Assembly (NCBI GenBank): GCA_022446965.1
Contig: JAKVBV010000016.1
Coordinates: 1-53,149, forward strand
DNA length: 53,149 nucleotides
From: Phycisphaerales bacterium
Lineage (GTDB): Bacteria > Planctomycetota > Phycisphaerae > Phycisphaerales > SM1A02
Direction of reading: 5' to 3'
This document shows positions 1-53,149 of the stretch, one piece after another. The first letter of the stretch is position 1, and each line of letters opens with the position of its first letter. The notes beneath the pieces were generated by a model. It saw nothing but the letters and a program-made list of their open reading frames with translations, did no database searches and was not told where the DNA came from. A program made the translations under genes and the position numbers.

Positions 1-384
1 CCAACCGAAGCCAGCTAAATAGCTATACACCGTTGGGCCATTGGCCCCATCAAGTACGGCGATCAACGTTCCATCGGTAGCGACATCAATGCCGAAGGTT
101 TCACTTTCATCTGCATCTGTAATCGTCGTCTCATATGACCACACACGATCATTGCCCCAGCGATACACCAGCACCTCATTGGTTCCAGTTGCGGTCACCA
201 TGAGATCACCTTCCACTGAGACTCTTGCCCCGAAGAAGTCCTGCGCGCTTTCGCTCGCGTATTCGGCGCGAATGATTTGCCACTCATCCAATCGAGGCAG
301 ATCAGCAGCGGCGAGACCGCAGGGCAAGAGCACTGCGATCACACCACAACACAAGGCACTCATAACGTTGTCCAGGTCTAGCAT
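1..384 (-). CDS. FG-GAP-like exported surface protein (N-terminal part only)
   Basis: The first 128 codons are present and the gene runs off the left edge. The ATG at 384 lies about 6 nt after GGAGAG. The protein opens with a hydrophobic signal-like stretch (CCGVIAVLLPCGLAAA, about residues 11-26). It continues with FG-GAP-like units such as DFFGARVSVEGDLMVTA and ETFGIDVATDGTLIAVL, the same phrasing used in the large gene at 535-4977, so the two look like tandem paralogues. FG-GAP repeats usually fold as beta-propeller blades in secreted or surface-bound proteins. It lies 150 bp downstream of that gene on the same strand and could be cotranscribed with it. Its C-terminus, and any dockerin there, is out of view. 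The coding call is firm; the role is unknown. Confidence 0.72.
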   Translation of the reverse strand, partial: MLDLDNVMSALCCGVIAVLLPCGLAAADLPRLDEWQIIRAEYASESAQDFFGARVSVEGDLMVTATGTNEVLVYRWGNDRVWSYETTITDADESETFGIDVATDGTLIAVLDGANGPTVYSYLAGFGW

Positions 385-534
385 GACTTCTCTCCACACT
401 CGTGATCCTCCCCATACTCGTCGGACCACGGCGCAGTTCTCACTATTGCAAAACACGAGCTGATTGCAATGCGCAATGGGCAAATCAACGTGGTCCAGGC
501 GTGTACAGACTCATCAGTAGGCCAAAGGGCCGCT

Positions 535-3500
535 TCAACAGGGGCCGAAGGCGCTGATCACCTGCAGCACGTCATCGATGTTCACGACACCGTCATCGTT
601 GGTGTCACCGTTACAGCCACCGTTGCAGTCTTTGCCAAACTGTCCAATCACCGTGAGTAGGTCGTCGATGTTCACGATGCCGTTGCCATCGGTGTCGCCG
701 GGGCATGGGGCAGGCTCGTCCACTTCGCGCATTACCAGTTGACCGTTGCCACCGACAAGACTGTCGCTGCTACCCCCACCGATCGTGACCAACTGGCGGA
801 TGCCGTCGCCGTCGATGTCACCCATGCCGATGAGCTTGGGAGAGTCTCCAGAGGAAAGATCCATGCTGGTGAAGTTCAGGCCACCTTCATTCACGAGCAC
901 GCGGACGATGGGGTTGCCTTCGCTGTCTACGGTGATGGTGGCCAGATCGATGTCGCCATCATCATCGACATCGATCGCTTCGATGTCCTGTGGATTTGTG
1001 CCCACGGGGATCTGCATGCTGGGCATGAAGTCGGAACCATCCGAATTGCTGCGAAGCAAGGCGATCGAGTCGTTAGCCCCAGAGGTCACGGCGATGTCTA
1101 CAAAACCGTCACCAGTGACATCCTTAAGCGCAATACCGCTGATTCCACCGCCGGCGGGATAGACATCGAAGCTGAGCCCGCTGCCGGCGATGCCTGGGAC
1201 ATCGGTACCTTTCAATCTCATCGCATTTCCGGTACTCGTGCCGAATGCAGCGAGCGTACCCTTCTGGCCCTCATCTTCACTCGGGTCGCCAAACACTGGC
1301 ACACCCGAAGGTGAGTCGCCATTGCCACCACCGCCGAGCCCGCCGCCGAGCAACTGCGATGTGCCGACCCAGTATTGAAAGCTCCCAAAGCCGTCGCCGT
1401 CGGTGTCGTCGATGCCGGCGATCAGATCAATGCCGCCAGTGCCGTCAAGATTTACCTGGATGAGGCACATGACCGGTCCGATGGTCGATAGGTCCTGCAC
1501 CGAGAAACCATCGGAAAGGTTGCCGGTGTCGTTGTAGAAACCACGGACCCAACCACTGGCATGGCCCACGGCAAGATCAGTGTTGCCGTCGTTGTCAAAG
1601 TCGCCCATCGCAAGGCTGGTCGGAAAGTGCAGAGTGTTCTGCACCAGTTGCTGGCCCACGCCACCCGATCCGTCGTTCTCGAACACGATCAGTTGGCCTG
1701 GCTCACCGTCGAATACCACGCAAATTTCATCTGCGCCGTCGTTGTTGAGATCAACTATCTCCATCGCGATGGGTGTGCCTGAAACGGTAAGCGAGTTGGG
1801 ATCACCAAAGCCCAGAAGGCCTGAAAGACTTACCACCTCAATAGCCGCTTGCCACGAACCGTCGCTGGTGCCCGGTGCGGGGCCGTAGGTTAGCGCAAAT
1901 GCCTTGTCATCAGACAAAGCAGGCAAGATGGCTGCGCCAAAGCGATCATTTCCTTCAGATGGTGTAGTAGCAGAGTCGATGACCACGAACCGGTCACCGA
2001 CTTGAACCGTTGTGGTGGCCTCGGGCTCGATCCAGACACGCAAGGAACCGGAGAGATTGACAGATTCCGTCACGGTGTAGATATGACCCGACTCAGTCTC
2101 ATAGCCCAAAGCCATCTCTAAACCCGAGTTCGATGCCAAACTAAAGGTGCCCTGAGTGGTTAGACGGCCGAGTTTGCTGATGCCTAACCGGCCGGCTTCA
2201 CCAGCGTCCACATTCCCAATATCTGTGTCACCAATCAGCTTCAGGGTGCCCCAGTCAACCATCATGCTGCCGGCACGCACCGATGGGTTTGATCCAAGTT
2301 GTAATGACAAATGTTCCACTATGGCGCTGTCGCCATCTTCATCTAAAACGAGGATTGGTGAGTCAAAGGCCACCTGAATATGACCAACTCGCAGTTGGCT
2401 GGTATTGCGGAGGAACACGGGGTATGGATCTGCTTCGAGGAGCGAGAAGACGTAGGTGCAATTTGGCTGCGGGGGCACGGTCCAGTTGTTCGGGTCAGTG
2501 AAGGTGCCACCGGTATCGGCTTTCCAATTCACAGTTCGGGCCAGTTCTGTGGTTGCCAAGGCTGCTGGTGGGGCATGATTTCCCGAACGGTCATTTGTGA
2601 ACATAAGCGTGTTGTCACTGATGGCCACGCGTCCACCAAGGTCATTTATGTCCTCTAGGCCCATTGCTTGCACACGAGTATGGAGCAGGTAGTTGCCGTC
2701 ATACCCACGCAGGTAGACCTCGACTGAGCCTGTGTCTGGCCCACGAAAGGACTGGAAGCCGGGTGCGCCCACACATGCCCAGTGGTCCTTGCCATCATGG
2801 CTGATGGCCACTGAACGGCCAAAGCCCCAATGGGAAGGCCATGATGCGGTAGGCGCCAACATGTGTATGGTGCCGCCGCTTGTTACATCCTCGATCAGCA
2901 TTGCAGCGCCAGCGGGGTAACTGTCAGTTCCACCAGGCTGGCCAATGATGACATCGTTGTATCGAGCGTCTATGGCGGTGCCGAATTGGCCACCCCAATC
3001 TGAAGTCGGAGGCATAGAAGACGGAAAGTCGTCCATGTGATCCCAGCCGATATTCTCGGCCAGCACTCGGACAACGCCCGTATCGGCGGCCATCGAGTCA
3101 TCCCAGTCATAGAGAGGTGCGCCGACATAGGCGACCACCGTGCCGTCAGCAGGTCCAATCGCAACAGCAGTTCCAGTTGCATGCAGTCCAGCAAAGGGTT
3201 GCTGGGCGCTGTGCACAAGGGTCCATTCATTTTGGCTGGGGTACTGTTTGTAGATGGCGTAAGCACCGTACGTAAGCACTCCGCCTGTATTGATGTCTAT
3301 GCCAGGCGCACCAACAATGAGATAGTGCACATCGCCTTCCATTGCTTCTACTGTGAAGAGGTCTATGTCGTAACCAGCATGAGCCTGAAGGTGACTAAAT
3401 GGTTCTAGTGTTTGGGGGTTGGTGAGTGATAAGTCTTCCGCAATATTCCAAGTGTGCACTTGTCCTCGCATACCATTAGCGTTTGGACTGCCCACAGCGA

Positions 3501-4977
3501 TGCGCCCATCTGTAATCGCTACGGCAAAGCCCATGTGATCACCGATGGACCCAGATAATTCCCCGATAGGTGTCCACATGCCACTGCTGCGTTGCATGAC
3601 CGTTGCACTACCGGCGCTGTTGTTCGCATCAGGGAAGCCGACGACGGCAAAATCACCAAAGAGATCAATCGCGTGAGGCTGGACCTCGGCATCGTTGATG
3701 TCAATCAGCGTTGCAGCGGTGGTGGGAACTGGGTTGGAGATAGCGGTTTCGCCGTCGCCGTCGAAGTTGAAGAAGTAGTTCACCTCTCCAGAACCATCGA
3801 CTGAACTGGGGGCGCCTACGGCGACTCCGTTGTAATGCATGGCGAGGGACGCGCCCATAGCATCGCCAGCCTCGCCCCAAGCTAGACCTGTTTCTTCTAT
3901 CGAGGCACCCGTAGGCGGGCCATCAGGATTGTCAGGGTTCTCATTCCATGTGTAGCGATACGCCTCAATCAAGCCAGCACCGCCATTGTGACCGGGCGCA
4001 CCCACAACGATGTTTTCGCCATATATCGCAACGGCATCACCGAAGCCAACATCACCCTTGCCTGCCGGACTACCGATATAGAACATCAAGAAGTGCTTCT
4101 GCTTTTCTACGGAATTAGGGTCGTACATCAACCCCCACACAGCGCCGATACTGTCCACCACCGGCATCTGTGGCGATCCGATCATGAGCACTTCATTATT
4201 CACAGCGATCGAGCTACCGATGGCCCCTGCTTGCCACGGCAGGTCAAGTGATGGCATATCCACAAAGTTCACAGCACCATCAATGAGTTGGTAGAAAAAC
4301 ACTGCGCCGCCGTAGTGGTTGGGTGCCGAGGCGTAGATGCGGTCATTGAAGATGGCGACGTCATGACCAAGATTGCTGTTGCCCGTGCCACCAGTGGGGC
4401 CTTCATTAAAGATAGGCCACCATTGACCACCGCTATCTTTCACTTCCTCGAACACGAAAACGCGGCCATTGCCCGTTGGTGCGCCGACAACGGCATGGGA
4501 ACCATGTATGTCGATGGCCGCACCGAACCGTGCATCCACAGGTAGGTCATTAGAGCCTGCAATGGTTGTCGCATGGCTCCACCCGAGATTTTCATCCTTG
4601 TACCATGCTTCGAGGACACCCTTGTCGCGTCCAGGCACACCGACCATCGCCACGCCATTGTCTGAAATCGCCACACCAGCACCGGCTTCTTCGCCCGGGT
4701 CGTACCAATCAGAAATGGAGACGTAGTCAAGGATCCACTCGGGTTCCTCCCAGCGATATATCGCGAATCCGCCCGCGCTGCCATTGGACTCCGGTGCTCC
4801 AACGATCATGTAGGAGTCGGAGGCATCAACCGACTTCCCGAAGTTCGCGGAACTATCGATTGGTGAAGACAGCACTTGGTCGGGTTGGGGAAGCTCGCCA
4901 TCACCTGCAAAGCCACTCGTGCTCAGAGTGAACATGGCACAAGCAGTCAGAACCAATCTCATCAATGGTCGGCGCAC
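535..4977 (-). CDS. Large exported FG-GAP/VCBS repeat protein with C-terminal dockerin
   Basis: About 1480 residues. I chose the GTG at 4977 because GGAGG sits 5 nt before it; an ATG at 4962 is the alternative. Both starts give a signal peptide (RLVLTACAMFTLSTSGFA). Residues about 30-800 are FG-GAP-like repeats (GAAIDIHGSHAVVGAPTGNG, GFAVAITDGRIAVGSPNANG and others). Residues about 815-1060 form a beta-rich stretch introduced by NWKADTGG...DPNNW, a pattern common in PVC surface proteins. Residues about 1074-1410 hold calcium-binding VCBS/FG-GAP units (DLNNDGADEI, DFDNDGNTDLAVG, DVDDDGDIDLATI). The last 60 residues are a double dockerin-like EF-hand module (DTDGNGIVNIDDLL, DTNDDGVVNIDDVL) ending FGPC. 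It is probably exported and surface-attached, with adhesion or polymer binding plausible but unproven. Confidence 0.88.
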   Translation of the reverse strand: MRRPLMRLVLTACAMFTLSTSGFAGDGELPQPDQVLSSPIDSSANFGKSVDASDSYMIVGAPESNGSAGGFAIYRWEEPEWILDYVSISDWYDPGEEAGAGVAISDNGVAMVGVPGRDKGVLEAWYKDENLGWSHATTIAGSNDLPVDARFGAAIDIHGSHAVVGAPTGNGRVFVFEEVKDSGGQWWPIFNEGPTGGTGNSNLGHDVAIFNDRIYASAPNHYGGAVFFYQLIDGAVNFVDMPSLDLPWQAGAIGSSIAVNNEVLMIGSPQMPVVDSIGAVWGLMYDPNSVEKQKHFLMFYIGSPAGKGDVGFGDAVAIYGENIVVGAPGHNGGAGLIEAYRYTWNENPDNPDGPPTGASIEETGLAWGEAGDAMGASLAMHYNGVAVGAPSSVDGSGEVNYFFNFDGDGETAISNPVPTTAATLIDINDAEVQPHAIDLFGDFAVVGFPDANNSAGSATVMQRSSGMWTPIGELSGSIGDHMGFAVAITDGRIAVGSPNANGMRGQVHTWNIAEDLSLTNPQTLEPFSHLQAHAGYDIDLFTVEAMEGDVHYLIVGAPGIDINTGGVLTYGAYAIYKQYPSQNEWTLVHSAQQPFAGLHATGTAVAIGPADGTVVAYVGAPLYDWDDSMAADTGVVRVLAENIGWDHMDDFPSSMPPTSDWGGQFGTAIDARYNDVIIGQPGGTDSYPAGAAMLIEDVTSGGTIHMLAPTASWPSHWGFGRSVAISHDGKDHWACVGAPGFQSFRGPDTGSVEVYLRGYDGNYLLHTRVQAMGLEDINDLGGRVAISDNTLMFTNDRSGNHAPPAALATTELARTVNWKADTGGTFTDPNNWTVPPQPNCTYVFSLLEADPYPVFLRNTSQLRVGHIQVAFDSPILVLDEDGDSAIVEHLSLQLGSNPSVRAGSMMVDWGTLKLIGDTDIGNVDAGEAGRLGISKLGRLTTQGTFSLASNSGLEMALGYETESGHIYTVTESVNLSGSLRVWIEPEATTTVQVGDRFVVIDSATTPSEGNDRFGAAILPALSDDKAFALTYGPAPGTSDGSWQAAIEVVSLSGLLGFGDPNSLTVSGTPIAMEIVDLNNDGADEICVVFDGEPGQLIVFENDGSGGVGQQLVQNTLHFPTSLAMGDFDNDGNTDLAVGHASGWVRGFYNDTGNLSDGFSVQDLSTIGPVMCLIQVNLDGTGGIDLIAGIDDTDGDGFGSFQYWVGTSQLLGGGLGGGGNGDSPSGVPVFGDPSEDEGQKGTLAAFGTSTGNAMRLKGTDVPGIAGSGLSFDVYPAGGGISGIALKDVTGDGFVDIAVTSGANDSIALLRSNSDGSDFMPSMQIPVGTNPQDIEAIDVDDDGDIDLATITVDSEGNPIVRVLVNEGGLNFTSMDLSSGDSPKLIGMGDIDGDGIRQLVTIGGGSSDSLVGGNGQLVMREVDEPAPCPGDTDGNGIVNIDDLLTVIGQFGKDCNGGCNGDTNDDGVVNIDDVLQVISAFGPC

Positions 4978-5066
4978 CTTCTCCTCCACTGCGGCCGATG
5001 GGCCCAAGAGGCCCTGCCGCACCTTTGAGTGTGCCGTGATACGCCCCAAGATCAAGCGTTAGAGGC

Positions 5067-5072
5067 TAGAAT
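5067..5072 (+). promoter_or_regulatory. Candidate -10 element (TAGAAT) upstream of resB
   Basis: TAGAAT lies in the divergent gap between the FG-GAP protein gene and resB, within GGCTAGAATCGCGGG. A second hexamer, TACACT at 5120-5125, lies only 11 nt before the resB ATG. I see no convincing -35 for either, and no Shine-Dalgarno for resB. Which hexamer drives resB is unresolved. Confidence 0.3.
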
Positions 5073-5136
5073 CGCGGGTCATCGCGCGGCCAACAACGGC
5101 TGAAGGCACTGTGGGGGGGTACACTTCCCCATTCGT

Positions 5137-7485
5137 ATGCCTGAATCCACCACAAAATCACCTATGACAGCCCTCCTTGACCTGCTCAGCAGCGTGAAGT
5201 TGGGGCTTGTGCTGATGGGCATTTTGCTGGTGTATTGCGCTGTGGGATCGGCTGGGGTACCCGTGAGTGTCGCGTTCTGGGAACCGGCGACTTGGGTGCA
5301 GGTACGTGAGCATCCGTGGCTTGAGATGACCGAGATGGAGTGGTTCCAATGGTGGCCATTCCTCGTGTTGGTCTTTGGCACTTGCCTTGTGATGGCCGTC
5401 ACCACCATTCGTAAGATCCCCTGCACGGTGATCAACGCCGGCGTGTGGATGGTGCACACGGGCCTCATCACGATGTCCATCGGGTGCGTGATCTACTTTG
5501 CGAGCAAGCTCGAAGGCGATGTCGCGGTACCGCGTGGCGTGATTGAAATTCGCACCGCTGATGGTGGCACCGGGCAACTTGTTGCCATGCCGGGCAATGC
5601 GCTCAACATGCAGGGCGAAGATGGCGAGTGGTCGTTTCGTGTATCCCAGATCGATCCCGAGTGGGAACTGTTGTCCGGTGACGACAAGGGTACGCGAGCG
5701 TACGCTGTCACCGTGACAGTCCGTCCACCGGAAGGCGGTGAGCACGGCCCGTTCATGCGGCAGTTGATTGCCGGGTTTCCGCAGTACACCGAAGACATCA
5801 TCCGCAGCAACAATGCACACCAGCCCATGGCGCGTGCGAAGAAGGTGCTTGGACGGCCGTTGGTCGATGAATCACTTGACATGCAACTGCAGCCAGCTGT
5901 CGTAGACCGCTTCTATCTGCAGGCCGAACCAGCGATCTACCTTCGGGAGGTCACTGCGGAGGGTGCCACGCCGTGGGTGGAACGACCGGTTGTCAATCTG
6001 CCACGATTCAATGATCGTGTGTCTGCAATTGAACGTGTGTGGCCGGTGCCCGGCGAACGCATCGCGTCGCCAATCGACATCGCGGTGCCCGCGGTTGACC
6101 CCGAAGACCCGATTCCGGGTGTAGACCTGCGTGTGACCGACTACCTCCGTCACGCACGCCTGCAAACGCGCACACTTCCGGTGGACAGCGGGCCCATCGC
6201 CCCGGCCGCCCGCGTCACGTTGTCCACTGGCGATGGACGTTCCGCGACATATGAGTTGTTCGCGCTGGACCAGGCGTCCAACACGGCCCCGGCCGACTTG
6301 ATGACGTTCCGTCACATCACGGATGAAGATCAGCTGCAGGCAGTGCCTCGCATTCGATTCGAGATCCCCGAATCCGATGTGGATGTCATCCTTCCAGTGC
6401 ATGGCTTCGCCGACGCCAATCCGGCGATTGAGCTGCAGGCCATCGAAGGCACGCCATTCTCCTGGCGGGTGCGGCGCGTGGATGATGACCTCAAGATTGC
6501 TGGGCGAACGTTGTCACTGGCCGTTGTTGAGATCAGTGATGGGGAACGCACGTGGGATCGATGGGTGTTCGATGATCCCCAGCACAACGGCGATCTCTCC
6601 AAGGCCGATGCTGAAGACGGCGGCCTTCAGAAGGTGAATCCAGCCGATGAGCGCATCGTCACCACGTACCTCCCGGCGACGGGCAGCATCGTGCCGGTGA
6701 CGTTGGTGTCCGGGCCGGGCCATGATCAGATCCGGTTGCTGTCGCGATTGCAGTTGGAGCCAGAGTTGATCGACCTGACGGTCGGCGAACCGCATCAACT
6801 GGGCGAAATCGCCCGTCTCACGGTGGACCGATTCGCACTGCGCACGGCGACCGACACCCGCCCGGCCATCACACCGCGGGCCCAGCGAGATCGCAGCACG
6901 ATGGATCGCCTCAGCATGTTGCGGGTTGTTCTGCCCGATGGCCGGCAGTCCGCATGGCTGAGCATGCATCAGTACCCGTTCGAATCACCGGAGCTGGCGC
7001 TGACCGGCTTTGGACATGCGCCCACGCGAATCCACCTGCCCGATGGACGACACATCGAGATGATGTACTCGCGCGCGAGTGCGCCGATCGGGGGCACGGT
7101 GGAACTTGACGGGTTCCGCATCAAATCGCATGTTGGCGGCTTCACAGGCAGTGTGTCGAGTGTGCTGAACTGGATCAGTGACATTCGGTTCGACGGCGGC
7201 GAGCAGACATCCGTGGCCGTGAACGATCCGAAGCACTTCAATGGGTTGTGGTTCTTTCAGAGCCAGTGGGATCCACCAGATCCGTCCGGCGTACGTACCG
7301 GCGGCGTGCCGTCGATGGGTCGCAACTTCACCGTGTTGGGTGTAGGCAATCGAAGTGGCGTGTGGACCATGCTGTTCGGCAGCACACTCAGCGTGATCGG
7401 CATGTTGTATGCCTTCTATGTGAAGCCGTTTCTGCGTCGCCGCCGCATCGCACAGGTCATGGAACACGCGAAGGCTGCAGCATGA
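5137..7485 (+). CDS. resB: Cytochrome c biogenesis protein ResB (Ccs1)
   Basis: 782 residues. ResB/Ccs1 works with CcsA in System II to carry heme across the membrane and ligate it to apocytochrome c on the outer face. The N-terminus has the family pattern of closely spaced membrane segments (about residues 20-40, 72-92 and 100-125, including MVHTGLITMSIGCVIYFASK). A long periplasmic domain follows. Near the end come PKHFNGLWFFQSQWDPP and a last membrane helix (WTMLFGSTLSVIGMLYAFYV) with a basic cytoplasmic tail, as in ResB. The periplasmic part is longer than in many ResB proteins. No Shine-Dalgarno precedes the ATG; TACACT ends 11 nt before it, so the mRNA may be leaderless. The stop overlaps the ccsA start (ATGA), indicating translational coupling. 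Confidence 0.9.
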   Translation: MPESTTKSPMTALLDLLSSVKLGLVLMGILLVYCAVGSAGVPVSVAFWEPATWVQVREHPWLEMTEMEWFQWWPFLVLVFGTCLVMAVTTIRKIPCTVINAGVWMVHTGLITMSIGCVIYFASKLEGDVAVPRGVIEIRTADGGTGQLVAMPGNALNMQGEDGEWSFRVSQIDPEWELLSGDDKGTRAYAVTVTVRPPEGGEHGPFMRQLIAGFPQYTEDIIRSNNAHQPMARAKKVLGRPLVDESLDMQLQPAVVDRFYLQAEPAIYLREVTAEGATPWVERPVVNLPRFNDRVSAIERVWPVPGERIASPIDIAVPAVDPEDPIPGVDLRVTDYLRHARLQTRTLPVDSGPIAPAARVTLSTGDGRSATYELFALDQASNTAPADLMTFRHITDEDQLQAVPRIRFEIPESDVDVILPVHGFADANPAIELQAIEGTPFSWRVRRVDDDLKIAGRTLSLAVVEISDGERTWDRWVFDDPQHNGDLSKADAEDGGLQKVNPADERIVTTYLPATGSIVPVTLVSGPGHDQIRLLSRLQLEPELIDLTVGEPHQLGEIARLTVDRFALRTATDTRPAITPRAQRDRSTMDRLSMLRVVLPDGRQSAWLSMHQYPFESPELALTGFGHAPTRIHLPDGRHIEMMYSRASAPIGGTVELDGFRIKSHVGGFTGSVSSVLNWISDIRFDGGEQTSVAVNDPKHFNGLWFFQSQWDPPDPSGVRTGGVPSMGRNFTVLGVGNRSGVWTMLFGSTLSVIGMLYAFYVKPFLRRRRIAQVMEHAKAAA

Positions 7486-9182
7486 GAGTGATCGCCGCCA
7501 TCCTGATGGTTCTGTTTGCCGCTCCCGTCTTCGGACAAGGGAGTGCCGTCGCCCCACAACAGTCGTTCTACGAGCGACTGGATCTTTCACCACTTGATGG
7601 AGTGGCTGTGTGGCAGGAAGGGCGACTGAAGTCGTTCGCCTCCGCTGCCCGCAACACACTGAACTTCGTGTCCGGCCCGCGTCTGCCTGGCGGCCTGGAG
7701 CACAAGACCGCGCTGCTGGATCTGGCACTGCGGCCCGATGCGTGGAATGGCGTTGATCTGCATTGGGTCAAGAAGAAGGTGATGCGGGCCGAGATCATCG
7801 AAGCCCTCAAGTCATCGCCCACACGTCCGGCCATTGCCACCGATGAGCGTCTGCAGCGGTTCTTCGACCACGGTCTTGCTCCACGCGAGTTCCTGGAAGA
7901 TCCAGCTGTCCAAGCGCATCTGGCCACACTGAAACTCGACGTGCTGCGCTACGCACGGCCGGTGGAGGAAATCGAGACATCTCTGGTGGTGGCCAAACCC
8001 GAGGTGCTTCGTCGTGAGCTGTCGATGATCTCGCCAGTGGGCGAGAGCGCTCAACAGCGACCTTGGCAAACGCTCGACGACTGGACCATCGCCAATCCCC
8101 AGTCGCCAGCTGGTGCTGCTTGGGGCAAGGTGGAAACAGCGTGGCGAAGCGGTCAGCCAGATGCGGTGAACGCCGCAGTGGTGGAGCTTGCCGCAGCGTT
8201 GCCGCAGGTCAACCCGGCCATTTATCCCGATGGCGACCGCATGCGGATGGAAGCGATGTACTTCCGTATGGGGGGCTTCTCCAAGACTTGGATGCTGTAC
8301 CTGCTCGCGTCCATTCCGCTGCTGATGTGGATCATCTATCGGTGGAAGCCGGCGCTGACCGCCGGGTACGCGTTGTTTCTGATCGCGTTTGCATTCCACA
8401 CCACCGCGATTCTGCTGCGTTGGTATGTGGCACAGCGATGGCCCAACACCAACATGTTCGAGGCCGTGACGACATCGACCTGGTTCGGCGGGTGCTTTGT
8501 CGTGTTGCTTGAACCTTGGATCCGACGCTCGCGCATGGCGGGTCTGTTCGTGCTGGGTTCTGCCGTGTGTTCAATGATCGCGCTCATGGCGGCGCATCTC
8601 GATCCGGTGCATCTGAATCCCAACATCAGCAACCGCATGCCGGTACTGCACGATGTGTGGCTGTACATCCACACCAACGTGATCATCTTCAGTTACGTTT
8701 TGATCTTCCTGGCCAGCGTCACCGCGGCGTTGTATCTGGGCCGACGAATCGTGCTCAAGATGCGCGGCGGGGAACCGCTCGATGTGTCGCGTGACTGGGC
8801 GCGGGCTGGCGGTGCGGGCTTCCTCATCGTCCCGAGGGCCAACGGCGAAACAGCATTGCAGGCGCAGTCCACCAGTTTTGGACAGGTACTCGACGGTGCC
8901 ACGATGGTGCTGGTCGAACTTGCCACAGTATTACTGTGGGCAGGCACCATCATGGGCGCGATCTGGGCTGATCATTCGTGGGGCCGGCCGTGGGGATGGG
9001 ATCCCAAAGAGACATTCGCGCTGGAGAGTTTCGTGATCTTTGCGATCCTGATCCACATTCGATTGACCGCCAAGGACCGCGGATTCTGGACCGCCATCCT
9101 TGCCGTGATCGGGTGTATCGCGATGCTCTTCAACTGGATCGTCATCAACTTCACGATTAGCGGCCTGCACTCCTACGCCTGA
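7482..9182 (+). CDS. ccsA: Cytochrome c biogenesis protein CcsA (heme-handling, WWD)
   Basis: 566 residues from the ATG that overlaps the resB stop; in-frame sequence upstream of it is antisense-type filler inside resB. The protein starts with a signal-like segment (RVIAAILMVLFAAPVFGQ), then a soluble domain of about 240 residues, then the CcsA/CcmC-type membrane core. The tryptophan-rich heme-handling motif is visible as HSWGRPWGWDPKETFALE near residues 495-515, and conserved-looking histidines flank it. CcsA presents heme to apocytochromes together with ResB. The extra N-terminal periplasmic domain makes it longer than the usual CcsA of roughly 300-400 residues; this looks like a lineage feature rather than an error. 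A likely client is the two-CxxCH cytochrome at 11575-13791. Confidence 0.93.
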   Translation: MRVIAAILMVLFAAPVFGQGSAVAPQQSFYERLDLSPLDGVAVWQEGRLKSFASAARNTLNFVSGPRLPGGLEHKTALLDLALRPDAWNGVDLHWVKKKVMRAEIIEALKSSPTRPAIATDERLQRFFDHGLAPREFLEDPAVQAHLATLKLDVLRYARPVEEIETSLVVAKPEVLRRELSMISPVGESAQQRPWQTLDDWTIANPQSPAGAAWGKVETAWRSGQPDAVNAAVVELAAALPQVNPAIYPDGDRMRMEAMYFRMGGFSKTWMLYLLASIPLLMWIIYRWKPALTAGYALFLIAFAFHTTAILLRWYVAQRWPNTNMFEAVTTSTWFGGCFVVLLEPWIRRSRMAGLFVLGSAVCSMIALMAAHLDPVHLNPNISNRMPVLHDVWLYIHTNVIIFSYVLIFLASVTAALYLGRRIVLKMRGGEPLDVSRDWARAGGAGFLIVPRANGETALQAQSTSFGQVLDGATMVLVELATVLLWAGTIMGAIWADHSWGRPWGWDPKETFALESFVIFAILIHIRLTAKDRGFWTAILAVIGCIAMLFNWIVINFTISGLHSYA

Positions 9183-9211
9183 CCAAACGGCGTATAACGC
9201 TGTCCCCTCAG

Positions 9212-9295
9212 AACGGAGGTGTGGACATCAACAACGATGCCACTATCGACGTTGGCGACATTTTGCAGTTGATTGCTGACTTTGGTCCGTGTTGA
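9212..9295 (+). pseudogene. Orphan dockerin C-terminal relic
   Basis: Reading from 9212 gives NGGVDINNDATIDVGDILQL and then IADFGPC followed by TGA. That is the second half of a planctomycete dockerin module, with its Dx[DN]xD-type loop and the FGPC ending. No gene body precedes it; the upstream sequence is the end of ccsA in another frame. A GTG at 9221 just after GGAGGT could give 24 residues, but such a peptide would have no obvious use. I read it as the surviving tail of a deleted or recombined dockerin gene. It ends 6 bp from the oppositely oriented dockerin gene at 9302. Confidence 0.6.
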
Positions 9296-9301
9296 CCGGT
9301 A

Positions 9302-9991
9302 TCAGGGGCAGTCGCCGAATTGAGCTATGACCCACAGCAGATCCGACACATTCACGTACCAGTCGAGGTTGCAATCGCCAGGACAGGGCTCGTCCGGTTC
9401 GTCGGTGTCGGGGCATTCGCCCCATGCGGCGATCACGATGAGAATGTCATTGGTATCTACCACACCATCACCGTTGGTGTCGCCGATGCACAGGTCATCG
9501 CTGCCGGTGAGGGTGATGTCTGCAGCTAGGCCGATGCCTTCCATGTTCACCGTGACCGTGCCGAAGGGCCAACCGAGGTCGTACTCGTGAGTGCCCATCT
9601 CCACATTCTCGACCGTAACCACAAGGTTGCCCTCGTCACTGACTGCCGTGAGGAAGTCGAAGGCCATGGCCAGGTCAGCCGGCGGATCGGGGAAGAGAAA
9701 CTCACGGTCGGGGAATGACAGTGGCGTGGGGCCGAACCCAAGCGTGTTGTAGTCGGTGTCATCAAGCATGTCGGTGACATCGAACGGGCCGAAGTCAAAG
9801 CCGAGATAGCTGACCCACGCTTCGATCAGGGTGACGTTGTAGTAGTTCTCATAGAAGGTGGCGTTGGTCGTCACCGTGGTGGGACTCACCCATTGCACGT
9901 CTACGCCGAATGACTGTGCTTCAACGACCCATTGGCCGCTGTCACCGCCGAACAGAAGTGTGGTGGTCAGTGCTGTCGCGAGCAGGCTCAT
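9302..9991 (-). CDS. Small exported protein with C-terminal dockerin
   Basis: 229 residues. A strong Shine-Dalgarno (AGAGGAG) precedes the ATG by 7 nt. A short hydrophobic N-terminus (SLLATALTTTLLFGG) acts as a signal peptide. Residues about 20-165 form a beta-rich domain with many aromatic and acidic residues that I do not recognise. The C-terminus is a dockerin-like pair: CIGDTNGDGVVDTNDILIVI, then a Pro/Glu/Asp linker, then CNLDWYVNVSDLLWVI. The second calcium loop is degenerate (N-L-D-W-Y), so it may bind calcium poorly. Presumably exported and anchored through the dockerin; function unknown. Confidence 0.8.
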   Translation of the reverse strand: MSLLATALTTTLLFGGDSGQWVVEAQSFGVDVQWVSPTTVTTNATFYENYYNVTLIEAWVSYLGFDFGPFDVTDMLDDTDYNTLGFGPTPLSFPDREFLFPDPPADLAMAFDFLTAVSDEGNLVVTVENVEMGTHEYDLGWPFGTVTVNMEGIGLAADITLTGSDDLCIGDTNGDGVVDTNDILIVIAAWGECPDTDEPDEPCPGDCNLDWYVNVSDLLWVIAQFGDCP

Positions 9992-10227
9992 GCTGCATCT
10001 CCTCTGAACGTTCTACCAGCCCCGTTTCCGTGCCCTTCAGCATAGTTCCGCGCGAGCCAAGGGCAAGCGCCAGATCGCCAAGCCGCTTCAGCATTAGGGT
10101 CAGACCCCAATTGCACAGACCAGCGTTTTTCAGCCATGAGGGCCGATTTGTTTGGAAAAACTGCGAGTTGCCAGGTGCCGCTGTGTCGTACCGGAGTCCT
10201 GCGAGCCAAGCGTGATTTTGGTCGTGC

Positions 10228-11565
10228 TCAGATTCCGGTCAGGCGACCGGTGGAATCACCGAAGCGTGGCTGGCCCGCACCGAGGCGATCGAGCATCGAT
10301 AGAAACAGATTGCACAAGGGCGTGTCTTTGGCGGCCTGCACATGCATCGACGGTTGAAGCGTGCCTGCACCGTGGCCGGCCAGCACGATGGGCAAGTCAT
10401 CGTGGTTGTGGCGATTGCCGTCACCGATGGCACCGCCGAAGAGCACCATGGAATTGTCCAGCAGCGTGCCGCCAGGGCCGTCGGGCGTTTCACCCAGTCG
10501 CTTGAGGAACCACGCCAATTCCTCCATCTGGAAGCGGTTGATGTCGCGGATCTGCTGGATCATCGATGCATCACCGCCGTGGTGCGACAGATGATGGTGC
10601 CCCTCATGAATGCCCAAGTGCGGGAAGCGGCGGCCTGATCCTTCGTTGGCCCACATGAAGCTCACCACGCGAGTGAGATCTGCCTGCCACGCCAGAATGA
10701 TCATCTCATGCATCAAGCGCAGGTGTTCACGGTAATCCGCGGGTACACCTTCGGGCAATGCCATGTCGGCAATCGGAGGCGTGCGATCCGGCGTGCGGGC
10801 GGCACGGTCAACACGACGCTCCAGATCGCGTACGCCGTCGAGGTAGTTGTCGAGTCGCGCCCGATCGGCCACGCCGACAGTGCGGCGCAGCAGATTGGCG
10901 TCACGTTTGACGAAGTCCAGCACACTTCGGCGGGTGTGCAATCGCTCGGCTCGTGCCGCATCTGATTCACCACGTGGACCGCGAGCAAAGAGACGGTCAA
11001 ACACCCGGCGCGGGCTGATCTCTTTGGCCATGGGGGTCTCGGGAGATCGCCATGAGATGTTCGCCGAGTACGCGCAGCTGTAGCCGCTGTCGCAATTGCC
11101 ACTGGTGAGGCCAGGATCACATCCCAATTCGAGCGACCCGAATTTGGTGTTTTGCTGCATCGCTTGTGCAGCGATCTGGTCAACAGACACGCCGGCGCTC
11201 AGATTGGCGCCACCGGTCTTGTATGGATGCACGCCGGTGAGGAATGTGGCGGATGACCTCGCGTGGTCGCCAGGGCCGTCGCCAAGCGCTCGTGCGTTGT
11301 CTTGATTCAACCCACTGATGACACTTAGGTGCTTTCGCAGAGGATTGAGCGGCTCGAGCATGTTGGGCAAGATGGCCTTCATCCCGGAACCCTGTGGCGC
11401 CCAGTCGGGCTTGTGCACGCCATTGGGAATGAACAGGAAGGCAGCACGGTTTGTGCGGGCCATCGTGGCCGCAGCCGCATCCGGGGCCAGTGCTTCGAGC
11501 CACGGCAACGTGATCGCCGTGCCCATGCCCCGCAGCAGCATTCGTCTGTTCATTGACATGCCCAT
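10228..11565 (-). CDS. DUF1552 domain-containing protein, Tat-type N-terminus
   Basis: 445 residues. The N-terminus carries a twin-arginine-like signal (MNRRMLLRGMGTAITLPWLE), and the body has the DUF1552 phrasing FLFIPNGVHKPDW, LSVISGLNQDNA, DHARSSATFLTG and SFMWANEGSGRRFPHLGI. DUF1552 proteins are typical planctomycete and related exported proteins, nearly always encoded beside DUF1592/DUF1588 cytochromes. Their biochemical role is not established. Here the gene starts 9 bp after the stop of the DUF1592 gene on the same strand, so the two form an operon. Three in-frame ATGs (11565, 11559, 11553) are possible starts. I used the first; the last would place the RR motif at residues 3-4. Confidence 0.9.
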   Translation of the reverse strand: MGMSMNRRMLLRGMGTAITLPWLEALAPDAAAATMARTNRAAFLFIPNGVHKPDWAPQGSGMKAILPNMLEPLNPLRKHLSVISGLNQDNARALGDGPGDHARSSATFLTGVHPYKTGGANLSAGVSVDQIAAQAMQQNTKFGSLELGCDPGLTSGNCDSGYSCAYSANISWRSPETPMAKEISPRRVFDRLFARGPRGESDAARAERLHTRRSVLDFVKRDANLLRRTVGVADRARLDNYLDGVRDLERRVDRAARTPDRTPPIADMALPEGVPADYREHLRLMHEMIILAWQADLTRVVSFMWANEGSGRRFPHLGIHEGHHHLSHHGGDASMIQQIRDINRFQMEELAWFLKRLGETPDGPGGTLLDNSMVLFGGAIGDGNRHNHDDLPIVLAGHGAGTLQPSMHVQAAKDTPLCNLFLSMLDRLGAGQPRFGDSTGRLTGI

Positions 11566-11574
11566 GCATCCATC

Positions 11575-13791
11575 CTACGACGGCGCCCCTCGATAGAGAA
11601 ATGGTCTCGCCTCGATCACGGCTTCTAGCAGCGATCGCAGGGTTTGCGCCTCGATGAGGCGAGCTGCGACAGCGTCAATGGCGTGTTCATCCAGTACGTC
11701 GAAGCCTCGGCCCACGGCATAGGTCAGTGCATGCCGCGCCAACGACCGCGGTAGGGCGTCGGTCGAGAGCACCCAGTCACGCAACCCTTCCATGCCCTCC
11801 AGTGGCACGCCACCGGGCAGTTGCCCCAGGTCATCGGCATCCTCCACCTCGAGGCCGACCACGTTGTATCGCTCCATGGCGAACCCTAATTCGTCCATGC
11901 GCTCGTGGCAGGTGGAGCAGTTTGGATCCGCACGGTGCTTCATGAGCAGTTGCCGCAACGAGGCACTGTCATCGCCCCGGCCGTCATCAGGCAGACCATC
12001 CACGCCAGGAGGCGGGGGAGGTGGCGGTGCATCGAGCAGCGCTTCAAGCACCCACTTGCCGCGTTTCACCGGACTGGTGCGTGTGGGGTTGCTCGTGGCC
12101 AACAACACCGAGGCATGCGTGAGTACGCCACAGGCAGGCCCAGTGCGCGACACATGTGCAGCGGTGTTTTTATGAGCGATCCCGTAATGGGCCGCCAGCG
12201 CAGGGCTCACCGTGCTTTCGGGTGATTGCAGCAGATCCTGCCATGTACCGCCACCTCGAAGCACGGTGTCGAACATGCCAACCGTCTCCTCCAGCATGCT
12301 CTGGCGGAGGGCTGCATCAACACCGGGATACTGCTCGGGATCAGGCACGATGGTGTCGAGCCGACGAATCTGCAGCCACTGTGGTGCGAAGTGCGCCGCC
12401 AGGCGTCGACCCCGTGGATCGTCCAGCATGCGATGCAACTGCGTCGCCCGACCGTTGGGTGTGTTCAGCGACCCATCAGCGGCGGCCTGCAACAAGATGT
12501 CGTCCGGCACCGATGACCACACCAACAACGCCATGCGGGCGGCGATCTCATTACCGCTGAGCGCCCGCTCCGTGTGCCCTTCTTCTGGATCCTGCTCCAT
12601 CCGAAGCAGAAACTTCGGGTGGGACAACATCACCATCAATGCTGCGCGAACCTGTGCAGGCCATGGCCGGTCCGGATCCCACGCCAGTCGCACGATTCGG
12701 TTCACATCACCTGGCGATTGCTGCCCCCGCCAGAGTCGCGGGAGCAGCCGGTTCACTATGGCCCGCAGATCGGCGTGCCGAACCTTCAAACTGGCTTCGA
12801 CTGGAAACTGCTGCTGGAAGGCGGAAAGCCGTGGTTCATCGAGCGGACCGACCAATGACACTGCGACAACCGCCGCATTGCGGTCACGCTGGTTCGGGTC
12901 GGGGTGATTCGGGCGATAGAAATCGTTGATGAATCCCACACTGATGGTGGTCGGACCACGGTTCAGATTCACCTCGATGGCATGCTCGGTGGGCTGCGAC
13001 TGCGGCACGTCGATGGTGCCCACGGGTTCGTCGTTCACGATCACGGCAAAGCGGACCGGGTCTTCGCCAGCTTGTTTACCGAAGACGTCGGCGACGATTC
13101 GATAGCGACTAGTTCGTGGTACGTCGAAGGTGGCAACCGCTGCCGACGAGGAGTGCATGTGAATGCGATTGCCGCGTCGTGTTCCCGCGCCTGTGATGTC
13201 CAGGTCGGCCGCGTCCACCCGAATGGTGTCGAACACCGCGTTGTCCGGATCCTGCATGGCTGCGGCGGCTGCAACTTCCGCCGCCTCGATGTACCGCTCA
13301 AGAAGCGGGGGCGACAGCGACAACGTGTCGCCCACCGTGTCGAACCCGTGTCCGATGTCATCAGCTGGCAGCAACGTGTTGACATCGACATGCACGCCGA
13401 GCGTGTCGAGTACGGCATGTTGCCATTCGTATCTGTTCAGGCGTCGTCCAGCCGGGCTGCCTGCGACTGCGTGCACCTGCGCCTGCGCATCGATGATCTG
13501 TTCGACATGGTGCAGCACGGCCTCGTACTCAGATGGCGGAGGTCGAAAGTCGGCTCGTGGCGGCATGTCCTGGGCCTGCAGGCGAGCGCGGATTTGGTCC
13601 CAGGCCCGCAGGTCGTCTACCGTGGCCGCCTCTAGCGGCAGTGCTTCGAGGTCGAGCCCACCCTTGGCAGAGGCGCCGACGTGGCAGTCAACGCAGTGCG
13701 CATTGGCGAATGATTGCCAATCGGCCTCGACCGGGAGCGTGAAGCACGCCCCGGCGGCACAGCACAGACAGAGTTGAAGGCACGGCCTCAT
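11575..13791 (-). CDS. Planctomycete cytochrome: DUF1587/1595/1592/1588/1585 protein
   Basis: 738 residues with a signal peptide. A planctomycete-type cytochrome domain follows, with heme motif CVDCH near residues 33-37. Domains in order are DUF1587 (RRLNRYEWQHAVLDTLGVHV), a beta-rich insert about 225-300, DUF1595, DUF1592 (LSGNEIAARMALLVWSSVPD), DUF1588 with a second heme motif CSTCHERMDELGFAMERYN, and DUF1585 at the end. The family is probably a periplasmic redox protein; substrates are unknown. It is transcribed ahead of the DUF1552 gene. A TACGCT hexamer (reverse strand, 13801-13806) ends 9 nt before the ATG with no Shine-Dalgarno, so the start may be leaderless. A long inverted repeat covers its -35 position. 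Heme attachment would need the ResB/CcsA pair encoded at 5137-9182. Confidence 0.92.
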   Translation of the reverse strand: MRPCLQLCLCCAAGACFTLPVEADWQSFANAHCVDCHVGASAKGGLDLEALPLEAATVDDLRAWDQIRARLQAQDMPPRADFRPPPSEYEAVLHHVEQIIDAQAQVHAVAGSPAGRRLNRYEWQHAVLDTLGVHVDVNTLLPADDIGHGFDTVGDTLSLSPPLLERYIEAAEVAAAAAMQDPDNAVFDTIRVDAADLDITGAGTRRGNRIHMHSSSAAVATFDVPRTSRYRIVADVFGKQAGEDPVRFAVIVNDEPVGTIDVPQSQPTEHAIEVNLNRGPTTISVGFINDFYRPNHPDPNQRDRNAAVVAVSLVGPLDEPRLSAFQQQFPVEASLKVRHADLRAIVNRLLPRLWRGQQSPGDVNRIVRLAWDPDRPWPAQVRAALMVMLSHPKFLLRMEQDPEEGHTERALSGNEIAARMALLVWSSVPDDILLQAAADGSLNTPNGRATQLHRMLDDPRGRRLAAHFAPQWLQIRRLDTIVPDPEQYPGVDAALRQSMLEETVGMFDTVLRGGGTWQDLLQSPESTVSPALAAHYGIAHKNTAAHVSRTGPACGVLTHASVLLATSNPTRTSPVKRGKWVLEALLDAPPPPPPPGVDGLPDDGRGDDSASLRQLLMKHRADPNCSTCHERMDELGFAMERYNVVGLEVEDADDLGQLPGGVPLEGMEGLRDWVLSTDALPRSLARHALTYAVGRGFDVLDEHAIDAVAARLIEAQTLRSLLEAVIEARPFLYRGAPS

Positions 13792-13811
13792 GGTTCAACG
13801 AGCGTACCAAC

Positions 13812-13853
13812 GCAAGCCGCCCATGCGATGGGGCTCGCATGGGCGGGGCTTGC
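13812..13853. repeat. Long imperfect inverted repeat, possible operator or stem-loop
   Basis: The left arm, 17 nt from 13812, pairs with the right arm ending at 13853 through GCAAGCC plus GCCCATGCGA. The only defect is a 2-nt bulge, and the loop is 6 nt. It lies just upstream of the candidate -10 of the DUF1592 gene and spans the -35 position. It could be a DNA operator, or a stem in a longer RNA read from the other side. Confidence 0.6.
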
Positions 13854-14174
13854 AGGTCCACGAAGTGGACCCCGAGGGAGTGCGGGCGTCACGGCTGAAG
13901 CCGGGCCCGCGCAGAGAGAGAGGAGCGTCTAGGTTGAAGCCCTCGGCATGGAGGGCAGGTGGTTCAGGAGGGGGAGATACGCTCAGGTGAGAATCAAGGT
14001 TCGAGGAATTGTTCGTCCAATGTTGCGCCCAGCGAGCGGCTGCCCGCTGTGGTGCGTCTATTCAACGTGCAGGAGAGGCCGTGATTGCCCATCAGGGCCA
14101 AAAAGCAGGTTTTGGGGCATCCAGAGGTTGTCCACGGGGCGTCTGCCGGTGTCAGCCACTGGACGAGCCGTGGG

Positions 14175-14180
14175 TAGGAT
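14175..14180 (+). promoter_or_regulatory. Candidate -10 (TAGGAT) for the AddB-like gene
   Basis: TAGGAT preceded by GTGG ends 12 nt before the ATG at 14193. No Shine-Dalgarno is present. The position matches similar hexamers before serA-like, resB, the TPR gene and others in this window. Confidence 0.4.
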
Positions 14181-14192
14181 CACACCACCGGG

Positions 14193-16895
14193 ATGATTGA
14201 GCGTCGATTCATCGCCGTCGAACAGCCGCTTCTGCCAGCACTGGCCGAAGCCTTGGTGGCCACTGCGCCCGCCTCAGGCCGCGTGGATCTTCGTGCCACG
14301 GCGGTCGTGCTGCCCACCTCGAGGGCGTGCCGTCGACTCCGCGTGGCCCTCGATCGCGCGGCCGATGGCAGGGTGCTCTTTGCGCCGGTGGTGTGCACGC
14401 CGTCCATGTTGCTGCAGCAGTGTGTCACGCCGTCGCGCATGATCGCGCCGCCGCTTGCTGAGGTTTTGTCGTGGCAACGGGTATTGCGACAGGCAGACGA
14501 CACCACCTGTTGCGAACTGATGGGCATATCGATAGACCAACATCGCACGGTGACAGCTTCGGAGCGTCAGTCACTCGCTATGAGAGTGCAGCAGGTCACG
14601 GCGGAACTTGCGGCCGCTTGCCAGACGCCTGCTGATGTGTCCGCCACCATTGCCCGACTGCATCTCCCCGGCGACCGAGATGTGTGGATGTCGATCACTG
14701 CATTGCAGCAAGCGATGCGCGAAGACCTCGACACTGCCGGCCTGCAGGATGCCGACCAAGCGTGTGCCCAGGCGATTGCGGAGGGCACCGTTCAACTTCC
14801 AGGTGTGACGAGGCTGTACTCCGTCGCGGCATTGCCCTCACCGCGTGAACAGGCCGTGCTCACAGCGCTTGCTGCCAGCGGTGTATCAGTGACGGCAATC
14901 GTGCATGGCGACGAATCGCTGGCGGATCACTTCCACGCCGACGGCAGCATCAAGACCGACGTGTGGGCGTCCACCTCGCTCGACACGAGTGGTGCTGCGC
15001 ACTACTCGTGTGAGACCACCGAGGATCAAGCAGCGGTCGTGCTGGAAGTGATCGCTGGCAAGGGCGAGTGCGATGCTCGAGACATCACACTGGTGACGCC
15101 CGATGCAGCTACAGCAGCACCAATGCACCGGGCGTGTGCTCAAGAGCAGGTGCATCTGCACGTTCCCGAGTACACGGATGCGGTGCACACCTCGGTGGGC
15201 AATGCGATGGTTCGCCTGCTGTCCATGCTCGATGCGCCCACGGCGCAGTCGTGGGGGGACCTGTTGCGTCATCCGGTGCTGGCGAGCCATGCCCCTGACG
15301 ATGCCGCTGAGTTGTGGGACGTGATGTGGTCTCGACATCTGCCGCGGTCCATTGATGATGCCGCAGAAGATGCAGTGAAGAAGATGAACGTGGCGCTGGG
15401 CGATCTACCATTGCTGCTGCGACCACTGCTGTCAGACTCCACAGCGCCGGCGTGCGACTGGGCGGCGCCCATCAGCCGCGTAATGCAGCATCTTTTCGGC
15501 GATGCCCAGCAGGTGTCTCCCAACGACAACCGAGTGCTGGAGATGATCACATCGCATCTGCAGACACTACACGAGCTGCCGCCCGATGGCCTTGAGGTGC
15601 ACGCCATCGACGTCATTCGTGCGATCGTCGATCAGATGGCCGGAGAGACACTGCCCAGCGCTGGTGGCGGAGAGACCATTGAAGTGGTCGGTTGGCTTGA
15701 TGCGCATCTCGATGATGCGGCCACGTGCATCATCACAGGGCTCAACCAGGGGGTGTTGCCGGCGAAGCCCAACACGGACCCGTGGGCGCCCGATGGCCTG
15801 CGCATGCATCTGGGGCTGCCTACAGCGGCCACTCGACGCGCTCGTGACACATGGTTGATGTACGCACTGTTGCACAGCGGGCGAGACGTGCATCTGGTGA
15901 CGCCAAGAACCGACATGGACGGAGCGCCTCTCATGCCCAGTGCCTTGTTGCTGGGCCTCGCAGGTACACCGTTGGCCACGCGCACACTCGCGTTGCTCAA
16001 GAGCGAGTCCGGTGCACGTCTTGAACACCGCCACCCAGCCTGTGAAGACGAGTGCCTGATCGAGAATCGACCTCTCCCCGAGAGCGATCCCGTGATCGAG
16101 CACCTTCGTGTGACGTCATTCAAGTCGATGCTCGCCAAGCCGTGGGAGTTCATCATCGAGCACGACCGACGCATTCGCAGCCGCGAGGTGAACGACCGCC
16201 AAGACTTGAACACGCCCGACTTCGGGTCATTCGTACATGATGTTCTGGAACGCTGGGGCGAGGCCGAGTCCAAACACGATGCGCCGACATCGGATGTGGG
16301 CACGATCGAGCACGATCTGTTGGTCGCCTTGCAGCAGGAGACTCTGGCGCGATTCGGGGCGCACCCCATGCCCGGCATCAAGTTGCAGGTGGAGATCGCT
16401 GCACATCGCCTTCGCACGTTCGCATCCCATCAAGCGCTGTGTGCCGCGGCCGGATGGAAGGTGCACCGAGTGGAGTTGTCCTTTGGCAAGGGCACGCGAC
16501 AACTGACTCCACCAGTGCTCCCTGTACAGGGCGGCTTGCCATTGCATGGGCGGATCGATCGCGTAGACCAGCACCCGGAGTTGGGCTGGCGAGCGATCGA
16601 TTACAAGACCAGCATCTCGCCGACCAGCCCTCGAGATGCGCACATGCAGAAGGAGGCGTGGGTTGATCTGCAGCTGCCGCTGTACACCGTGTTGTTGCGC
16701 ACGTTGGGAATCGATGTGCCCGGCACCCAGTTGGCCTACATGAATCTCCCGCCAGGACCGACAAAGTCCGGGCTGGCTCTGGCCGATTGGACTGAAGACG
16801 AGATTGCATGGGCAATCGAGTACGCCGAAGAACTCACAGGCGATGTCCAGAGTGGTGCGTTGATGGAGACACTTCGCGAGGCGGTGCTGGGATGA
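14193..16895 (+). CDS. addB: AddB-like PD-(D/E)XK nuclease subunit of a double-strand break repair helicase
   Basis: 900 residues. AddB pairs with AddA to resect double-strand DNA ends for RecA-dependent repair. The C-terminal RecB-family nuclease motifs are clear: GRIDRVD near residue 786 and AIDYKTS near residue 802, giving the catalytic D...D-x-K set. FGSFVHDVLERWGE near 675 matches the usual upstream His/Glu helix. The N-terminal half has the degenerate helicase look of AddB (VVLPTSRACRRLRVALDRA) without a Walker A. I see no C-terminal cysteine cluster of the AddB iron-sulfur type, so it resembles the shorter proteobacterial-like version. Its stop overlaps the start of the AddA-like gene (ATGA), which fits a two-subunit enzyme. 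No Shine-Dalgarno; the start may be leaderless. Confidence 0.83.
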   Translation: MIERRFIAVEQPLLPALAEALVATAPASGRVDLRATAVVLPTSRACRRLRVALDRAADGRVLFAPVVCTPSMLLQQCVTPSRMIAPPLAEVLSWQRVLRQADDTTCCELMGISIDQHRTVTASERQSLAMRVQQVTAELAAACQTPADVSATIARLHLPGDRDVWMSITALQQAMREDLDTAGLQDADQACAQAIAEGTVQLPGVTRLYSVAALPSPREQAVLTALAASGVSVTAIVHGDESLADHFHADGSIKTDVWASTSLDTSGAAHYSCETTEDQAAVVLEVIAGKGECDARDITLVTPDAATAAPMHRACAQEQVHLHVPEYTDAVHTSVGNAMVRLLSMLDAPTAQSWGDLLRHPVLASHAPDDAAELWDVMWSRHLPRSIDDAAEDAVKKMNVALGDLPLLLRPLLSDSTAPACDWAAPISRVMQHLFGDAQQVSPNDNRVLEMITSHLQTLHELPPDGLEVHAIDVIRAIVDQMAGETLPSAGGGETIEVVGWLDAHLDDAATCIITGLNQGVLPAKPNTDPWAPDGLRMHLGLPTAATRRARDTWLMYALLHSGRDVHLVTPRTDMDGAPLMPSALLLGLAGTPLATRTLALLKSESGARLEHRHPACEDECLIENRPLPESDPVIEHLRVTSFKSMLAKPWEFIIEHDRRIRSREVNDRQDLNTPDFGSFVHDVLERWGEAESKHDAPTSDVGTIEHDLLVALQQETLARFGAHPMPGIKLQVEIAAHRLRTFASHQALCAAAGWKVHRVELSFGKGTRQLTPPVLPVQGGLPLHGRIDRVDQHPELGWRAIDYKTSISPTSPRDAHMQKEAWVDLQLPLYTVLLRTLGIDVPGTQLAYMNLPPGPTKSGLALADWTEDEIAWAIEYAEELTGDVQSGALMETLREAVLG

Positions 16896-19800
16896 CGTCG
16901 CCACGCACCATGATCACTGCCAACGCCGGATGCGGAAAGACGTTCAGTCTGGCCAATCGCGTCATTGGTTGGATGATCGAACGCTGGCGTGAGACCGGTG
17001 ACATTGGTGCCGATGGCATCGTGGCAGCGACATTCACCCGCAAAGCGGCCGGCGAAATCCTGCATCGCATTCTGGCCCACCTCGCGGAGTCGGTGCTGGA
17101 TCAAGACAAGCTCGATGAGTTCCAGGCATCGATGGGCCTTGCCAGCCCTGCCACACAGTTGGAGTGCTCAGCAGTACTCGACATGCTCATCGGTTCGTTG
17201 CACGTCATGCAGGTGGACACGCTCGATGCGCTGTTCGGCCGCATCGGACGAGCGTGTCCTGGACTGCTGGATCTTCCAGCCGGTTGGCAAATCTGCAGTG
17301 ATGACGCAGCCGCTCGATTGCGCCGTCTGGCCATCGATGACCTGCTCGAAGCGTGCAGCCAAGATGACCTGCAGGCGATTGTGCACGCCGCCGAAGAGGG
17401 CGTGCTCAAAGGCAAGGCGCATGATGGCATCACCGATGCCCTGTGGGAAACCAAGCTCCTGAAACTGTGGATCAGCACGATGGGCACGCCTGTTCGTGCA
17501 GCGTGGGAGTGGCTGCTCATGCAGCCAGCCGATGCGATCGCGCCCGGGGCACGGCGGTTGTCAGATGCCGAACATGCACAGGCCGTGGAAGCGTTCCGAA
17601 CGGCTGAACTGCCACTCAACAAATCGGGCCAACCCAACGGCAGCTGGGTCAATGCGCGAGCCGGCAAGCTCGCGAAGATCGAGGCAGGTGAACCGCTGAC
17701 CATGCTCGATGGGGCGTTTTCCATGCGGTTGTGGGATGGCCAGATCTTCAGCAAGGCCGTGGGTACGGAGGAGATTCTCGCCGCCGGACGAGCGATGGTC
17801 GCCCACGACAAGGCGGTGTTGGTCGAGCAGGCGCAGGCACAGATGCGTGGTTGGCTCATGTTGGTGGGCACTGCTGCGACCACGCTGTTGGCGAGAAAGC
17901 AGGAGTCGGGTCTGTTCCAGTTCTCCGACATCGCCAGCCGGTTGGCGGCCAGTGCCTTCTTCGGGTCAATGACGGCGAGCGACCTGCAATACAAGTTGGA
18001 CATGTCCATTCGTGATCTCGCGTTGGATGAGTTTCAAGACACGTCCGCCACACAATTCAATGTGCTTCGTCCCGTGGTCGACGAGATCCTCGCAGGCAAG
18101 GGCGCGCACGACGGTGATCGAAAACTGCTGGTGGTCGGGGACATCAAGCAGTCGATCTACGGATGGCGGGGCGGCACGCCTGGTCTGCTGCAGGAACTCG
18201 CCGAGGTCGGTGGCGACAACATCGAGCAGATCGCACTGCAGAAGTCATGGCGCAGTGCCAAGCCGATCATGGACTTCGTCAATCGAGTGTTCGACGGCAT
18301 CGCTGGGAACGGCGCTTTGGGATCACTTGATCGGACACCGGTCGACTCTTCCGCCTTCACGGATGCGGGGTTGCCCGATGCCACGACCGGGTCAGGGCCT
18401 GTTGGTGAGGCGTTGTCACGGTGGCCATGGTCAACGCACTTCACCGCGAAGGAAGACATGCCTGGCGCGGTGGTCGTGCATGGGCTGACAGCGCTGGAAG
18501 AAGAACAAACGGCCTTGGATCGCGCCGTGCAGGCCACGGTGGACATCGTGCAAGAGCGGATCGCGCACTGCGAGTCGATCGGTGTTCTGGTGTTCAAGAA
18601 CGATCACGGTGCCGCGATCGCAGCAGCACTGCGAGAGGCGGGCATCGACGCAAGTCAGGAGGGCGCCGCTGCCATCAGTTCGATGCCAGCGATCCGATTG
18701 GTGCTGCGCGTGCTTCATCTGGCGGTGCATCCAGGTGATCGCAAGGCAGGCTTCGTGGTGTCTCACAGTGCGCTCGCGCCGTGGCTGGGCCTGTCGCCAC
18801 TCGAGTCGATTCCAACAGACAGGCAGGCGCCTGCATTGCAAGGGGCTGCGGCCACCGTGCGACGTAAGGTGCTCGATCAAGGCCTCGCCAATGTGATGCA
18901 GGAGATGAGCGATCATCTCCATGACCAGTGCGATGCACCCAATGCACGTGCGCTCGGGCACGTCGTGCGGCTCGCACAGTCGTGGGATGACAACGGAATT
19001 CGATCGCTCACCGCGTTTGCCGATCATGTCAGGCAGACCAAGCTCGGGTCGTCCAGCGGAGGCCAGGTGCGGGTCATGACCGTGTTCGGGGCCAAAGGGC
19101 TTGAGTTCGACGAAGTCGTGCTCCCGGTGATGGAAGACACCCTGGTCAGTTCCAAGAAATCGTTGTTGGTGTTGACCGACGGCCCAGCTGGAAAACTGCT
19201 CGGCGTCTCACCGAGCGTGAACAAGGAACTCCGATGGGCAGTTCCGGTGCTTGAGGGCATTGCGCAGCAGAGCCTCGCGTCGCAGATTGCCGACCGGCTC
19301 AGCACGCTCTATGTGGCGCTCACACGAGCACGCCGAGCAACGCATGTGCTGCTGGCAGTCGATCGGGGAAGCAAGGGCGAATGGAAGCCAGCTGACCGGC
19401 GATGTACCCCGTCCACCATTCTTCGCAGTGCCATTGACGAGATCGACCAGGCGCTCGAGCGCATACCGCTTGATGCCCAAGGTCCGGTGGAGTGTTGGGT
19501 GATGGAACAAGGCGACTGGCGCGAGGCGCAGCGCAAGGTGCCACCAGCACCGCCGCCTGTCCATCGTCCATTACCGATGGAGGCACCGCCGCCTCTGGCA
19601 GAGGAGCCTCCCGTCACTGTTGAGGTGCGTGCCGGCAAGCCGCGTCGTGAGGGCATCGCCCTGCACGAGTGCCTTGCAGATGTGGAATGGGCTGACAGTG
19701 CCCAGTCGGTGGACTTCAGCGCCGCGTTCGACCGCGCCGCGCGACAGATGGGGCGGCCGATCGGCGCCACGCAGCGTGCGGCATTGTCACGCCGCGTACA

Positions 19801-20122
19801 GGACGCAATGAACGGCCCCATGGGTGATGCGATGCGACCAGAGGCCTTCGCCGCGTGGGAGACGGACACACTCGAGGTGCTCATGGAACTCACGTTGGTT
19901 GCAGACGGCAGAGAACACCGTCTCGATCGGTTGGTGTTGGGCCACAAGGATGGCGAGGTGGTGCGGGCGTGCGTGCAGGACTTCAAGAGTGGCATTCGTG
20001 ATGCTGAACTCGCCCAGGCCACCTATCAGGATCAACTGGACCGGTACGTGGACATTGTGGCCGCCACATGGGAGCTCTCCGAAGCCGCGGTTGACGCCCA
20101 GTTGCTCCTTATTGACGCCTGA
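16892..20122 (+). CDS. addA: AddA/RecB-like UvrD-family helicase-nuclease
   Basis: 1076 residues from the ATG that overlaps the addB stop. Superfamily 1A helicase motifs appear in order: Walker A TANAGCGKTFSLANRV (residues about 8-24), FTRKAAGEI (Ia), LDEFQDTS (motif II, about 378), VVGDIKQSIYGWRGG (III, about 414), KSWRSAKPIMDFV (IV), MTVFGAKGLEFDEVVLP (V, about 729) and LSTLYVALTRARRATHV (VI, about 804). The C-terminus carries a PD-(D/E)XK nuclease: HECLADVEW, LDRLVLGHKDG and VQDFKSGIRD near 1010-1036. With the AddB-like subunit this should be an ATP-driven end-resection enzyme with two nuclease sites. Whether it responds to a Chi-like site cannot be told from sequence. Confidence 0.9.
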   Translation: MTSPRTMITANAGCGKTFSLANRVIGWMIERWRETGDIGADGIVAATFTRKAAGEILHRILAHLAESVLDQDKLDEFQASMGLASPATQLECSAVLDMLIGSLHVMQVDTLDALFGRIGRACPGLLDLPAGWQICSDDAAARLRRLAIDDLLEACSQDDLQAIVHAAEEGVLKGKAHDGITDALWETKLLKLWISTMGTPVRAAWEWLLMQPADAIAPGARRLSDAEHAQAVEAFRTAELPLNKSGQPNGSWVNARAGKLAKIEAGEPLTMLDGAFSMRLWDGQIFSKAVGTEEILAAGRAMVAHDKAVLVEQAQAQMRGWLMLVGTAATTLLARKQESGLFQFSDIASRLAASAFFGSMTASDLQYKLDMSIRDLALDEFQDTSATQFNVLRPVVDEILAGKGAHDGDRKLLVVGDIKQSIYGWRGGTPGLLQELAEVGGDNIEQIALQKSWRSAKPIMDFVNRVFDGIAGNGALGSLDRTPVDSSAFTDAGLPDATTGSGPVGEALSRWPWSTHFTAKEDMPGAVVVHGLTALEEEQTALDRAVQATVDIVQERIAHCESIGVLVFKNDHGAAIAAALREAGIDASQEGAAAISSMPAIRLVLRVLHLAVHPGDRKAGFVVSHSALAPWLGLSPLESIPTDRQAPALQGAAATVRRKVLDQGLANVMQEMSDHLHDQCDAPNARALGHVVRLAQSWDDNGIRSLTAFADHVRQTKLGSSSGGQVRVMTVFGAKGLEFDEVVLPVMEDTLVSSKKSLLVLTDGPAGKLLGVSPSVNKELRWAVPVLEGIAQQSLASQIADRLSTLYVALTRARRATHVLLAVDRGSKGEWKPADRRCTPSTILRSAIDEIDQALERIPLDAQGPVECWVMEQGDWREAQRKVPPAPPPVHRPLPMEAPPPLAEEPPVTVEVRAGKPRREGIALHECLADVEWADSAQSVDFSAAFDRAARQMGRPIGATQRAALSRRVQDAMNGPMGDAMRPEAFAAWETDTLEVLMELTLVADGREHRLDRLVLGHKDGEVVRACVQDFKSGIRDAELAQATYQDQLDRYVDIVAATWELSEAAVDAQLLLIDA

Positions 20123-20126
20123 ACCG

Positions 20127-20132
20127 TACGAT
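20127..20132 (+). promoter_or_regulatory. Candidate -10 (TACGAT) for the 2-hydroxyacid dehydrogenase gene
   Basis: TACGAT ends 10 nt before the ATG at 20143, with no Shine-Dalgarno in between, which fits a leaderless or near-leaderless start. TTGCTC lies 19 nt upstream of it as a weak -35 candidate. Confidence 0.4.
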
Positions 20133-20142
20133 TCCAGATCGC

Positions 20143-22409
<2,267 letters not shown>

Positions 22410-22443
22410 TCAGGCCACTCTCGGACACATTGGCGGGCTGCTC

Positions 22444-22596
22444 GTGATCGAGATCGACGGTCAGGTGGTGGTCTCGCCCCGTATCAGGTCAGCCATCGGC
22501 AGGCAAGCCATGCTCACCCTGCACGCGCACAACAAGGATCTGCTTGATCGGTTCGTGCAATCCAACGGTGGCAGGCCATTGGCAGAGCTTGACTGA
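22444..22596 (+). CDS. Possible 50-residue protein, SecD-P1-like in wording
   Basis: Reading from the GTG at 22444 gives about 50 residues: VIEIDGQVVVSPRIRSAIGR followed by QAMLTLHAHNKDLLDRFVQS and NGGRPLAELD. The frame stays open back into eno. The DGxVxxSPRIRSxI phrase resembles the periplasmic head of SecD, so it may be a relic of such a gene or a small independent domain. A weak GGCGGG precedes the GTG. Its TGA abuts the oppB stop to form TGATCA, the same arrangement found at two sure convergent gene pairs in this window, which slightly favours a real coding end. The start is uncertain. Confidence 0.4.
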   Translation: MIEIDGQVVVSPRIRSAIGRQAMLTLHAHNKDLLDRFVQSNGGRPLAELD

Positions 22597-23562
22597 TCAC
22601 GTCCCGCGGGCCGTCCGGACCCGTGGGTCGAGCCAGGCGTAGAGCACGTCAACCAGTAGATTCATCAGCACAAGCAGCGTGGCGTACACCAACACCACGC
22701 CCATGATCATGGTGAGGTCCTTGCCGAGCACGGCATCGACGAAGTGCATGCCCAGCCCCGGAATGGCGAACACCTTTTCGATCACGAACGATCCCGTCAT
22801 TGCGGCGGCTGTCGCTGGACCGAGGTAACTCACCACCGGCAAGAGTGCATTGGGCAGCACGTGTCGCAGGACGACGGTGCGATCAGGCAGACCCTTGGCT
22901 CGTGCGGTGCGCACATGATCCGACTGCATCGTGTCGATCACGCCGGTGCGGGTGAGTCGGGCGATGTAGGCGGCAAAGGGCAGCGATAGCGCCGTGGCAG
23001 GCAACACGATGTGACTGAACGATCCCCATCCGCCTACGGGGAAGAGCCCGGTCCAAACACCGCCGGCGAGCAACAACACGGTGCCCACCACGAACGCGGG
23101 AATGCTCACGCCGATCACACTGAGTGTGTGGGTGACCAGATCCAGGTGGGTTCCCGGCCGCAATCCGCCGATCACACCAGCGATCACACCCAGCACGATG
23201 GCCAAGGCGATCGCCGCTAGGCCGACGGTCATCGACACGGGCAGTTGACCGGCGAGGATTTCGTTCACACTCCAGTTCTCGTGCCGCAGGCTGGGGCCGA
23301 AGTTGAACACCGGACCATCGCGATCACCAGCGATCCACGCAACGCCAGTGGCCTGGTCGAGATAGGACCAATAGAACGTCCACGGATCGTCGAGGTTGTA
23401 CCGGGATTCCATCGCCGCCTGCACTTCCACCGGCGGACGCCGGCCCTCACTCTTCTCCAATGGTGATCCGGGAATGAGCCAGGCCAACACGAATGTCAGC
23501 GTGTAGACCGCAAGCAACACCAGCGGCAACTGGGCCAGGCGCCAGAGCACGAGGCGGATCAT
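22597..23562 (-). CDS. Peptide/nickel-type ABC transporter permease (DppB/OppB family)
   Basis: 321 residues with six likely membrane segments. The first is at residues 7-30 (LAQLPLVLLAVYTLTFVLAWLIPGSP), followed by the long periplasmic loop typical of DppB/OppB. The binding-protein-dependent transport core follows, with the EAA-type loop read as TMQSDHVRTARAKGLPDRTV and RHVLPNALLPVVSYLGP. The start overlaps the stop of the substrate-binding protein gene by 4 bp, so the two are translationally coupled. No OppC permease or OppD/OppF ATPase gene follows; enolase lies next on the opposite strand. Partner subunits must be encoded elsewhere if the transporter is active. Confidence 0.92.
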   Translation of the reverse strand: MIRLVLWRLAQLPLVLLAVYTLTFVLAWLIPGSPLEKSEGRRPPVEVQAAMESRYNLDDPWTFYWSYLDQATGVAWIAGDRDGPVFNFGPSLRHENWSVNEILAGQLPVSMTVGLAAIALAIVLGVIAGVIGGLRPGTHLDLVTHTLSVIGVSIPAFVVGTVLLLAGGVWTGLFPVGGWGSFSHIVLPATALSLPFAAYIARLTRTGVIDTMQSDHVRTARAKGLPDRTVVLRHVLPNALLPVVSYLGPATAAAMTGSFVIEKVFAIPGLGMHFVDAVLGKDLTMIMGVVLVYATLLVLMNLLVDVLYAWLDPRVRTARGT

Positions 23563-25376
23563 GGCCCTTCCTCCCGCGGCCGCACTTCATGCAGGTATTG
23601 CACGAGTCGGGGATGGGCGGTCATGCCGTCAAACCGACCTGGATCGAACATCGTGACTTCGACCACCTGACAGATGGGCAGCAGTGGCACTTCATGTTCC
23701 ATCAACACCTGCTCGGCGAGTGTGAGTTTCGCCATGCGATCCGCGGGATCCGTGGCGATGTCCGCGGCGTGCATGGCAGCATCAAATTGGTCGCTGCGCA
23801 GCCCCGAGTCGTTGTTACCGTTGGTGCTGCGGCACATGTTGAGAAAGGTGGTCGGGTCTCCCCAGTCGCCGTACCAGCGTCCTCGAGCCACCATGAAGTT
23901 GCCTGCCCGGCGATCGGCGCCAAAGAACTTGGAATCCTGCCCCACGAGCTGCGCATCCACACCGAGTGATCGCTTCCATTGGTCTCGCAGCGCAGCAGCC
24001 ATGCGGCGGAAGCGAGCACTCGACGTGGTGTAGAGCAGATCCACAGTGGGGAACGGGCGGCCATCGGCGTCTTCCCGCACACCATCGGCATCACGGTCGA
24101 TCCAGCCGGCTTGGGTGAGCAGGGCATCGGCCTGCTCGACGTCGTAGCCCAACCCCGCAGGTGGTGTGTAGCCAGGAATCGACTCGGCCGGCGTGAATGC
24201 ACCCGTCACCGGCTCTGCAAGCCGTGTGACGTGATCCACGATGGCTTGCTTGTCAGTGGCCAAGGCGAAGGCCTGTCGTACACGAGGGTCTGCGAAGGGA
24301 TTGATGCGACCATCGGGCAGCGTGGGTCGACAGTTGAATAGGAAGTAATCGGTGCCAAATGCAGGACGGGCATGCACGTCGTCACGTGTGCCTTGAGCGC
24401 GCTCCGTGAGCAGGTCAGTACGGCAATCAGCGCTCACACCGGTGAGCCAGTCCACCTCGCCTGAGGCGAAGGCCAGAAGCGCCGTGTTGGGGTCGGGGTA
24501 TGACCGCACCAAGACCGACTGGGGCATGTCACCATTGGCGCCGTGGTACTCGGGATTGGCGGCCAGACGAATGTCACGGCGGTATCGCCAGTGCGTCAGT
24601 ACGTAGGGACCGTTACTCACCCATGTGTCTGGGCGAGCCCAGAGCGGGCTCTGTTCGAGGCGGCCGGTGTCGGGATCGATGTTCACGAAGTCACGATCAG
24701 GCCAGGGGGGCGGTTCCACGGTGTGCCAGCCGTCACTGGTGTCGATCGAATCGGGCCACCCTTCCACGGTGGGGCGATGTACCGGCAGTAGCGGGGCGAA
24801 GGCGAGTTGGTCCGCAAGCCAGGGCACGGGCCGTTCCAGCTCGATGCGGAGCGTGTGGTCGTCCTGGGCCACCAACGCCACCATCGTGTCGAAGGCGTCG
24901 TCGATGGCGTCGGGATCAGGTGGTGTCGCGCCGGCGAGTTGATCGCTGCGCCACTGCCAGAAGGCCTTTGCCCCTTTCACCGGGAAGAGCAGGTTGGAGT
25001 AATCCGCGGCGGTGTCGGGCAGGAGCAAGCGTCGCCATGACCAACGCACGTCGTGGGCCGTGACAGGATCGTCGTTGCTCCAACGGGCATCCGGCCGCAG
25101 ATGGAATGTCCACACCAGGCCGTCATCCGATGTGTCCCAGGATGATGCCAGCGCGCCGCGCATCGAGAAGTCGTTGGTGTTCCAGGCGGTGAGACCTTCG
25201 AACAACCCATAGCCCAGCCGCATGTCCGCCAGCCAGCTCATGCGCTGCGGGTCGAGCGTGAACACCTCGTTCTCACTGGCGAAGACAAAGTCCGCCGGTG
25301 GTGCCGGATCGTCGAATTCATGCAGCACGATCAGTACTAGCACGAGAAGCAGCAATGGGATCAGCAAGCGAATCAT
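23559..25376 (-). CDS. Extracellular solute-binding protein, family 5 (oligopeptide type)
   Basis: 605 residues. An N-terminal hydrophobic segment (LLIPLLLLVLVLIVL) acts as signal or anchor; I see no lipobox. SBP_bac_5 features follow: ENEVFTLDPQRMSW, GYGLFEGLTAWN, the typical DGLVWTFHLRPDARWSN, VSNGPYVLTHWRYRRDI and RQAFALATDKQAIVDHV. The family captures oligopeptides, or other small ligands such as nickel, outside the membrane and delivers them to the permease. The gene is coupled to the DppB/OppB-type permease gene downstream. TAGCAT lies on this strand about 36 nt upstream. The closest N-terminal style is OppA. Confidence 0.9.
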   Translation of the reverse strand: MIRLLIPLLLLVLVLIVLHEFDDPAPPADFVFASENEVFTLDPQRMSWLADMRLGYGLFEGLTAWNTNDFSMRGALASSWDTSDDGLVWTFHLRPDARWSNDDPVTAHDVRWSWRRLLLPDTAADYSNLLFPVKGAKAFWQWRSDQLAGATPPDPDAIDDAFDTMVALVAQDDHTLRIELERPVPWLADQLAFAPLLPVHRPTVEGWPDSIDTSDGWHTVEPPPWPDRDFVNIDPDTGRLEQSPLWARPDTWVSNGPYVLTHWRYRRDIRLAANPEYHGANGDMPQSVLVRSYPDPNTALLAFASGEVDWLTGVSADCRTDLLTERAQGTRDDVHARPAFGTDYFLFNCRPTLPDGRINPFADPRVRQAFALATDKQAIVDHVTRLAEPVTGAFTPAESIPGYTPPAGLGYDVEQADALLTQAGWIDRDADGVREDADGRPFPTVDLLYTTSSARFRRMAAALRDQWKRSLGVDAQLVGQDSKFFGADRRAGNFMVARGRWYGDWGDPTTFLNMCRSTNGNNDSGLRSDQFDAAMHAADIATDPADRMAKLTLAEQVLMEHEVPLLPICQVVEVTMFDPGRFDGMTAHPRLVQYLHEVRPREEGP

Positions 25377-25438
25377 GGACAGCTGCCCACCGAATGGGCG
25401 GACGATGAGAACATGCTACGAGTGTTGCCCGGGTCGGG

Positions 25439-26476
25439 TCAGCCGCGGTGTGCGGCCCAGCGGCGGGCAGCTGTCTCAACCGGGCGACGATTGCCATCGA
25501 GGACAGCCTTGCTCAGCTGTGCATCGGTGGGATCACTCTGGGTGAGGATGGTCAGCAGCAGTTCGCTTTCATCGAGGAAACGGGCTGCGGCGGCCAGAGA
25601 TCGCGGGTCTTGTCGGATGGAGTCCCACGACTGCAGGATGGCATCGTGGCCGCGAGCGAGCACTGGCACCACCGCATCGGCGATGGCCGTGCGCGTGTCG
25701 TCGTCGCCGGCGGTGAGCAGTGTGGACTGCAATTCAGTGGTGGCGATGGGCAGCGTCTGCACGAATTGGGCCTGCCCGGAGGCGATGTCCTGCAGGGTGT
25801 CGGCCATGGCTTGTGCAAGTTGTTCGATCGCGGCGTCTCGCACGGCGTTCTGGCTGGCGTCCTGGCCACGCTGGTTGGCCATGGCGTTGGCCATCGAGAG
25901 GATCATGCGTCGGCGGACGGCCCAATCGGGCTCTTCACAACAGGCGATGGCCAGTGATCGAAGTGCTCTGGTCGTGCGGCGCTCAGATACGGTCGGCATG
26001 GCGGTCAGGGTGCCAACGCCACCTGCAGCCCACACGCGGACGGCCATGCGTGGTTCGTCCTTGGGGTCGATGCGGTCGGTGAGCATCTTCACGGCGCCGT
26101 CAGTGCCGAGCGTTCCGGCAACTTGTGCGGCCATCACCGCGGCCGAGAGATTGTCACCGGCCATCAACGCACGCAGATGGGGTTCGAGGAGGGCGGTGTA
26201 CTGTTCACGGAACAGCGGCGACACACGTCGTGTACGTGACTGCAATTCGCCAACCAGCTTGGTGCGGGCTTGCACGGCATCGGCGGGCACATCGGAGGCC
26301 AGTCGCGGCGCTTCGCGATCGATATAGGCCTTGATCGAGGCGAGGTCGGCCTGCGAGAGCGACGATGCGCTCACGTAGCGACTCAGATTCGGTGGCGCGA
26401 TGGGCCCCGACTGTGCCATCGCGGGGGCGGTGACGAGCAGGGCGGCAAGGACGACGGCTGAATTGATCAATCGCAT
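25439..26476 (-). CDS. Exported alpha-helical (HEAT-like) protein of unknown function
   Basis: 345 residues from the ATG at 26476, preceded by GGAAGGGGG about 13 nt upstream. The signal peptide is clear (RLINSAVVLAALLVTAPAMAQ). The rest is almost all alpha-helical with alanine-rich segments of about 35-40 residues (AAVMAAQVAGTLGTDGAVKM, AVRVWAAGGVGTLTAM, RRRMILSMANAMANQ), reminiscent of HEAT repeats. I do not recognise the family. It lies 62 bp upstream of the binding-protein gene on the same strand and diverges from the TPR gene. Confidence 0.75.
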   Translation of the reverse strand: MRLINSAVVLAALLVTAPAMAQSGPIAPPNLSRYVSASSLSQADLASIKAYIDREAPRLASDVPADAVQARTKLVGELQSRTRRVSPLFREQYTALLEPHLRALMAGDNLSAAVMAAQVAGTLGTDGAVKMLTDRIDPKDEPRMAVRVWAAGGVGTLTAMPTVSERRTTRALRSLAIACCEEPDWAVRRRMILSMANAMANQRGQDASQNAVRDAAIEQLAQAMADTLQDIASGQAQFVQTLPIATTELQSTLLTAGDDDTRTAIADAVVPVLARGHDAILQSWDSIRQDPRSLAAAARFLDESELLLTILTQSDPTDAQLSKAVLDGNRRPVETAARRWAAHRG

Positions 26477-26575
26477 GGGTGAAACACCCCCTTCCGAGGG
26501 GGCCAAGGCCGATGACGGTACCAGTGCAGACAATGCACTGTCAACGGCTCAATGGCCTCAAGCCCCTTTGGAGCG

Positions 26576-26581
26576 TACCAT
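26576..26581 (+). promoter_or_regulatory. Candidate -10 (TACCAT) for the TPR gene
   Basis: GCGTACCAT ends 11 nt before the ATG at 26593, and no Shine-Dalgarno lies in that gap. This spacing helps choose 26593 over the upstream in-frame ATGs. Confidence 0.4.
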
Positions 26582-26592
26582 CACGCACACTG

Positions 26593-29040
26593 ATGGCCGC
26601 ATTTTCTGGAATCGGGTTCGTGTTGGCTGGTGTGCTCTGTGCTGGGGGGATCGCGCCCGATCCGCCTGAGGCTGACGGTGCGGCGCCAACACCCGCCGCA
26701 CTTCGCCTGTCCGATGCACTCGTTCGGTACGCCCGCTTCGTGCTGACCACCGATCCACTGCCTGTGGAAGGGTGGGCGGCCGCCCGCAATCTGCTCACTG
26801 AAGCGGGTCAATTCAATCCAGATCAGCCCTCGGCCTGGCGGATGTTGATGGACATCGCACTGGAGCAGCAGGATGACGACCTGCTCCAACTGTCCCTGCA
26901 ACATCTCGTGCGATTGGATCCACAAGACTCCGCCGCCCGCCTGCACCGACTGCTTGTCGCCCTCGACGGCCACCAGACGGTGGACGGTCAAAACGCCATG
27001 CTCGAGCGGCTGCTCGCACCAGACCGGATCGACGCGATCGGAACGGATGTCGGGTCGGCATTGGCCTTGCACCTGAGCACGCTGCATCGCCAGCAGGGCG
27101 ATGACGAGGCTGCACAGGCGTGGCTCGATCGGGCTGCGGCGCTCAATCCATCCCATGCCGCTGTCATCGCCATGCAGGTGGGGCGCGCTCATGAAGATGC
27201 ACAGCAGTGGGCCGAACATCTTGCTTCATTGCTGAAGGCCAATCCGGCCGATGCCGACACGGCGCTGCGACTTGGATTGCTGATGCTCGAGCACGGTAAT
27301 CCCGCACAGGCGGTGCGATTCCTGAGCATGTCTCGCGATCTCACGCTCGCGACTGGCCAGGACGCCGGTGTCGAGCTCGATGCCGATCTGATGATGGCGA
27401 TGGTGCTCGCCGGCGACCTCGAGGCCGCTGATGCACTCATGGAGGATCGCCGCGAAGCGTTGGACCGAATGTTCCAGCAGATCGCCGAGCAAGACTCTAG
27501 TTCAGCTCGGTCACCAATCGAAACTGCTCGATTGCAGGCGCCACTTCCCCCGAAGTTCGCAGCCGCCGCGCTGTTGCTTGCCGAAGCCCACGGCCGAGAC
27601 CTCGTTGCTGCCGGCGATGCGCTGATCGAGGGTGCCAAGTGGAATGACCTGACGCTCAAGGAGACTGGGCAGCCTGAAGGCGTTCGGGCCCGCCCACTCC
27701 GCATGGCGGTACGGCTCGCCATGGCGCACAACCTCTCCCAATCTCAATTGGGCGAGTTGGCACAGATGCTCGCCGATCTGAATCAGCCTCTGGATGCTGA
27801 AGACGAACTAATGGCCGCAGCCACAGCGTTGAGTGAAGGTCGGAGTGAAGAAGCAATCGCCGCCTGGCAGAGCATGGTGGATGTGGAGCCCACGGCCGGT
27901 TTGGCCCTGGCCAGTGCGTTGGCGGCGCAGCGTGAACGCCGTGCCGCCGCGCTTGAACTGGTCGGGGTCGTGCAGCGCCATCGCGGCACGATCATCGGTG
28001 CGCTGGCAGCGGTTCGTCTCGCAGACCTGTTGAACGTGAACGTGCTCCCATTGGATGACAATGCCCGGGCGTTGGACACGATTGCTACATCGATCGCTCC
28101 GGTCTGGACCAGGTTCGGCAATGAAGCATCGTTGGCGGTCACGCTTCGATTGGCGCCGCAGCGACGAGTGGTGCAGTTGTTCGATCCACTCATTGTCAAT
28201 GTGGAAGTACGCAATCACCTCGATGTGCCCGCAGCGATCGGGCCGCAAGGCCCGTTTCAGAATCTGGTGGCGATCGAAGCTGACGTACAGCGTCCGTATC
28301 AGGCCACCATTCCGCCCTCATATGTCGTGATGGACATCGGGCGGCGGCTGTATCTGCAGCCCAATGAACTCCTCTCCGTTTCACTGAATCTGAGGGAGTA
28401 CTGGATCGGGCGAGTTGCCGACACGGGCGCGTTGGTGGGCGCCACGATCGAACTCAGTGCCGTGCTCAATCCTCGAATTGCGACAGCACCAGCATCTGGT
28501 GTGGGCATTCCGGTGCCTGGGACGCTGGGGATGATCGCCGAATCAGGTTTGATTCAAGTGCAAGGCCGGCGAGTGATGCCTGATGAGGTCGACAGTGCCA
28601 TCGAGGCCATGTTGGCCAACGAGACCGATGAATCGGTCAAGACGATGGCTGTGTTGGCCATGCTGCTGGTGGACACGGTTGGCACCGAGTTGCGACCTCC
28701 ACTCGAAGAAGCCCATCGCGAAGCTATCGAGGGTGCATTGGCAGAGAAGTGGCCACGGTTGGGCCGAGCAGAACAGGCGTGGCTCACCAGCGTGCTCCCG
28801 GTATCAAGTGAGTTGGGCGCGTTTGGGGATCTGATCGACGCATCATCAGACCCACTCGTGCAGCAGGTGCAGTTGTTTCAGGTGTTGCACGGACTCAAGC
28901 CCGAACAAGTCCTTGATGACCCACGCTTGATTCGCGCGATGCGAAGTTCAGACCAGATGCTGTACGACACGGCCTCGTTCATCGAGTACGTGGGCATGTT
29001 GTCAGCGCAGTATCAATTCGAGGCTGAGCAGGGACGCTGA
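26593..29040 (+). CDS. Exported tetratricopeptide-repeat protein
   Basis: About 815 residues from 26593. In-frame ATGs at 26479, 26512 and 26533 give longer forms, but those lead segments do not look protein-like and a -10-like hexamer sits just before 26593. A hydrophobic signal (GIGFVLAGVLCAGGIA) starts the protein. Residues about 30-290 contain TPR-like helices (AWRMLMDIALEQQDDDLLQL, AQAWLDRAAALNPSHAAVIA, DTALRLGLLMLEHGNPAQAV). The C-terminal part has a beta-rich segment (RRVVQLFDPLIVNVEVRNHL) and more helices. Probably a periplasmic or membrane-anchored scaffold; partner unknown. Its TGA abuts the pyrE stop in a shared TGATCA. Confidence 0.8.
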   Translation: MAAFSGIGFVLAGVLCAGGIAPDPPEADGAAPTPAALRLSDALVRYARFVLTTDPLPVEGWAAARNLLTEAGQFNPDQPSAWRMLMDIALEQQDDDLLQLSLQHLVRLDPQDSAARLHRLLVALDGHQTVDGQNAMLERLLAPDRIDAIGTDVGSALALHLSTLHRQQGDDEAAQAWLDRAAALNPSHAAVIAMQVGRAHEDAQQWAEHLASLLKANPADADTALRLGLLMLEHGNPAQAVRFLSMSRDLTLATGQDAGVELDADLMMAMVLAGDLEAADALMEDRREALDRMFQQIAEQDSSSARSPIETARLQAPLPPKFAAAALLLAEAHGRDLVAAGDALIEGAKWNDLTLKETGQPEGVRARPLRMAVRLAMAHNLSQSQLGELAQMLADLNQPLDAEDELMAAATALSEGRSEEAIAAWQSMVDVEPTAGLALASALAAQRERRAAALELVGVVQRHRGTIIGALAAVRLADLLNVNVLPLDDNARALDTIATSIAPVWTRFGNEASLAVTLRLAPQRRVVQLFDPLIVNVEVRNHLDVPAAIGPQGPFQNLVAIEADVQRPYQATIPPSYVVMDIGRRLYLQPNELLSVSLNLREYWIGRVADTGALVGATIELSAVLNPRIATAPASGVGIPVPGTLGMIAESGLIQVQGRRVMPDEVDSAIEAMLANETDESVKTMAVLAMLLVDTVGTELRPPLEEAHREAIEGALAEKWPRLGRAEQAWLTSVLPVSSELGAFGDLIDASSDPLVQQVQLFQVLHGLKPEQVLDDPRLIRAMRSSDQMLYDTASFIEYVGMLSAQYQFEAEQGR

Positions 29041-29574
29041 TCAATCTTCGTCGGGATCGATACCCAGATCTCGAACGGTGAACATTGAATCGAATCTGAA
29101 ACCGGCCGCTTCGACTGCTTCGCGTGCGCCCTGCATGCGATCTACGGTCACGAGGATCTGCACAACCTGAGCGCCCGAGGCTTCAAGGTCTCGAGCCGCT
29201 TCGATCGCCTGCCCGCCCGACGTGGCGATGTCTTCCAGCAGCACGACCTTGTCACCTTCTTCCAGCACGCCTTCGAATCGCTGTGCAGTGCCGTAGTCCT
29301 TCTTCTGGTTGCGTACATACAAGCAGGGCTTGTCCGCAGCCATGGCGACGGCCGCCGCGAGTGGCACACCACCCAGTTCTGCCCCGGCCAACCGTGTCGT
29401 GCCCTCTGGCAGCATGGACGTGGCCAGTTCGGCGATGCCGCGGAGGACATCCGGGCGGGTCGTGAATCGGTACTTGTCGATGTACCAGGTGCTCGTGCGG
29501 CCACTTCGCAGTGTGAAGTTGCCTCGCAGCACGCTGGACTCGGCGATCTTGGCAGCCAGTTCGTCGCGTTGCAT
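29041..29574 (-). CDS. pyrE: Orotate phosphoribosyltransferase
   Basis: 177 residues from the ATG at 29574; a TTG at 29583 would add three. The enzyme joins orotate to PRPP to make OMP in pyrimidine synthesis. The PRPP-binding signature VVLLEDIATSGGQAIEAA is intact near residues 109-126. Upstream are GNFTLRSGRTSTWYIDKYRF, the substrate loop AGAELGGVPLAAAVA, and the basic YVRNQKKDYGTAQRFEG flexible loop, all typical of bacterial PyrE. Length fits the family. The gene is convergent with the TPR gene and diverges from gatB across a 60-bp gap that must hold both promoters; gatB has TACCAT at 29602-29607. Confidence 0.95.
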   Translation of the reverse strand: MQRDELAAKIAESSVLRGNFTLRSGRTSTWYIDKYRFTTRPDVLRGIAELATSMLPEGTTRLAGAELGGVPLAAAVAMAADKPCLYVRNQKKDYGTAQRFEGVLEEGDKVVLLEDIATSGGQAIEAARDLEASGAQVVQILVTVDRMQGAREAVEAAGFRFDSMFTVRDLGIDPDED

Positions 29575-29634
29575 GGGCGACAAGGGTACCTACTTGGCGG
29601 CTACCATTCGCCCTCTGCGCAGGACGACTTGCTC

Positions 29635-31146
29635 ATGACCGACATCATTGATCGCCGACTCATCGTGGGAATGGAAGTGCATGTGGAACTGGCCACCGAG
29701 GCCAAGATGTTCGCATTAGGCCCCAACGTGGCGCATCCCTCACGATTCGACTCGGCCCCCAACACGATCTGCGACCCGGTGTCGGTGGCGCTCCCTGGCG
29801 CCCTGCCCACGATGAACCACGACGCCCTCGAGATGGCCATGCTCGTGGGCACGGCGCTCAACTGTGAGATTGCCGATCGCTGCCAATGGGACCGCAAGAA
29901 CTACTTCTACCCCGATCTGCCCAAGGGGTACCAGATCAGTCAGTATGAGCATCCGATTTGTGGCCGCGGTGAGTTGACCTTCGACGGTCCTGACGGTGCC
30001 GTGACAGTGCGCATCACCCGGGCGCATCTCGAAGAGGACACCGGCAAGAGCGGCCATGAGCTGCCCGGCGGCGAAGTGATCGACGGCTCCATCGTCGACT
30101 ACAACCGCAGCGGATCACCGCTGCTCGAAATCGTCACCGAACCGGACATCACGTCCGCCGCGGATGCGGTGGCGTTCGGTCGGGAACTGCGTTCCATCTG
30201 TCGAGCGCTGGGTGTGACAGAGGGCATCATGCAGAAGGGGCACATGCGCTTCGAGCCGAACATCAATCTCGTGCTTACGCTTGGAGACGGCCGCGAAGTG
30301 CGAACACCGATCGTGGAGATCAAGAATCTCAATTCGTTCCGGGCTGTGGAACAGGCGATTGCCCATGAAGTGACTCGGCAAGAGGCACAGTGGCTTGACG
30401 ATGGCCTCGAGATGGGACCGGGTGCGAAGTCCACCCGCGGGTGGGATGAGAAGGCACAGCGCACCGTGCTGCAACGATCCAAGGAAGACGCACACGACTA
30501 CCGCTACTTTCCTGAGCCCGACCTCGTCCCGCTGGAAGTGGACCAGGCATGGAAGGACAAGATCGCAGCGCGTCTGCCGGAACTCCCCCGAGCCCGACGA
30601 GCACGATGGGTGGATGTGCTTGGACTGACGGCCAAGGATGCAGCTGCCCTTGCCGAAGAGCCACCGACTGCGGACTTCTTCGAGGCGTGCGCCGCAGCCA
30701 TGGAAGCACAAGGCATGAGCGCTTCAGATGCGGCGATTGCAGCGGCCAAGTTGTTGCTCAATGCCGGCACACGACTGGCGAACGAACGCACCTGTGCCGT
30801 AGAAGCACTCGGCATCACGGCGGACCAGATTGCGGGCATTGCCTTGATGCGTGCCGCTGGTGATCTGGGCTCCACCGCAGCCGATGAAGTCTTCGAGGTG
30901 CTGTGCGACTCCGAGGAGTCGGCCGCAGCGGCCGCTGAGCGATTGAATCTGCTGCAGGTGAGCGATGCCAGCGCGCTCAATGCTTGGATCGATGAGGCGT
31001 TAGCGGCCCATCCACAAGCAGGTGAAGACTTCGCCGCGGGCAAGGATGCTGCGATGGGCCGCATCATGGGTCACGTGATGAAAGCCAGCGGCGGCAGCGC
31101 CGACGCAGGCATGGTGCGAGCTCGATTGATCGAGCGGCTGCGCTGA
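29635..31146 (+). CDS. gatB: Asp-tRNA(Asn)/Glu-tRNA(Gln) amidotransferase subunit B
   Basis: 503 residues from the ATG at 29635, with AGGA 10 nt upstream; the longer open frame to 29569 overlaps the pyrE start region and is not used. GatB with GatA and GatC converts mischarged Glu-tRNA(Gln) or Asp-tRNA(Asn) to the correct aminoacyl-tRNA. Signatures include VGMEVHVELATEAKMF, the cradle motif LPGALPTMNH, RKNYFYPDLPKGYQISQYE, RAHLEEDTGKSGH, DYNRSGSPLLEIVTEPD, and KEDAHDYRYFPEPDLVPLEV. The C-terminal helical and YqeY-like tail is present with the usual GRIMGHVMKAS ending. gatA and gatC are not in this window. Confidence 0.97.
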   Translation: MTDIIDRRLIVGMEVHVELATEAKMFALGPNVAHPSRFDSAPNTICDPVSVALPGALPTMNHDALEMAMLVGTALNCEIADRCQWDRKNYFYPDLPKGYQISQYEHPICGRGELTFDGPDGAVTVRITRAHLEEDTGKSGHELPGGEVIDGSIVDYNRSGSPLLEIVTEPDITSAADAVAFGRELRSICRALGVTEGIMQKGHMRFEPNINLVLTLGDGREVRTPIVEIKNLNSFRAVEQAIAHEVTRQEAQWLDDGLEMGPGAKSTRGWDEKAQRTVLQRSKEDAHDYRYFPEPDLVPLEVDQAWKDKIAARLPELPRARRARWVDVLGLTAKDAAALAEEPPTADFFEACAAAMEAQGMSASDAAIAAAKLLLNAGTRLANERTCAVEALGITADQIAGIALMRAAGDLGSTAADEVFEVLCDSEESAAAAAERLNLLQVSDASALNAWIDEALAAHPQAGEDFAAGKDAAMGRIMGHVMKASGGSADAGMVRARLIERLR

Positions 31147-31151
31147 GCGAA

Positions 31152-31622
31152 TCAGTCGATCGCGCGGACGGTGGACATCACCTGCGGTGAGCGAGGTGCA
31201 TCGCCCGGGCCCAGGTCGGTCGCTGCAATCGTGCGCACGGCATCGAGACCATCGACCACCTTGCCGAAGGCCGTGTATTGCCCATCGAGATGCTGGCAGT
31301 GCTCGCGGCCAAGGCACACGAAGAACTGACTGCCGGCGGAATCAGGATCGCTGGAACGCGCCATCGACAATACGCCCTCGTCGTGGGATCGATCATTGAA
31401 TTCGGCGTTCACGGTCCACCCCGGACCGCCCGTACCGTTGCCGGTGGGACAACCACCCTGAATCATGAAGTCAGGAATGACCCGGTGGAAGGTGAGGCCG
31501 TCATAGAAGCCGTCACCAGCCAGCTTGAGGAAGTTGGCCACGTGGTTCGGGGCGACGTCATCCCACAACTCAACGGTGATGGGACCAGCGTTCGTGTCGA
31601 TGCATGCTTTTGGATATGCCAT
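31152..31622 (-). CDS. Cyclophilin-type peptidyl-prolyl cis-trans isomerase
   Basis: 156 residues from the ATG at 31622. Cyclophilins catalyse proline isomerisation during folding. The active-site and signature residues are visible: TFHRVIPDFMIQGGCPTGNG with the catalytic Arg, SMARSSDPDSAGSQFFVCL with the Q-F-F motif, and YTAFGKVVDGLDAV. No signal peptide is seen, so it is probably cytoplasmic. It follows the gene at 31650-32441 on the same strand with a 27-bp gap. It also has its own TACACT hexamer (reverse strand, 31629-31634) ending 6 nt before the ATG, without a Shine-Dalgarno. Confidence 0.95.
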   Translation of the reverse strand: MAYPKACIDTNAGPITVELWDDVAPNHVANFLKLAGDGFYDGLTFHRVIPDFMIQGGCPTGNGTGGPGWTVNAEFNDRSHDEGVLSMARSSDPDSAGSQFFVCLGREHCQHLDGQYTAFGKVVDGLDAVRTIAATDLGPGDAPRSPQVMSTVRAID

Positions 31623-31649
31623 CGGGGCAGTGTATCTGCCGCCGCGCAC

Positions 31650-32441
31650 TCACCGCGACAGATTGGACCGCTCACGCGGCACCCGCCAGCCCGACGGCAG
31701 CAGGTAGCGATGGTCCCTGTAGTGCTGCAGGGCGCCGCTCACGAGCAGCGGCTCGCCAGGACCGTGCTTCCGCGTATGCGCCACGATCTGGGCCAAGGCT
31801 CTGGAGGGCAGCAGCACGAGCGGGGGATCTGCCGTGGTCCGACCATCAGCGTCTAGCACCAGCAGCCAGGCCCCAGAAGGTGCACGTTGCACTCGGCCAC
31901 GGCGTGACACAATCAACAGATCGTCGGCCACGTCGCCGGTGGTGTCGACATCAGTGCCACTGGTGCGAATCCCGCGCCGCAGGCTAGCGACCGACGATGA
32001 TAGATCCGCCACGATGTCTGCGACAGACTCCCCATCACCACCATCACCGGAAGGGGTGCCTTTGTCGGTCAGATCCGGGGTGTCGTCGGGAACCGCAGGC
32101 GAGGCGGCGATGGCGTCATGTTCAATCTGTACAGGGAGGATCCAGTTCCGCCCCCCATACAGCGTGAGGACACCAGTGACGTGCACAGGGGTATTGGGCT
32201 GGTCTCCAGCGAATCGCTCAAGGTCTTCAAGCACACGCGATGGCAGTACCGCCACGCTGCGCATGCGGCCATCGGCGGGGGCGTCATCGCCGATGAGGCG
32301 AAGATGCAGCCCTCTGCCCTGGGGCGCATGTTCAATCACAGCCTCTGCTTGTGCCATGATGGTGCCTTCAGGCAGCAGGGGTGCCTGCTGCACGGGGTCA
32401 GAAACCGTCATCAAGGCACACATCACCAGTGAGGCAATCAT
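31650..32441 (-). CDS. Exported protein with a duplicated beta-rich module
   Basis: 263 residues with a short hydrophobic N-terminus (IASLVMCALMTV). Two copies of the same unit bracket an acidic, disordered-looking middle. The first reads LPSRVLEDLERFAG...VHVTGVLTLYGGRNWILPV. The second reads LPSRALAQIVAHTR...LLVSGALQHYRDHRYLLPS. The conserved V-x-G-x-L-x-x-Y-x-x-x-x-x-[IL]LP core suggests a small OB-like or beta-barrel fold. I do not recognise a named family. TACGCT on this strand (32449-32454) ends 7 nt before the ATG, so the start may be leaderless. Function unknown; cotranscription with the cyclophilin gene is likely. Confidence 0.75.
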   Translation of the reverse strand: MIASLVMCALMTVSDPVQQAPLLPEGTIMAQAEAVIEHAPQGRGLHLRLIGDDAPADGRMRSVAVLPSRVLEDLERFAGDQPNTPVHVTGVLTLYGGRNWILPVQIEHDAIAASPAVPDDTPDLTDKGTPSGDGGDGESVADIVADLSSSVASLRRGIRTSGTDVDTTGDVADDLLIVSRRGRVQRAPSGAWLLVLDADGRTTADPPLVLLPSRALAQIVAHTRKHGPGEPLLVSGALQHYRDHRYLLPSGWRVPRERSNLSR

Positions 32442-32513
32442 GGGAGGCAGCGTATCCCTTTTTCACCTTCAGGAATGGCACAGGAACGACTATCCTGCCC
32501 CTGAATCGCGGTG

Positions 32514-32519
32514 TATGCT
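32514..32519 (+). promoter_or_regulatory. Candidate -10 (TATGCT) for tRNA-Cys
   Basis: GTGTATGCT ends 11 nt before the first base of the tRNA. As a stable-RNA promoter it supports TANNNT as the local -10 form. No -35 was clear. Confidence 0.4.
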
Positions 32520-32530
32520 GCCCCACCCCC

Positions 32531-32604
32531 GGCCGTGTACCCAAGTGGACTAAGGGGACGGATTGCAAATCCGTTATTCGTGGGTTCGAATCCCACCGCG
32601 GCCT
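32531..32604 (+). tRNA. tRNA-Cys (anticodon GCA)
   Basis: A 74-nt cloverleaf. Acceptor GGCCGTG pairs with CGCGGCC including one G-U. The anticodon stem encloses ATTGCAAAT with anticodon GCA. The T arm is GTGGG-TTCGAAT-CCCAC. Discriminator base is U and CCA is not encoded. An intrinsic terminator follows at 32671-32709. Confidence 0.95.
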
Positions 32605-32623
32605 TTGCGGCTCCTAACTTTGA

Positions 32624-32648
32624 TGTCAGGCCTGACTATACTGTCAGG
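32624..32648 (+). promoter_or_regulatory. Palindrome and direct repeat around a -10-like TATACT
   Basis: The palindrome GTCAGGCCTGAC (32625-32636) is followed directly by TATACT (32637-32642) and a second TGTCAGG (32642-32648). This looks like an operator/promoter core. It lies between tRNA-Cys and the terminator, so a transcript from it would be only about 60 nt unless it reads through into the response-regulator gene. Confidence 0.35.
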
Positions 32649-32670
32649 CAGATAACCAGCCCCCCCTCAA

Positions 32671-32709
32671 GCCCCTGAGTGAACTCTTCGAGTTCCTTGG
32701 GGGTTTTTT
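32671..32709 (+). terminator. Rho-independent terminator after tRNA-Cys
   Basis: GAACTC-TTC-GAGTTC forms a 6-bp stem with a 3-nt loop, extended below by CCCC/GGGG across a small internal loop and followed by six T residues (32704-32709). A second C-rich arm at 32661-32671 could also pair with the right arm CTTGGGGG, so an alternative fold exists. Confidence 0.85.
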
Positions 32710-32770
32710 CCTTCCAGTCGCCCCGTCCAAGCTCAGTGGACGACCGCAGCGTGGGACAATGGACAACGCA

Positions 32771-33475
32771 ATGACGCAGCGTGTGTTGATCATCGAAGAC
32801 GAGCCGGAGATTGCCGCGATGATTCAGCTACACCTCGACCGCGCGGGCTTCCAAGCAACCATCTGTGACAACGGTGAGGATGGCCTCGCGTCGATTGCCG
32901 CGCACGCTCCGGATCTGGTCATTCTTGATCTGATGCTTCCGGGTATCGATGGCCTCGAATTGTGCCGCCAGCTGAAGTACGACGCGGCGACTCGAGTGAT
33001 CCCCATCATCATGGTGACTGCGCGAGGCGAAGAATCAGACGTCGTGTCCGGATTGGAAATGGGGGCGGATGATTACATGGTCAAGCCATTCAGCCCACGC
33101 GAATTGTCAGCCCGAGTTCGCGCGGTCTTGCGCCGGCGCGCGGGTGATCTGCCTGAGGTCGACGAGTCGACCGCGGTTTCGGGCATTCAAGTCAACACCG
33201 ATCGCCATGAAGTCAGCGTGGATGGCGTGTCGGTCGATCTGACGCTGACCGAGTTCCAGATTCTGCGCTTTCTCATGTCGCGGCCAGGCTTTGTTCGCAC
33301 ACGGGATCAGATCATCGAAGCCGCGCATGGGCCGCATGTGGTCATGTCCAAGCGAACCATCGACGTGCACATCACTGCACTGCGCAAGAAGCTTGGCCGA
33401 GCTGGTGATGCGATCGAGACGATTCGAGGCGTGGGATACAGGCTCGAGTCGGACGTGATCGCGACAGAGCCATGA
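32771..33475 (+). CDS. PhoB/OmpR-family response regulator
   Basis: 234 residues from the ATG at 32771; an ATG at 32759 adds four. GACAAT at 32755-32760 lies 10 nt before 32771 and favours it. The receiver domain has acidic pocket E9-D10, phosphoacceptor D53 in LVILDLMLPGIDG, T83 and K105 in DDYMVKPFSPREL. The C-terminal winged helix (about 135-230) shows LTLTEFQILRFLMSRPGFV and TIDVHITALRKKLG ending IRGVGYRL, as in PhoB. The next gene, a PhoR-like kinase, overlaps it by 4 bp. The pair is PhoBR-like in architecture, but the stimulus (phosphate or otherwise) cannot be read from the sequence. Confidence 0.93.
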   Translation: MTQRVLIIEDEPEIAAMIQLHLDRAGFQATICDNGEDGLASIAAHAPDLVILDLMLPGIDGLELCRQLKYDAATRVIPIIMVTARGEESDVVSGLEMGADDYMVKPFSPRELSARVRAVLRRRAGDLPEVDESTAVSGIQVNTDRHEVSVDGVSVDLTLTEFQILRFLMSRPGFVRTRDQIIEAAHGPHVVMSKRTIDVHITALRKKLGRAGDAIETIRGVGYRLESDVIATEP

Positions 33476-34674
33476 ATCGCACCGCCTTTGCCATCACGCT
33501 GGTCGCGGCGGGCACGATGACGCTCTGTGCCGCCATGCTGGCACCGGGCGGTGCGTTTTGGGGCCTGCTCACAGCATGTTGCGGCGTGCTGGCTGTCGGC
33601 GTTGGTACGACGGGCCTGGTGCGCGTGGTGCAGGTGGGCACCGGCCCCTCTGGCCGTGAAGAACGGCTCCGCAGCATTCTGAACAGCATCTCAACCGCAG
33701 TCATCGCAGTTCGTGGGGACGATGTGATCCTCGGGCTGAACTCCGCGGCCACGGTGTTGCTCGATCTCGACGACGCCGATCCCGTTGGTGTGCCGCTGCA
33801 TCAGGCGGGTGTTCCCGAGCCGGTGCTCGCCTTTGTCGCGGCTGCTCGTCGAACAGGCAGTTGCAGCACGGCTGAACTCTCCATCGACAGTGACGATCAC
33901 CAGACACTCATCGTGCGGAGCGAGCCCTTGGTGGTGGACGGTGACGGACAGGGCATGGTGCTCGTGCTGGACGACGTCACTCGAATGAGACGGCTGGAAA
34001 CCATGCGCAGCGATTTCGCTGCGAACGTATCTCATGAACTCCGGACGCCGATCACCGCCATTCAGGGCTATGCCGAGTTGCTCGACGAGTCATCTCAGGG
34101 CACCGACAAAGATCATGCTCAGGTGATCCTTCGCAACTGTCGCCGGCTCTCGGCGATCATCGAAGATCTCTTAGCACTGGCCCGGCTCGAAGGTGAGTCT
34201 CAGGCTGCATTCACGGTCGAGGATTCCGTGCCGGTGCATGACCTGCTCGATGCCGTCACCCGCTCGTGTGCGGATGAGGCGTCCCACGCGTCGATCACCA
34301 TGCGGGTGGACTGCAACGATCAACTCGCCGTGCAAGGCAGCACGGCCCTGTTGGAACAGGCCGTCTCGAATCTTGTGACCAATGCAATTCGGTATGGGGG
34401 TTCCGGATCAATGGTGGAACTGCGGGCAACGCAGGCGGGCGACGCAGCTGAAATCGCCGTGGTGGACCACGGCGGGGGCATTCCTCTGGAACATCACAGT
34501 CGGGTGTTCGAGCGCTTCTATCGCATCGACCGAGGCCGTAGTCGCCAGGTTGGCGGCACAGGTTTGGGCTTGGCCATCGTCAAGAACATCGTGTTGGCCC
34601 ACAAGGGCAGCGTGGCGCTCAAGGAGACGCCCGGTGGAGGCTGCACATTCGTGATGTCGCTGCCGGCGGTCTGA
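33472..34674 (+). CDS. PhoR-like sensor histidine kinase
   Basis: 400 residues. Two N-terminal hydrophobic segments (residues 5-50) with almost no periplasmic loop place the sensor at or inside the membrane. A PAS-like domain follows (about 65-170, RLRSILNSISTAVIAVRGDD). The HisKA box is NVSHELRTPITAIQGYAELL with H188. The ATPase domain has the N box LEQAVSNLVTNAIRYGG, G1 VVDHGGGIPLE, F box FERFYRIDRGRSR and G2 GGTGLGLAIVKNIV. The PAS-HisKA-HATPase order and short N-terminus match PhoR. It is translationally coupled to the upstream response regulator, which it should phosphorylate, and convergent with the NiSOD gene. Confidence 0.94.
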   Translation: MNRTAFAITLVAAGTMTLCAAMLAPGGAFWGLLTACCGVLAVGVGTTGLVRVVQVGTGPSGREERLRSILNSISTAVIAVRGDDVILGLNSAATVLLDLDDADPVGVPLHQAGVPEPVLAFVAAARRTGSCSTAELSIDSDDHQTLIVRSEPLVVDGDGQGMVLVLDDVTRMRRLETMRSDFAANVSHELRTPITAIQGYAELLDESSQGTDKDHAQVILRNCRRLSAIIEDLLALARLEGESQAAFTVEDSVPVHDLLDAVTRSCADEASHASITMRVDCNDQLAVQGSTALLEQAVSNLVTNAIRYGGSGSMVELRATQAGDAAEIAVVDHGGGIPLEHHSRVFERFYRIDRGRSRQVGGTGLGLAIVKNIVLAHKGSVALKETPGGGCTFVMSLPAV

Positions 34675-34687
34675 CGGAGTCAGAAAC

Positions 34688-35272
34688 TCACTGGCCGTGG
34701 GGCGTGCCGTGATCGTGGGCGTGCCCATGCGAGTGATCATGATCATGGGGATGGTCGTGATCATGCGGCACGGCTTCAAAGGCGGCCGGCGCTGGGGCGT
34801 CACTTGCGGCATACCACGGTGCGACCGCGTCGATGGCGGCATCGAGGGCGTCACACGCGGCGGGGCCCACCTGCTGCTTGCACTGCATGGCCGACACGAG
34901 CACGGCATGGAAGCCTTGGAGTTGCGCCAGGTAGGTGGCGTGGCCAGACTCTCCAGCGGGGACGGCCTTCACGCGTTGCGTGAGGAAGTACTGCGACGCA
35001 ACATGCTGGATGTTGGTGGCATGCGTGTCCTTGGCTATCACCCACCGGGTGGCTTGATTGAAGCCCTCAACCGTGCCAGCGGCATGGTGTTTGCGCATCT
35101 CGACCATCGCCTTGCGGATGGTGGCGGCGTCTTCGCGCATTGCCGCGATGCGGGCAGCGTCGTCGTAAATGCCACAGGGCACTTCACAGTGGGCAAACGC
35201 ATCTCCAGATCCAGCCAGCAAACAGGCTGCGATCAGAGAGAGGGTGAAGATGGCGCGTCGAATCATGAGCAT
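34688..35272 (-). CDS. sodN: Secreted nickel superoxide dismutase with His-rich C-terminal tail
   Basis: 194 residues from the ATG at 35272, with GGAAGGA 8 nt upstream. NiSOD dismutates superoxide using Ni bound by a hook of His1, Cys2 and Cys6. Residues 28-36 read HCEVPCGIY, the NiSOD hook. Residues 1-27 form a Sec signal peptide ending AFA, so signal peptidase cleavage would leave His as the new N-terminus. In known NiSODs a separate protease (SodX) removes a leader; no sodX-like gene is visible here. The last 26 residues alternate His and Asp/Gly (HDHDHPHDHDHSHGHAHDHG), a probable metal-binding tail absent from the standard enzyme of about 117 residues. It lies 42 bp downstream of the glutamate-synthase-like gene on the same strand. 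Confidence 0.92.
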   Translation of the reverse strand: MLMIRRAIFTLSLIAACLLAGSGDAFAHCEVPCGIYDDAARIAAMREDAATIRKAMVEMRKHHAAGTVEGFNQATRWVIAKDTHATNIQHVASQYFLTQRVKAVPAGESGHATYLAQLQGFHAVLVSAMQCKQQVGPAACDALDAAIDAVAPWYAASDAPAPAAFEAVPHDHDHPHDHDHSHGHAHDHGTPHGQ

Positions 35273-35314
35273 GAGGGTGTTCCTTCCAAGGGCTGTGGAG
35301 CATACCCGGTCCAC

Positions 35315-36910
35315 TCAGGCGGGCTGGAACGATCCCGCCTGTGCGGCGTTCCAGTGTGCCTGCCAGTCTGCGCTGCCGCCACCGTCCCACAGTTCGCCAG
35401 GCTCCAGATGTTCGTACAGACGCGCGAATGAACGCACATCGGTGGGAGAGGTTCTCCGGCAGACATGCTCCGGCGTGAGTTCCGAGGGGTGATCCAGTCC
35501 AGCCGCGGCCACAACTTGGGCCAGCGCTTCGAGCGTGTTCTTGTGGAAGTGGTACACGCGTTGTGCCTTGTCGGGGATGTCCAGCCCCCGATAGAGCCGC
35601 GGATCTTGTGTGGCCACGCCGGCGGGACAGGTGTTGGTGTGGCATCGCTCAGCTTGGATGCACCCAACGGCGAACATGAAGGCGCGGGCCGCATTGCACC
35701 AGTCGGCACCCATGGCCATGCGAGAGGCGATGCCGAATGCGGTGGCAATCTTGGCCGACGCCACCAACCGAGTGTGCTCTCGGATATCAGAGCCCACCAG
35801 CGCGTTCTGGGCGAAAAGCAATCCTTCGGTGAGCGGCACACCCATGTGGTCGAGGAATTCTTCTGGACCGGCGCCAGTGCCGCCCTCGGCGCCGTCAATC
35901 ACGATGAAGTCTGGATAGAGCTTGGTTTCCGAGATCGCCTTGCAGATGGCGAGAAACTCATGGGGGCGACCGATGCACAGTTTGAAGCCCGCCGGCTTGC
36001 CACCGCTGAGTTCGCGCAGCTGATGATTGAACTCCAGTAGCTCAATTGGCGTGCTGAACGCCGTGTGATACGCGGGACTGATGCAGTCCTGGCCCACATT
36101 CACGCATCGCACTGCGGCGATCTCTGGCGTCACTTTGTCGCCCGGGAGCATGCCGCCGTGGCCCGCCTTGGCCCCCTGCGACACCTTGATCTCCACCATC
36201 TTGATCTGATCGATGGAGGCCATCTCCTTGAACATGCCCGGATCGAAGTTGCCGTCCTTCGTGCGGCATCCGAAGTATCCGCTGCCAACTTCCCACACCA
36301 GATCGCCGTCGTACTTGCGGTGATACGGGCTGCAGCCACCCTCGCCCGTGTCATGATAGAAGCCGCCAAGTGCAGCGCCCTTGTTGAGCGACTCAAGGGC
36401 GTTGGGGCTCAATGCACCAAAGCTCATCGCGGAGATGTTGAGCACCGATGCGGAATATGGCTTGCTCGTGAGCGAATTCCCCACCTGCACACGAAAGTCC
36501 GGGTCAGATTCTGGACGTGGCGTCACCGAGTGGGAGATGTAGGCGTAGTTGTGGCCGTACACATCGAGTTCGGTGCCGAACGCCTTGACCCCTTCGACAT
36601 TCTTCGCTCGCTCGTACACCACCGTGCGAACGACGCGGTTGTACGGCATGCCGTCCATGTCGGCCTCGACGAAGTACTGCATCAACTCCGGTCGTACCGA
36701 TTCGAAGATGAACCGCAGATGGCCCAGGATCGGGAAGTTTCGCAAGATGCTGTGCTTGGTCTGGAACCAATCCCACGTGCCGATCACGGCCAATGGAGCG
36801 CTGAGCACGAGCACGAGGAACCAGGCCCAAGTGTGCTCGATGCCCGCCCAGATGCACGCACCGGTGGCCAGTACGCACGCCAACCAAAGTCCGATCGCCG
36901 CGCCTCGCAT
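35315..36910 (-). CDS. Membrane-anchored FMN-binding glutamate synthase family protein
   Basis: 531 residues from the ATG at 36910, with AGGAGAGG just upstream. Two hydrophobic segments (residues about 3-45) begin the protein. The rest is the central/FMN domain of glutamate synthase: NISAMSFGALSPNALESLNKGA, VSQGAKAGHGGMLPGDKV, FIVIDGAEGGTGAGPEEFLDH, and the iron-sulfur cysteines in CIQAERCHTNTCPAG (C-x5-C-x4-C), followed by GVATQDP. The glutaminase and NADPH subunits are missing, as in stand-alone archaeal-type GltB homologues. Electron donor and true substrate are unknown. It precedes the NiSOD gene by 42 bp on the same strand; the reason for that pairing is not obvious. Confidence 0.9.
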   Translation of the reverse strand: MRGAAIGLWLACVLATGACIWAGIEHTWAWFLVLVLSAPLAVIGTWDWFQTKHSILRNFPILGHLRFIFESVRPELMQYFVEADMDGMPYNRVVRTVVYERAKNVEGVKAFGTELDVYGHNYAYISHSVTPRPESDPDFRVQVGNSLTSKPYSASVLNISAMSFGALSPNALESLNKGAALGGFYHDTGEGGCSPYHRKYDGDLVWEVGSGYFGCRTKDGNFDPGMFKEMASIDQIKMVEIKVSQGAKAGHGGMLPGDKVTPEIAAVRCVNVGQDCISPAYHTAFSTPIELLEFNHQLRELSGGKPAGFKLCIGRPHEFLAICKAISETKLYPDFIVIDGAEGGTGAGPEEFLDHMGVPLTEGLLFAQNALVGSDIREHTRLVASAKIATAFGIASRMAMGADWCNAARAFMFAVGCIQAERCHTNTCPAGVATQDPRLYRGLDIPDKAQRVYHFHKNTLEALAQVVAAAGLDHPSELTPEHVCRRTSPTDVRSFARLYEHLEPGELWDGGGSADWQAHWNAAQAGSFQPA

Positions 36911-37043
36911 GTGTCCTCTCCTGTCGCAGCGGTACCGCCGCGCAGTCGAGACTACCACCTACAGGCGGGGCAAGGACACGAGGGAGGCCTTCCACCGGCT
37001 CTGCGATGGTCTGTTCAACACGGTCGATGTAGACCGGGCGCCG

Positions 37044-37133
37044 CTACGCATCTCGGACATCCGCGATCGTCTCCACGGAGGTCGGTTGCAGTTGGGCAAG
37101 CGCAAGAAACAGCAGTGTGGTGGCGGTGGTCAT
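37044..37133 (-). pseudogene. Short signal-peptide-like ORF, probably a gene relic
   Basis: The ATG at 37133 opens 29 codons ending in TAG. The product starts like a Sec signal (MTTATTLLFLALAQLQP) and then stops. The same frame continues after the TAG for another 60 or so codons. This looks like the remaining 5' end of an exported protein gene, although a small peptide cannot be excluded. Confidence 0.3.
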
Positions 37134-37166
37134 GGGGCGGCAATCCTACGGCAATTTCAAAAACAC

Positions 37167-37194
37167 AACGGCCCGGCGACGAGGCCGGGCCGTT
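37167..37194 (-). terminator. Strong rho-independent terminator (minus strand)
   Basis: AACGGCCCGGC and GCCGGGCCGTT form a perfect 11-bp stem around a 6-nt loop. On the minus strand it is followed by GTGTTTTTG. It sits 32 bp downstream of the dead gene at 37226-37444 and probably served it. Confidence 0.85.
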
Positions 37195-37225
37195 GACTCT
37201 CTCGCCCTCTCGGGGCCCCGAAAGA

Positions 37226-37444
37226 CTACTCGAATTCCAGTCGCATGGTGCCGATTCCGGTGGCTGCTTCCCAGCCGCCGATTCGGACGTAGTACGTCTC
37301 GCCGGCCGTCACGGGGAAGTCGTAGATGCCGCTGTATTAGGCTTGGCACCCGCTCTCCACGCTGGTGTCGTCGTTGCAGGCCACCTGCTCGAGTGCACCG
37401 CAGCTTGCACCCTGATACAGCACCAAAACGGTAGGCTCTGCGGC
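37226..37444 (-). pseudogene. 3' remnant of an exported PPC-like surface protein, with in-frame stop
   Basis: Reading leftward from 37444 gives EPTVLVLYQGASCGALEQVA and then CNDDTSVESGCQA. A TAA follows at 37337-37339, and the same frame continues as YSGIYDFPVTAGETYYVRIG and GWEAATGIGTMRLEFE to a TAG at 37226. This is the C-terminal unit of the PPC-like beta-sandwich common in Phycisphaerae secreted proteins (ACNDD ... AGxTYYxRIGG). The 5' part is gone: the remnant begins exactly where the sulfatase gene starts on the other strand. It retains its own terminator. Confidence 0.7.
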
Positions 37445-38893
37445 ATGCTGACCGCGATATTGACCGCCTGCGCAGTGCTCTCTCCAGGTGATCCACCCAA
37501 CATCATCTTCGTGTTGGCGGATGATCTCGGGTACGGCGAGATGGGGTGCTTCGGCCAAGAGCACATTCCGACACCCTCCATGGACGGCATCGCCGCCGAC
37601 GGTGCCATGCTGACTGAGCACTGGGCCGGCAGCCCTGTGTGTGCACCATCACGCTGCGTGCTGCTCACTGGCCAGCACCCTGGCCATGCGCCAGTACGCG
37701 GCAATTGGGAGAACGCAGGGTGGGGCAACGATCAGCCTGAAGGGCAATACCCATTGCCTGAGGCGTCCATCACCATGGGGGAGGTGCTGAAGGATGTTGG
37801 CTATGCCACGTGCTTCGTTGGCAAGTGGGGCAATGGTGGCCCAGGATCACATGGCCATCCAAATCGGCAGGGCTTCGATCACTTCTACGGGTATCTCTGC
37901 CAACGTGTCGCACACAACTACTATCCGACACACTTGTGGCGCAATGACGAGCGTGACATGCTTGAGGGCAATGAGGAGTGGTTCGCGGCGCATCAGAAGA
38001 TCGAAGCGCCGCTGAGTTCGGATGCCGAGTACTGGGATCGATACACCGCTGGAACGTGGGCGTGCGATGCCATGATCGACGAGGCCGACGCATGGATGCG
38101 CCAGCAGATCAAACGCGACACACCGTTCTTGTTGGTGTACGCATCACCGGTGCCGCATCTGGCCCTGCAGATTCCACCCGATCAACTTGAGCCCTTTGCG
38201 CATTTTGAAGAGACGCCCTATCTGGGCAACAAGAGTTACCTGCCTCATCCGCGACCACGCGCCGCATACGCAGCGATGATCAACGCCTTCGATGCCGAGA
38301 TCGGTCGTTTGATGCAGACGCTTGAAGAAACGAGCCAGACTGAAAACACAATCATCGTGGTGACCTCGGACAACGGCCCGTCCTGGGTGGGCGGTGTTGA
38401 CATGGCGTTCTTCAACTCACAAGGTGGCCTGCGAGGCCGCAAGGGCCAGATCTGGGAAGGTGGCCTGCGCGTGCCCACCGTGATCCGTTGGCCTGGCGTG
38501 GTGGTTCCCGGATCGAGTGTGTCGGTGGCCAGCGGGTTCGAAGACTGGTTGCCGACCTTTGCCGCCGCCGCGGGCGCACACACGCCGGCGGAAGTGGACG
38601 GCATGGACCTTCGTCAGGTGCTCACAACCAACACTGGTCCGGAGCGTGTGCTGTACCGCGAGTTTCCCAGCACAGGATCGCAGGCAGTACGCATGGGGCC
38701 ATGGAAGGCAGTGCGAAACAGGTTGAAGCGAGGTGATCTCACGATCGAGCTGTACAACGTTGAGGTGGATCCGGCTGAATCCAACAACGTGGCTGACGAT
38801 CACCCAGATGTCGTGGCACAGTGTGCCCGCATCATGCAGGACGAGCACGAGCCGTCTCCGGTGTTCCCATTGCCGGGCATTGATACCGACTGA
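37445..38893 (+). CDS. Sulfatase (Cys-type, alkaline phosphatase superfamily)
   Basis: 482 residues from the ATG at 37445; the longer open frame upstream is antisense to the glutamate-synthase-like gene. A short hydrophobic N-terminus suggests export. The enzyme hydrolyses sulfate esters. The metal site starts at NIIFVLADDLGYGEMGCFG and the nucleophile motif is CAPSR with Cys66, to be converted to formylglycine. GYATCFVGKWGNG and VTSDNGPSW match the other conserved blocks. Substrate cannot be read, but N-acetylglucosamine- or arylsulfatase-like enzymes of marine planctomycetes act on algal polysaccharides. TAGGCT ends 7 nt before the ATG. It is convergent with a second sulfatase. No formylglycine-generating enzyme gene is in view. 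Confidence 0.92.
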   Translation: MLTAILTACAVLSPGDPPNIIFVLADDLGYGEMGCFGQEHIPTPSMDGIAADGAMLTEHWAGSPVCAPSRCVLLTGQHPGHAPVRGNWENAGWGNDQPEGQYPLPEASITMGEVLKDVGYATCFVGKWGNGGPGSHGHPNRQGFDHFYGYLCQRVAHNYYPTHLWRNDERDMLEGNEEWFAAHQKIEAPLSSDAEYWDRYTAGTWACDAMIDEADAWMRQQIKRDTPFLLVYASPVPHLALQIPPDQLEPFAHFEETPYLGNKSYLPHPRPRAAYAAMINAFDAEIGRLMQTLEETSQTENTIIVVTSDNGPSWVGGVDMAFFNSQGGLRGRKGQIWEGGLRVPTVIRWPGVVVPGSSVSVASGFEDWLPTFAAAAGAHTPAEVDGMDLRQVLTTNTGPERVLYREFPSTGSQAVRMGPWKAVRNRLKRGDLTIELYNVEVDPAESNNVADDHPDVVAQCARIMQDEHEPSPVFPLPGIDTD

Positions 38894-38900
38894 AGCTGGT

Positions 38901-40211
38901 TCAGAGTGGCGCGGGCATACGCGCACCGGTGTCTTCGCGCCAGCTGCGCAGCAAGGTGCGCATTGCGTCGCGGACGACAGGTTGCGTGTCGGCCAGATTC
39001 TCAGTCTCGCCCGGGTCGTGATGCAGGTCGTACAGTTCGCACTGGTTCGTCTCGTGAAACTCCAGCAACTTGAAGTCGCCGATGCGAATGGCTGAGACCG
39101 GCGTGCTGCGCCACGGGCCATCCACGGCTCCGGCAGCAGGCAGGTATGCGGGGAAGTGCCAGTATTGCGGTCCGCGGTGCACGTCCACATCGCCTTTGAG
39201 CAGTGGCCACAAGGATCGCCCGTCGTGTGCGGGGTCGGCTGGGGCGCCCGCGGCAGCGAGCATTGTGGGCGCCAATTCGTGCAGTGACACCGGCGTGTTG
39301 ATCACGCGGCCTTCATCGACACCCGGTCCGGAGATGATGAGTGGCGTGCGGAGGCCACCTTCGTACAGCTGGCCCTTGCATCCCTTGAGCACGCCGTTGT
39401 TGGCCAGTCGGCCCACGCCGCCGTGGTCGGACATCACCATGACCAGCGCGTCGTCTGAGACATGTTCGAGCACACGCCCAAGGGCTGCATCGGTTCGTCG
39501 CACCATGCAGTCGTACACCGCCTGCCTTCGGGTCCAGTCCGGGTTCGCTTCCAGAACCTGATCGACCTCATCACGGTTCGCCTGCAATGGCGTGTGCACG
39601 GCGAAGAAGGGCAGGTACAGAAACAGCGGTCGTTCATCATCCTTCTGCAGCAACGCGATTGCTTCGTCGGCGAGTCGATCCGTGAGGTGTTCACCATCCG
39701 GGCCGTCGGGCAACTTGGGATTGCTGTACGGCGCCGTGTACGACTTGGGATGTCCCTTGGCGGTGCCTGCAATGTTGCTGTCAAAGCCATGGTCCAGCGG
39801 GTCGTTGCCCAGATGCCACTTGCCCACATGGGCGGTGCGCCAGCCGGCATCCTGCAGGTGTTCAGCGATGGTGCGCGTTGTCTTGGGTAGCGAGGTGCGA
39901 TTCCGTGGTGGGTTGAGTGTGCGCAGTTGGGCTTTGCCTTGCTTGGCCGGCCCCACGGTGAAGATGCCGTGCCGGGGCGTCCACTGACCGGTCATCAAAC
40001 ACGCCCGGGATGGGGCGCAATTGGGCCCGTTCGCCGTGGCGTGCGTGAACAGGGCACCACTTGTCGCGAGCATGTCGAGTGTAGGTGTCTGGTGCCGGCC
40101 GTCGGGCATGCACGACGGATCTGCCCAGCCCATGTCGTCAATGACAACAATCACCATGTCGGCCGGAGCCGACATGGTGCTTGCAATGGATAATAGTGCC
40201 GAGATCAGCAT
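38901..40211 (-). CDS. Sulfatase (Cys-type, alkaline phosphatase superfamily)
   Basis: 436 residues with a signal peptide (MLISALLSIASTMSAPA). Motifs are MVIVVIDDMGWADPSC at the N-terminus, CAPSR with Cys65 as the formylglycine site, AGWRTAHVGKWHLG, and VMVMSDHGGVG, followed by KGCKGQLYEGGLRTPLIISG. It is clearly distinct in sequence from the convergent sulfatase at 37445-38893, so the two are not recent duplicates. Its ATG overlaps the stop of the thioredoxin-domain gene by one base (TGATG), which makes translational coupling likely. Exported, probably acting on sulfated glycans. Confidence 0.93.
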   Translation of the reverse strand: MLISALLSIASTMSAPADMVIVVIDDMGWADPSCMPDGRHQTPTLDMLATSGALFTHATANGPNCAPSRACLMTGQWTPRHGIFTVGPAKQGKAQLRTLNPPRNRTSLPKTTRTIAEHLQDAGWRTAHVGKWHLGNDPLDHGFDSNIAGTAKGHPKSYTAPYSNPKLPDGPDGEHLTDRLADEAIALLQKDDERPLFLYLPFFAVHTPLQANRDEVDQVLEANPDWTRRQAVYDCMVRRTDAALGRVLEHVSDDALVMVMSDHGGVGRLANNGVLKGCKGQLYEGGLRTPLIISGPGVDEGRVINTPVSLHELAPTMLAAAGAPADPAHDGRSLWPLLKGDVDVHRGPQYWHFPAYLPAAGAVDGPWRSTPVSAIRIGDFKLLEFHETNQCELYDLHHDPGETENLADTQPVVRDAMRTLLRSWREDTGARMPAPL

Positions 40212-41425
40212 CAGGCGGCGTCGGCCACCTTGCCGGGGCGGGCCTTGTCAATGGCCTCATTGATTACCTTCTCAGTGTGTTCACGTCCCATGAAGCCCAC
40301 TTCGATCAACTGGATTGTGCCGTCAGGTCCGATGACGACCGTGTGAGGAATGCCGCCGACGTTGTACTTCGAACCGACGTCGGAATCACCCATGAGCAGC
40401 ACGTTGATGTCCCACCTGTTGCTATCAAGGAATGACGTGATCGTTTCCTTGGGTTCATTGACATCGATCACCCACAGCTCGACATCGTCGCTTGCGCGGG
40501 CCTTGGCAATGTCGATCAGCACCGGCATGCCAGCCTTGCACGGGCCGCACCAGGTGGCGAAGAAGTCGAGGATGACGGTCTTGCCACGAAGGCTGGCCAG
40601 CGTCACGGTGTTGCCGTCGAGGTCTTCAAGAGAGAAGTCGGGGGCGGGTTTACCCTGCATTTCCTTGATGGCCTCGTCGCCCGGAGCATCTGGCGCCTCT
40701 GCCATGAGATGCTGGAACAGATCGTCCACCTTCTCGGCGCCGTCGGGCGCCTTGAACGCGAAGTTGCCTTCGCCAGCCTTGAGCGGCTTCCAATCACTCA
40801 ACTGCATTTCCAATGTCATTGGTTGGCCACCAGCAAGCTCGGCGGGCACCTTGAAGTACACGGTATGAAGCCAGGGGGTCTTGCTCTGGGCAAAGACCAT
40901 CTCGATGGAGATCTCCGTCGGGATCAGGCCGCCAGCTTTGGGCGTGAGCACCAACACGTCGTACGTCTTGCCGTTGATGGTCTTGGTGCCACCTGAGGCC
41001 ACTTTGCCCATGTCCTTGAACAGGTTCTTTGCCGGGTCGGCGGAGAGCAGCGGGAAGAAGAACTCTGGAAGGCCGCTCATCGATGCGAGCTTCTCAACTT
41101 CCATGAGGGTCTTGGGCGCGGCTTGTTCAGAGTAGATGTTCTCTGCTGCGATGCACGACCATGCAGTCTTGCCGTTGCTGACGATCTGCAGGTCGCCCAT
41201 GCCAGGGCCCATTTGCTGCTGCATCGTGAACTGGTTGGGCTTGACGGCCGTGTACTTGGTCGTCATGCCGGGCATGCCGGGCATCGGCGCTTTGAGCTGC
41301 ATCGAGGCGGAGGCACCTGGAATGCCCTTGTAGTAGGTGACGACGCGGTCGATGGTCGCCTTGGCATCCGGGGCGATGTCAGGGCCTGCCATCGCGACGG
41401 CAAGAACGAGTGATGCGGTGAGCAT
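40211..41425 (-). CDS. Exported LolA-like domain fused to a TlpA-type thioredoxin
   Basis: 404 residues from the ATG at 41425, with GGAG 8 nt upstream. A signal peptide (LTASLVLAVAMAGP) is followed by about 230 residues resembling the LolA/DUF2092 outer-membrane-carrier fold (TIDRVVTYYKGIPGASASMQ, NGKTYDVLVLTPK). The C-terminal 150 residues are a TlpA/ResA-like thioredoxin: GKPAPDFSLEDLDGNTVTLA, then VILDFFATWCGPCKAGMP with the CGPC site near 292-297, and GGIPHTVVIGPDGT with the cis-proline. It should act as an extracytoplasmic thiol-disulfide protein. The neighbour at 41502-42278 resembles its N-terminal half, so the fusion probably arose from a tandem pair. Confidence 0.87.
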   Translation of the reverse strand: MLTASLVLAVAMAGPDIAPDAKATIDRVVTYYKGIPGASASMQLKAPMPGMPGMTTKYTAVKPNQFTMQQQMGPGMGDLQIVSNGKTAWSCIAAENIYSEQAAPKTLMEVEKLASMSGLPEFFFPLLSADPAKNLFKDMGKVASGGTKTINGKTYDVLVLTPKAGGLIPTEISIEMVFAQSKTPWLHTVYFKVPAELAGGQPMTLEMQLSDWKPLKAGEGNFAFKAPDGAEKVDDLFQHLMAEAPDAPGDEAIKEMQGKPAPDFSLEDLDGNTVTLASLRGKTVILDFFATWCGPCKAGMPVLIDIAKARASDDVELWVIDVNEPKETITSFLDSNRWDINVLLMGDSDVGSKYNVGGIPHTVVIGPDGTIQLIEVGFMGREHTEKVINEAIDKARPGKVADAA

Positions 41426-41501
41426 GGAAGGGTCTCCGAAGTGCCACGATTGCGGCGGGGTGTGTTGAGGCTGTGCGTGGCCGCACGTCCAGGGGTGATG
41501 G

Positions 41502-42278
41502 TCACCCTTCGCTGGGCGGCGTGGGTTGCATACGGGGGAGTTCGGGGTCGAGTTCAAAGGCCTCTGGTGAAAGGTCGCACGGCGCCCAGCCTTCGAAGAC
41601 AACTCGGGTGAAGATTTCGCCATCGGGCGGCACGATGTCAGCCTGTCGTATCCATGCGGGGCCAGCAGCAGGCACGACCACGCCGATCATGGTTCCCGCA
41701 CGAACAGTGCCGATCATCTTGGCGACCTTGAAGATCAGCACTTGATTGTCACCCATCTGGCGAACTGACACACTGGACATGTCGCGGGTGAGCACGTCCA
41801 TTGGTTTCTTGCACATGAGTGCGGCGACGAGCCCACCCGAACCAGCAATCGACTCACCGCCCAGTTCGCGTGCTTCGCGTATCGCCTTGAAGAGCGACGC
41901 AGGTGCAGGAGGCGCGTTGTAGTAGGCACCCTCTTGACGATTCACACGCCACCGAGTGCGTCCGTCGCTGGTGGTCAGGATGTAGCCGTCGGCCGTGATT
42001 CGAAAGCAGCTGGGCTTCACGATCTCAATGCCGCGCACCTGCTCATGAATGATGCGCGTTGGTGCCGTGATCTGATGTCGTGCGGTGCACTTGATGCCCT
42101 TGAATGGGGCGTAGTGCTTGATGACGCGATCGAGTACAGCACGCGCTTCAGGCGACACGTCGGGCGTGAACGTGGGCGATGGAGTGGTGTCGGGCGCCTT
42201 GTGCGGGGCGTCCTGAGCCTGTGCAGTGCCACACAGGGTTACAGCCAAGACAAGTACGACACGGGAAATGCGGTTCAC
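41502..42278 (-). CDS. Exported LolA/DUF2092-like protein
   Basis: 258 residues from the GTG at 42278, chosen because AGGAG lies 6 nt upstream and the product then starts with a neat signal peptide (NRISRVVLVLAVTLCGTAQA); an ATG at 42296 is the alternative. The mature part resembles the first half of the thioredoxin-fusion protein downstream: SPEARAVLDRVIKHYAPFKG here versus DAKATIDRVVTYYKGIPG there, followed by similar beta-strand spacing. It lacks the thioredoxin domain. The two genes are 76 bp apart on the same strand and probably cotranscribed with the sulfatase. Role unknown; a lipid- or lipoprotein-carrier fold is suggested, not shown. Confidence 0.75.
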   Translation of the reverse strand: MNRISRVVLVLAVTLCGTAQAQDAPHKAPDTTPSPTFTPDVSPEARAVLDRVIKHYAPFKGIKCTARHQITAPTRIIHEQVRGIEIVKPSCFRITADGYILTTSDGRTRWRVNRQEGAYYNAPPAPASLFKAIREARELGGESIAGSGGLVAALMCKKPMDVLTRDMSSVSVRQMGDNQVLIFKVAKMIGTVRAGTMIGVVVPAAGPAWIRQADIVPPDGEIFTRVVFEGWAPCDLSPEAFELDPELPRMQPTPPSEG

Positions 42279-42435
42279 GACACGCTCCTGTTTCATGCAA
42301 CACACTCGATCGATGGGCGTAGCAGTGGTTCGTCAATCCTAGCGAGGCCGCAAACGGCCCGCCGTGGTCCAACGCATCATGGTCCTGAGATGTTGCACTC
42401 TCAGGCTGTAATGAATGTTCTTCAGCAGCCGTTGC

Positions 42436-42441
42436 CTACAC
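42436..42441 (+). promoter_or_regulatory. Candidate -10 (TACACT) for tRNA-Leu
   Basis: TACACT ends 6 nt before the first base of tRNA-Leu, a natural -10 to +1 spacing. The same hexamer precedes resB and the cyclophilin gene. Confidence 0.45.
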
Positions 42442-42447
42442 TGCACG

Positions 42448-42533
42448 GGGCTTGTGGCGGAATTGGCAGACGCAGCGGCCTTAAAAGCCGCGGCCCCTGA
42501 CGGGGCGTGTGGGTTCGAGTCCCACCAGGCCCA
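42448..42533 (+). tRNA. tRNA-Leu (anticodon UAA)
   Basis: An 86-nt class II tRNA. Acceptor GGGCTTG pairs with CAGGCCC. The anticodon arm is GCGGC-CTTAAAA-GCCGC with anticodon TAA. A long variable arm (GGCCCCTGACGGGGCG region) is followed by T arm GTGGG-TTCGAGT-CCCAC. Discriminator A; CCA not encoded. The AhpD-like gene starts 21 nt after its 3' end. Confidence 0.95.
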
Positions 42534-42553
42534 TTGCCAATTGGGAGAGTCAC

Positions 42554-43102
42554 ATGCGAATTGCACCGTCTCAAACGCAGGTCGCTGCCGCGTTTGGTCG
42601 GATCGAAGCATCGGATGCAGTGGCCGAGAGTGCATCTCTTGTTCGTGAAGGCAGTCAGCCGCTTGAGATGCTTCAAGCCATGGCCGCGGCCCCCGATGTG
42701 CTCGCGGGCTTCGCCGCCATGAGCGAAGGCGTGTATCCCGGCGGCTCGCTGAGCCGAGATGTGCAGGAAGCGGTCATCCTGGCGGCTTCGGTGCGCAACG
42801 CATGCCAGTTTTGCCACCAGTCACATATCGACATCGCCAAGGCAGTAGGCGTGGCATCTGATCCGCAAGCGTGGATCGATTCACCAGCGACGATGTCTCA
42901 GCACCAACAGATCGCGGTGCGATACACCGACCAGATGCTCGACGACGCCAATGCGGTGTCTGATGCACTATTTGCTCAGGTGCACGAGGCGTTTGGAGAC
43001 GCAGGCTCCGTGGAGCTGACGATGTTGGTTGGGTACATCAACATGCTGAACATGTTCAACAACGCCTTGCAGAATCGGTACCACGGCGAACTGGGCGGTT
43101 GA
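42554..43102 (+). CDS. AhpD/carboxymuconolactone decarboxylase-family protein
   Basis: 182 residues from the ATG at 42554, with GGGAGAG 4 nt upstream. The redox motif CQFCHQSH (C84, C87, H91) matches the CxxCxxxH site of AhpD-like alkyl hydroperoxidases, and the preceding helix VQEAVILAASVRNA is typical of the carboxymuconolactone decarboxylase fold. These proteins form oligomers and reduce peroxides or pass electrons to peroxiredoxins; some have other roles. No signal peptide, so probably cytoplasmic. It lies 21 nt after tRNA-Leu and may be cotranscribed with it. Downstream is a 78-bp convergent gap with no clear terminator. Confidence 0.9.
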   Translation: MRIAPSQTQVAAAFGRIEASDAVAESASLVREGSQPLEMLQAMAAAPDVLAGFAAMSEGVYPGGSLSRDVQEAVILAASVRNACQFCHQSHIDIAKAVGVASDPQAWIDSPATMSQHQQIAVRYTDQMLDDANAVSDALFAQVHEAFGDAGSVELTMLVGYINMLNMFNNALQNRYHGELGG

Positions 43103-43180
43103 TGTTCACCCTTCGTCGGTTGGCAGCATCCCCCGCAGGCTTTCGCCGCCGTGGTACAGCATTGGTTCGGGGACGCACTC

Positions 43181-43600
43181 TCATGCAACAGCACACTGTG
43201 CGTCGAGTAATCGCCAGTGGACACCTTCTTCGCCATCGTGCAGTTCACGGACGAGGTGACGAGTCAGTGCGGCAGATCCAGTACCGCCGGGCACCGCATC
43301 GGCCGACTTGGATGACCACAAGGCGAGTTCATGCACTCTGACGTCGCCTGAGGGCGCCACACGTTGGCTTTGCACTCGCCACACACATGGCCAGCGTTGT
43401 TCCAGCACGGTCTCCACCACTAGGGGCACGATGGCGGTGCCCAGACGGCAAGATGTTCGTGTGCGCAGCACCACTCCGGCGCTGGCACGGACACGGCGAA
43501 CAAGATCGTCAGGCAGGCTGCTGGCGTGCTGGACGAACTGATTCTGGTAATGGTCGAGCAGGTCCCCTACTCGCGGCTGCTCCAAGTCGATCATGGACAT
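43181..43600 (-). CDS. Small hypothetical protein
   Basis: 139 residues from the ATG at 43600, with AGGAG 6 nt upstream. The longer open frame above it runs through the divergent promoter region and is not supported. No signal peptide or membrane segment. The N-terminal part is helical (DLEQPRVGDLLDHYQNQFVQ), followed by beta-strand-like text (GVVLRTRTSCRLGTAIVPLV). I do not recognise a family. It diverges from the FHA-protease gene with 226 bp between starts. Confidence 0.6.
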   Translation of the reverse strand: MSMIDLEQPRVGDLLDHYQNQFVQHASSLPDDLVRRVRASAGVVLRTRTSCRLGTAIVPLVVETVLEQRWPCVWRVQSQRVAPSGDVRVHELALWSSKSADAVPGGTGSAALTRHLVRELHDGEEGVHWRLLDAQCAVA

Positions 43601-43714
43601 GGGGGTCTCCTGCGCGGCCGGTCGTGGCCAACGCGTATCGACTGGATCCTTCGATTTGAGTGCCCACGAAGCAAGCAGATTCCCAAACTGACGCGAAACC
43701 GCCCCTTGCACGAG

Positions 43715-43772
43715 TAGAATCGACGGCCATGTGATCCTCTCTGTCGAGGGTCGCCACAGGGCCTTCGGCCCT
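43715..43772 (+). promoter_or_regulatory. Candidate -10 (TAGAAT) and 5' UTR hairpin of the FHA-protease gene
   Basis: GAGTAGAATCGACGG holds a TAGAAT at 43715-43720. If used, the leader is about 100 nt and contains a hairpin AGGGCC-TTC-GGCCCT at 43758-43772. GGGAG sits upstream of the ATG. The same GNTAGAATCG word occurs at 5067 before resB. Confidence 0.35.
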
Positions 43773-43826
43773 TGGATTGAGGTGTCCGGCACTGTGTGAG
43801 GGCATCTGCATTGGGAGATCGGTTGC

Positions 43827-46800
43827 ATGCCGCTGACGGTCAGACATCTGGACGGCCCGTTCAAAGGTCAAGCCCAGACATTTTCGGATGAGATCGAGCA
43901 CATCGTCATCGGGCGTGATCCGTCCGTGTGTCAGATTCTGCTACCTCCCGATGCCCGCATGGCCGGCCGAGAGCATTGCTCACTGGATCGAGTCCGTGGT
44001 CGATATTTGATCGACATGAACGCTGACCGCCGCGTGACCCTCAATGGGCACACGTTGCTCGAGGCGGGCACGCCGCTTCCAGAATCGTGTGAGCTGCAGA
44101 TTGGTCCTGAAGGGCCGCGTTTGAAATTGTTGGTCACGCGTCACTCGCAGATGGCCAGCACGGCAGATCAACACATCGATCAAGACGAAGTCACGCGACG
44201 AGCGGCTCGTCCAGCCAGTGAAGTGGATGTTGCTGCCGTGGCCGAAACGGCCGGTGGATCACGCCGCATCGGATTGATGGCCGGCATGCTGTCGCTCTTC
44301 GCTGCGGTCGGCGGGTTGATCTTCTTCTTCGTTACCAGCAACGACGTGGCCGAGCTGCAGACCGCTGACGCTGAACAAGAAGAGGCGATTGGTGATCTTG
44401 AGGGCCGTGCGGATGAAATGGAAGAAGATCTGGTGATCCTCGGCGCCGACCTGCCCGAGATCATGCAGATCGCGCAGAATTCCGTGTACTTGGTCGTGAT
44501 CAAAGATCCCAATGGTGGCGAGACGGGGATCGGCACAGCATTCACCGTTGCCGATGGCGACGTGGCGACCAATTCCCACGTGGCCAAGTGGTTCGGACAA
44601 TTGGAAGACGGCGAACGCATGGTGCTTCGCAGCAGCGCCATCAATGGCGCTGAGCCGATCGACATCGATGTTACAGGCGCCACGCACCACCCTGGCTACG
44701 CGGCGTTCGCCGAACTCTGGCGCGACTACCTGCCTGTGCGGCTCAATGCCTCCAAGGGCGTCGATCCTGTGCGCAGCGCCGGCTCAGCCTGCGATCTTGC
44801 TTTGTTGCACGTGGATGACGCATCACAGTTGGGGCCAGCCCTGCCGTTGGCGTCCGATGCGCATCAGGGATTGCTGTTGCCTGGTCACGCCGTTGCGGCC
44901 ATCGGCTATCCGATGGAAGGCATGGCCATGGAAGGCGTGAATGTGCGTCAGCCGGTGCCGCAGTCTCAGATTGGCCGTGTCACATCGTTGACCACGTTCT
45001 TCAACACATCCGAAGATGAATCAGAATCCGGGCCCGGCCAGCGGAACATTCTGTTGCAGCACTCTATTCCTGGCACCGGGGGCGCCAGTGGAAGCCCAAT
45101 CCTCAATGGTGCAGGTGCTGTTGTAGGCGTACTCAGTGCCGTGAACTTCGCCATCATCGACGGCCAGCGCATTCCTACTGGCGTGGGCGTGAACTATGCC
45201 CAACGGGCGACGTTGCTCGAAGAGTTGATGGACGGCACAGCCGACACTCGGCTGCCGGCACGCATTGCGAACTGGGACGAAGCGGTGAAGTTCCTTTATC
45301 ACAGTGGCAAGTTGGTCAAGGGGAATGCGGGCATCGATGCGCTCCGCGCCATCTGGCGTCGACAGGTGCAGGACAAGGTCGGTAGCGATGAAGTGGTGCT
45401 CACCCACACCATCGCGAGGGAGTTCTATCCACTCACGTCACTGGAGGCTGCCCGCGGGCCAGATGGCGGTGTTGCCTATGACATCACGACCGACATCACC
45501 GTCGAGACGGGCAAGTTCTATCTGCTGATGGCCGAAGCAGACGCGTCGATCACACTGAATCTGCAAGACGATGCCGGCCTCGCCATAGATGTTCAACACA
45601 TTCCGTTGGGCAGCTTTGCTCAAGGTCTGACGTTCCAAGGTGCGGGCGATGGCACGATTATCGGCGTGGTGTCCACCACCGAGGCGGAGAATGTGACTTG
45701 GGCGTTGGAAGAGGGTGAAAGCGTGGCCGCGGTGCCTTCAAACTTGCTCCGTCTTGCTCGCTCGCAATGGCGTGACGATCTGCACAGTCGCTGGGGTGCT
45801 GAAGTGCGGGATGCTGGGGGCATGTCTTCTTCGGGGTTCACCGTAACGAGTGATCCCGCAGGCCAGTTCTACGAAGTGGAGGAGATCGATCTGCCCACCT
45901 ATGGCCGCTACATGATCGCAGTGATCGCACCGGATCGGACCAACCTGGATCTCAGGCTGTATCAGATCGACGGCGAGAATCGAACACTGCTCGCCGAGGA
46001 TGTGCAGCAGGATTGGTATCCCTATCTCGTCGTCGACAGCGATTATGCATGCACCCTTGAGGCTGAGATCATCTCAGACGAACAAAACATCGACTACGAC
46101 GTGTACCTCTTCCGTGCACTGGTGGCTGGCGACACTGACGGCGATGACAAGGTCGGTGCGGGTGATCTGGTCAATGTGGCACTGAACTTCGGTACCCAGA
46201 GCCCCGAAGACGAGCCGGCTTCTGCGGACATCGACGAGAGCGGCTCAGTCGGCGTGAACGATCTCCTGAAGGTGCTGGACAACTACAGCCAGGAGTGGCC
46301 CATCGAAGCACGCGAGCAACCCAAGCGGCTCATCTGCATGTTCACTTTGGGTGGGTCATATGGTCAGGGCGTGGCCGATATCCACCCGGTGCTGTTTAAT
46401 CTCGAAGATGGTTGGCAGGCCATGGTGAGCAATCGAGTGGCACCATTGGTGGACCGGCTGGGACAAGGCACCTTTGACTGGTGGGGCCACAATATCTGCG
46501 GATATTGGCGCGGCCACGATTACTACTGGGCCAGCGATGAAATCACTGAGGTCATGACCTTCGACCAACTCGCATTTGCGCGGGCGGAGTATCCGGAGCT
46601 GACAAACTTCGCTCCACTCCACTTGTATGCCCAGAACAATGGCATTGAGTTGTACGGGTACATCGGGCAGCCTCGAAGTTATGAGCGTGAGAATACGCCT
46701 GGCGGTATGCCGTTCGATACACAGTGGTCTCATGGCGACACAGCCCAGTTCGACCACTACTACGGTGAATTCGCCAGTAGCGAGTTCATTGGGATCGGGC

Positions 46801-47243
46801 ATGATGCCTCAGTCCATCAACCGTCGGATTCTCCATGGCTCATTCAGATGGTGCCGTACCTCAAGAGTCGAGGCATCGACGTGTTTATCGAGGCGGTTCC
46901 AAAGCGGGCCTCCCCGCATCTATTGGGCATGAACGTGGTGGCAGAGAACCGTGTTTGGGAGCTCTTTGGCAATCATCCCTCGATCTGGTTCACCCAGGAG
47001 GAGATCCGAGCAACAGGCGCCCGCATGTTGCACATGATCACCTGGCCGCTTGGTCAGGCGCCTGGTGATTTAGGGTACGACCCTGATTTTGACAACCATC
47101 AATGGCAGTTCAACAAGGCCAAGGAACTACTGTTGGCTGGCGAGACTGTGGTGTGTCCGATGTACGGCCTGCACACGCGTGGGTATCCGTTGGAGGAGCT
47201 CGTCGATGCCGCATCACAGAGCGCGAATGTCAAGGTTGAGTGA
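43827..47243 (+). CDS. FHA domain - TM - trypsin-like protease - dockerin - C-terminal domain protein
   Basis: 1138 residues; GGGAG precedes the ATG. Residues about 5-105 form an FHA phosphothreonine-binding domain (IGRDPSV, GREHCSLD, LNGHTLLEAG). A single membrane helix at 148-170 (GLMAGMLSLFAAVGGLIFFF) and an acidic coiled coil at about 173-205 follow. Residues 213-475 are an S1/HtrA-like serine protease with H251 in ATNSHVAKW, D323 in ACDLALLHV and S421 in GGASGSPI. Residues 480-765 are beta-rich and unassigned. Residues 767-819 are a dockerin (GDTDGDDKVGAGDLV, ADIDESGSVGVNDLL). The last 310 residues are rich in Trp, Tyr and His and look like a secreted glycosidase-type barrel that I cannot name. 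Topology predicts FHA inside, everything else outside. Convergent with the SGNH gene. Confidence 0.9.
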   Translation: MPLTVRHLDGPFKGQAQTFSDEIEHIVIGRDPSVCQILLPPDARMAGREHCSLDRVRGRYLIDMNADRRVTLNGHTLLEAGTPLPESCELQIGPEGPRLKLLVTRHSQMASTADQHIDQDEVTRRAARPASEVDVAAVAETAGGSRRIGLMAGMLSLFAAVGGLIFFFVTSNDVAELQTADAEQEEAIGDLEGRADEMEEDLVILGADLPEIMQIAQNSVYLVVIKDPNGGETGIGTAFTVADGDVATNSHVAKWFGQLEDGERMVLRSSAINGAEPIDIDVTGATHHPGYAAFAELWRDYLPVRLNASKGVDPVRSAGSACDLALLHVDDASQLGPALPLASDAHQGLLLPGHAVAAIGYPMEGMAMEGVNVRQPVPQSQIGRVTSLTTFFNTSEDESESGPGQRNILLQHSIPGTGGASGSPILNGAGAVVGVLSAVNFAIIDGQRIPTGVGVNYAQRATLLEELMDGTADTRLPARIANWDEAVKFLYHSGKLVKGNAGIDALRAIWRRQVQDKVGSDEVVLTHTIAREFYPLTSLEAARGPDGGVAYDITTDITVETGKFYLLMAEADASITLNLQDDAGLAIDVQHIPLGSFAQGLTFQGAGDGTIIGVVSTTEAENVTWALEEGESVAAVPSNLLRLARSQWRDDLHSRWGAEVRDAGGMSSSGFTVTSDPAGQFYEVEEIDLPTYGRYMIAVIAPDRTNLDLRLYQIDGENRTLLAEDVQQDWYPYLVVDSDYACTLEAEIISDEQNIDYDVYLFRALVAGDTDGDDKVGAGDLVNVALNFGTQSPEDEPASADIDESGSVGVNDLLKVLDNYSQEWPIEAREQPKRLICMFTLGGSYGQGVADIHPVLFNLEDGWQAMVSNRVAPLVDRLGQGTFDWWGHNICGYWRGHDYYWASDEITEVMTFDQLAFARAEYPELTNFAPLHLYAQNNGIELYGYIGQPRSYERENTPGGMPFDTQWSHGDTAQFDHYYGEFASSEFIGIGHDASVHQPSDSPWLIQMVPYLKSRGIDVFIEAVPKRASPHLLGMNVVAENRVWELFGNHPSIWFTQEEIRATGARMLHMITWPLGQAPGDLGYDPDFDNHQWQFNKAKELLLAGETVVCPMYGLHTRGYPLEELVDAASQSANVKVE

Positions 47244-49508
47244 TCAGCCGCACGGTCCCCACGCAGCAATGACATTGAGCAGGTCAAAGACATCAACATC
47301 ACCATTGTCATCGACGTCACCTTCGCCGCCGCCATTGCCCCAATTTGAGAGCAAGATGAGCAGGTCGACGACGTCCGTTTGACCATCACCGTCGAAGTCG
47401 GTCGGGCAACTGCAGTTTCCGCCCACGCTGTTCCCACCTGAGTCGATCCACTCGCCGTTGATGTCATCGGGTGAGTTGCCACAAACGGTCGTGAGCGAGA
47501 GTTCGGCGGCGCATTGGTAGGCGTGCATTCCGCCACCTGCCTCGGCAGTGTTGTTGAGAACTCGGCAGCCCACCCAATGTGACGTGCTTGTCACCAGAGC
47601 GGCGCCACCTCCCACTTGGGCGGTGCAGTTTCGTAGTGTCACATCTACTGCCGTAATCTGGCTCGTCTGGGCGTACAGGCCACCACCATGTGAGGACAGG
47701 CCGTCCTGTAGTGTAGTTTGTGTGACCTCAAGCGTTGATGACAAGAGGTCAACGAGTCCGCCAGTCTCAGCAGCAGTGCCGAGAGCGCATTCGGAATCGG
47801 CTAGTGTGGCGTGGCAATCACGCAGCGCCAGCACGCCGCCTCGGGCAACAGGACTGCCTTGCATGTCGACATGCCGTAGTTGCAGCGCACTGTCGCTGCC
47901 GTAGATGCAGCCGCCGGCGAGGAGTCCGTCGCCCTCCGTGTGGCCAGCCCCGCCGTGCATCTGCAGTCGGCGAATGTCGACATTCGCGTTGTTTTGAATG
48001 CGAATGGCTGGTCCGGCGTCGTTGCCGGCGATGCCACTGGCGTCGTTACTCCATCCTCGTACAGAGGCTTGGATTGAGTCGATGGTCAACGGTCCGGTGT
48101 GCATGCCTGATGCGAGATGCAGGATGTCGCCATCTTCCAGTGTGAGTGTGGACAGGTCTTGCGGGTCACCCTGCACGACGAGGTCGGTTTTCTGATCCAA
48201 CTCACGTTGCAGTTGTTCCCAGACCAGCCCCGCGAGCAGGTTGGCCGAGGCATCATCGCCGTAATGCACACCATCCGGCAGGACGGTGCCCTGAAGATAC
48301 GCATGTGCTCCGGCGGCGAGGTGGAGATTGACGAGTCCAACATCGGCGGTTTGCATTGCGATATCTGCGAGAACAAGCGCAATGCGGTGGTGCCGATCAC
48401 TGTCATCATTGGTGCTCCATGGCGCAACGAGGAGGAAGAGCGGGTTCGCATCAGCATCTACAGCCAACGCGGCAGAGCGATACCGATCGATGAGTTGAGT
48501 GACATGCGATCGCCAGAGGCCTTCAATATCTTGCATCTGGGCCCAGGACATGTTCTGGCCAAGGAGGATCATGAAGCAATTCGGTTGCCGGGTAGCTAGG
48601 AGATATCGCTGGAGCGCTTCATCGTCGTAATGGCCGGCCTCCGTGAGATGGTGCTCAACCGTGAATCCACCCTCGGCGATCGAGTCGACCTGCAACCCCG
48701 GGACATCTGTTCTCCAGATGACCTGTCCCACGTGATAGAAGGTCGAACCTTCAGTGCAGTTTTCTGGACAAGGAAACGGGCCGCCTTGGGCTGTGCTCAG
48801 CCAGGCAGCGGGGGTTCGTACTTGTGTTGTAACTTCACCCGTGCCCATCGGAACGTGCGCGTCAACCCAATCGATCCAGGCGCGATCAGATGCGTCATTG
48901 GGAGAGAAGCTCACATATGGGCCGGCAGAATCACCGCGAAGTGATCGAAACTGAAGTTCTGACAACCCGGTTTGATCATGTGCAAAGATCAAGCGTGCTC
49001 GCAATGGGGCATTGCTGGCCCAGTCGCCGCCCGGATACTCGTCCAGTCGTGTCAATGTGCTGGTGCAATAGTGGGCGTTGGAGGAAAGGCCGGTGCCATC
49101 AGTCACCATGTCGAGCGCGCGATTCGGGATGAACCCATCTTGCCCGTTGCTCCAAGTGTGCGGGTTGCTTGTGCCGACATGGAAGATCGGTCTTGGATAA
49201 ACGTCAAACCCACCTTGTGCCGTGGTTACAACAATTCCCTCGTCGGAGGCAGCAGTCCCACTGGACACGCGGCCTATGAAGTGATCTGGCTTCCATGTCC
49301 GACATACACCACCGACTGTGCTGTGTGCCGCCGACTTCACGGAGTTTGAATCGCCGATGATGAGGAGTCGGCAATCTTCATGCGCAATTCGATGGGCGAT
49401 AGGGCCAACATCGATGCGCATAGGGGCGAAGGGGGTGGCCAGCACTGTCTGAGTTATGAAGGATGCAAGTGCCAGCCCCCCAATAAAAAAAACCACATCT
49501 GCCCGCAC
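47244..49508 (-). CDS. Exported SGNH hydrolase - beta-helix - dockerin protein
   Basis: 754 residues from a GTG at 49508, preceded by GAGGAG 8 nt upstream. The signal peptide is VVFFIGGLALASFITQTVLA. Residues about 45-435 are an SGNH/GDSL-like esterase: LLIIGDSNSV with Ser54 as likely nucleophile, and DGVHYGDDA with the catalytic Asp-x-x-His near 414-417. Residues about 440-690 are a right-handed beta-helix with repeated GG-rich turns (LRHVDMQGSPVARGGVLAL, SSHGGGLYAQTS). The C-terminus is a dockerin (PTDFDGDGQTDVVDLLILLS, GDVDDNGDVDVFDLLNVI) ending WGPCG. Probably deacylates or desulfates-type processes on extracellular glycans are only guesses; esterase activity is the reasonable inference. 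Eight T residues in the signal-peptide codons may be a slippage site. Confidence 0.85.
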   Translation of the reverse strand: MRADVVFFIGGLALASFITQTVLATPFAPMRIDVGPIAHRIAHEDCRLLIIGDSNSVKSAAHSTVGGVCRTWKPDHFIGRVSSGTAASDEGIVVTTAQGGFDVYPRPIFHVGTSNPHTWSNGQDGFIPNRALDMVTDGTGLSSNAHYCTSTLTRLDEYPGGDWASNAPLRARLIFAHDQTGLSELQFRSLRGDSAGPYVSFSPNDASDRAWIDWVDAHVPMGTGEVTTQVRTPAAWLSTAQGGPFPCPENCTEGSTFYHVGQVIWRTDVPGLQVDSIAEGGFTVEHHLTEAGHYDDEALQRYLLATRQPNCFMILLGQNMSWAQMQDIEGLWRSHVTQLIDRYRSAALAVDADANPLFLLVAPWSTNDDSDRHHRIALVLADIAMQTADVGLVNLHLAAGAHAYLQGTVLPDGVHYGDDASANLLAGLVWEQLQRELDQKTDLVVQGDPQDLSTLTLEDGDILHLASGMHTGPLTIDSIQASVRGWSNDASGIAGNDAGPAIRIQNNANVDIRRLQMHGGAGHTEGDGLLAGGCIYGSDSALQLRHVDMQGSPVARGGVLALRDCHATLADSECALGTAAETGGLVDLLSSTLEVTQTTLQDGLSSHGGGLYAQTSQITAVDVTLRNCTAQVGGGAALVTSTSHWVGCRVLNNTAEAGGGMHAYQCAAELSLTTVCGNSPDDINGEWIDSGGNSVGGNCSCPTDFDGDGQTDVVDLLILLSNWGNGGGEGDVDDNGDVDVFDLLNVIAAWGPCG

Positions 49509-49687
49509 AGCAAAAGCTCCTCGATAGATCCCTCAGCATAGAACCACATCGGACTTGGTCAAGTATTCCGTGTGGGGACGCTGGGTTACTTCGCCAAATG
49601 GCCGCTGAAGTTCAATGAGGCGAAGTCCTTTTGGTGCGCGGACTCAAGCCCGATCCCGAATCCGAAGCCACCTGAGATGACCTCAAT

Positions 49688-50003
49688 CTAGGGCCGAAAC
49701 ACGACGCCGTCCATGCTCAGCCAGATCCCCCCGGGGCCGTTCTGCACCCACAAGGGCTGCTGCAGCGTCAGTTCGATGGGCGTGAGTTCTGCAGTGTGTG
49801 CGATGTTGGAGTCGAAGTTCACGTGCAACTGCACGGTGTCGCCGGCCTGATACTCAATGATCACCCCATGCGCTTCAGTGGATGACGTGTCTTGTTCGGC
49901 CGGCATCGTTGAACGCGGTACCCCGATTGAGGGCCAGGTCGACCAGCAATGACAGGCCGGTCTCGGTTGCTTCGGTTCTGGCGGGCTGTTCAGGCATGTT
50001 CAT
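49688..50003 (-). pseudogene. Small hypothetical gene, possibly frameshifted
   Basis: Two overlapping frames read well on this strand. The upstream one begins MNMPEQPARTEATETGLSLL and VDLALNRG near 50003, then ends at 49875. The downstream one begins with an ATG at 49906 and reads MPAEQDTSSTEAHGVIIEYQ to a clean end WLSMDGVVFRP at 49688. Joining them by one frameshift near 49920 would give one protein of about 105 residues. Alternatively the 72-residue product of 49688-49906 is a gene by itself. It has no recognisable family and no signal peptide. Between it and the SGNH gene (49509-49687) I see nothing. Confidence 0.4.
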
Positions 50004-50070
50004 CTCGCTGATCACGGGATGTCGTGATCGGCGCACGGTGCCACGGGGCAGCCTATGCTCGCCGCTGATC

Positions 50071-51339
50071 GTGAAGACGCACACGCCATCTCAGCAGGGG
50101 GTTCGGGGGTTTGCCGCATTGTTGGTGGCCATGTCGTGCGGGGCGATGAATGACAATCTGCTTCGCGGCGCGTTGCTGGTGGCCGTCGCCGTGGGTGGAA
50201 CTCATGCATGGGCAGGCGAGCTGGGCAGTGGAGGCACCGGCTGGGTCACGTTCATGCTGTACGTGCCCTTCATCGTGCTGCTAGGTGTGACAGGTCAACT
50301 GGCTGATCGCTTTCCACGCCGCACGATCATCATCATTTCGCGTGTGCTGGAAGTGGCCCTCAGTGGCCTGGCCGTGCTGGCCTTCGCCTTGGGCAATCTG
50401 TATCTCGCGTGCGGCACCTTGATGCTCATGGCTGCACAAAGCGCGCTGTTCAGCCCGGCGAAGTACGGCATCGTTCCAGATCTTGTCGGCGACGCTGCAT
50501 TGAGCCGGGCCAATGGTCTGTTGAGCATGCTGACCAATGTGATGATCATCGCCGGCATGGCGGTGTCCGGTTTACTGCTCGAACAAGGGGGGCTGTGGCT
50601 CGGGCTGGCCATGGTCGTGGTCGCCACCACCGGGCTGTGTGCATCACTGTGCATCCCTCGCGGTGCGGCAGCCCAACCGGAACTCAAGTTCACATGGCGC
50701 ACGTTCTCTGCCCACATCGACAATCTTGCCGCCATGCGCGGTACACCGGCCATGATCGCCACGATTTCGTGGTGTTGGTTCTATGCAATCGGCTCGCTGA
50801 TGATCGCGATCATTCCCAACTACACGAACGTGCTTAGCTTGAGCCAAGCTCAAGCGGGCATGATGCTCGCGGCGCCCGGCGTTGGAATTGCCGTGGGTGG
50901 CCTAGCCGCAGGCTTCGGCAGTGGCGATCGGATTCGCGGACGACTGGTGCCCCTAGGCGGTGCGCTCATGACGGTCGGTTTGATACTCCTAGCGTTGGTG
51001 CCACCCACCCAACTGATGTTGTGGATTCTGCTGGGGCTCACAGGCGTGGCAGCGGGGTTGTTCGTGATCCCGATTCTTTCTTTGTTGCAACATCTGCCAG
51101 CTGCAGGATTCCGTGCACGGTGTATTGGCACGGCGAACTTCTGCACCTACCTGGCCATGTCGGTGTCGGCGCTCACCTATGCCATGCTGGCTGATCAGGT
51201 CGGCAGCGACCCGAGCCTGTGGTTTCTGGCGTGCGGACTGCTGATGGGGGGCATGAGCCTCTACACCTTCGTCAAGCGTGAGGTGTTGCGCACAGCTGGC
51301 CTGCATGCAGCCGCCGGATCGGTGGCTTCCCGTGACTGA
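50071..51339 (+). CDS. Major facilitator superfamily transporter, LplT-like
   Basis: 422 residues from the GTG at 50071. The longer open frame upstream is not protein-like, and TATGCT (50054-50059) ends 11 nt before this GTG. About 12 membrane segments are visible. The opening CGAMNDNLLRGALLVAVAV matches the N-x-[DN]-N motif of LplT-type lysophospholipid flippases, and QLADRFPRRTIIIISRVLEV and SALFSPAKYGIVPDLV are the typical cytoplasmic loop and following helix. LplT proteins move lysophospholipids across the inner membrane, often fused to or beside acyl-ACP synthetase; that partner is absent here. Substrate specificity is therefore open. Its end overlaps the HAD gene start by 8 bp. Confidence 0.85.
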   Translation: MKTHTPSQQGVRGFAALLVAMSCGAMNDNLLRGALLVAVAVGGTHAWAGELGSGGTGWVTFMLYVPFIVLLGVTGQLADRFPRRTIIIISRVLEVALSGLAVLAFALGNLYLACGTLMLMAAQSALFSPAKYGIVPDLVGDAALSRANGLLSMLTNVMIIAGMAVSGLLLEQGGLWLGLAMVVVATTGLCASLCIPRGAAAQPELKFTWRTFSAHIDNLAAMRGTPAMIATISWCWFYAIGSLMIAIIPNYTNVLSLSQAQAGMMLAAPGVGIAVGGLAAGFGSGDRIRGRLVPLGGALMTVGLILLALVPPTQLMLWILLGLTGVAAGLFVIPILSLLQHLPAAGFRARCIGTANFCTYLAMSVSALTYAMLADQVGSDPSLWFLACGLLMGGMSLYTFVKREVLRTAGLHAAAGSVASRD

Positions 51340-52009
51340 TCGCGTGTCGATCGTTCTGTTTGATCTCGACGGCACGTTGATCAACGCCATCGGAGACATC
51401 TCCACCTGCGTCAACCGTGCGCTCGTTGCCGAAGGGATGGATGCACATGATCCGGCGTGCTTCGGTCCGTGGCTCGGCGAGGGGCTGGCCACGTTGATGC
51501 ACAGGGCGATCGCCGGTGACATGCACGGACAGGCAGACACGGATCTGCACGGCCGGTGCATCACGCACTTTCGCAGATCCTACAACGCATGTGGTCATGC
51601 ACAGACACACGTACTGCATGGCGCGACCGAGTTGCTGAACGATCTCCGTGACAAGGGTGTCTTCACGGCCATCACCACCAACAAGCCGCAGGTGTCCACG
51701 GAATCGGTGCTCGATGCCTTGGGCGATCACCTCCCGGTGGATGCCGTGCTCGGTGCCGAACACAAGTGGCCACGCAAGCCTGAGCCGGACATGCTGCATG
51801 CCGCGATCGAGATGGGCGGGTGCGGCACCGCAGTATTGGTGGGAGATTCAGTCATCGATCGCGACGCTGCCACCAATGCAGGCATCGCGTTTTTGGCGGT
51901 GCGGGGCGGCTTCAATCACGGTGGCGAAATCGCGGACGCCATGCCTTCCCCCGCACACGTTTTCGATGATCTCGCTGCAGTGCACACGTGGCTGAACACT
52001 CGAATCTGA
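51332..52009 (+). CDS. HAD-family hydrolase, phosphoglycolate phosphatase-like
   Basis: 225 residues from the GTG at 51332, overlapping the MFS stop; a GTG at 51344 is possible. HAD motif I is LFDLDGTLINAIGD, motif II is FTAITTNKP, motif III Lys lies in WPRKPEPDML, and motif IV is VLVGDSVIDRDAATNAG. The alpha-helical cap between motifs I and II is the C1 type used by Gph phosphoglycolate phosphatases. The family removes phosphate from small molecules such as 2-phosphoglycolate; the exact substrate is not certain. It is coupled to the upstream transporter by overlap, though a functional link is unclear. Confidence 0.9.
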   Translation: MTDRVSIVLFDLDGTLINAIGDISTCVNRALVAEGMDAHDPACFGPWLGEGLATLMHRAIAGDMHGQADTDLHGRCITHFRRSYNACGHAQTHVLHGATELLNDLRDKGVFTAITTNKPQVSTESVLDALGDHLPVDAVLGAEHKWPRKPEPDMLHAAIEMGGCGTAVLVGDSVIDRDAATNAGIAFLAVRGGFNHGGEIADAMPSPAHVFDDLAAVHTWLNTRI

Positions 52010-52017
52010 GAGGGCTA

Positions 52018-52023
52018 TACCAT
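52018..52023 (+). promoter_or_regulatory. Candidate -10 (TACCAT) for the small exported peptide operon
   Basis: GGCTATACCATCAATCGCC holds TATACC/TACCAT 42 nt before the ATG at 52065. The same TACCAT precedes gatB and the TPR gene. Confidence 0.35.
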
Positions 52024-52064
52024 CAATCGCCCTACGTACCGTGCAGTAGAGAAGGAGATCACAC

Positions 52065-52220
52065 ATGACACGTATCGCATTGGCAGTGATAGGCGGTATC
52101 GCCCTTTGTGGCATAGCTGGCGCCTCGGCACAGGATGGTGAGACTCCGTTCACGCCCGAGCAGATCAAGGAAATGCAGGTCTACCCACACCAGAGCAAAG
52201 TGAACAGGTTCCTCACATGA
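52065..52220 (+). CDS. 51-residue exported peptide
   Basis: The ATG at 52065 follows a textbook Shine-Dalgarno (AAGGAG, 7 nt spacing). The product is 51 residues: a signal peptide (MTRIALAVIGGIALCGIAGA, cleavage after SA) and a mature part of about 28 residues with PFTPEQIKEMQVYPHQSKV. Its stop overlaps the start of the hydrolase gene (ATGA), so both are translated together. No family is recognised. The good ribosome site, signal peptide and coupling make it very likely real. Confidence 0.75.
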   Translation: MTRIALAVIGGIALCGIAGASAQDGETPFTPEQIKEMQVYPHQSKVNRFLT

Positions 52221-52888
52221 CCACGCTCACGTTCTTCGGGCACAGCGCCTTTCTCGTCTCTGGTTCGGCCTCGACGGTGGTGATCGACCCGTTTCTCACA
52301 GGGAATCCGGTGGCGTCCACTTCAGCGGATGCTGTCACCTGTTCGCATGTGGCCTTGAGCCACGGGCATGAAGATCACGTTGGTGACACCATCGCCATTG
52401 CCAAAGCCAACGATGCGACCATCGTGGCGGCATACGAGATCTGCAATTGGGCAGCTGAACAAGGACACGAAAACACCAGTCCAGGCAATCCCGGTGGCCG
52501 CGTGCCGCTGAACGGCGACGACTGGCTGGCGTTCACCCGTGCATATCACAGCAGTTCATACGAAGGGCGGTACATGGGACAGCCCTGTGGACTGATACTG
52601 CATGTCGACGGCAAGACCATCTATCACGCCGGCGACACGGACCTGTTCTCCGATATGAATCTGATCGGTGAGCTGTACGCACCAGACGTGGCACTGCTGC
52701 CCGTGGGCGATCGATTCACCATGGGGCCGAAGTTGGCCACCAAGGCCGCCGACTGGATCGGTGCACCGTTGGTCGTCCCCATGCACCATGGCACATGGCC
52801 ACCGATCGAAGTGGACCTGGCCGACTTCACGCCAAGCGTCGCTGAGGTTCGTGCACTGGCGCCAGGTGACGTGCTGGAGTTGGCATGA
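52217..52888 (+). CDS. Metal-dependent hydrolase, metallo-beta-lactamase fold (UPF0173-like)
   Basis: 223 residues. The metal site HGHEDHVGD (H49, H51, D53, H54) is intact, and GDTDLFSDM supplies the bridging Asp in the usual place; PMHHGTWPPIE provides the last histidine. The short, complete fold starting LTFFGHSAFLV is the UPF0173 (YtkL) type, an Mg/Zn hydrolase family with no settled substrate. It is translationally coupled to the small exported peptide upstream and overlaps the HD-hydrolase start downstream (ATGA). No signal peptide, so cytoplasmic. Confidence 0.93.
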   Translation: MTTLTFFGHSAFLVSGSASTVVIDPFLTGNPVASTSADAVTCSHVALSHGHEDHVGDTIAIAKANDATIVAAYEICNWAAEQGHENTSPGNPGGRVPLNGDDWLAFTRAYHSSSYEGRYMGQPCGLILHVDGKTIYHAGDTDLFSDMNLIGELYAPDVALLPVGDRFTMGPKLATKAADWIGAPLVVPMHHGTWPPIEVDLADFTPSVAEVRALAPGDVLELA

Positions 52889-53149
52889 CGAAGGCCATTG
52901 CATCGTGGTCGCTGGTGACAGAAGCGGCCGCATTGGCTGCTACTGCGCATGAAGGACAGCACCGGCACGATGGTTCGCCGTACGTGCAGCATCCTGCCCG
53001 CGTGGCTGTGCTACTGGCGCAGGCCGGTGCAGATGAGTCACTGATCGCTGCAGGCTTCCTGCACGATGTGATTGAAGATGCCACGGTGGATTGGGACGAA
53101 GTGGAAGAACGATGCTCGGCAGAGGTTGCCGATTGGGTGGCGGCCATGA
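52885..53149 (+). CDS. HD-domain hydrolase, MESH1/SpoT-like (N-terminal part)
   Basis: The first 88 codons are present; the gene continues beyond the right edge. The start overlaps the hydrolase stop. AHEGQHRHDGSPYVQHPARV followed by AGFLHDVIEDA gives the HD metal-site pattern (H22, H36, H60-D61, E64-D65) of the (p)ppGpp hydrolase domain found in SpoT and in the small MESH1 enzymes. If the protein ends near 180-200 residues it is a stand-alone MESH1-type alarmone or NADPH phosphohydrolase; if longer, a RelA/SpoT synthetase may follow. The window cannot decide. Confidence 0.85.
   Translation, partial: MTKAIASWSLVTEAAALAATAHEGQHRHDGSPYVQHPARVAVLLAQAGADESLIAAGFLHDVIEDATVDWDEVEERCSAEVADWVAAM

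What the first reader, a model, noticed from the sequence alone, without database searches (positions are those of the whole stretch)
43827..47243. One protein joins a cytoplasmic FHA domain to an extracellular protease, dockerin and glycosidase-like domain
Seen: FHA motifs at the N-terminus, one membrane helix at 148-170, an acidic coiled coil, a serine protease with H251/D323/S421, a dockerin at 767-819 and a 310-residue aromatic-rich C-terminal domain. Known: FHA domains bind phosphothreonine in the cytoplasm, and HtrA-like proteases act outside it. Inference: phosphorylation inside the cell could control clustering or activity of a surface protease whose dockerin and terminal domain attach to wall or glycan partners. 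I do not know of a described protein with this domain order.
Basis: partly seen in the sequence, partly recalled or inferred. Interest (0 to 1): 0.72.

Follow-up and report, generated by a model that had tools for sequence, protein, structure and literature searches.

The report
Membrane protease with swappable sensor-like tails
A planctomycete protein built from a small cytoplasmic domain, one membrane helix and an outward-facing protease carries at its end a sugar-enzyme-like barrel that relatives have exchanged for unrelated domains, which suggests a membrane sensor with changeable detector heads.

Summary
Two beta-sandwich domains (about 540-766) were missed. The FHA domain is divergent: two residues that usually grip phosphothreonine are replaced (Ser to Gly in 15 of 16 family members, Asn to Arg/Lys in 16 of 16), so control by phosphothreonine is not supported. 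The C-terminal domain models well as a TIM barrel (pLDDT 90), glycosidase-like in fold, with an Asp and a Glu fixed in 21 of 21 sequences, and matches no Pfam family. New here: seven long forms share the chassis but carry three different domains after the dockerin; nine short forms stop before it, and all nine lie tail-to-tail with an FHA/HD-GYP gene, not found at five long-form loci. A second contig of the same assembly is 92% identical in DNA up to codon 840, then drops to 66% at the dockerin/barrel border. FHA-trypsin fusions were described in 2008. Best reading: an inner-membrane sensor protease with exchangeable periplasmic heads, working like Clostridium RsgI sensors though not one of them. 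New variant of a known kind; mechanism inferred.

The parts
43827..44132 (+). Divergent FHA domain, residues 1-102
   Evidence: Pfam FHA E 8.3e-5 over cut-off; R30, R48, H50 invariant in 16 of 16, Ser site is Gly47, Asn site is Arg68
44160..44162 (+). T112 in the linker between FHA and helix, invariant in 16 of 16
   Evidence: any role as a phosphosite is speculation
44274..44333 (+). Transmembrane helix, about residues 150-169
   Evidence: Kyte-Doolittle window mean 2.33; start at 146-151 in 16 of 16 members
44340..44471 (+). Acidic helical / possible coiled-coil stretch, about 172-215
   Evidence: helix 174-219 in a low-confidence model
44481..45236 (+). S1-type serine protease (Trypsin_2), about 219-470; H251, D323, S421
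45444..46124 (+). Two beta-sandwich domains (about 540-766), resembling collagen-binding/PPC domains in shape
   Evidence: well-modelled part of the full-length model; Foldseek match to ColG tandem domain 5iku; no Pfam PPC hit
46125..46286 (+). Dockerin-like double calcium-loop repeat, residues 767-820
   Evidence: Pfam below cut-off here, above in homologue L034
46346..46346 (.). Change point between window and second copy (contig C72): 92.4% DNA identity before, 66.4% after
46326..47216 (+). Type A C-terminal (beta/alpha)8 barrel, about 834-1130; D993 and E1022 at ends of strands 4 and 5
   Evidence: model pLDDT 90.3, pTM 0.89
47244..49508 (-). Convergent gene: beta-helix plus terminal dockerin-like repeat (both weak in Pfam); stands where the syntenic short-form loci of genus g36 have an FHA/HD-GYP gene

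Best explanation
A single-pass inner-membrane sensor protease. Shown by sequence: a conserved chassis (divergent FHA, helix, protease with intact triad, two beta-sandwiches) which in some lineages also has a dockerin-like module and a C-terminal head, and the head differs between lineages. Inferred: the barrel and beta-sandwiches bind or trim a glycan or glycoprotein in the periplasm; binding changes the oligomeric or proteolytic state of the protease; the change is passed through the helix to the FHA domain, which docks a cytoplasmic partner (in the short-form lineages most likely the neighbouring FHA/HD-GYP protein). The FHA domain probably acts as a protein-docking or dimer module and not as a classical phosphothreonine reader.
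For: Architecture. Three head types on one chassis: type A in window, C72, G001, G549; type B in G550, G551; type C in G553, with no detectable profile similarity between A and the others (hhalign E 0.23 and 0.44; B against C 0.003, probability 10%). Chassis tree: short forms on one side (100/100), three label changes in all. Heads also occur in other proteins: type A matches in 14 of 181 family genomes at E 1e-8, B in 38 of 181 at E 1e-6, C in 8 of 181 at E 1e-6. Own-assembly change point at codon 840. Signalling context: 9 of 9 short-form loci lie tail-to-tail with an FHA/HD-GYP gene (FHA and HD over the Pfam cut-off in the two scanned, GAF below it); separate dockerin-type A proteins lie near GAF-SpoIIE-like genes in 4 of 4 loci whose flanks I listed and CHASE2-like genes in 3 of 4 (by eye; Pfam confirmed for one locus). 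Foldseek match of the full model to the S1C domain of C. thermocellum RsgI9, 7sjy (E 6.8e-6); RsgI proteins have one helix and divergent sensor heads (PMC12203970, passages read).
Against: No experiment; no ligand known. The protease triad is intact, so the protein may simply degrade proteins. The HD-GYP neighbour is absent at the long-form loci (0 of 5 with enough flank), so the signalling partner of the window protein itself is unknown. The barrel could be an enzyme and not a sensor. The FHA match is weak, and 3 of 7 scanned members have no Pfam FHA hit. The full-length model is poor; the RsgI9 match is one of many S1 proteases in the list, superposes badly (rmsd 17.8), and the top row is a Cry toxin.
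Confidence: 0.42

Rival explanations
1. A periplasmic or surface degradation enzyme: protease plus glycosidase in one chain break down glycoproteins, with the dockerin-like module docking to a scaffold as in the hypothetical 'planctosome' of freshwater Phycisphaerae.
For: Intact triad; GH-like barrel with fixed Asp/Glu; dockerin-like repeats are common in the genome (20 matches at E 0.01 in G000); planctosome proposal in PMC6461901 (passages read); sulfatase-like genes nearby (named by eye).
Against: No Pfam cohesin match in G000, G001, G002 (9 of 61 genomes match); a cytoplasmic FHA domain and inner-membrane anchor are not needed for a degradative enzyme; the short-form gene is tied to a signalling gene.
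Confidence: 0.27
2. Protein quality control: an HtrA/Deg-like periplasmic protease whose beta-sandwiches and barrel select clients, with FHA for assembly.
For: Foldseek matches to M. tuberculosis HtrA; weak sequence matches to Spl/V8 and Deg/HhoA proteases and to MarP and HhoA models far below their cut-offs.
Against: No PDZ hit in Pfam at E up to 1; patchy distribution, 15 of 181 family genomes, 9 of 104 of the better ones, is unlike a housekeeping protease.
Confidence: 0.15
3. One reading: phosphorylation of threonine inside the cell controls clustering or activity of the outer protease through the FHA domain, possibly through T112 of its own linker (GarA-like, recalled).
For: FHA profile match; R30 and H50 kept, T112 invariant 16 of 16; a Ser/Thr kinase gene with receiver and GAF domains lies about 4.6 kb from the short-form gene in G048.
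Against: Canonical Ser is Gly in 15 of 16 and canonical Asn is Arg or Lys in 16 of 16.
Confidence: 0.1

Closest known systems
RsgI anti-sigma factors of Clostridium thermocellum, above all RsgI9 (S1C peptidase-like plus NTF2)
   Same: One membrane helix, cytoplasmic signalling domain, outside an S1-type peptidase fold or glycosidase head, heads differing between paralogues (PMC12203970 passages; 7sjy match)
   Different: FHA instead of the RsgI N-terminal domain, intact protease triad in 16 of 16 members, a dockerin-like module in the long forms, planctomycete host
FHA-FHA-trypsin protein NP_811686.1 of Bacteroides thetaiotaomicron
   Same: FHA N-terminal to an S1 protease (PMC2605481 passages)
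   Different: Two FHA domains; no dockerin or barrel in the listed architecture
'Planctosome' proposed for freshwater Phycisphaerae
   Same: Peptidase and dockerin modules in the same class of bacteria (PMC6461901 passages)
   Different: That model uses M12B/M14 peptidases and cohesin-bearing proteins; no Pfam cohesin match in this genome
Glycoside hydrolase TIM barrels (GH13, GH5, GH113, GH20 and others)
   Same: (beta/alpha)8 fold; VIA-align Z 12.9, rmsd 4.0 over 252 residues to GlgE
   Different: At most 15% identity in any row shown; other TIM barrels score nearly alike (KDO8P synthase 11.7; tryptophan synthase leads in Foldseek)

Membership tests
FHA domain (PF00498) | Profile match above the curated cut-off | tested here: met
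   23.4 bits against 20.7; 4 of 7 scanned members pass, 3 show no hit
FHA domain, phosphothreonine-binding type | Canonical Arg, Ser, His and Asn of the phosphopeptide site (recalled) | tested here: not met
   Arg30 and His50 kept; Ser to Gly in 15 of 16, Asn to Arg/Lys in 16 of 16
S1 serine peptidase (Trypsin_2) | Profile match and His-Asp-Ser triad | tested here: met
   E 2.1e-12; triad 16 of 16
HtrA/DegP | PDZ domain after the protease | tested here: not met
   No PDZ in Pfam at E up to 1; NCBIfam HhoA/HhoB/HtrA model 8.6 bits against 450
Dockerin type I | Two calcium-binding F-hand repeats, profile over cut-off | tested here: inconclusive
   Loops visible by eye; 12.7 bits against 22.9; homologue L034 passes with 26 bits
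Dockerin type I | A cohesin partner in the genome | tested here: inconclusive
   No PF00963 match in G000; divergent cohesins could be missed
Glycoside hydrolase | TIM-barrel fold (for the barrel families) | tested here: met
   Model pLDDT 90.3; matches
Glycoside hydrolase | Match to a known GH sequence family | tested here: not met
   No GH family in Pfam for any of 23 members at E up to 1; no GH among PDB sequences at E up to 10
Glycoside hydrolase | Pair of catalytic acids | tested here: inconclusive
   D993 and E1022 fixed in 21 of 21 (2 of 23 rows have gaps), at ends of strands 4 and 5 of the model; activity not tested
RsgI anti-sigma factor | RsgI-type N-terminal domain | tested here: not met
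   Pfam shows FHA and no other N-terminal family
RsgI anti-sigma factor | Single helix with differing outside heads | tested here: met
RsgI anti-sigma factor | Cognate SigI and autocleaved periplasmic domain | not tested
   no call
Planctosome | Cohesin-bearing anchor and adaptor proteins | tested here: inconclusive
   No Pfam cohesin in G000, G001, G002

The most novel reading that the evidence does not exclude
A class of bacterial transmembrane sensors not described before, in which a conserved FHA-protease chassis carries interchangeable heads joined through a dockerin-like module, the heads being exchanged by recombination right at the dockerin/head border even between close strains, and the FHA domain passing the signal without classical phosphothreonine binding.
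Probability: 0.3. Interest if true: 0.72.

Novelty: new variant of a known kind. Interest (0 to 1): 0.52.

Why it matters
If true, planctomycetes would have an analogue of the RsgI polysaccharide sensors built from other parts, and the exchangeable heads would point to the glycans each lineage senses. It would also give a clear test of whether an FHA domain with a remodelled binding site still works in signalling, and a defined candidate pair (FHA-protease and FHA/HD-GYP protein) for linking periplasmic proteolysis to c-di-GMP.

Tried and rejected
Full-length AlphaFold model: mean pLDDT 48.1, used only for the stretch about 501-766 and for loose protease matches; its matches to Cry toxins (rank 1) and C. 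perfringens enterotoxin were taken as shared beta-sandwich shape and not followed. Barrel against PDB sequences and Pfam: nothing meaningful. Types B and C against PDB sequences: nothing significant; the best for type C is a hyaluronoglucosaminidase (1fcq) at E 0.22. Phylum search with the chassis: 106 of 392 genomes have a match at E 0.001, own included, mostly short partial hits; the FHA part and the protease part match in one open frame in at least G211, G270, G314 and G174. Type A outside the family: 4 of 347 class genomes at E 1e-4 and 2 of 294 phylum genomes at E 1e-5, own genome included in both. Families not listed by VIA-align are not excluded. Whether C72 is a paralogue in the same cell, a strain variant or an assembly chimera cannot be settled: about 1 kb upstream of its gene matches the window's upstream flank and the contig then ends. 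Literature: searches returned 0 papers, 55 twenty-four, 71 one, 81 two, 82 three, 86 three; passages were read in PMC2605481, PMC7159879, PMC6461901, PMC11557425 and PMC12203970; the other papers were seen in the listings only.

Full report
What is there. The ORF at 43827-47243 encodes 1138 residues. Pfam gives FHA (26-93, E 8.3e-5, over the cut-off), Trypsin_2 (236-435, E 2.1e-12) and a sub-threshold dockerin (767-816, E 0.16). The most hydrophobic stretch starts at residue 150; in the window protein two arginines precede it and acids follow, and the start lies at 146-151 in 16 of 16 members. The window protein and C72 also have a window above the threshold at about residue 400, inside the protease. 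Foldseek pairs that model with S1 proteases (M. tuberculosis HtrA, V8, the S1C domain of RsgI9) and with the ColG tandem collagen-binding domain; its first row is a Cry toxin, and the superpositions are poor.

The FHA domain is divergent. Aligned to a solved FHA-like chain (3gqs, E 0.04), the serine of the S-R-x-H motif is Gly47 and the usual asparagine is Arg68. Across 16 members Gly stands in 15 (Ser in G001) and Arg or Lys in 16, while R30, R48 and H50 never change. That these residues hold phosphothreonine in well-studied FHA domains is recalled knowledge. Of 7 members scanned with Pfam, 4 pass the FHA cut-off and 3 show no FHA hit. T112, just after the domain, is invariant in 16 of 16; its role is unknown.

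The tail is a TIM barrel. With 23 sequences AlphaFold gives pLDDT 90.3 and pTM 0.89; I count eight barrel strands in its DSSP. Foldseek finds TIM barrels at E about 1e-4, led by tryptophan synthase alpha, with fucosidases and amylases among them; VIA-align puts glycosidase-type barrels first (GlgE, Z 12.9, rmsd 4.0 over 252 residues), with other barrels close behind. Asp993 and Glu1022 are fixed in 21 of 21 sequences that have a residue there (2 of 23 have gaps) and lie at the ends of strands 4 and 5. None of 23 members matches a glycosidase family in Pfam. So the fold supports 'glycosidase-like'; enzyme activity is not shown.

The tail differs between relatives. A family search found the FHA-protease chassis in 15 of 181 genomes and 4 of 45 genera at E 1e-12. 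Seven genes are long: four carry the type A barrel (window, C72, G001, G549), two a different domain of about 440 residues (type B: G550, G551) and one a third of about 290 (type C: G553), each after the dockerin; nine genes stop at about residue 765, before the dockerin. Profile comparison finds no relation between A and B or C (E 0.23 and 0.44; in the other direction 0.082 and 0.32); B and C may be remotely related (0.003, probability 10%). Heads also occur in other proteins: matches in 14, 38 and 8 of 181 genomes, the fused copies counted in. In a chassis tree the short forms fall on one side (100/100), type A on one side (100/99), and all labels need three changes; the root is not known. 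G549, of another genus, pairs with G001 of the window's genus (94/95, below the starred level), so transfer between genera is possible.

A border within the own assembly. Contig C72 of the same assembly holds a second full-length gene. From about 1 kb upstream its DNA is 92.4% identical over 3515 positions up to window 46346 (codon 840) and 66.4% over the 898 after it; a single change point there gains 177 log-likelihood units. The convergent gene beyond it is also much changed (38.8% protein identity over the part held). In the barrel the window is closer to G001 (70%) than to C72 (64%), whereas in the chassis it is 95% identical to C72 and 64% to G001. This fits replacement of the head in one of the two by recombination; a chimeric contig of a mixed sample would look the same, and C72 is only 5549 bases long.

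The neighbourhood. Sulfatase-, TlpA- and AhpD-like genes on one side and MFS- and HAD-like genes on the other (AhpD by Pfam; the rest named by eye) are shared by the window and G001 and, mostly, by short-form genomes of genus g36 such as G037, G560 and G561. Genus g1 long forms and g36 short forms thus sit at the same locus. This does not hold for the g5 short forms (G048, G006) nor for the g35 long forms (G549, G551, G553), whose fetched flanks show none of this order. In 9 of 9 short-form loci the gene is tail-to-tail with an FHA/HD-GYP gene, one cut by a contig end; the two scanned have FHA and HD over the Pfam cut-off and a GAF match below it. None of 5 long-form loci with enough flank has it (window, G001, G549, G551, G553); the window and G001 have a beta-helix/dockerin gene there. 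HD-GYP relatives occur elsewhere in 8 of 8 genomes searched (six with a long form, plus G002 and G036). Separate secreted-looking proteins that join dockerin and type A barrel lie beside genes for a CHASE2-cyclase and a GAF-SpoIIE protein in G000 (Pfam), and beside similar-looking genes in G036, G552 and G554 (by eye; in G554 the stretch ends before a CHASE2 gene could show). Flanks of the G001, G002 and G500 copies were not examined for this.

How it probably works. An inner-membrane anchor in a diderm puts protease, sandwiches, dockerin and barrel in the periplasm (inference). I read it as a sensor protease: the head binds a glycan or glycoprotein, the protease responds, and the FHA domain docks a cytoplasmic partner. 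It works like the RsgI sensors of C. thermocellum, where one chassis carries carbohydrate-binding, glycosidase or S1C heads (PMC12203970, passages), but is not one: the N-terminal domain differs. A degradative role is the main rival. Dockerin-like repeats abound (20 matches in G000 at E 0.01), yet no Pfam cohesin appears there, so scaffold docking is unproved.

Novelty. FHA joined to trypsin was listed in 2008 (PMC2605481) and a dockerin-peptidase complex was proposed for freshwater Phycisphaerae (PMC6461901). The literature searches listed no paper that I recognised as describing the full order or the exchange of heads. I rate it a new variant of a known kind.

Noticed in passing
window 47244-49508 (-): Convergent gene whose N-terminal part has GDSN and DGVHYG stretches like an SGNH/GDSL hydrolase (by eye), followed by a beta-helix and a dockerin-like end; Pfam shows only weak beta-helix and dockerin matches.
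   Followed up: partly
L034 398-7349: Own-genome dockerin plus type A barrel protein (525 aa) beside CHASE2-cyclase and GAF-SpoIIE genes (Pfam) and a polytopic membrane protein; similar order by eye in L043, L120 and L121.
   Followed up: partly
L040 612-2810 and 7397-11260: Receiver-GAF-Ser/Thr kinase gene in the same stretch as the short-form FHA-protease and its FHA/HD-GYP neighbour.
   Followed up: partly
L110 5748-13520: In G551 a second gene with a type B domain lies within about 3 kb of the FHA-protease that ends in type B, a possible local source of the head.
   Followed up: no
window 535-5055 (-) and 9302-9991 (-): Two more secreted-looking proteins with C-terminal dockerin-like repeats, one of 1506 aa; such repeats are frequent although no Pfam cohesin was found in the genome.
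   Followed up: partly
window 36065-40211: Two neighbouring sulfatase-like ORFs on opposite strands (named by eye); the second has matches near the gene in several relatives.
   Followed up: partly
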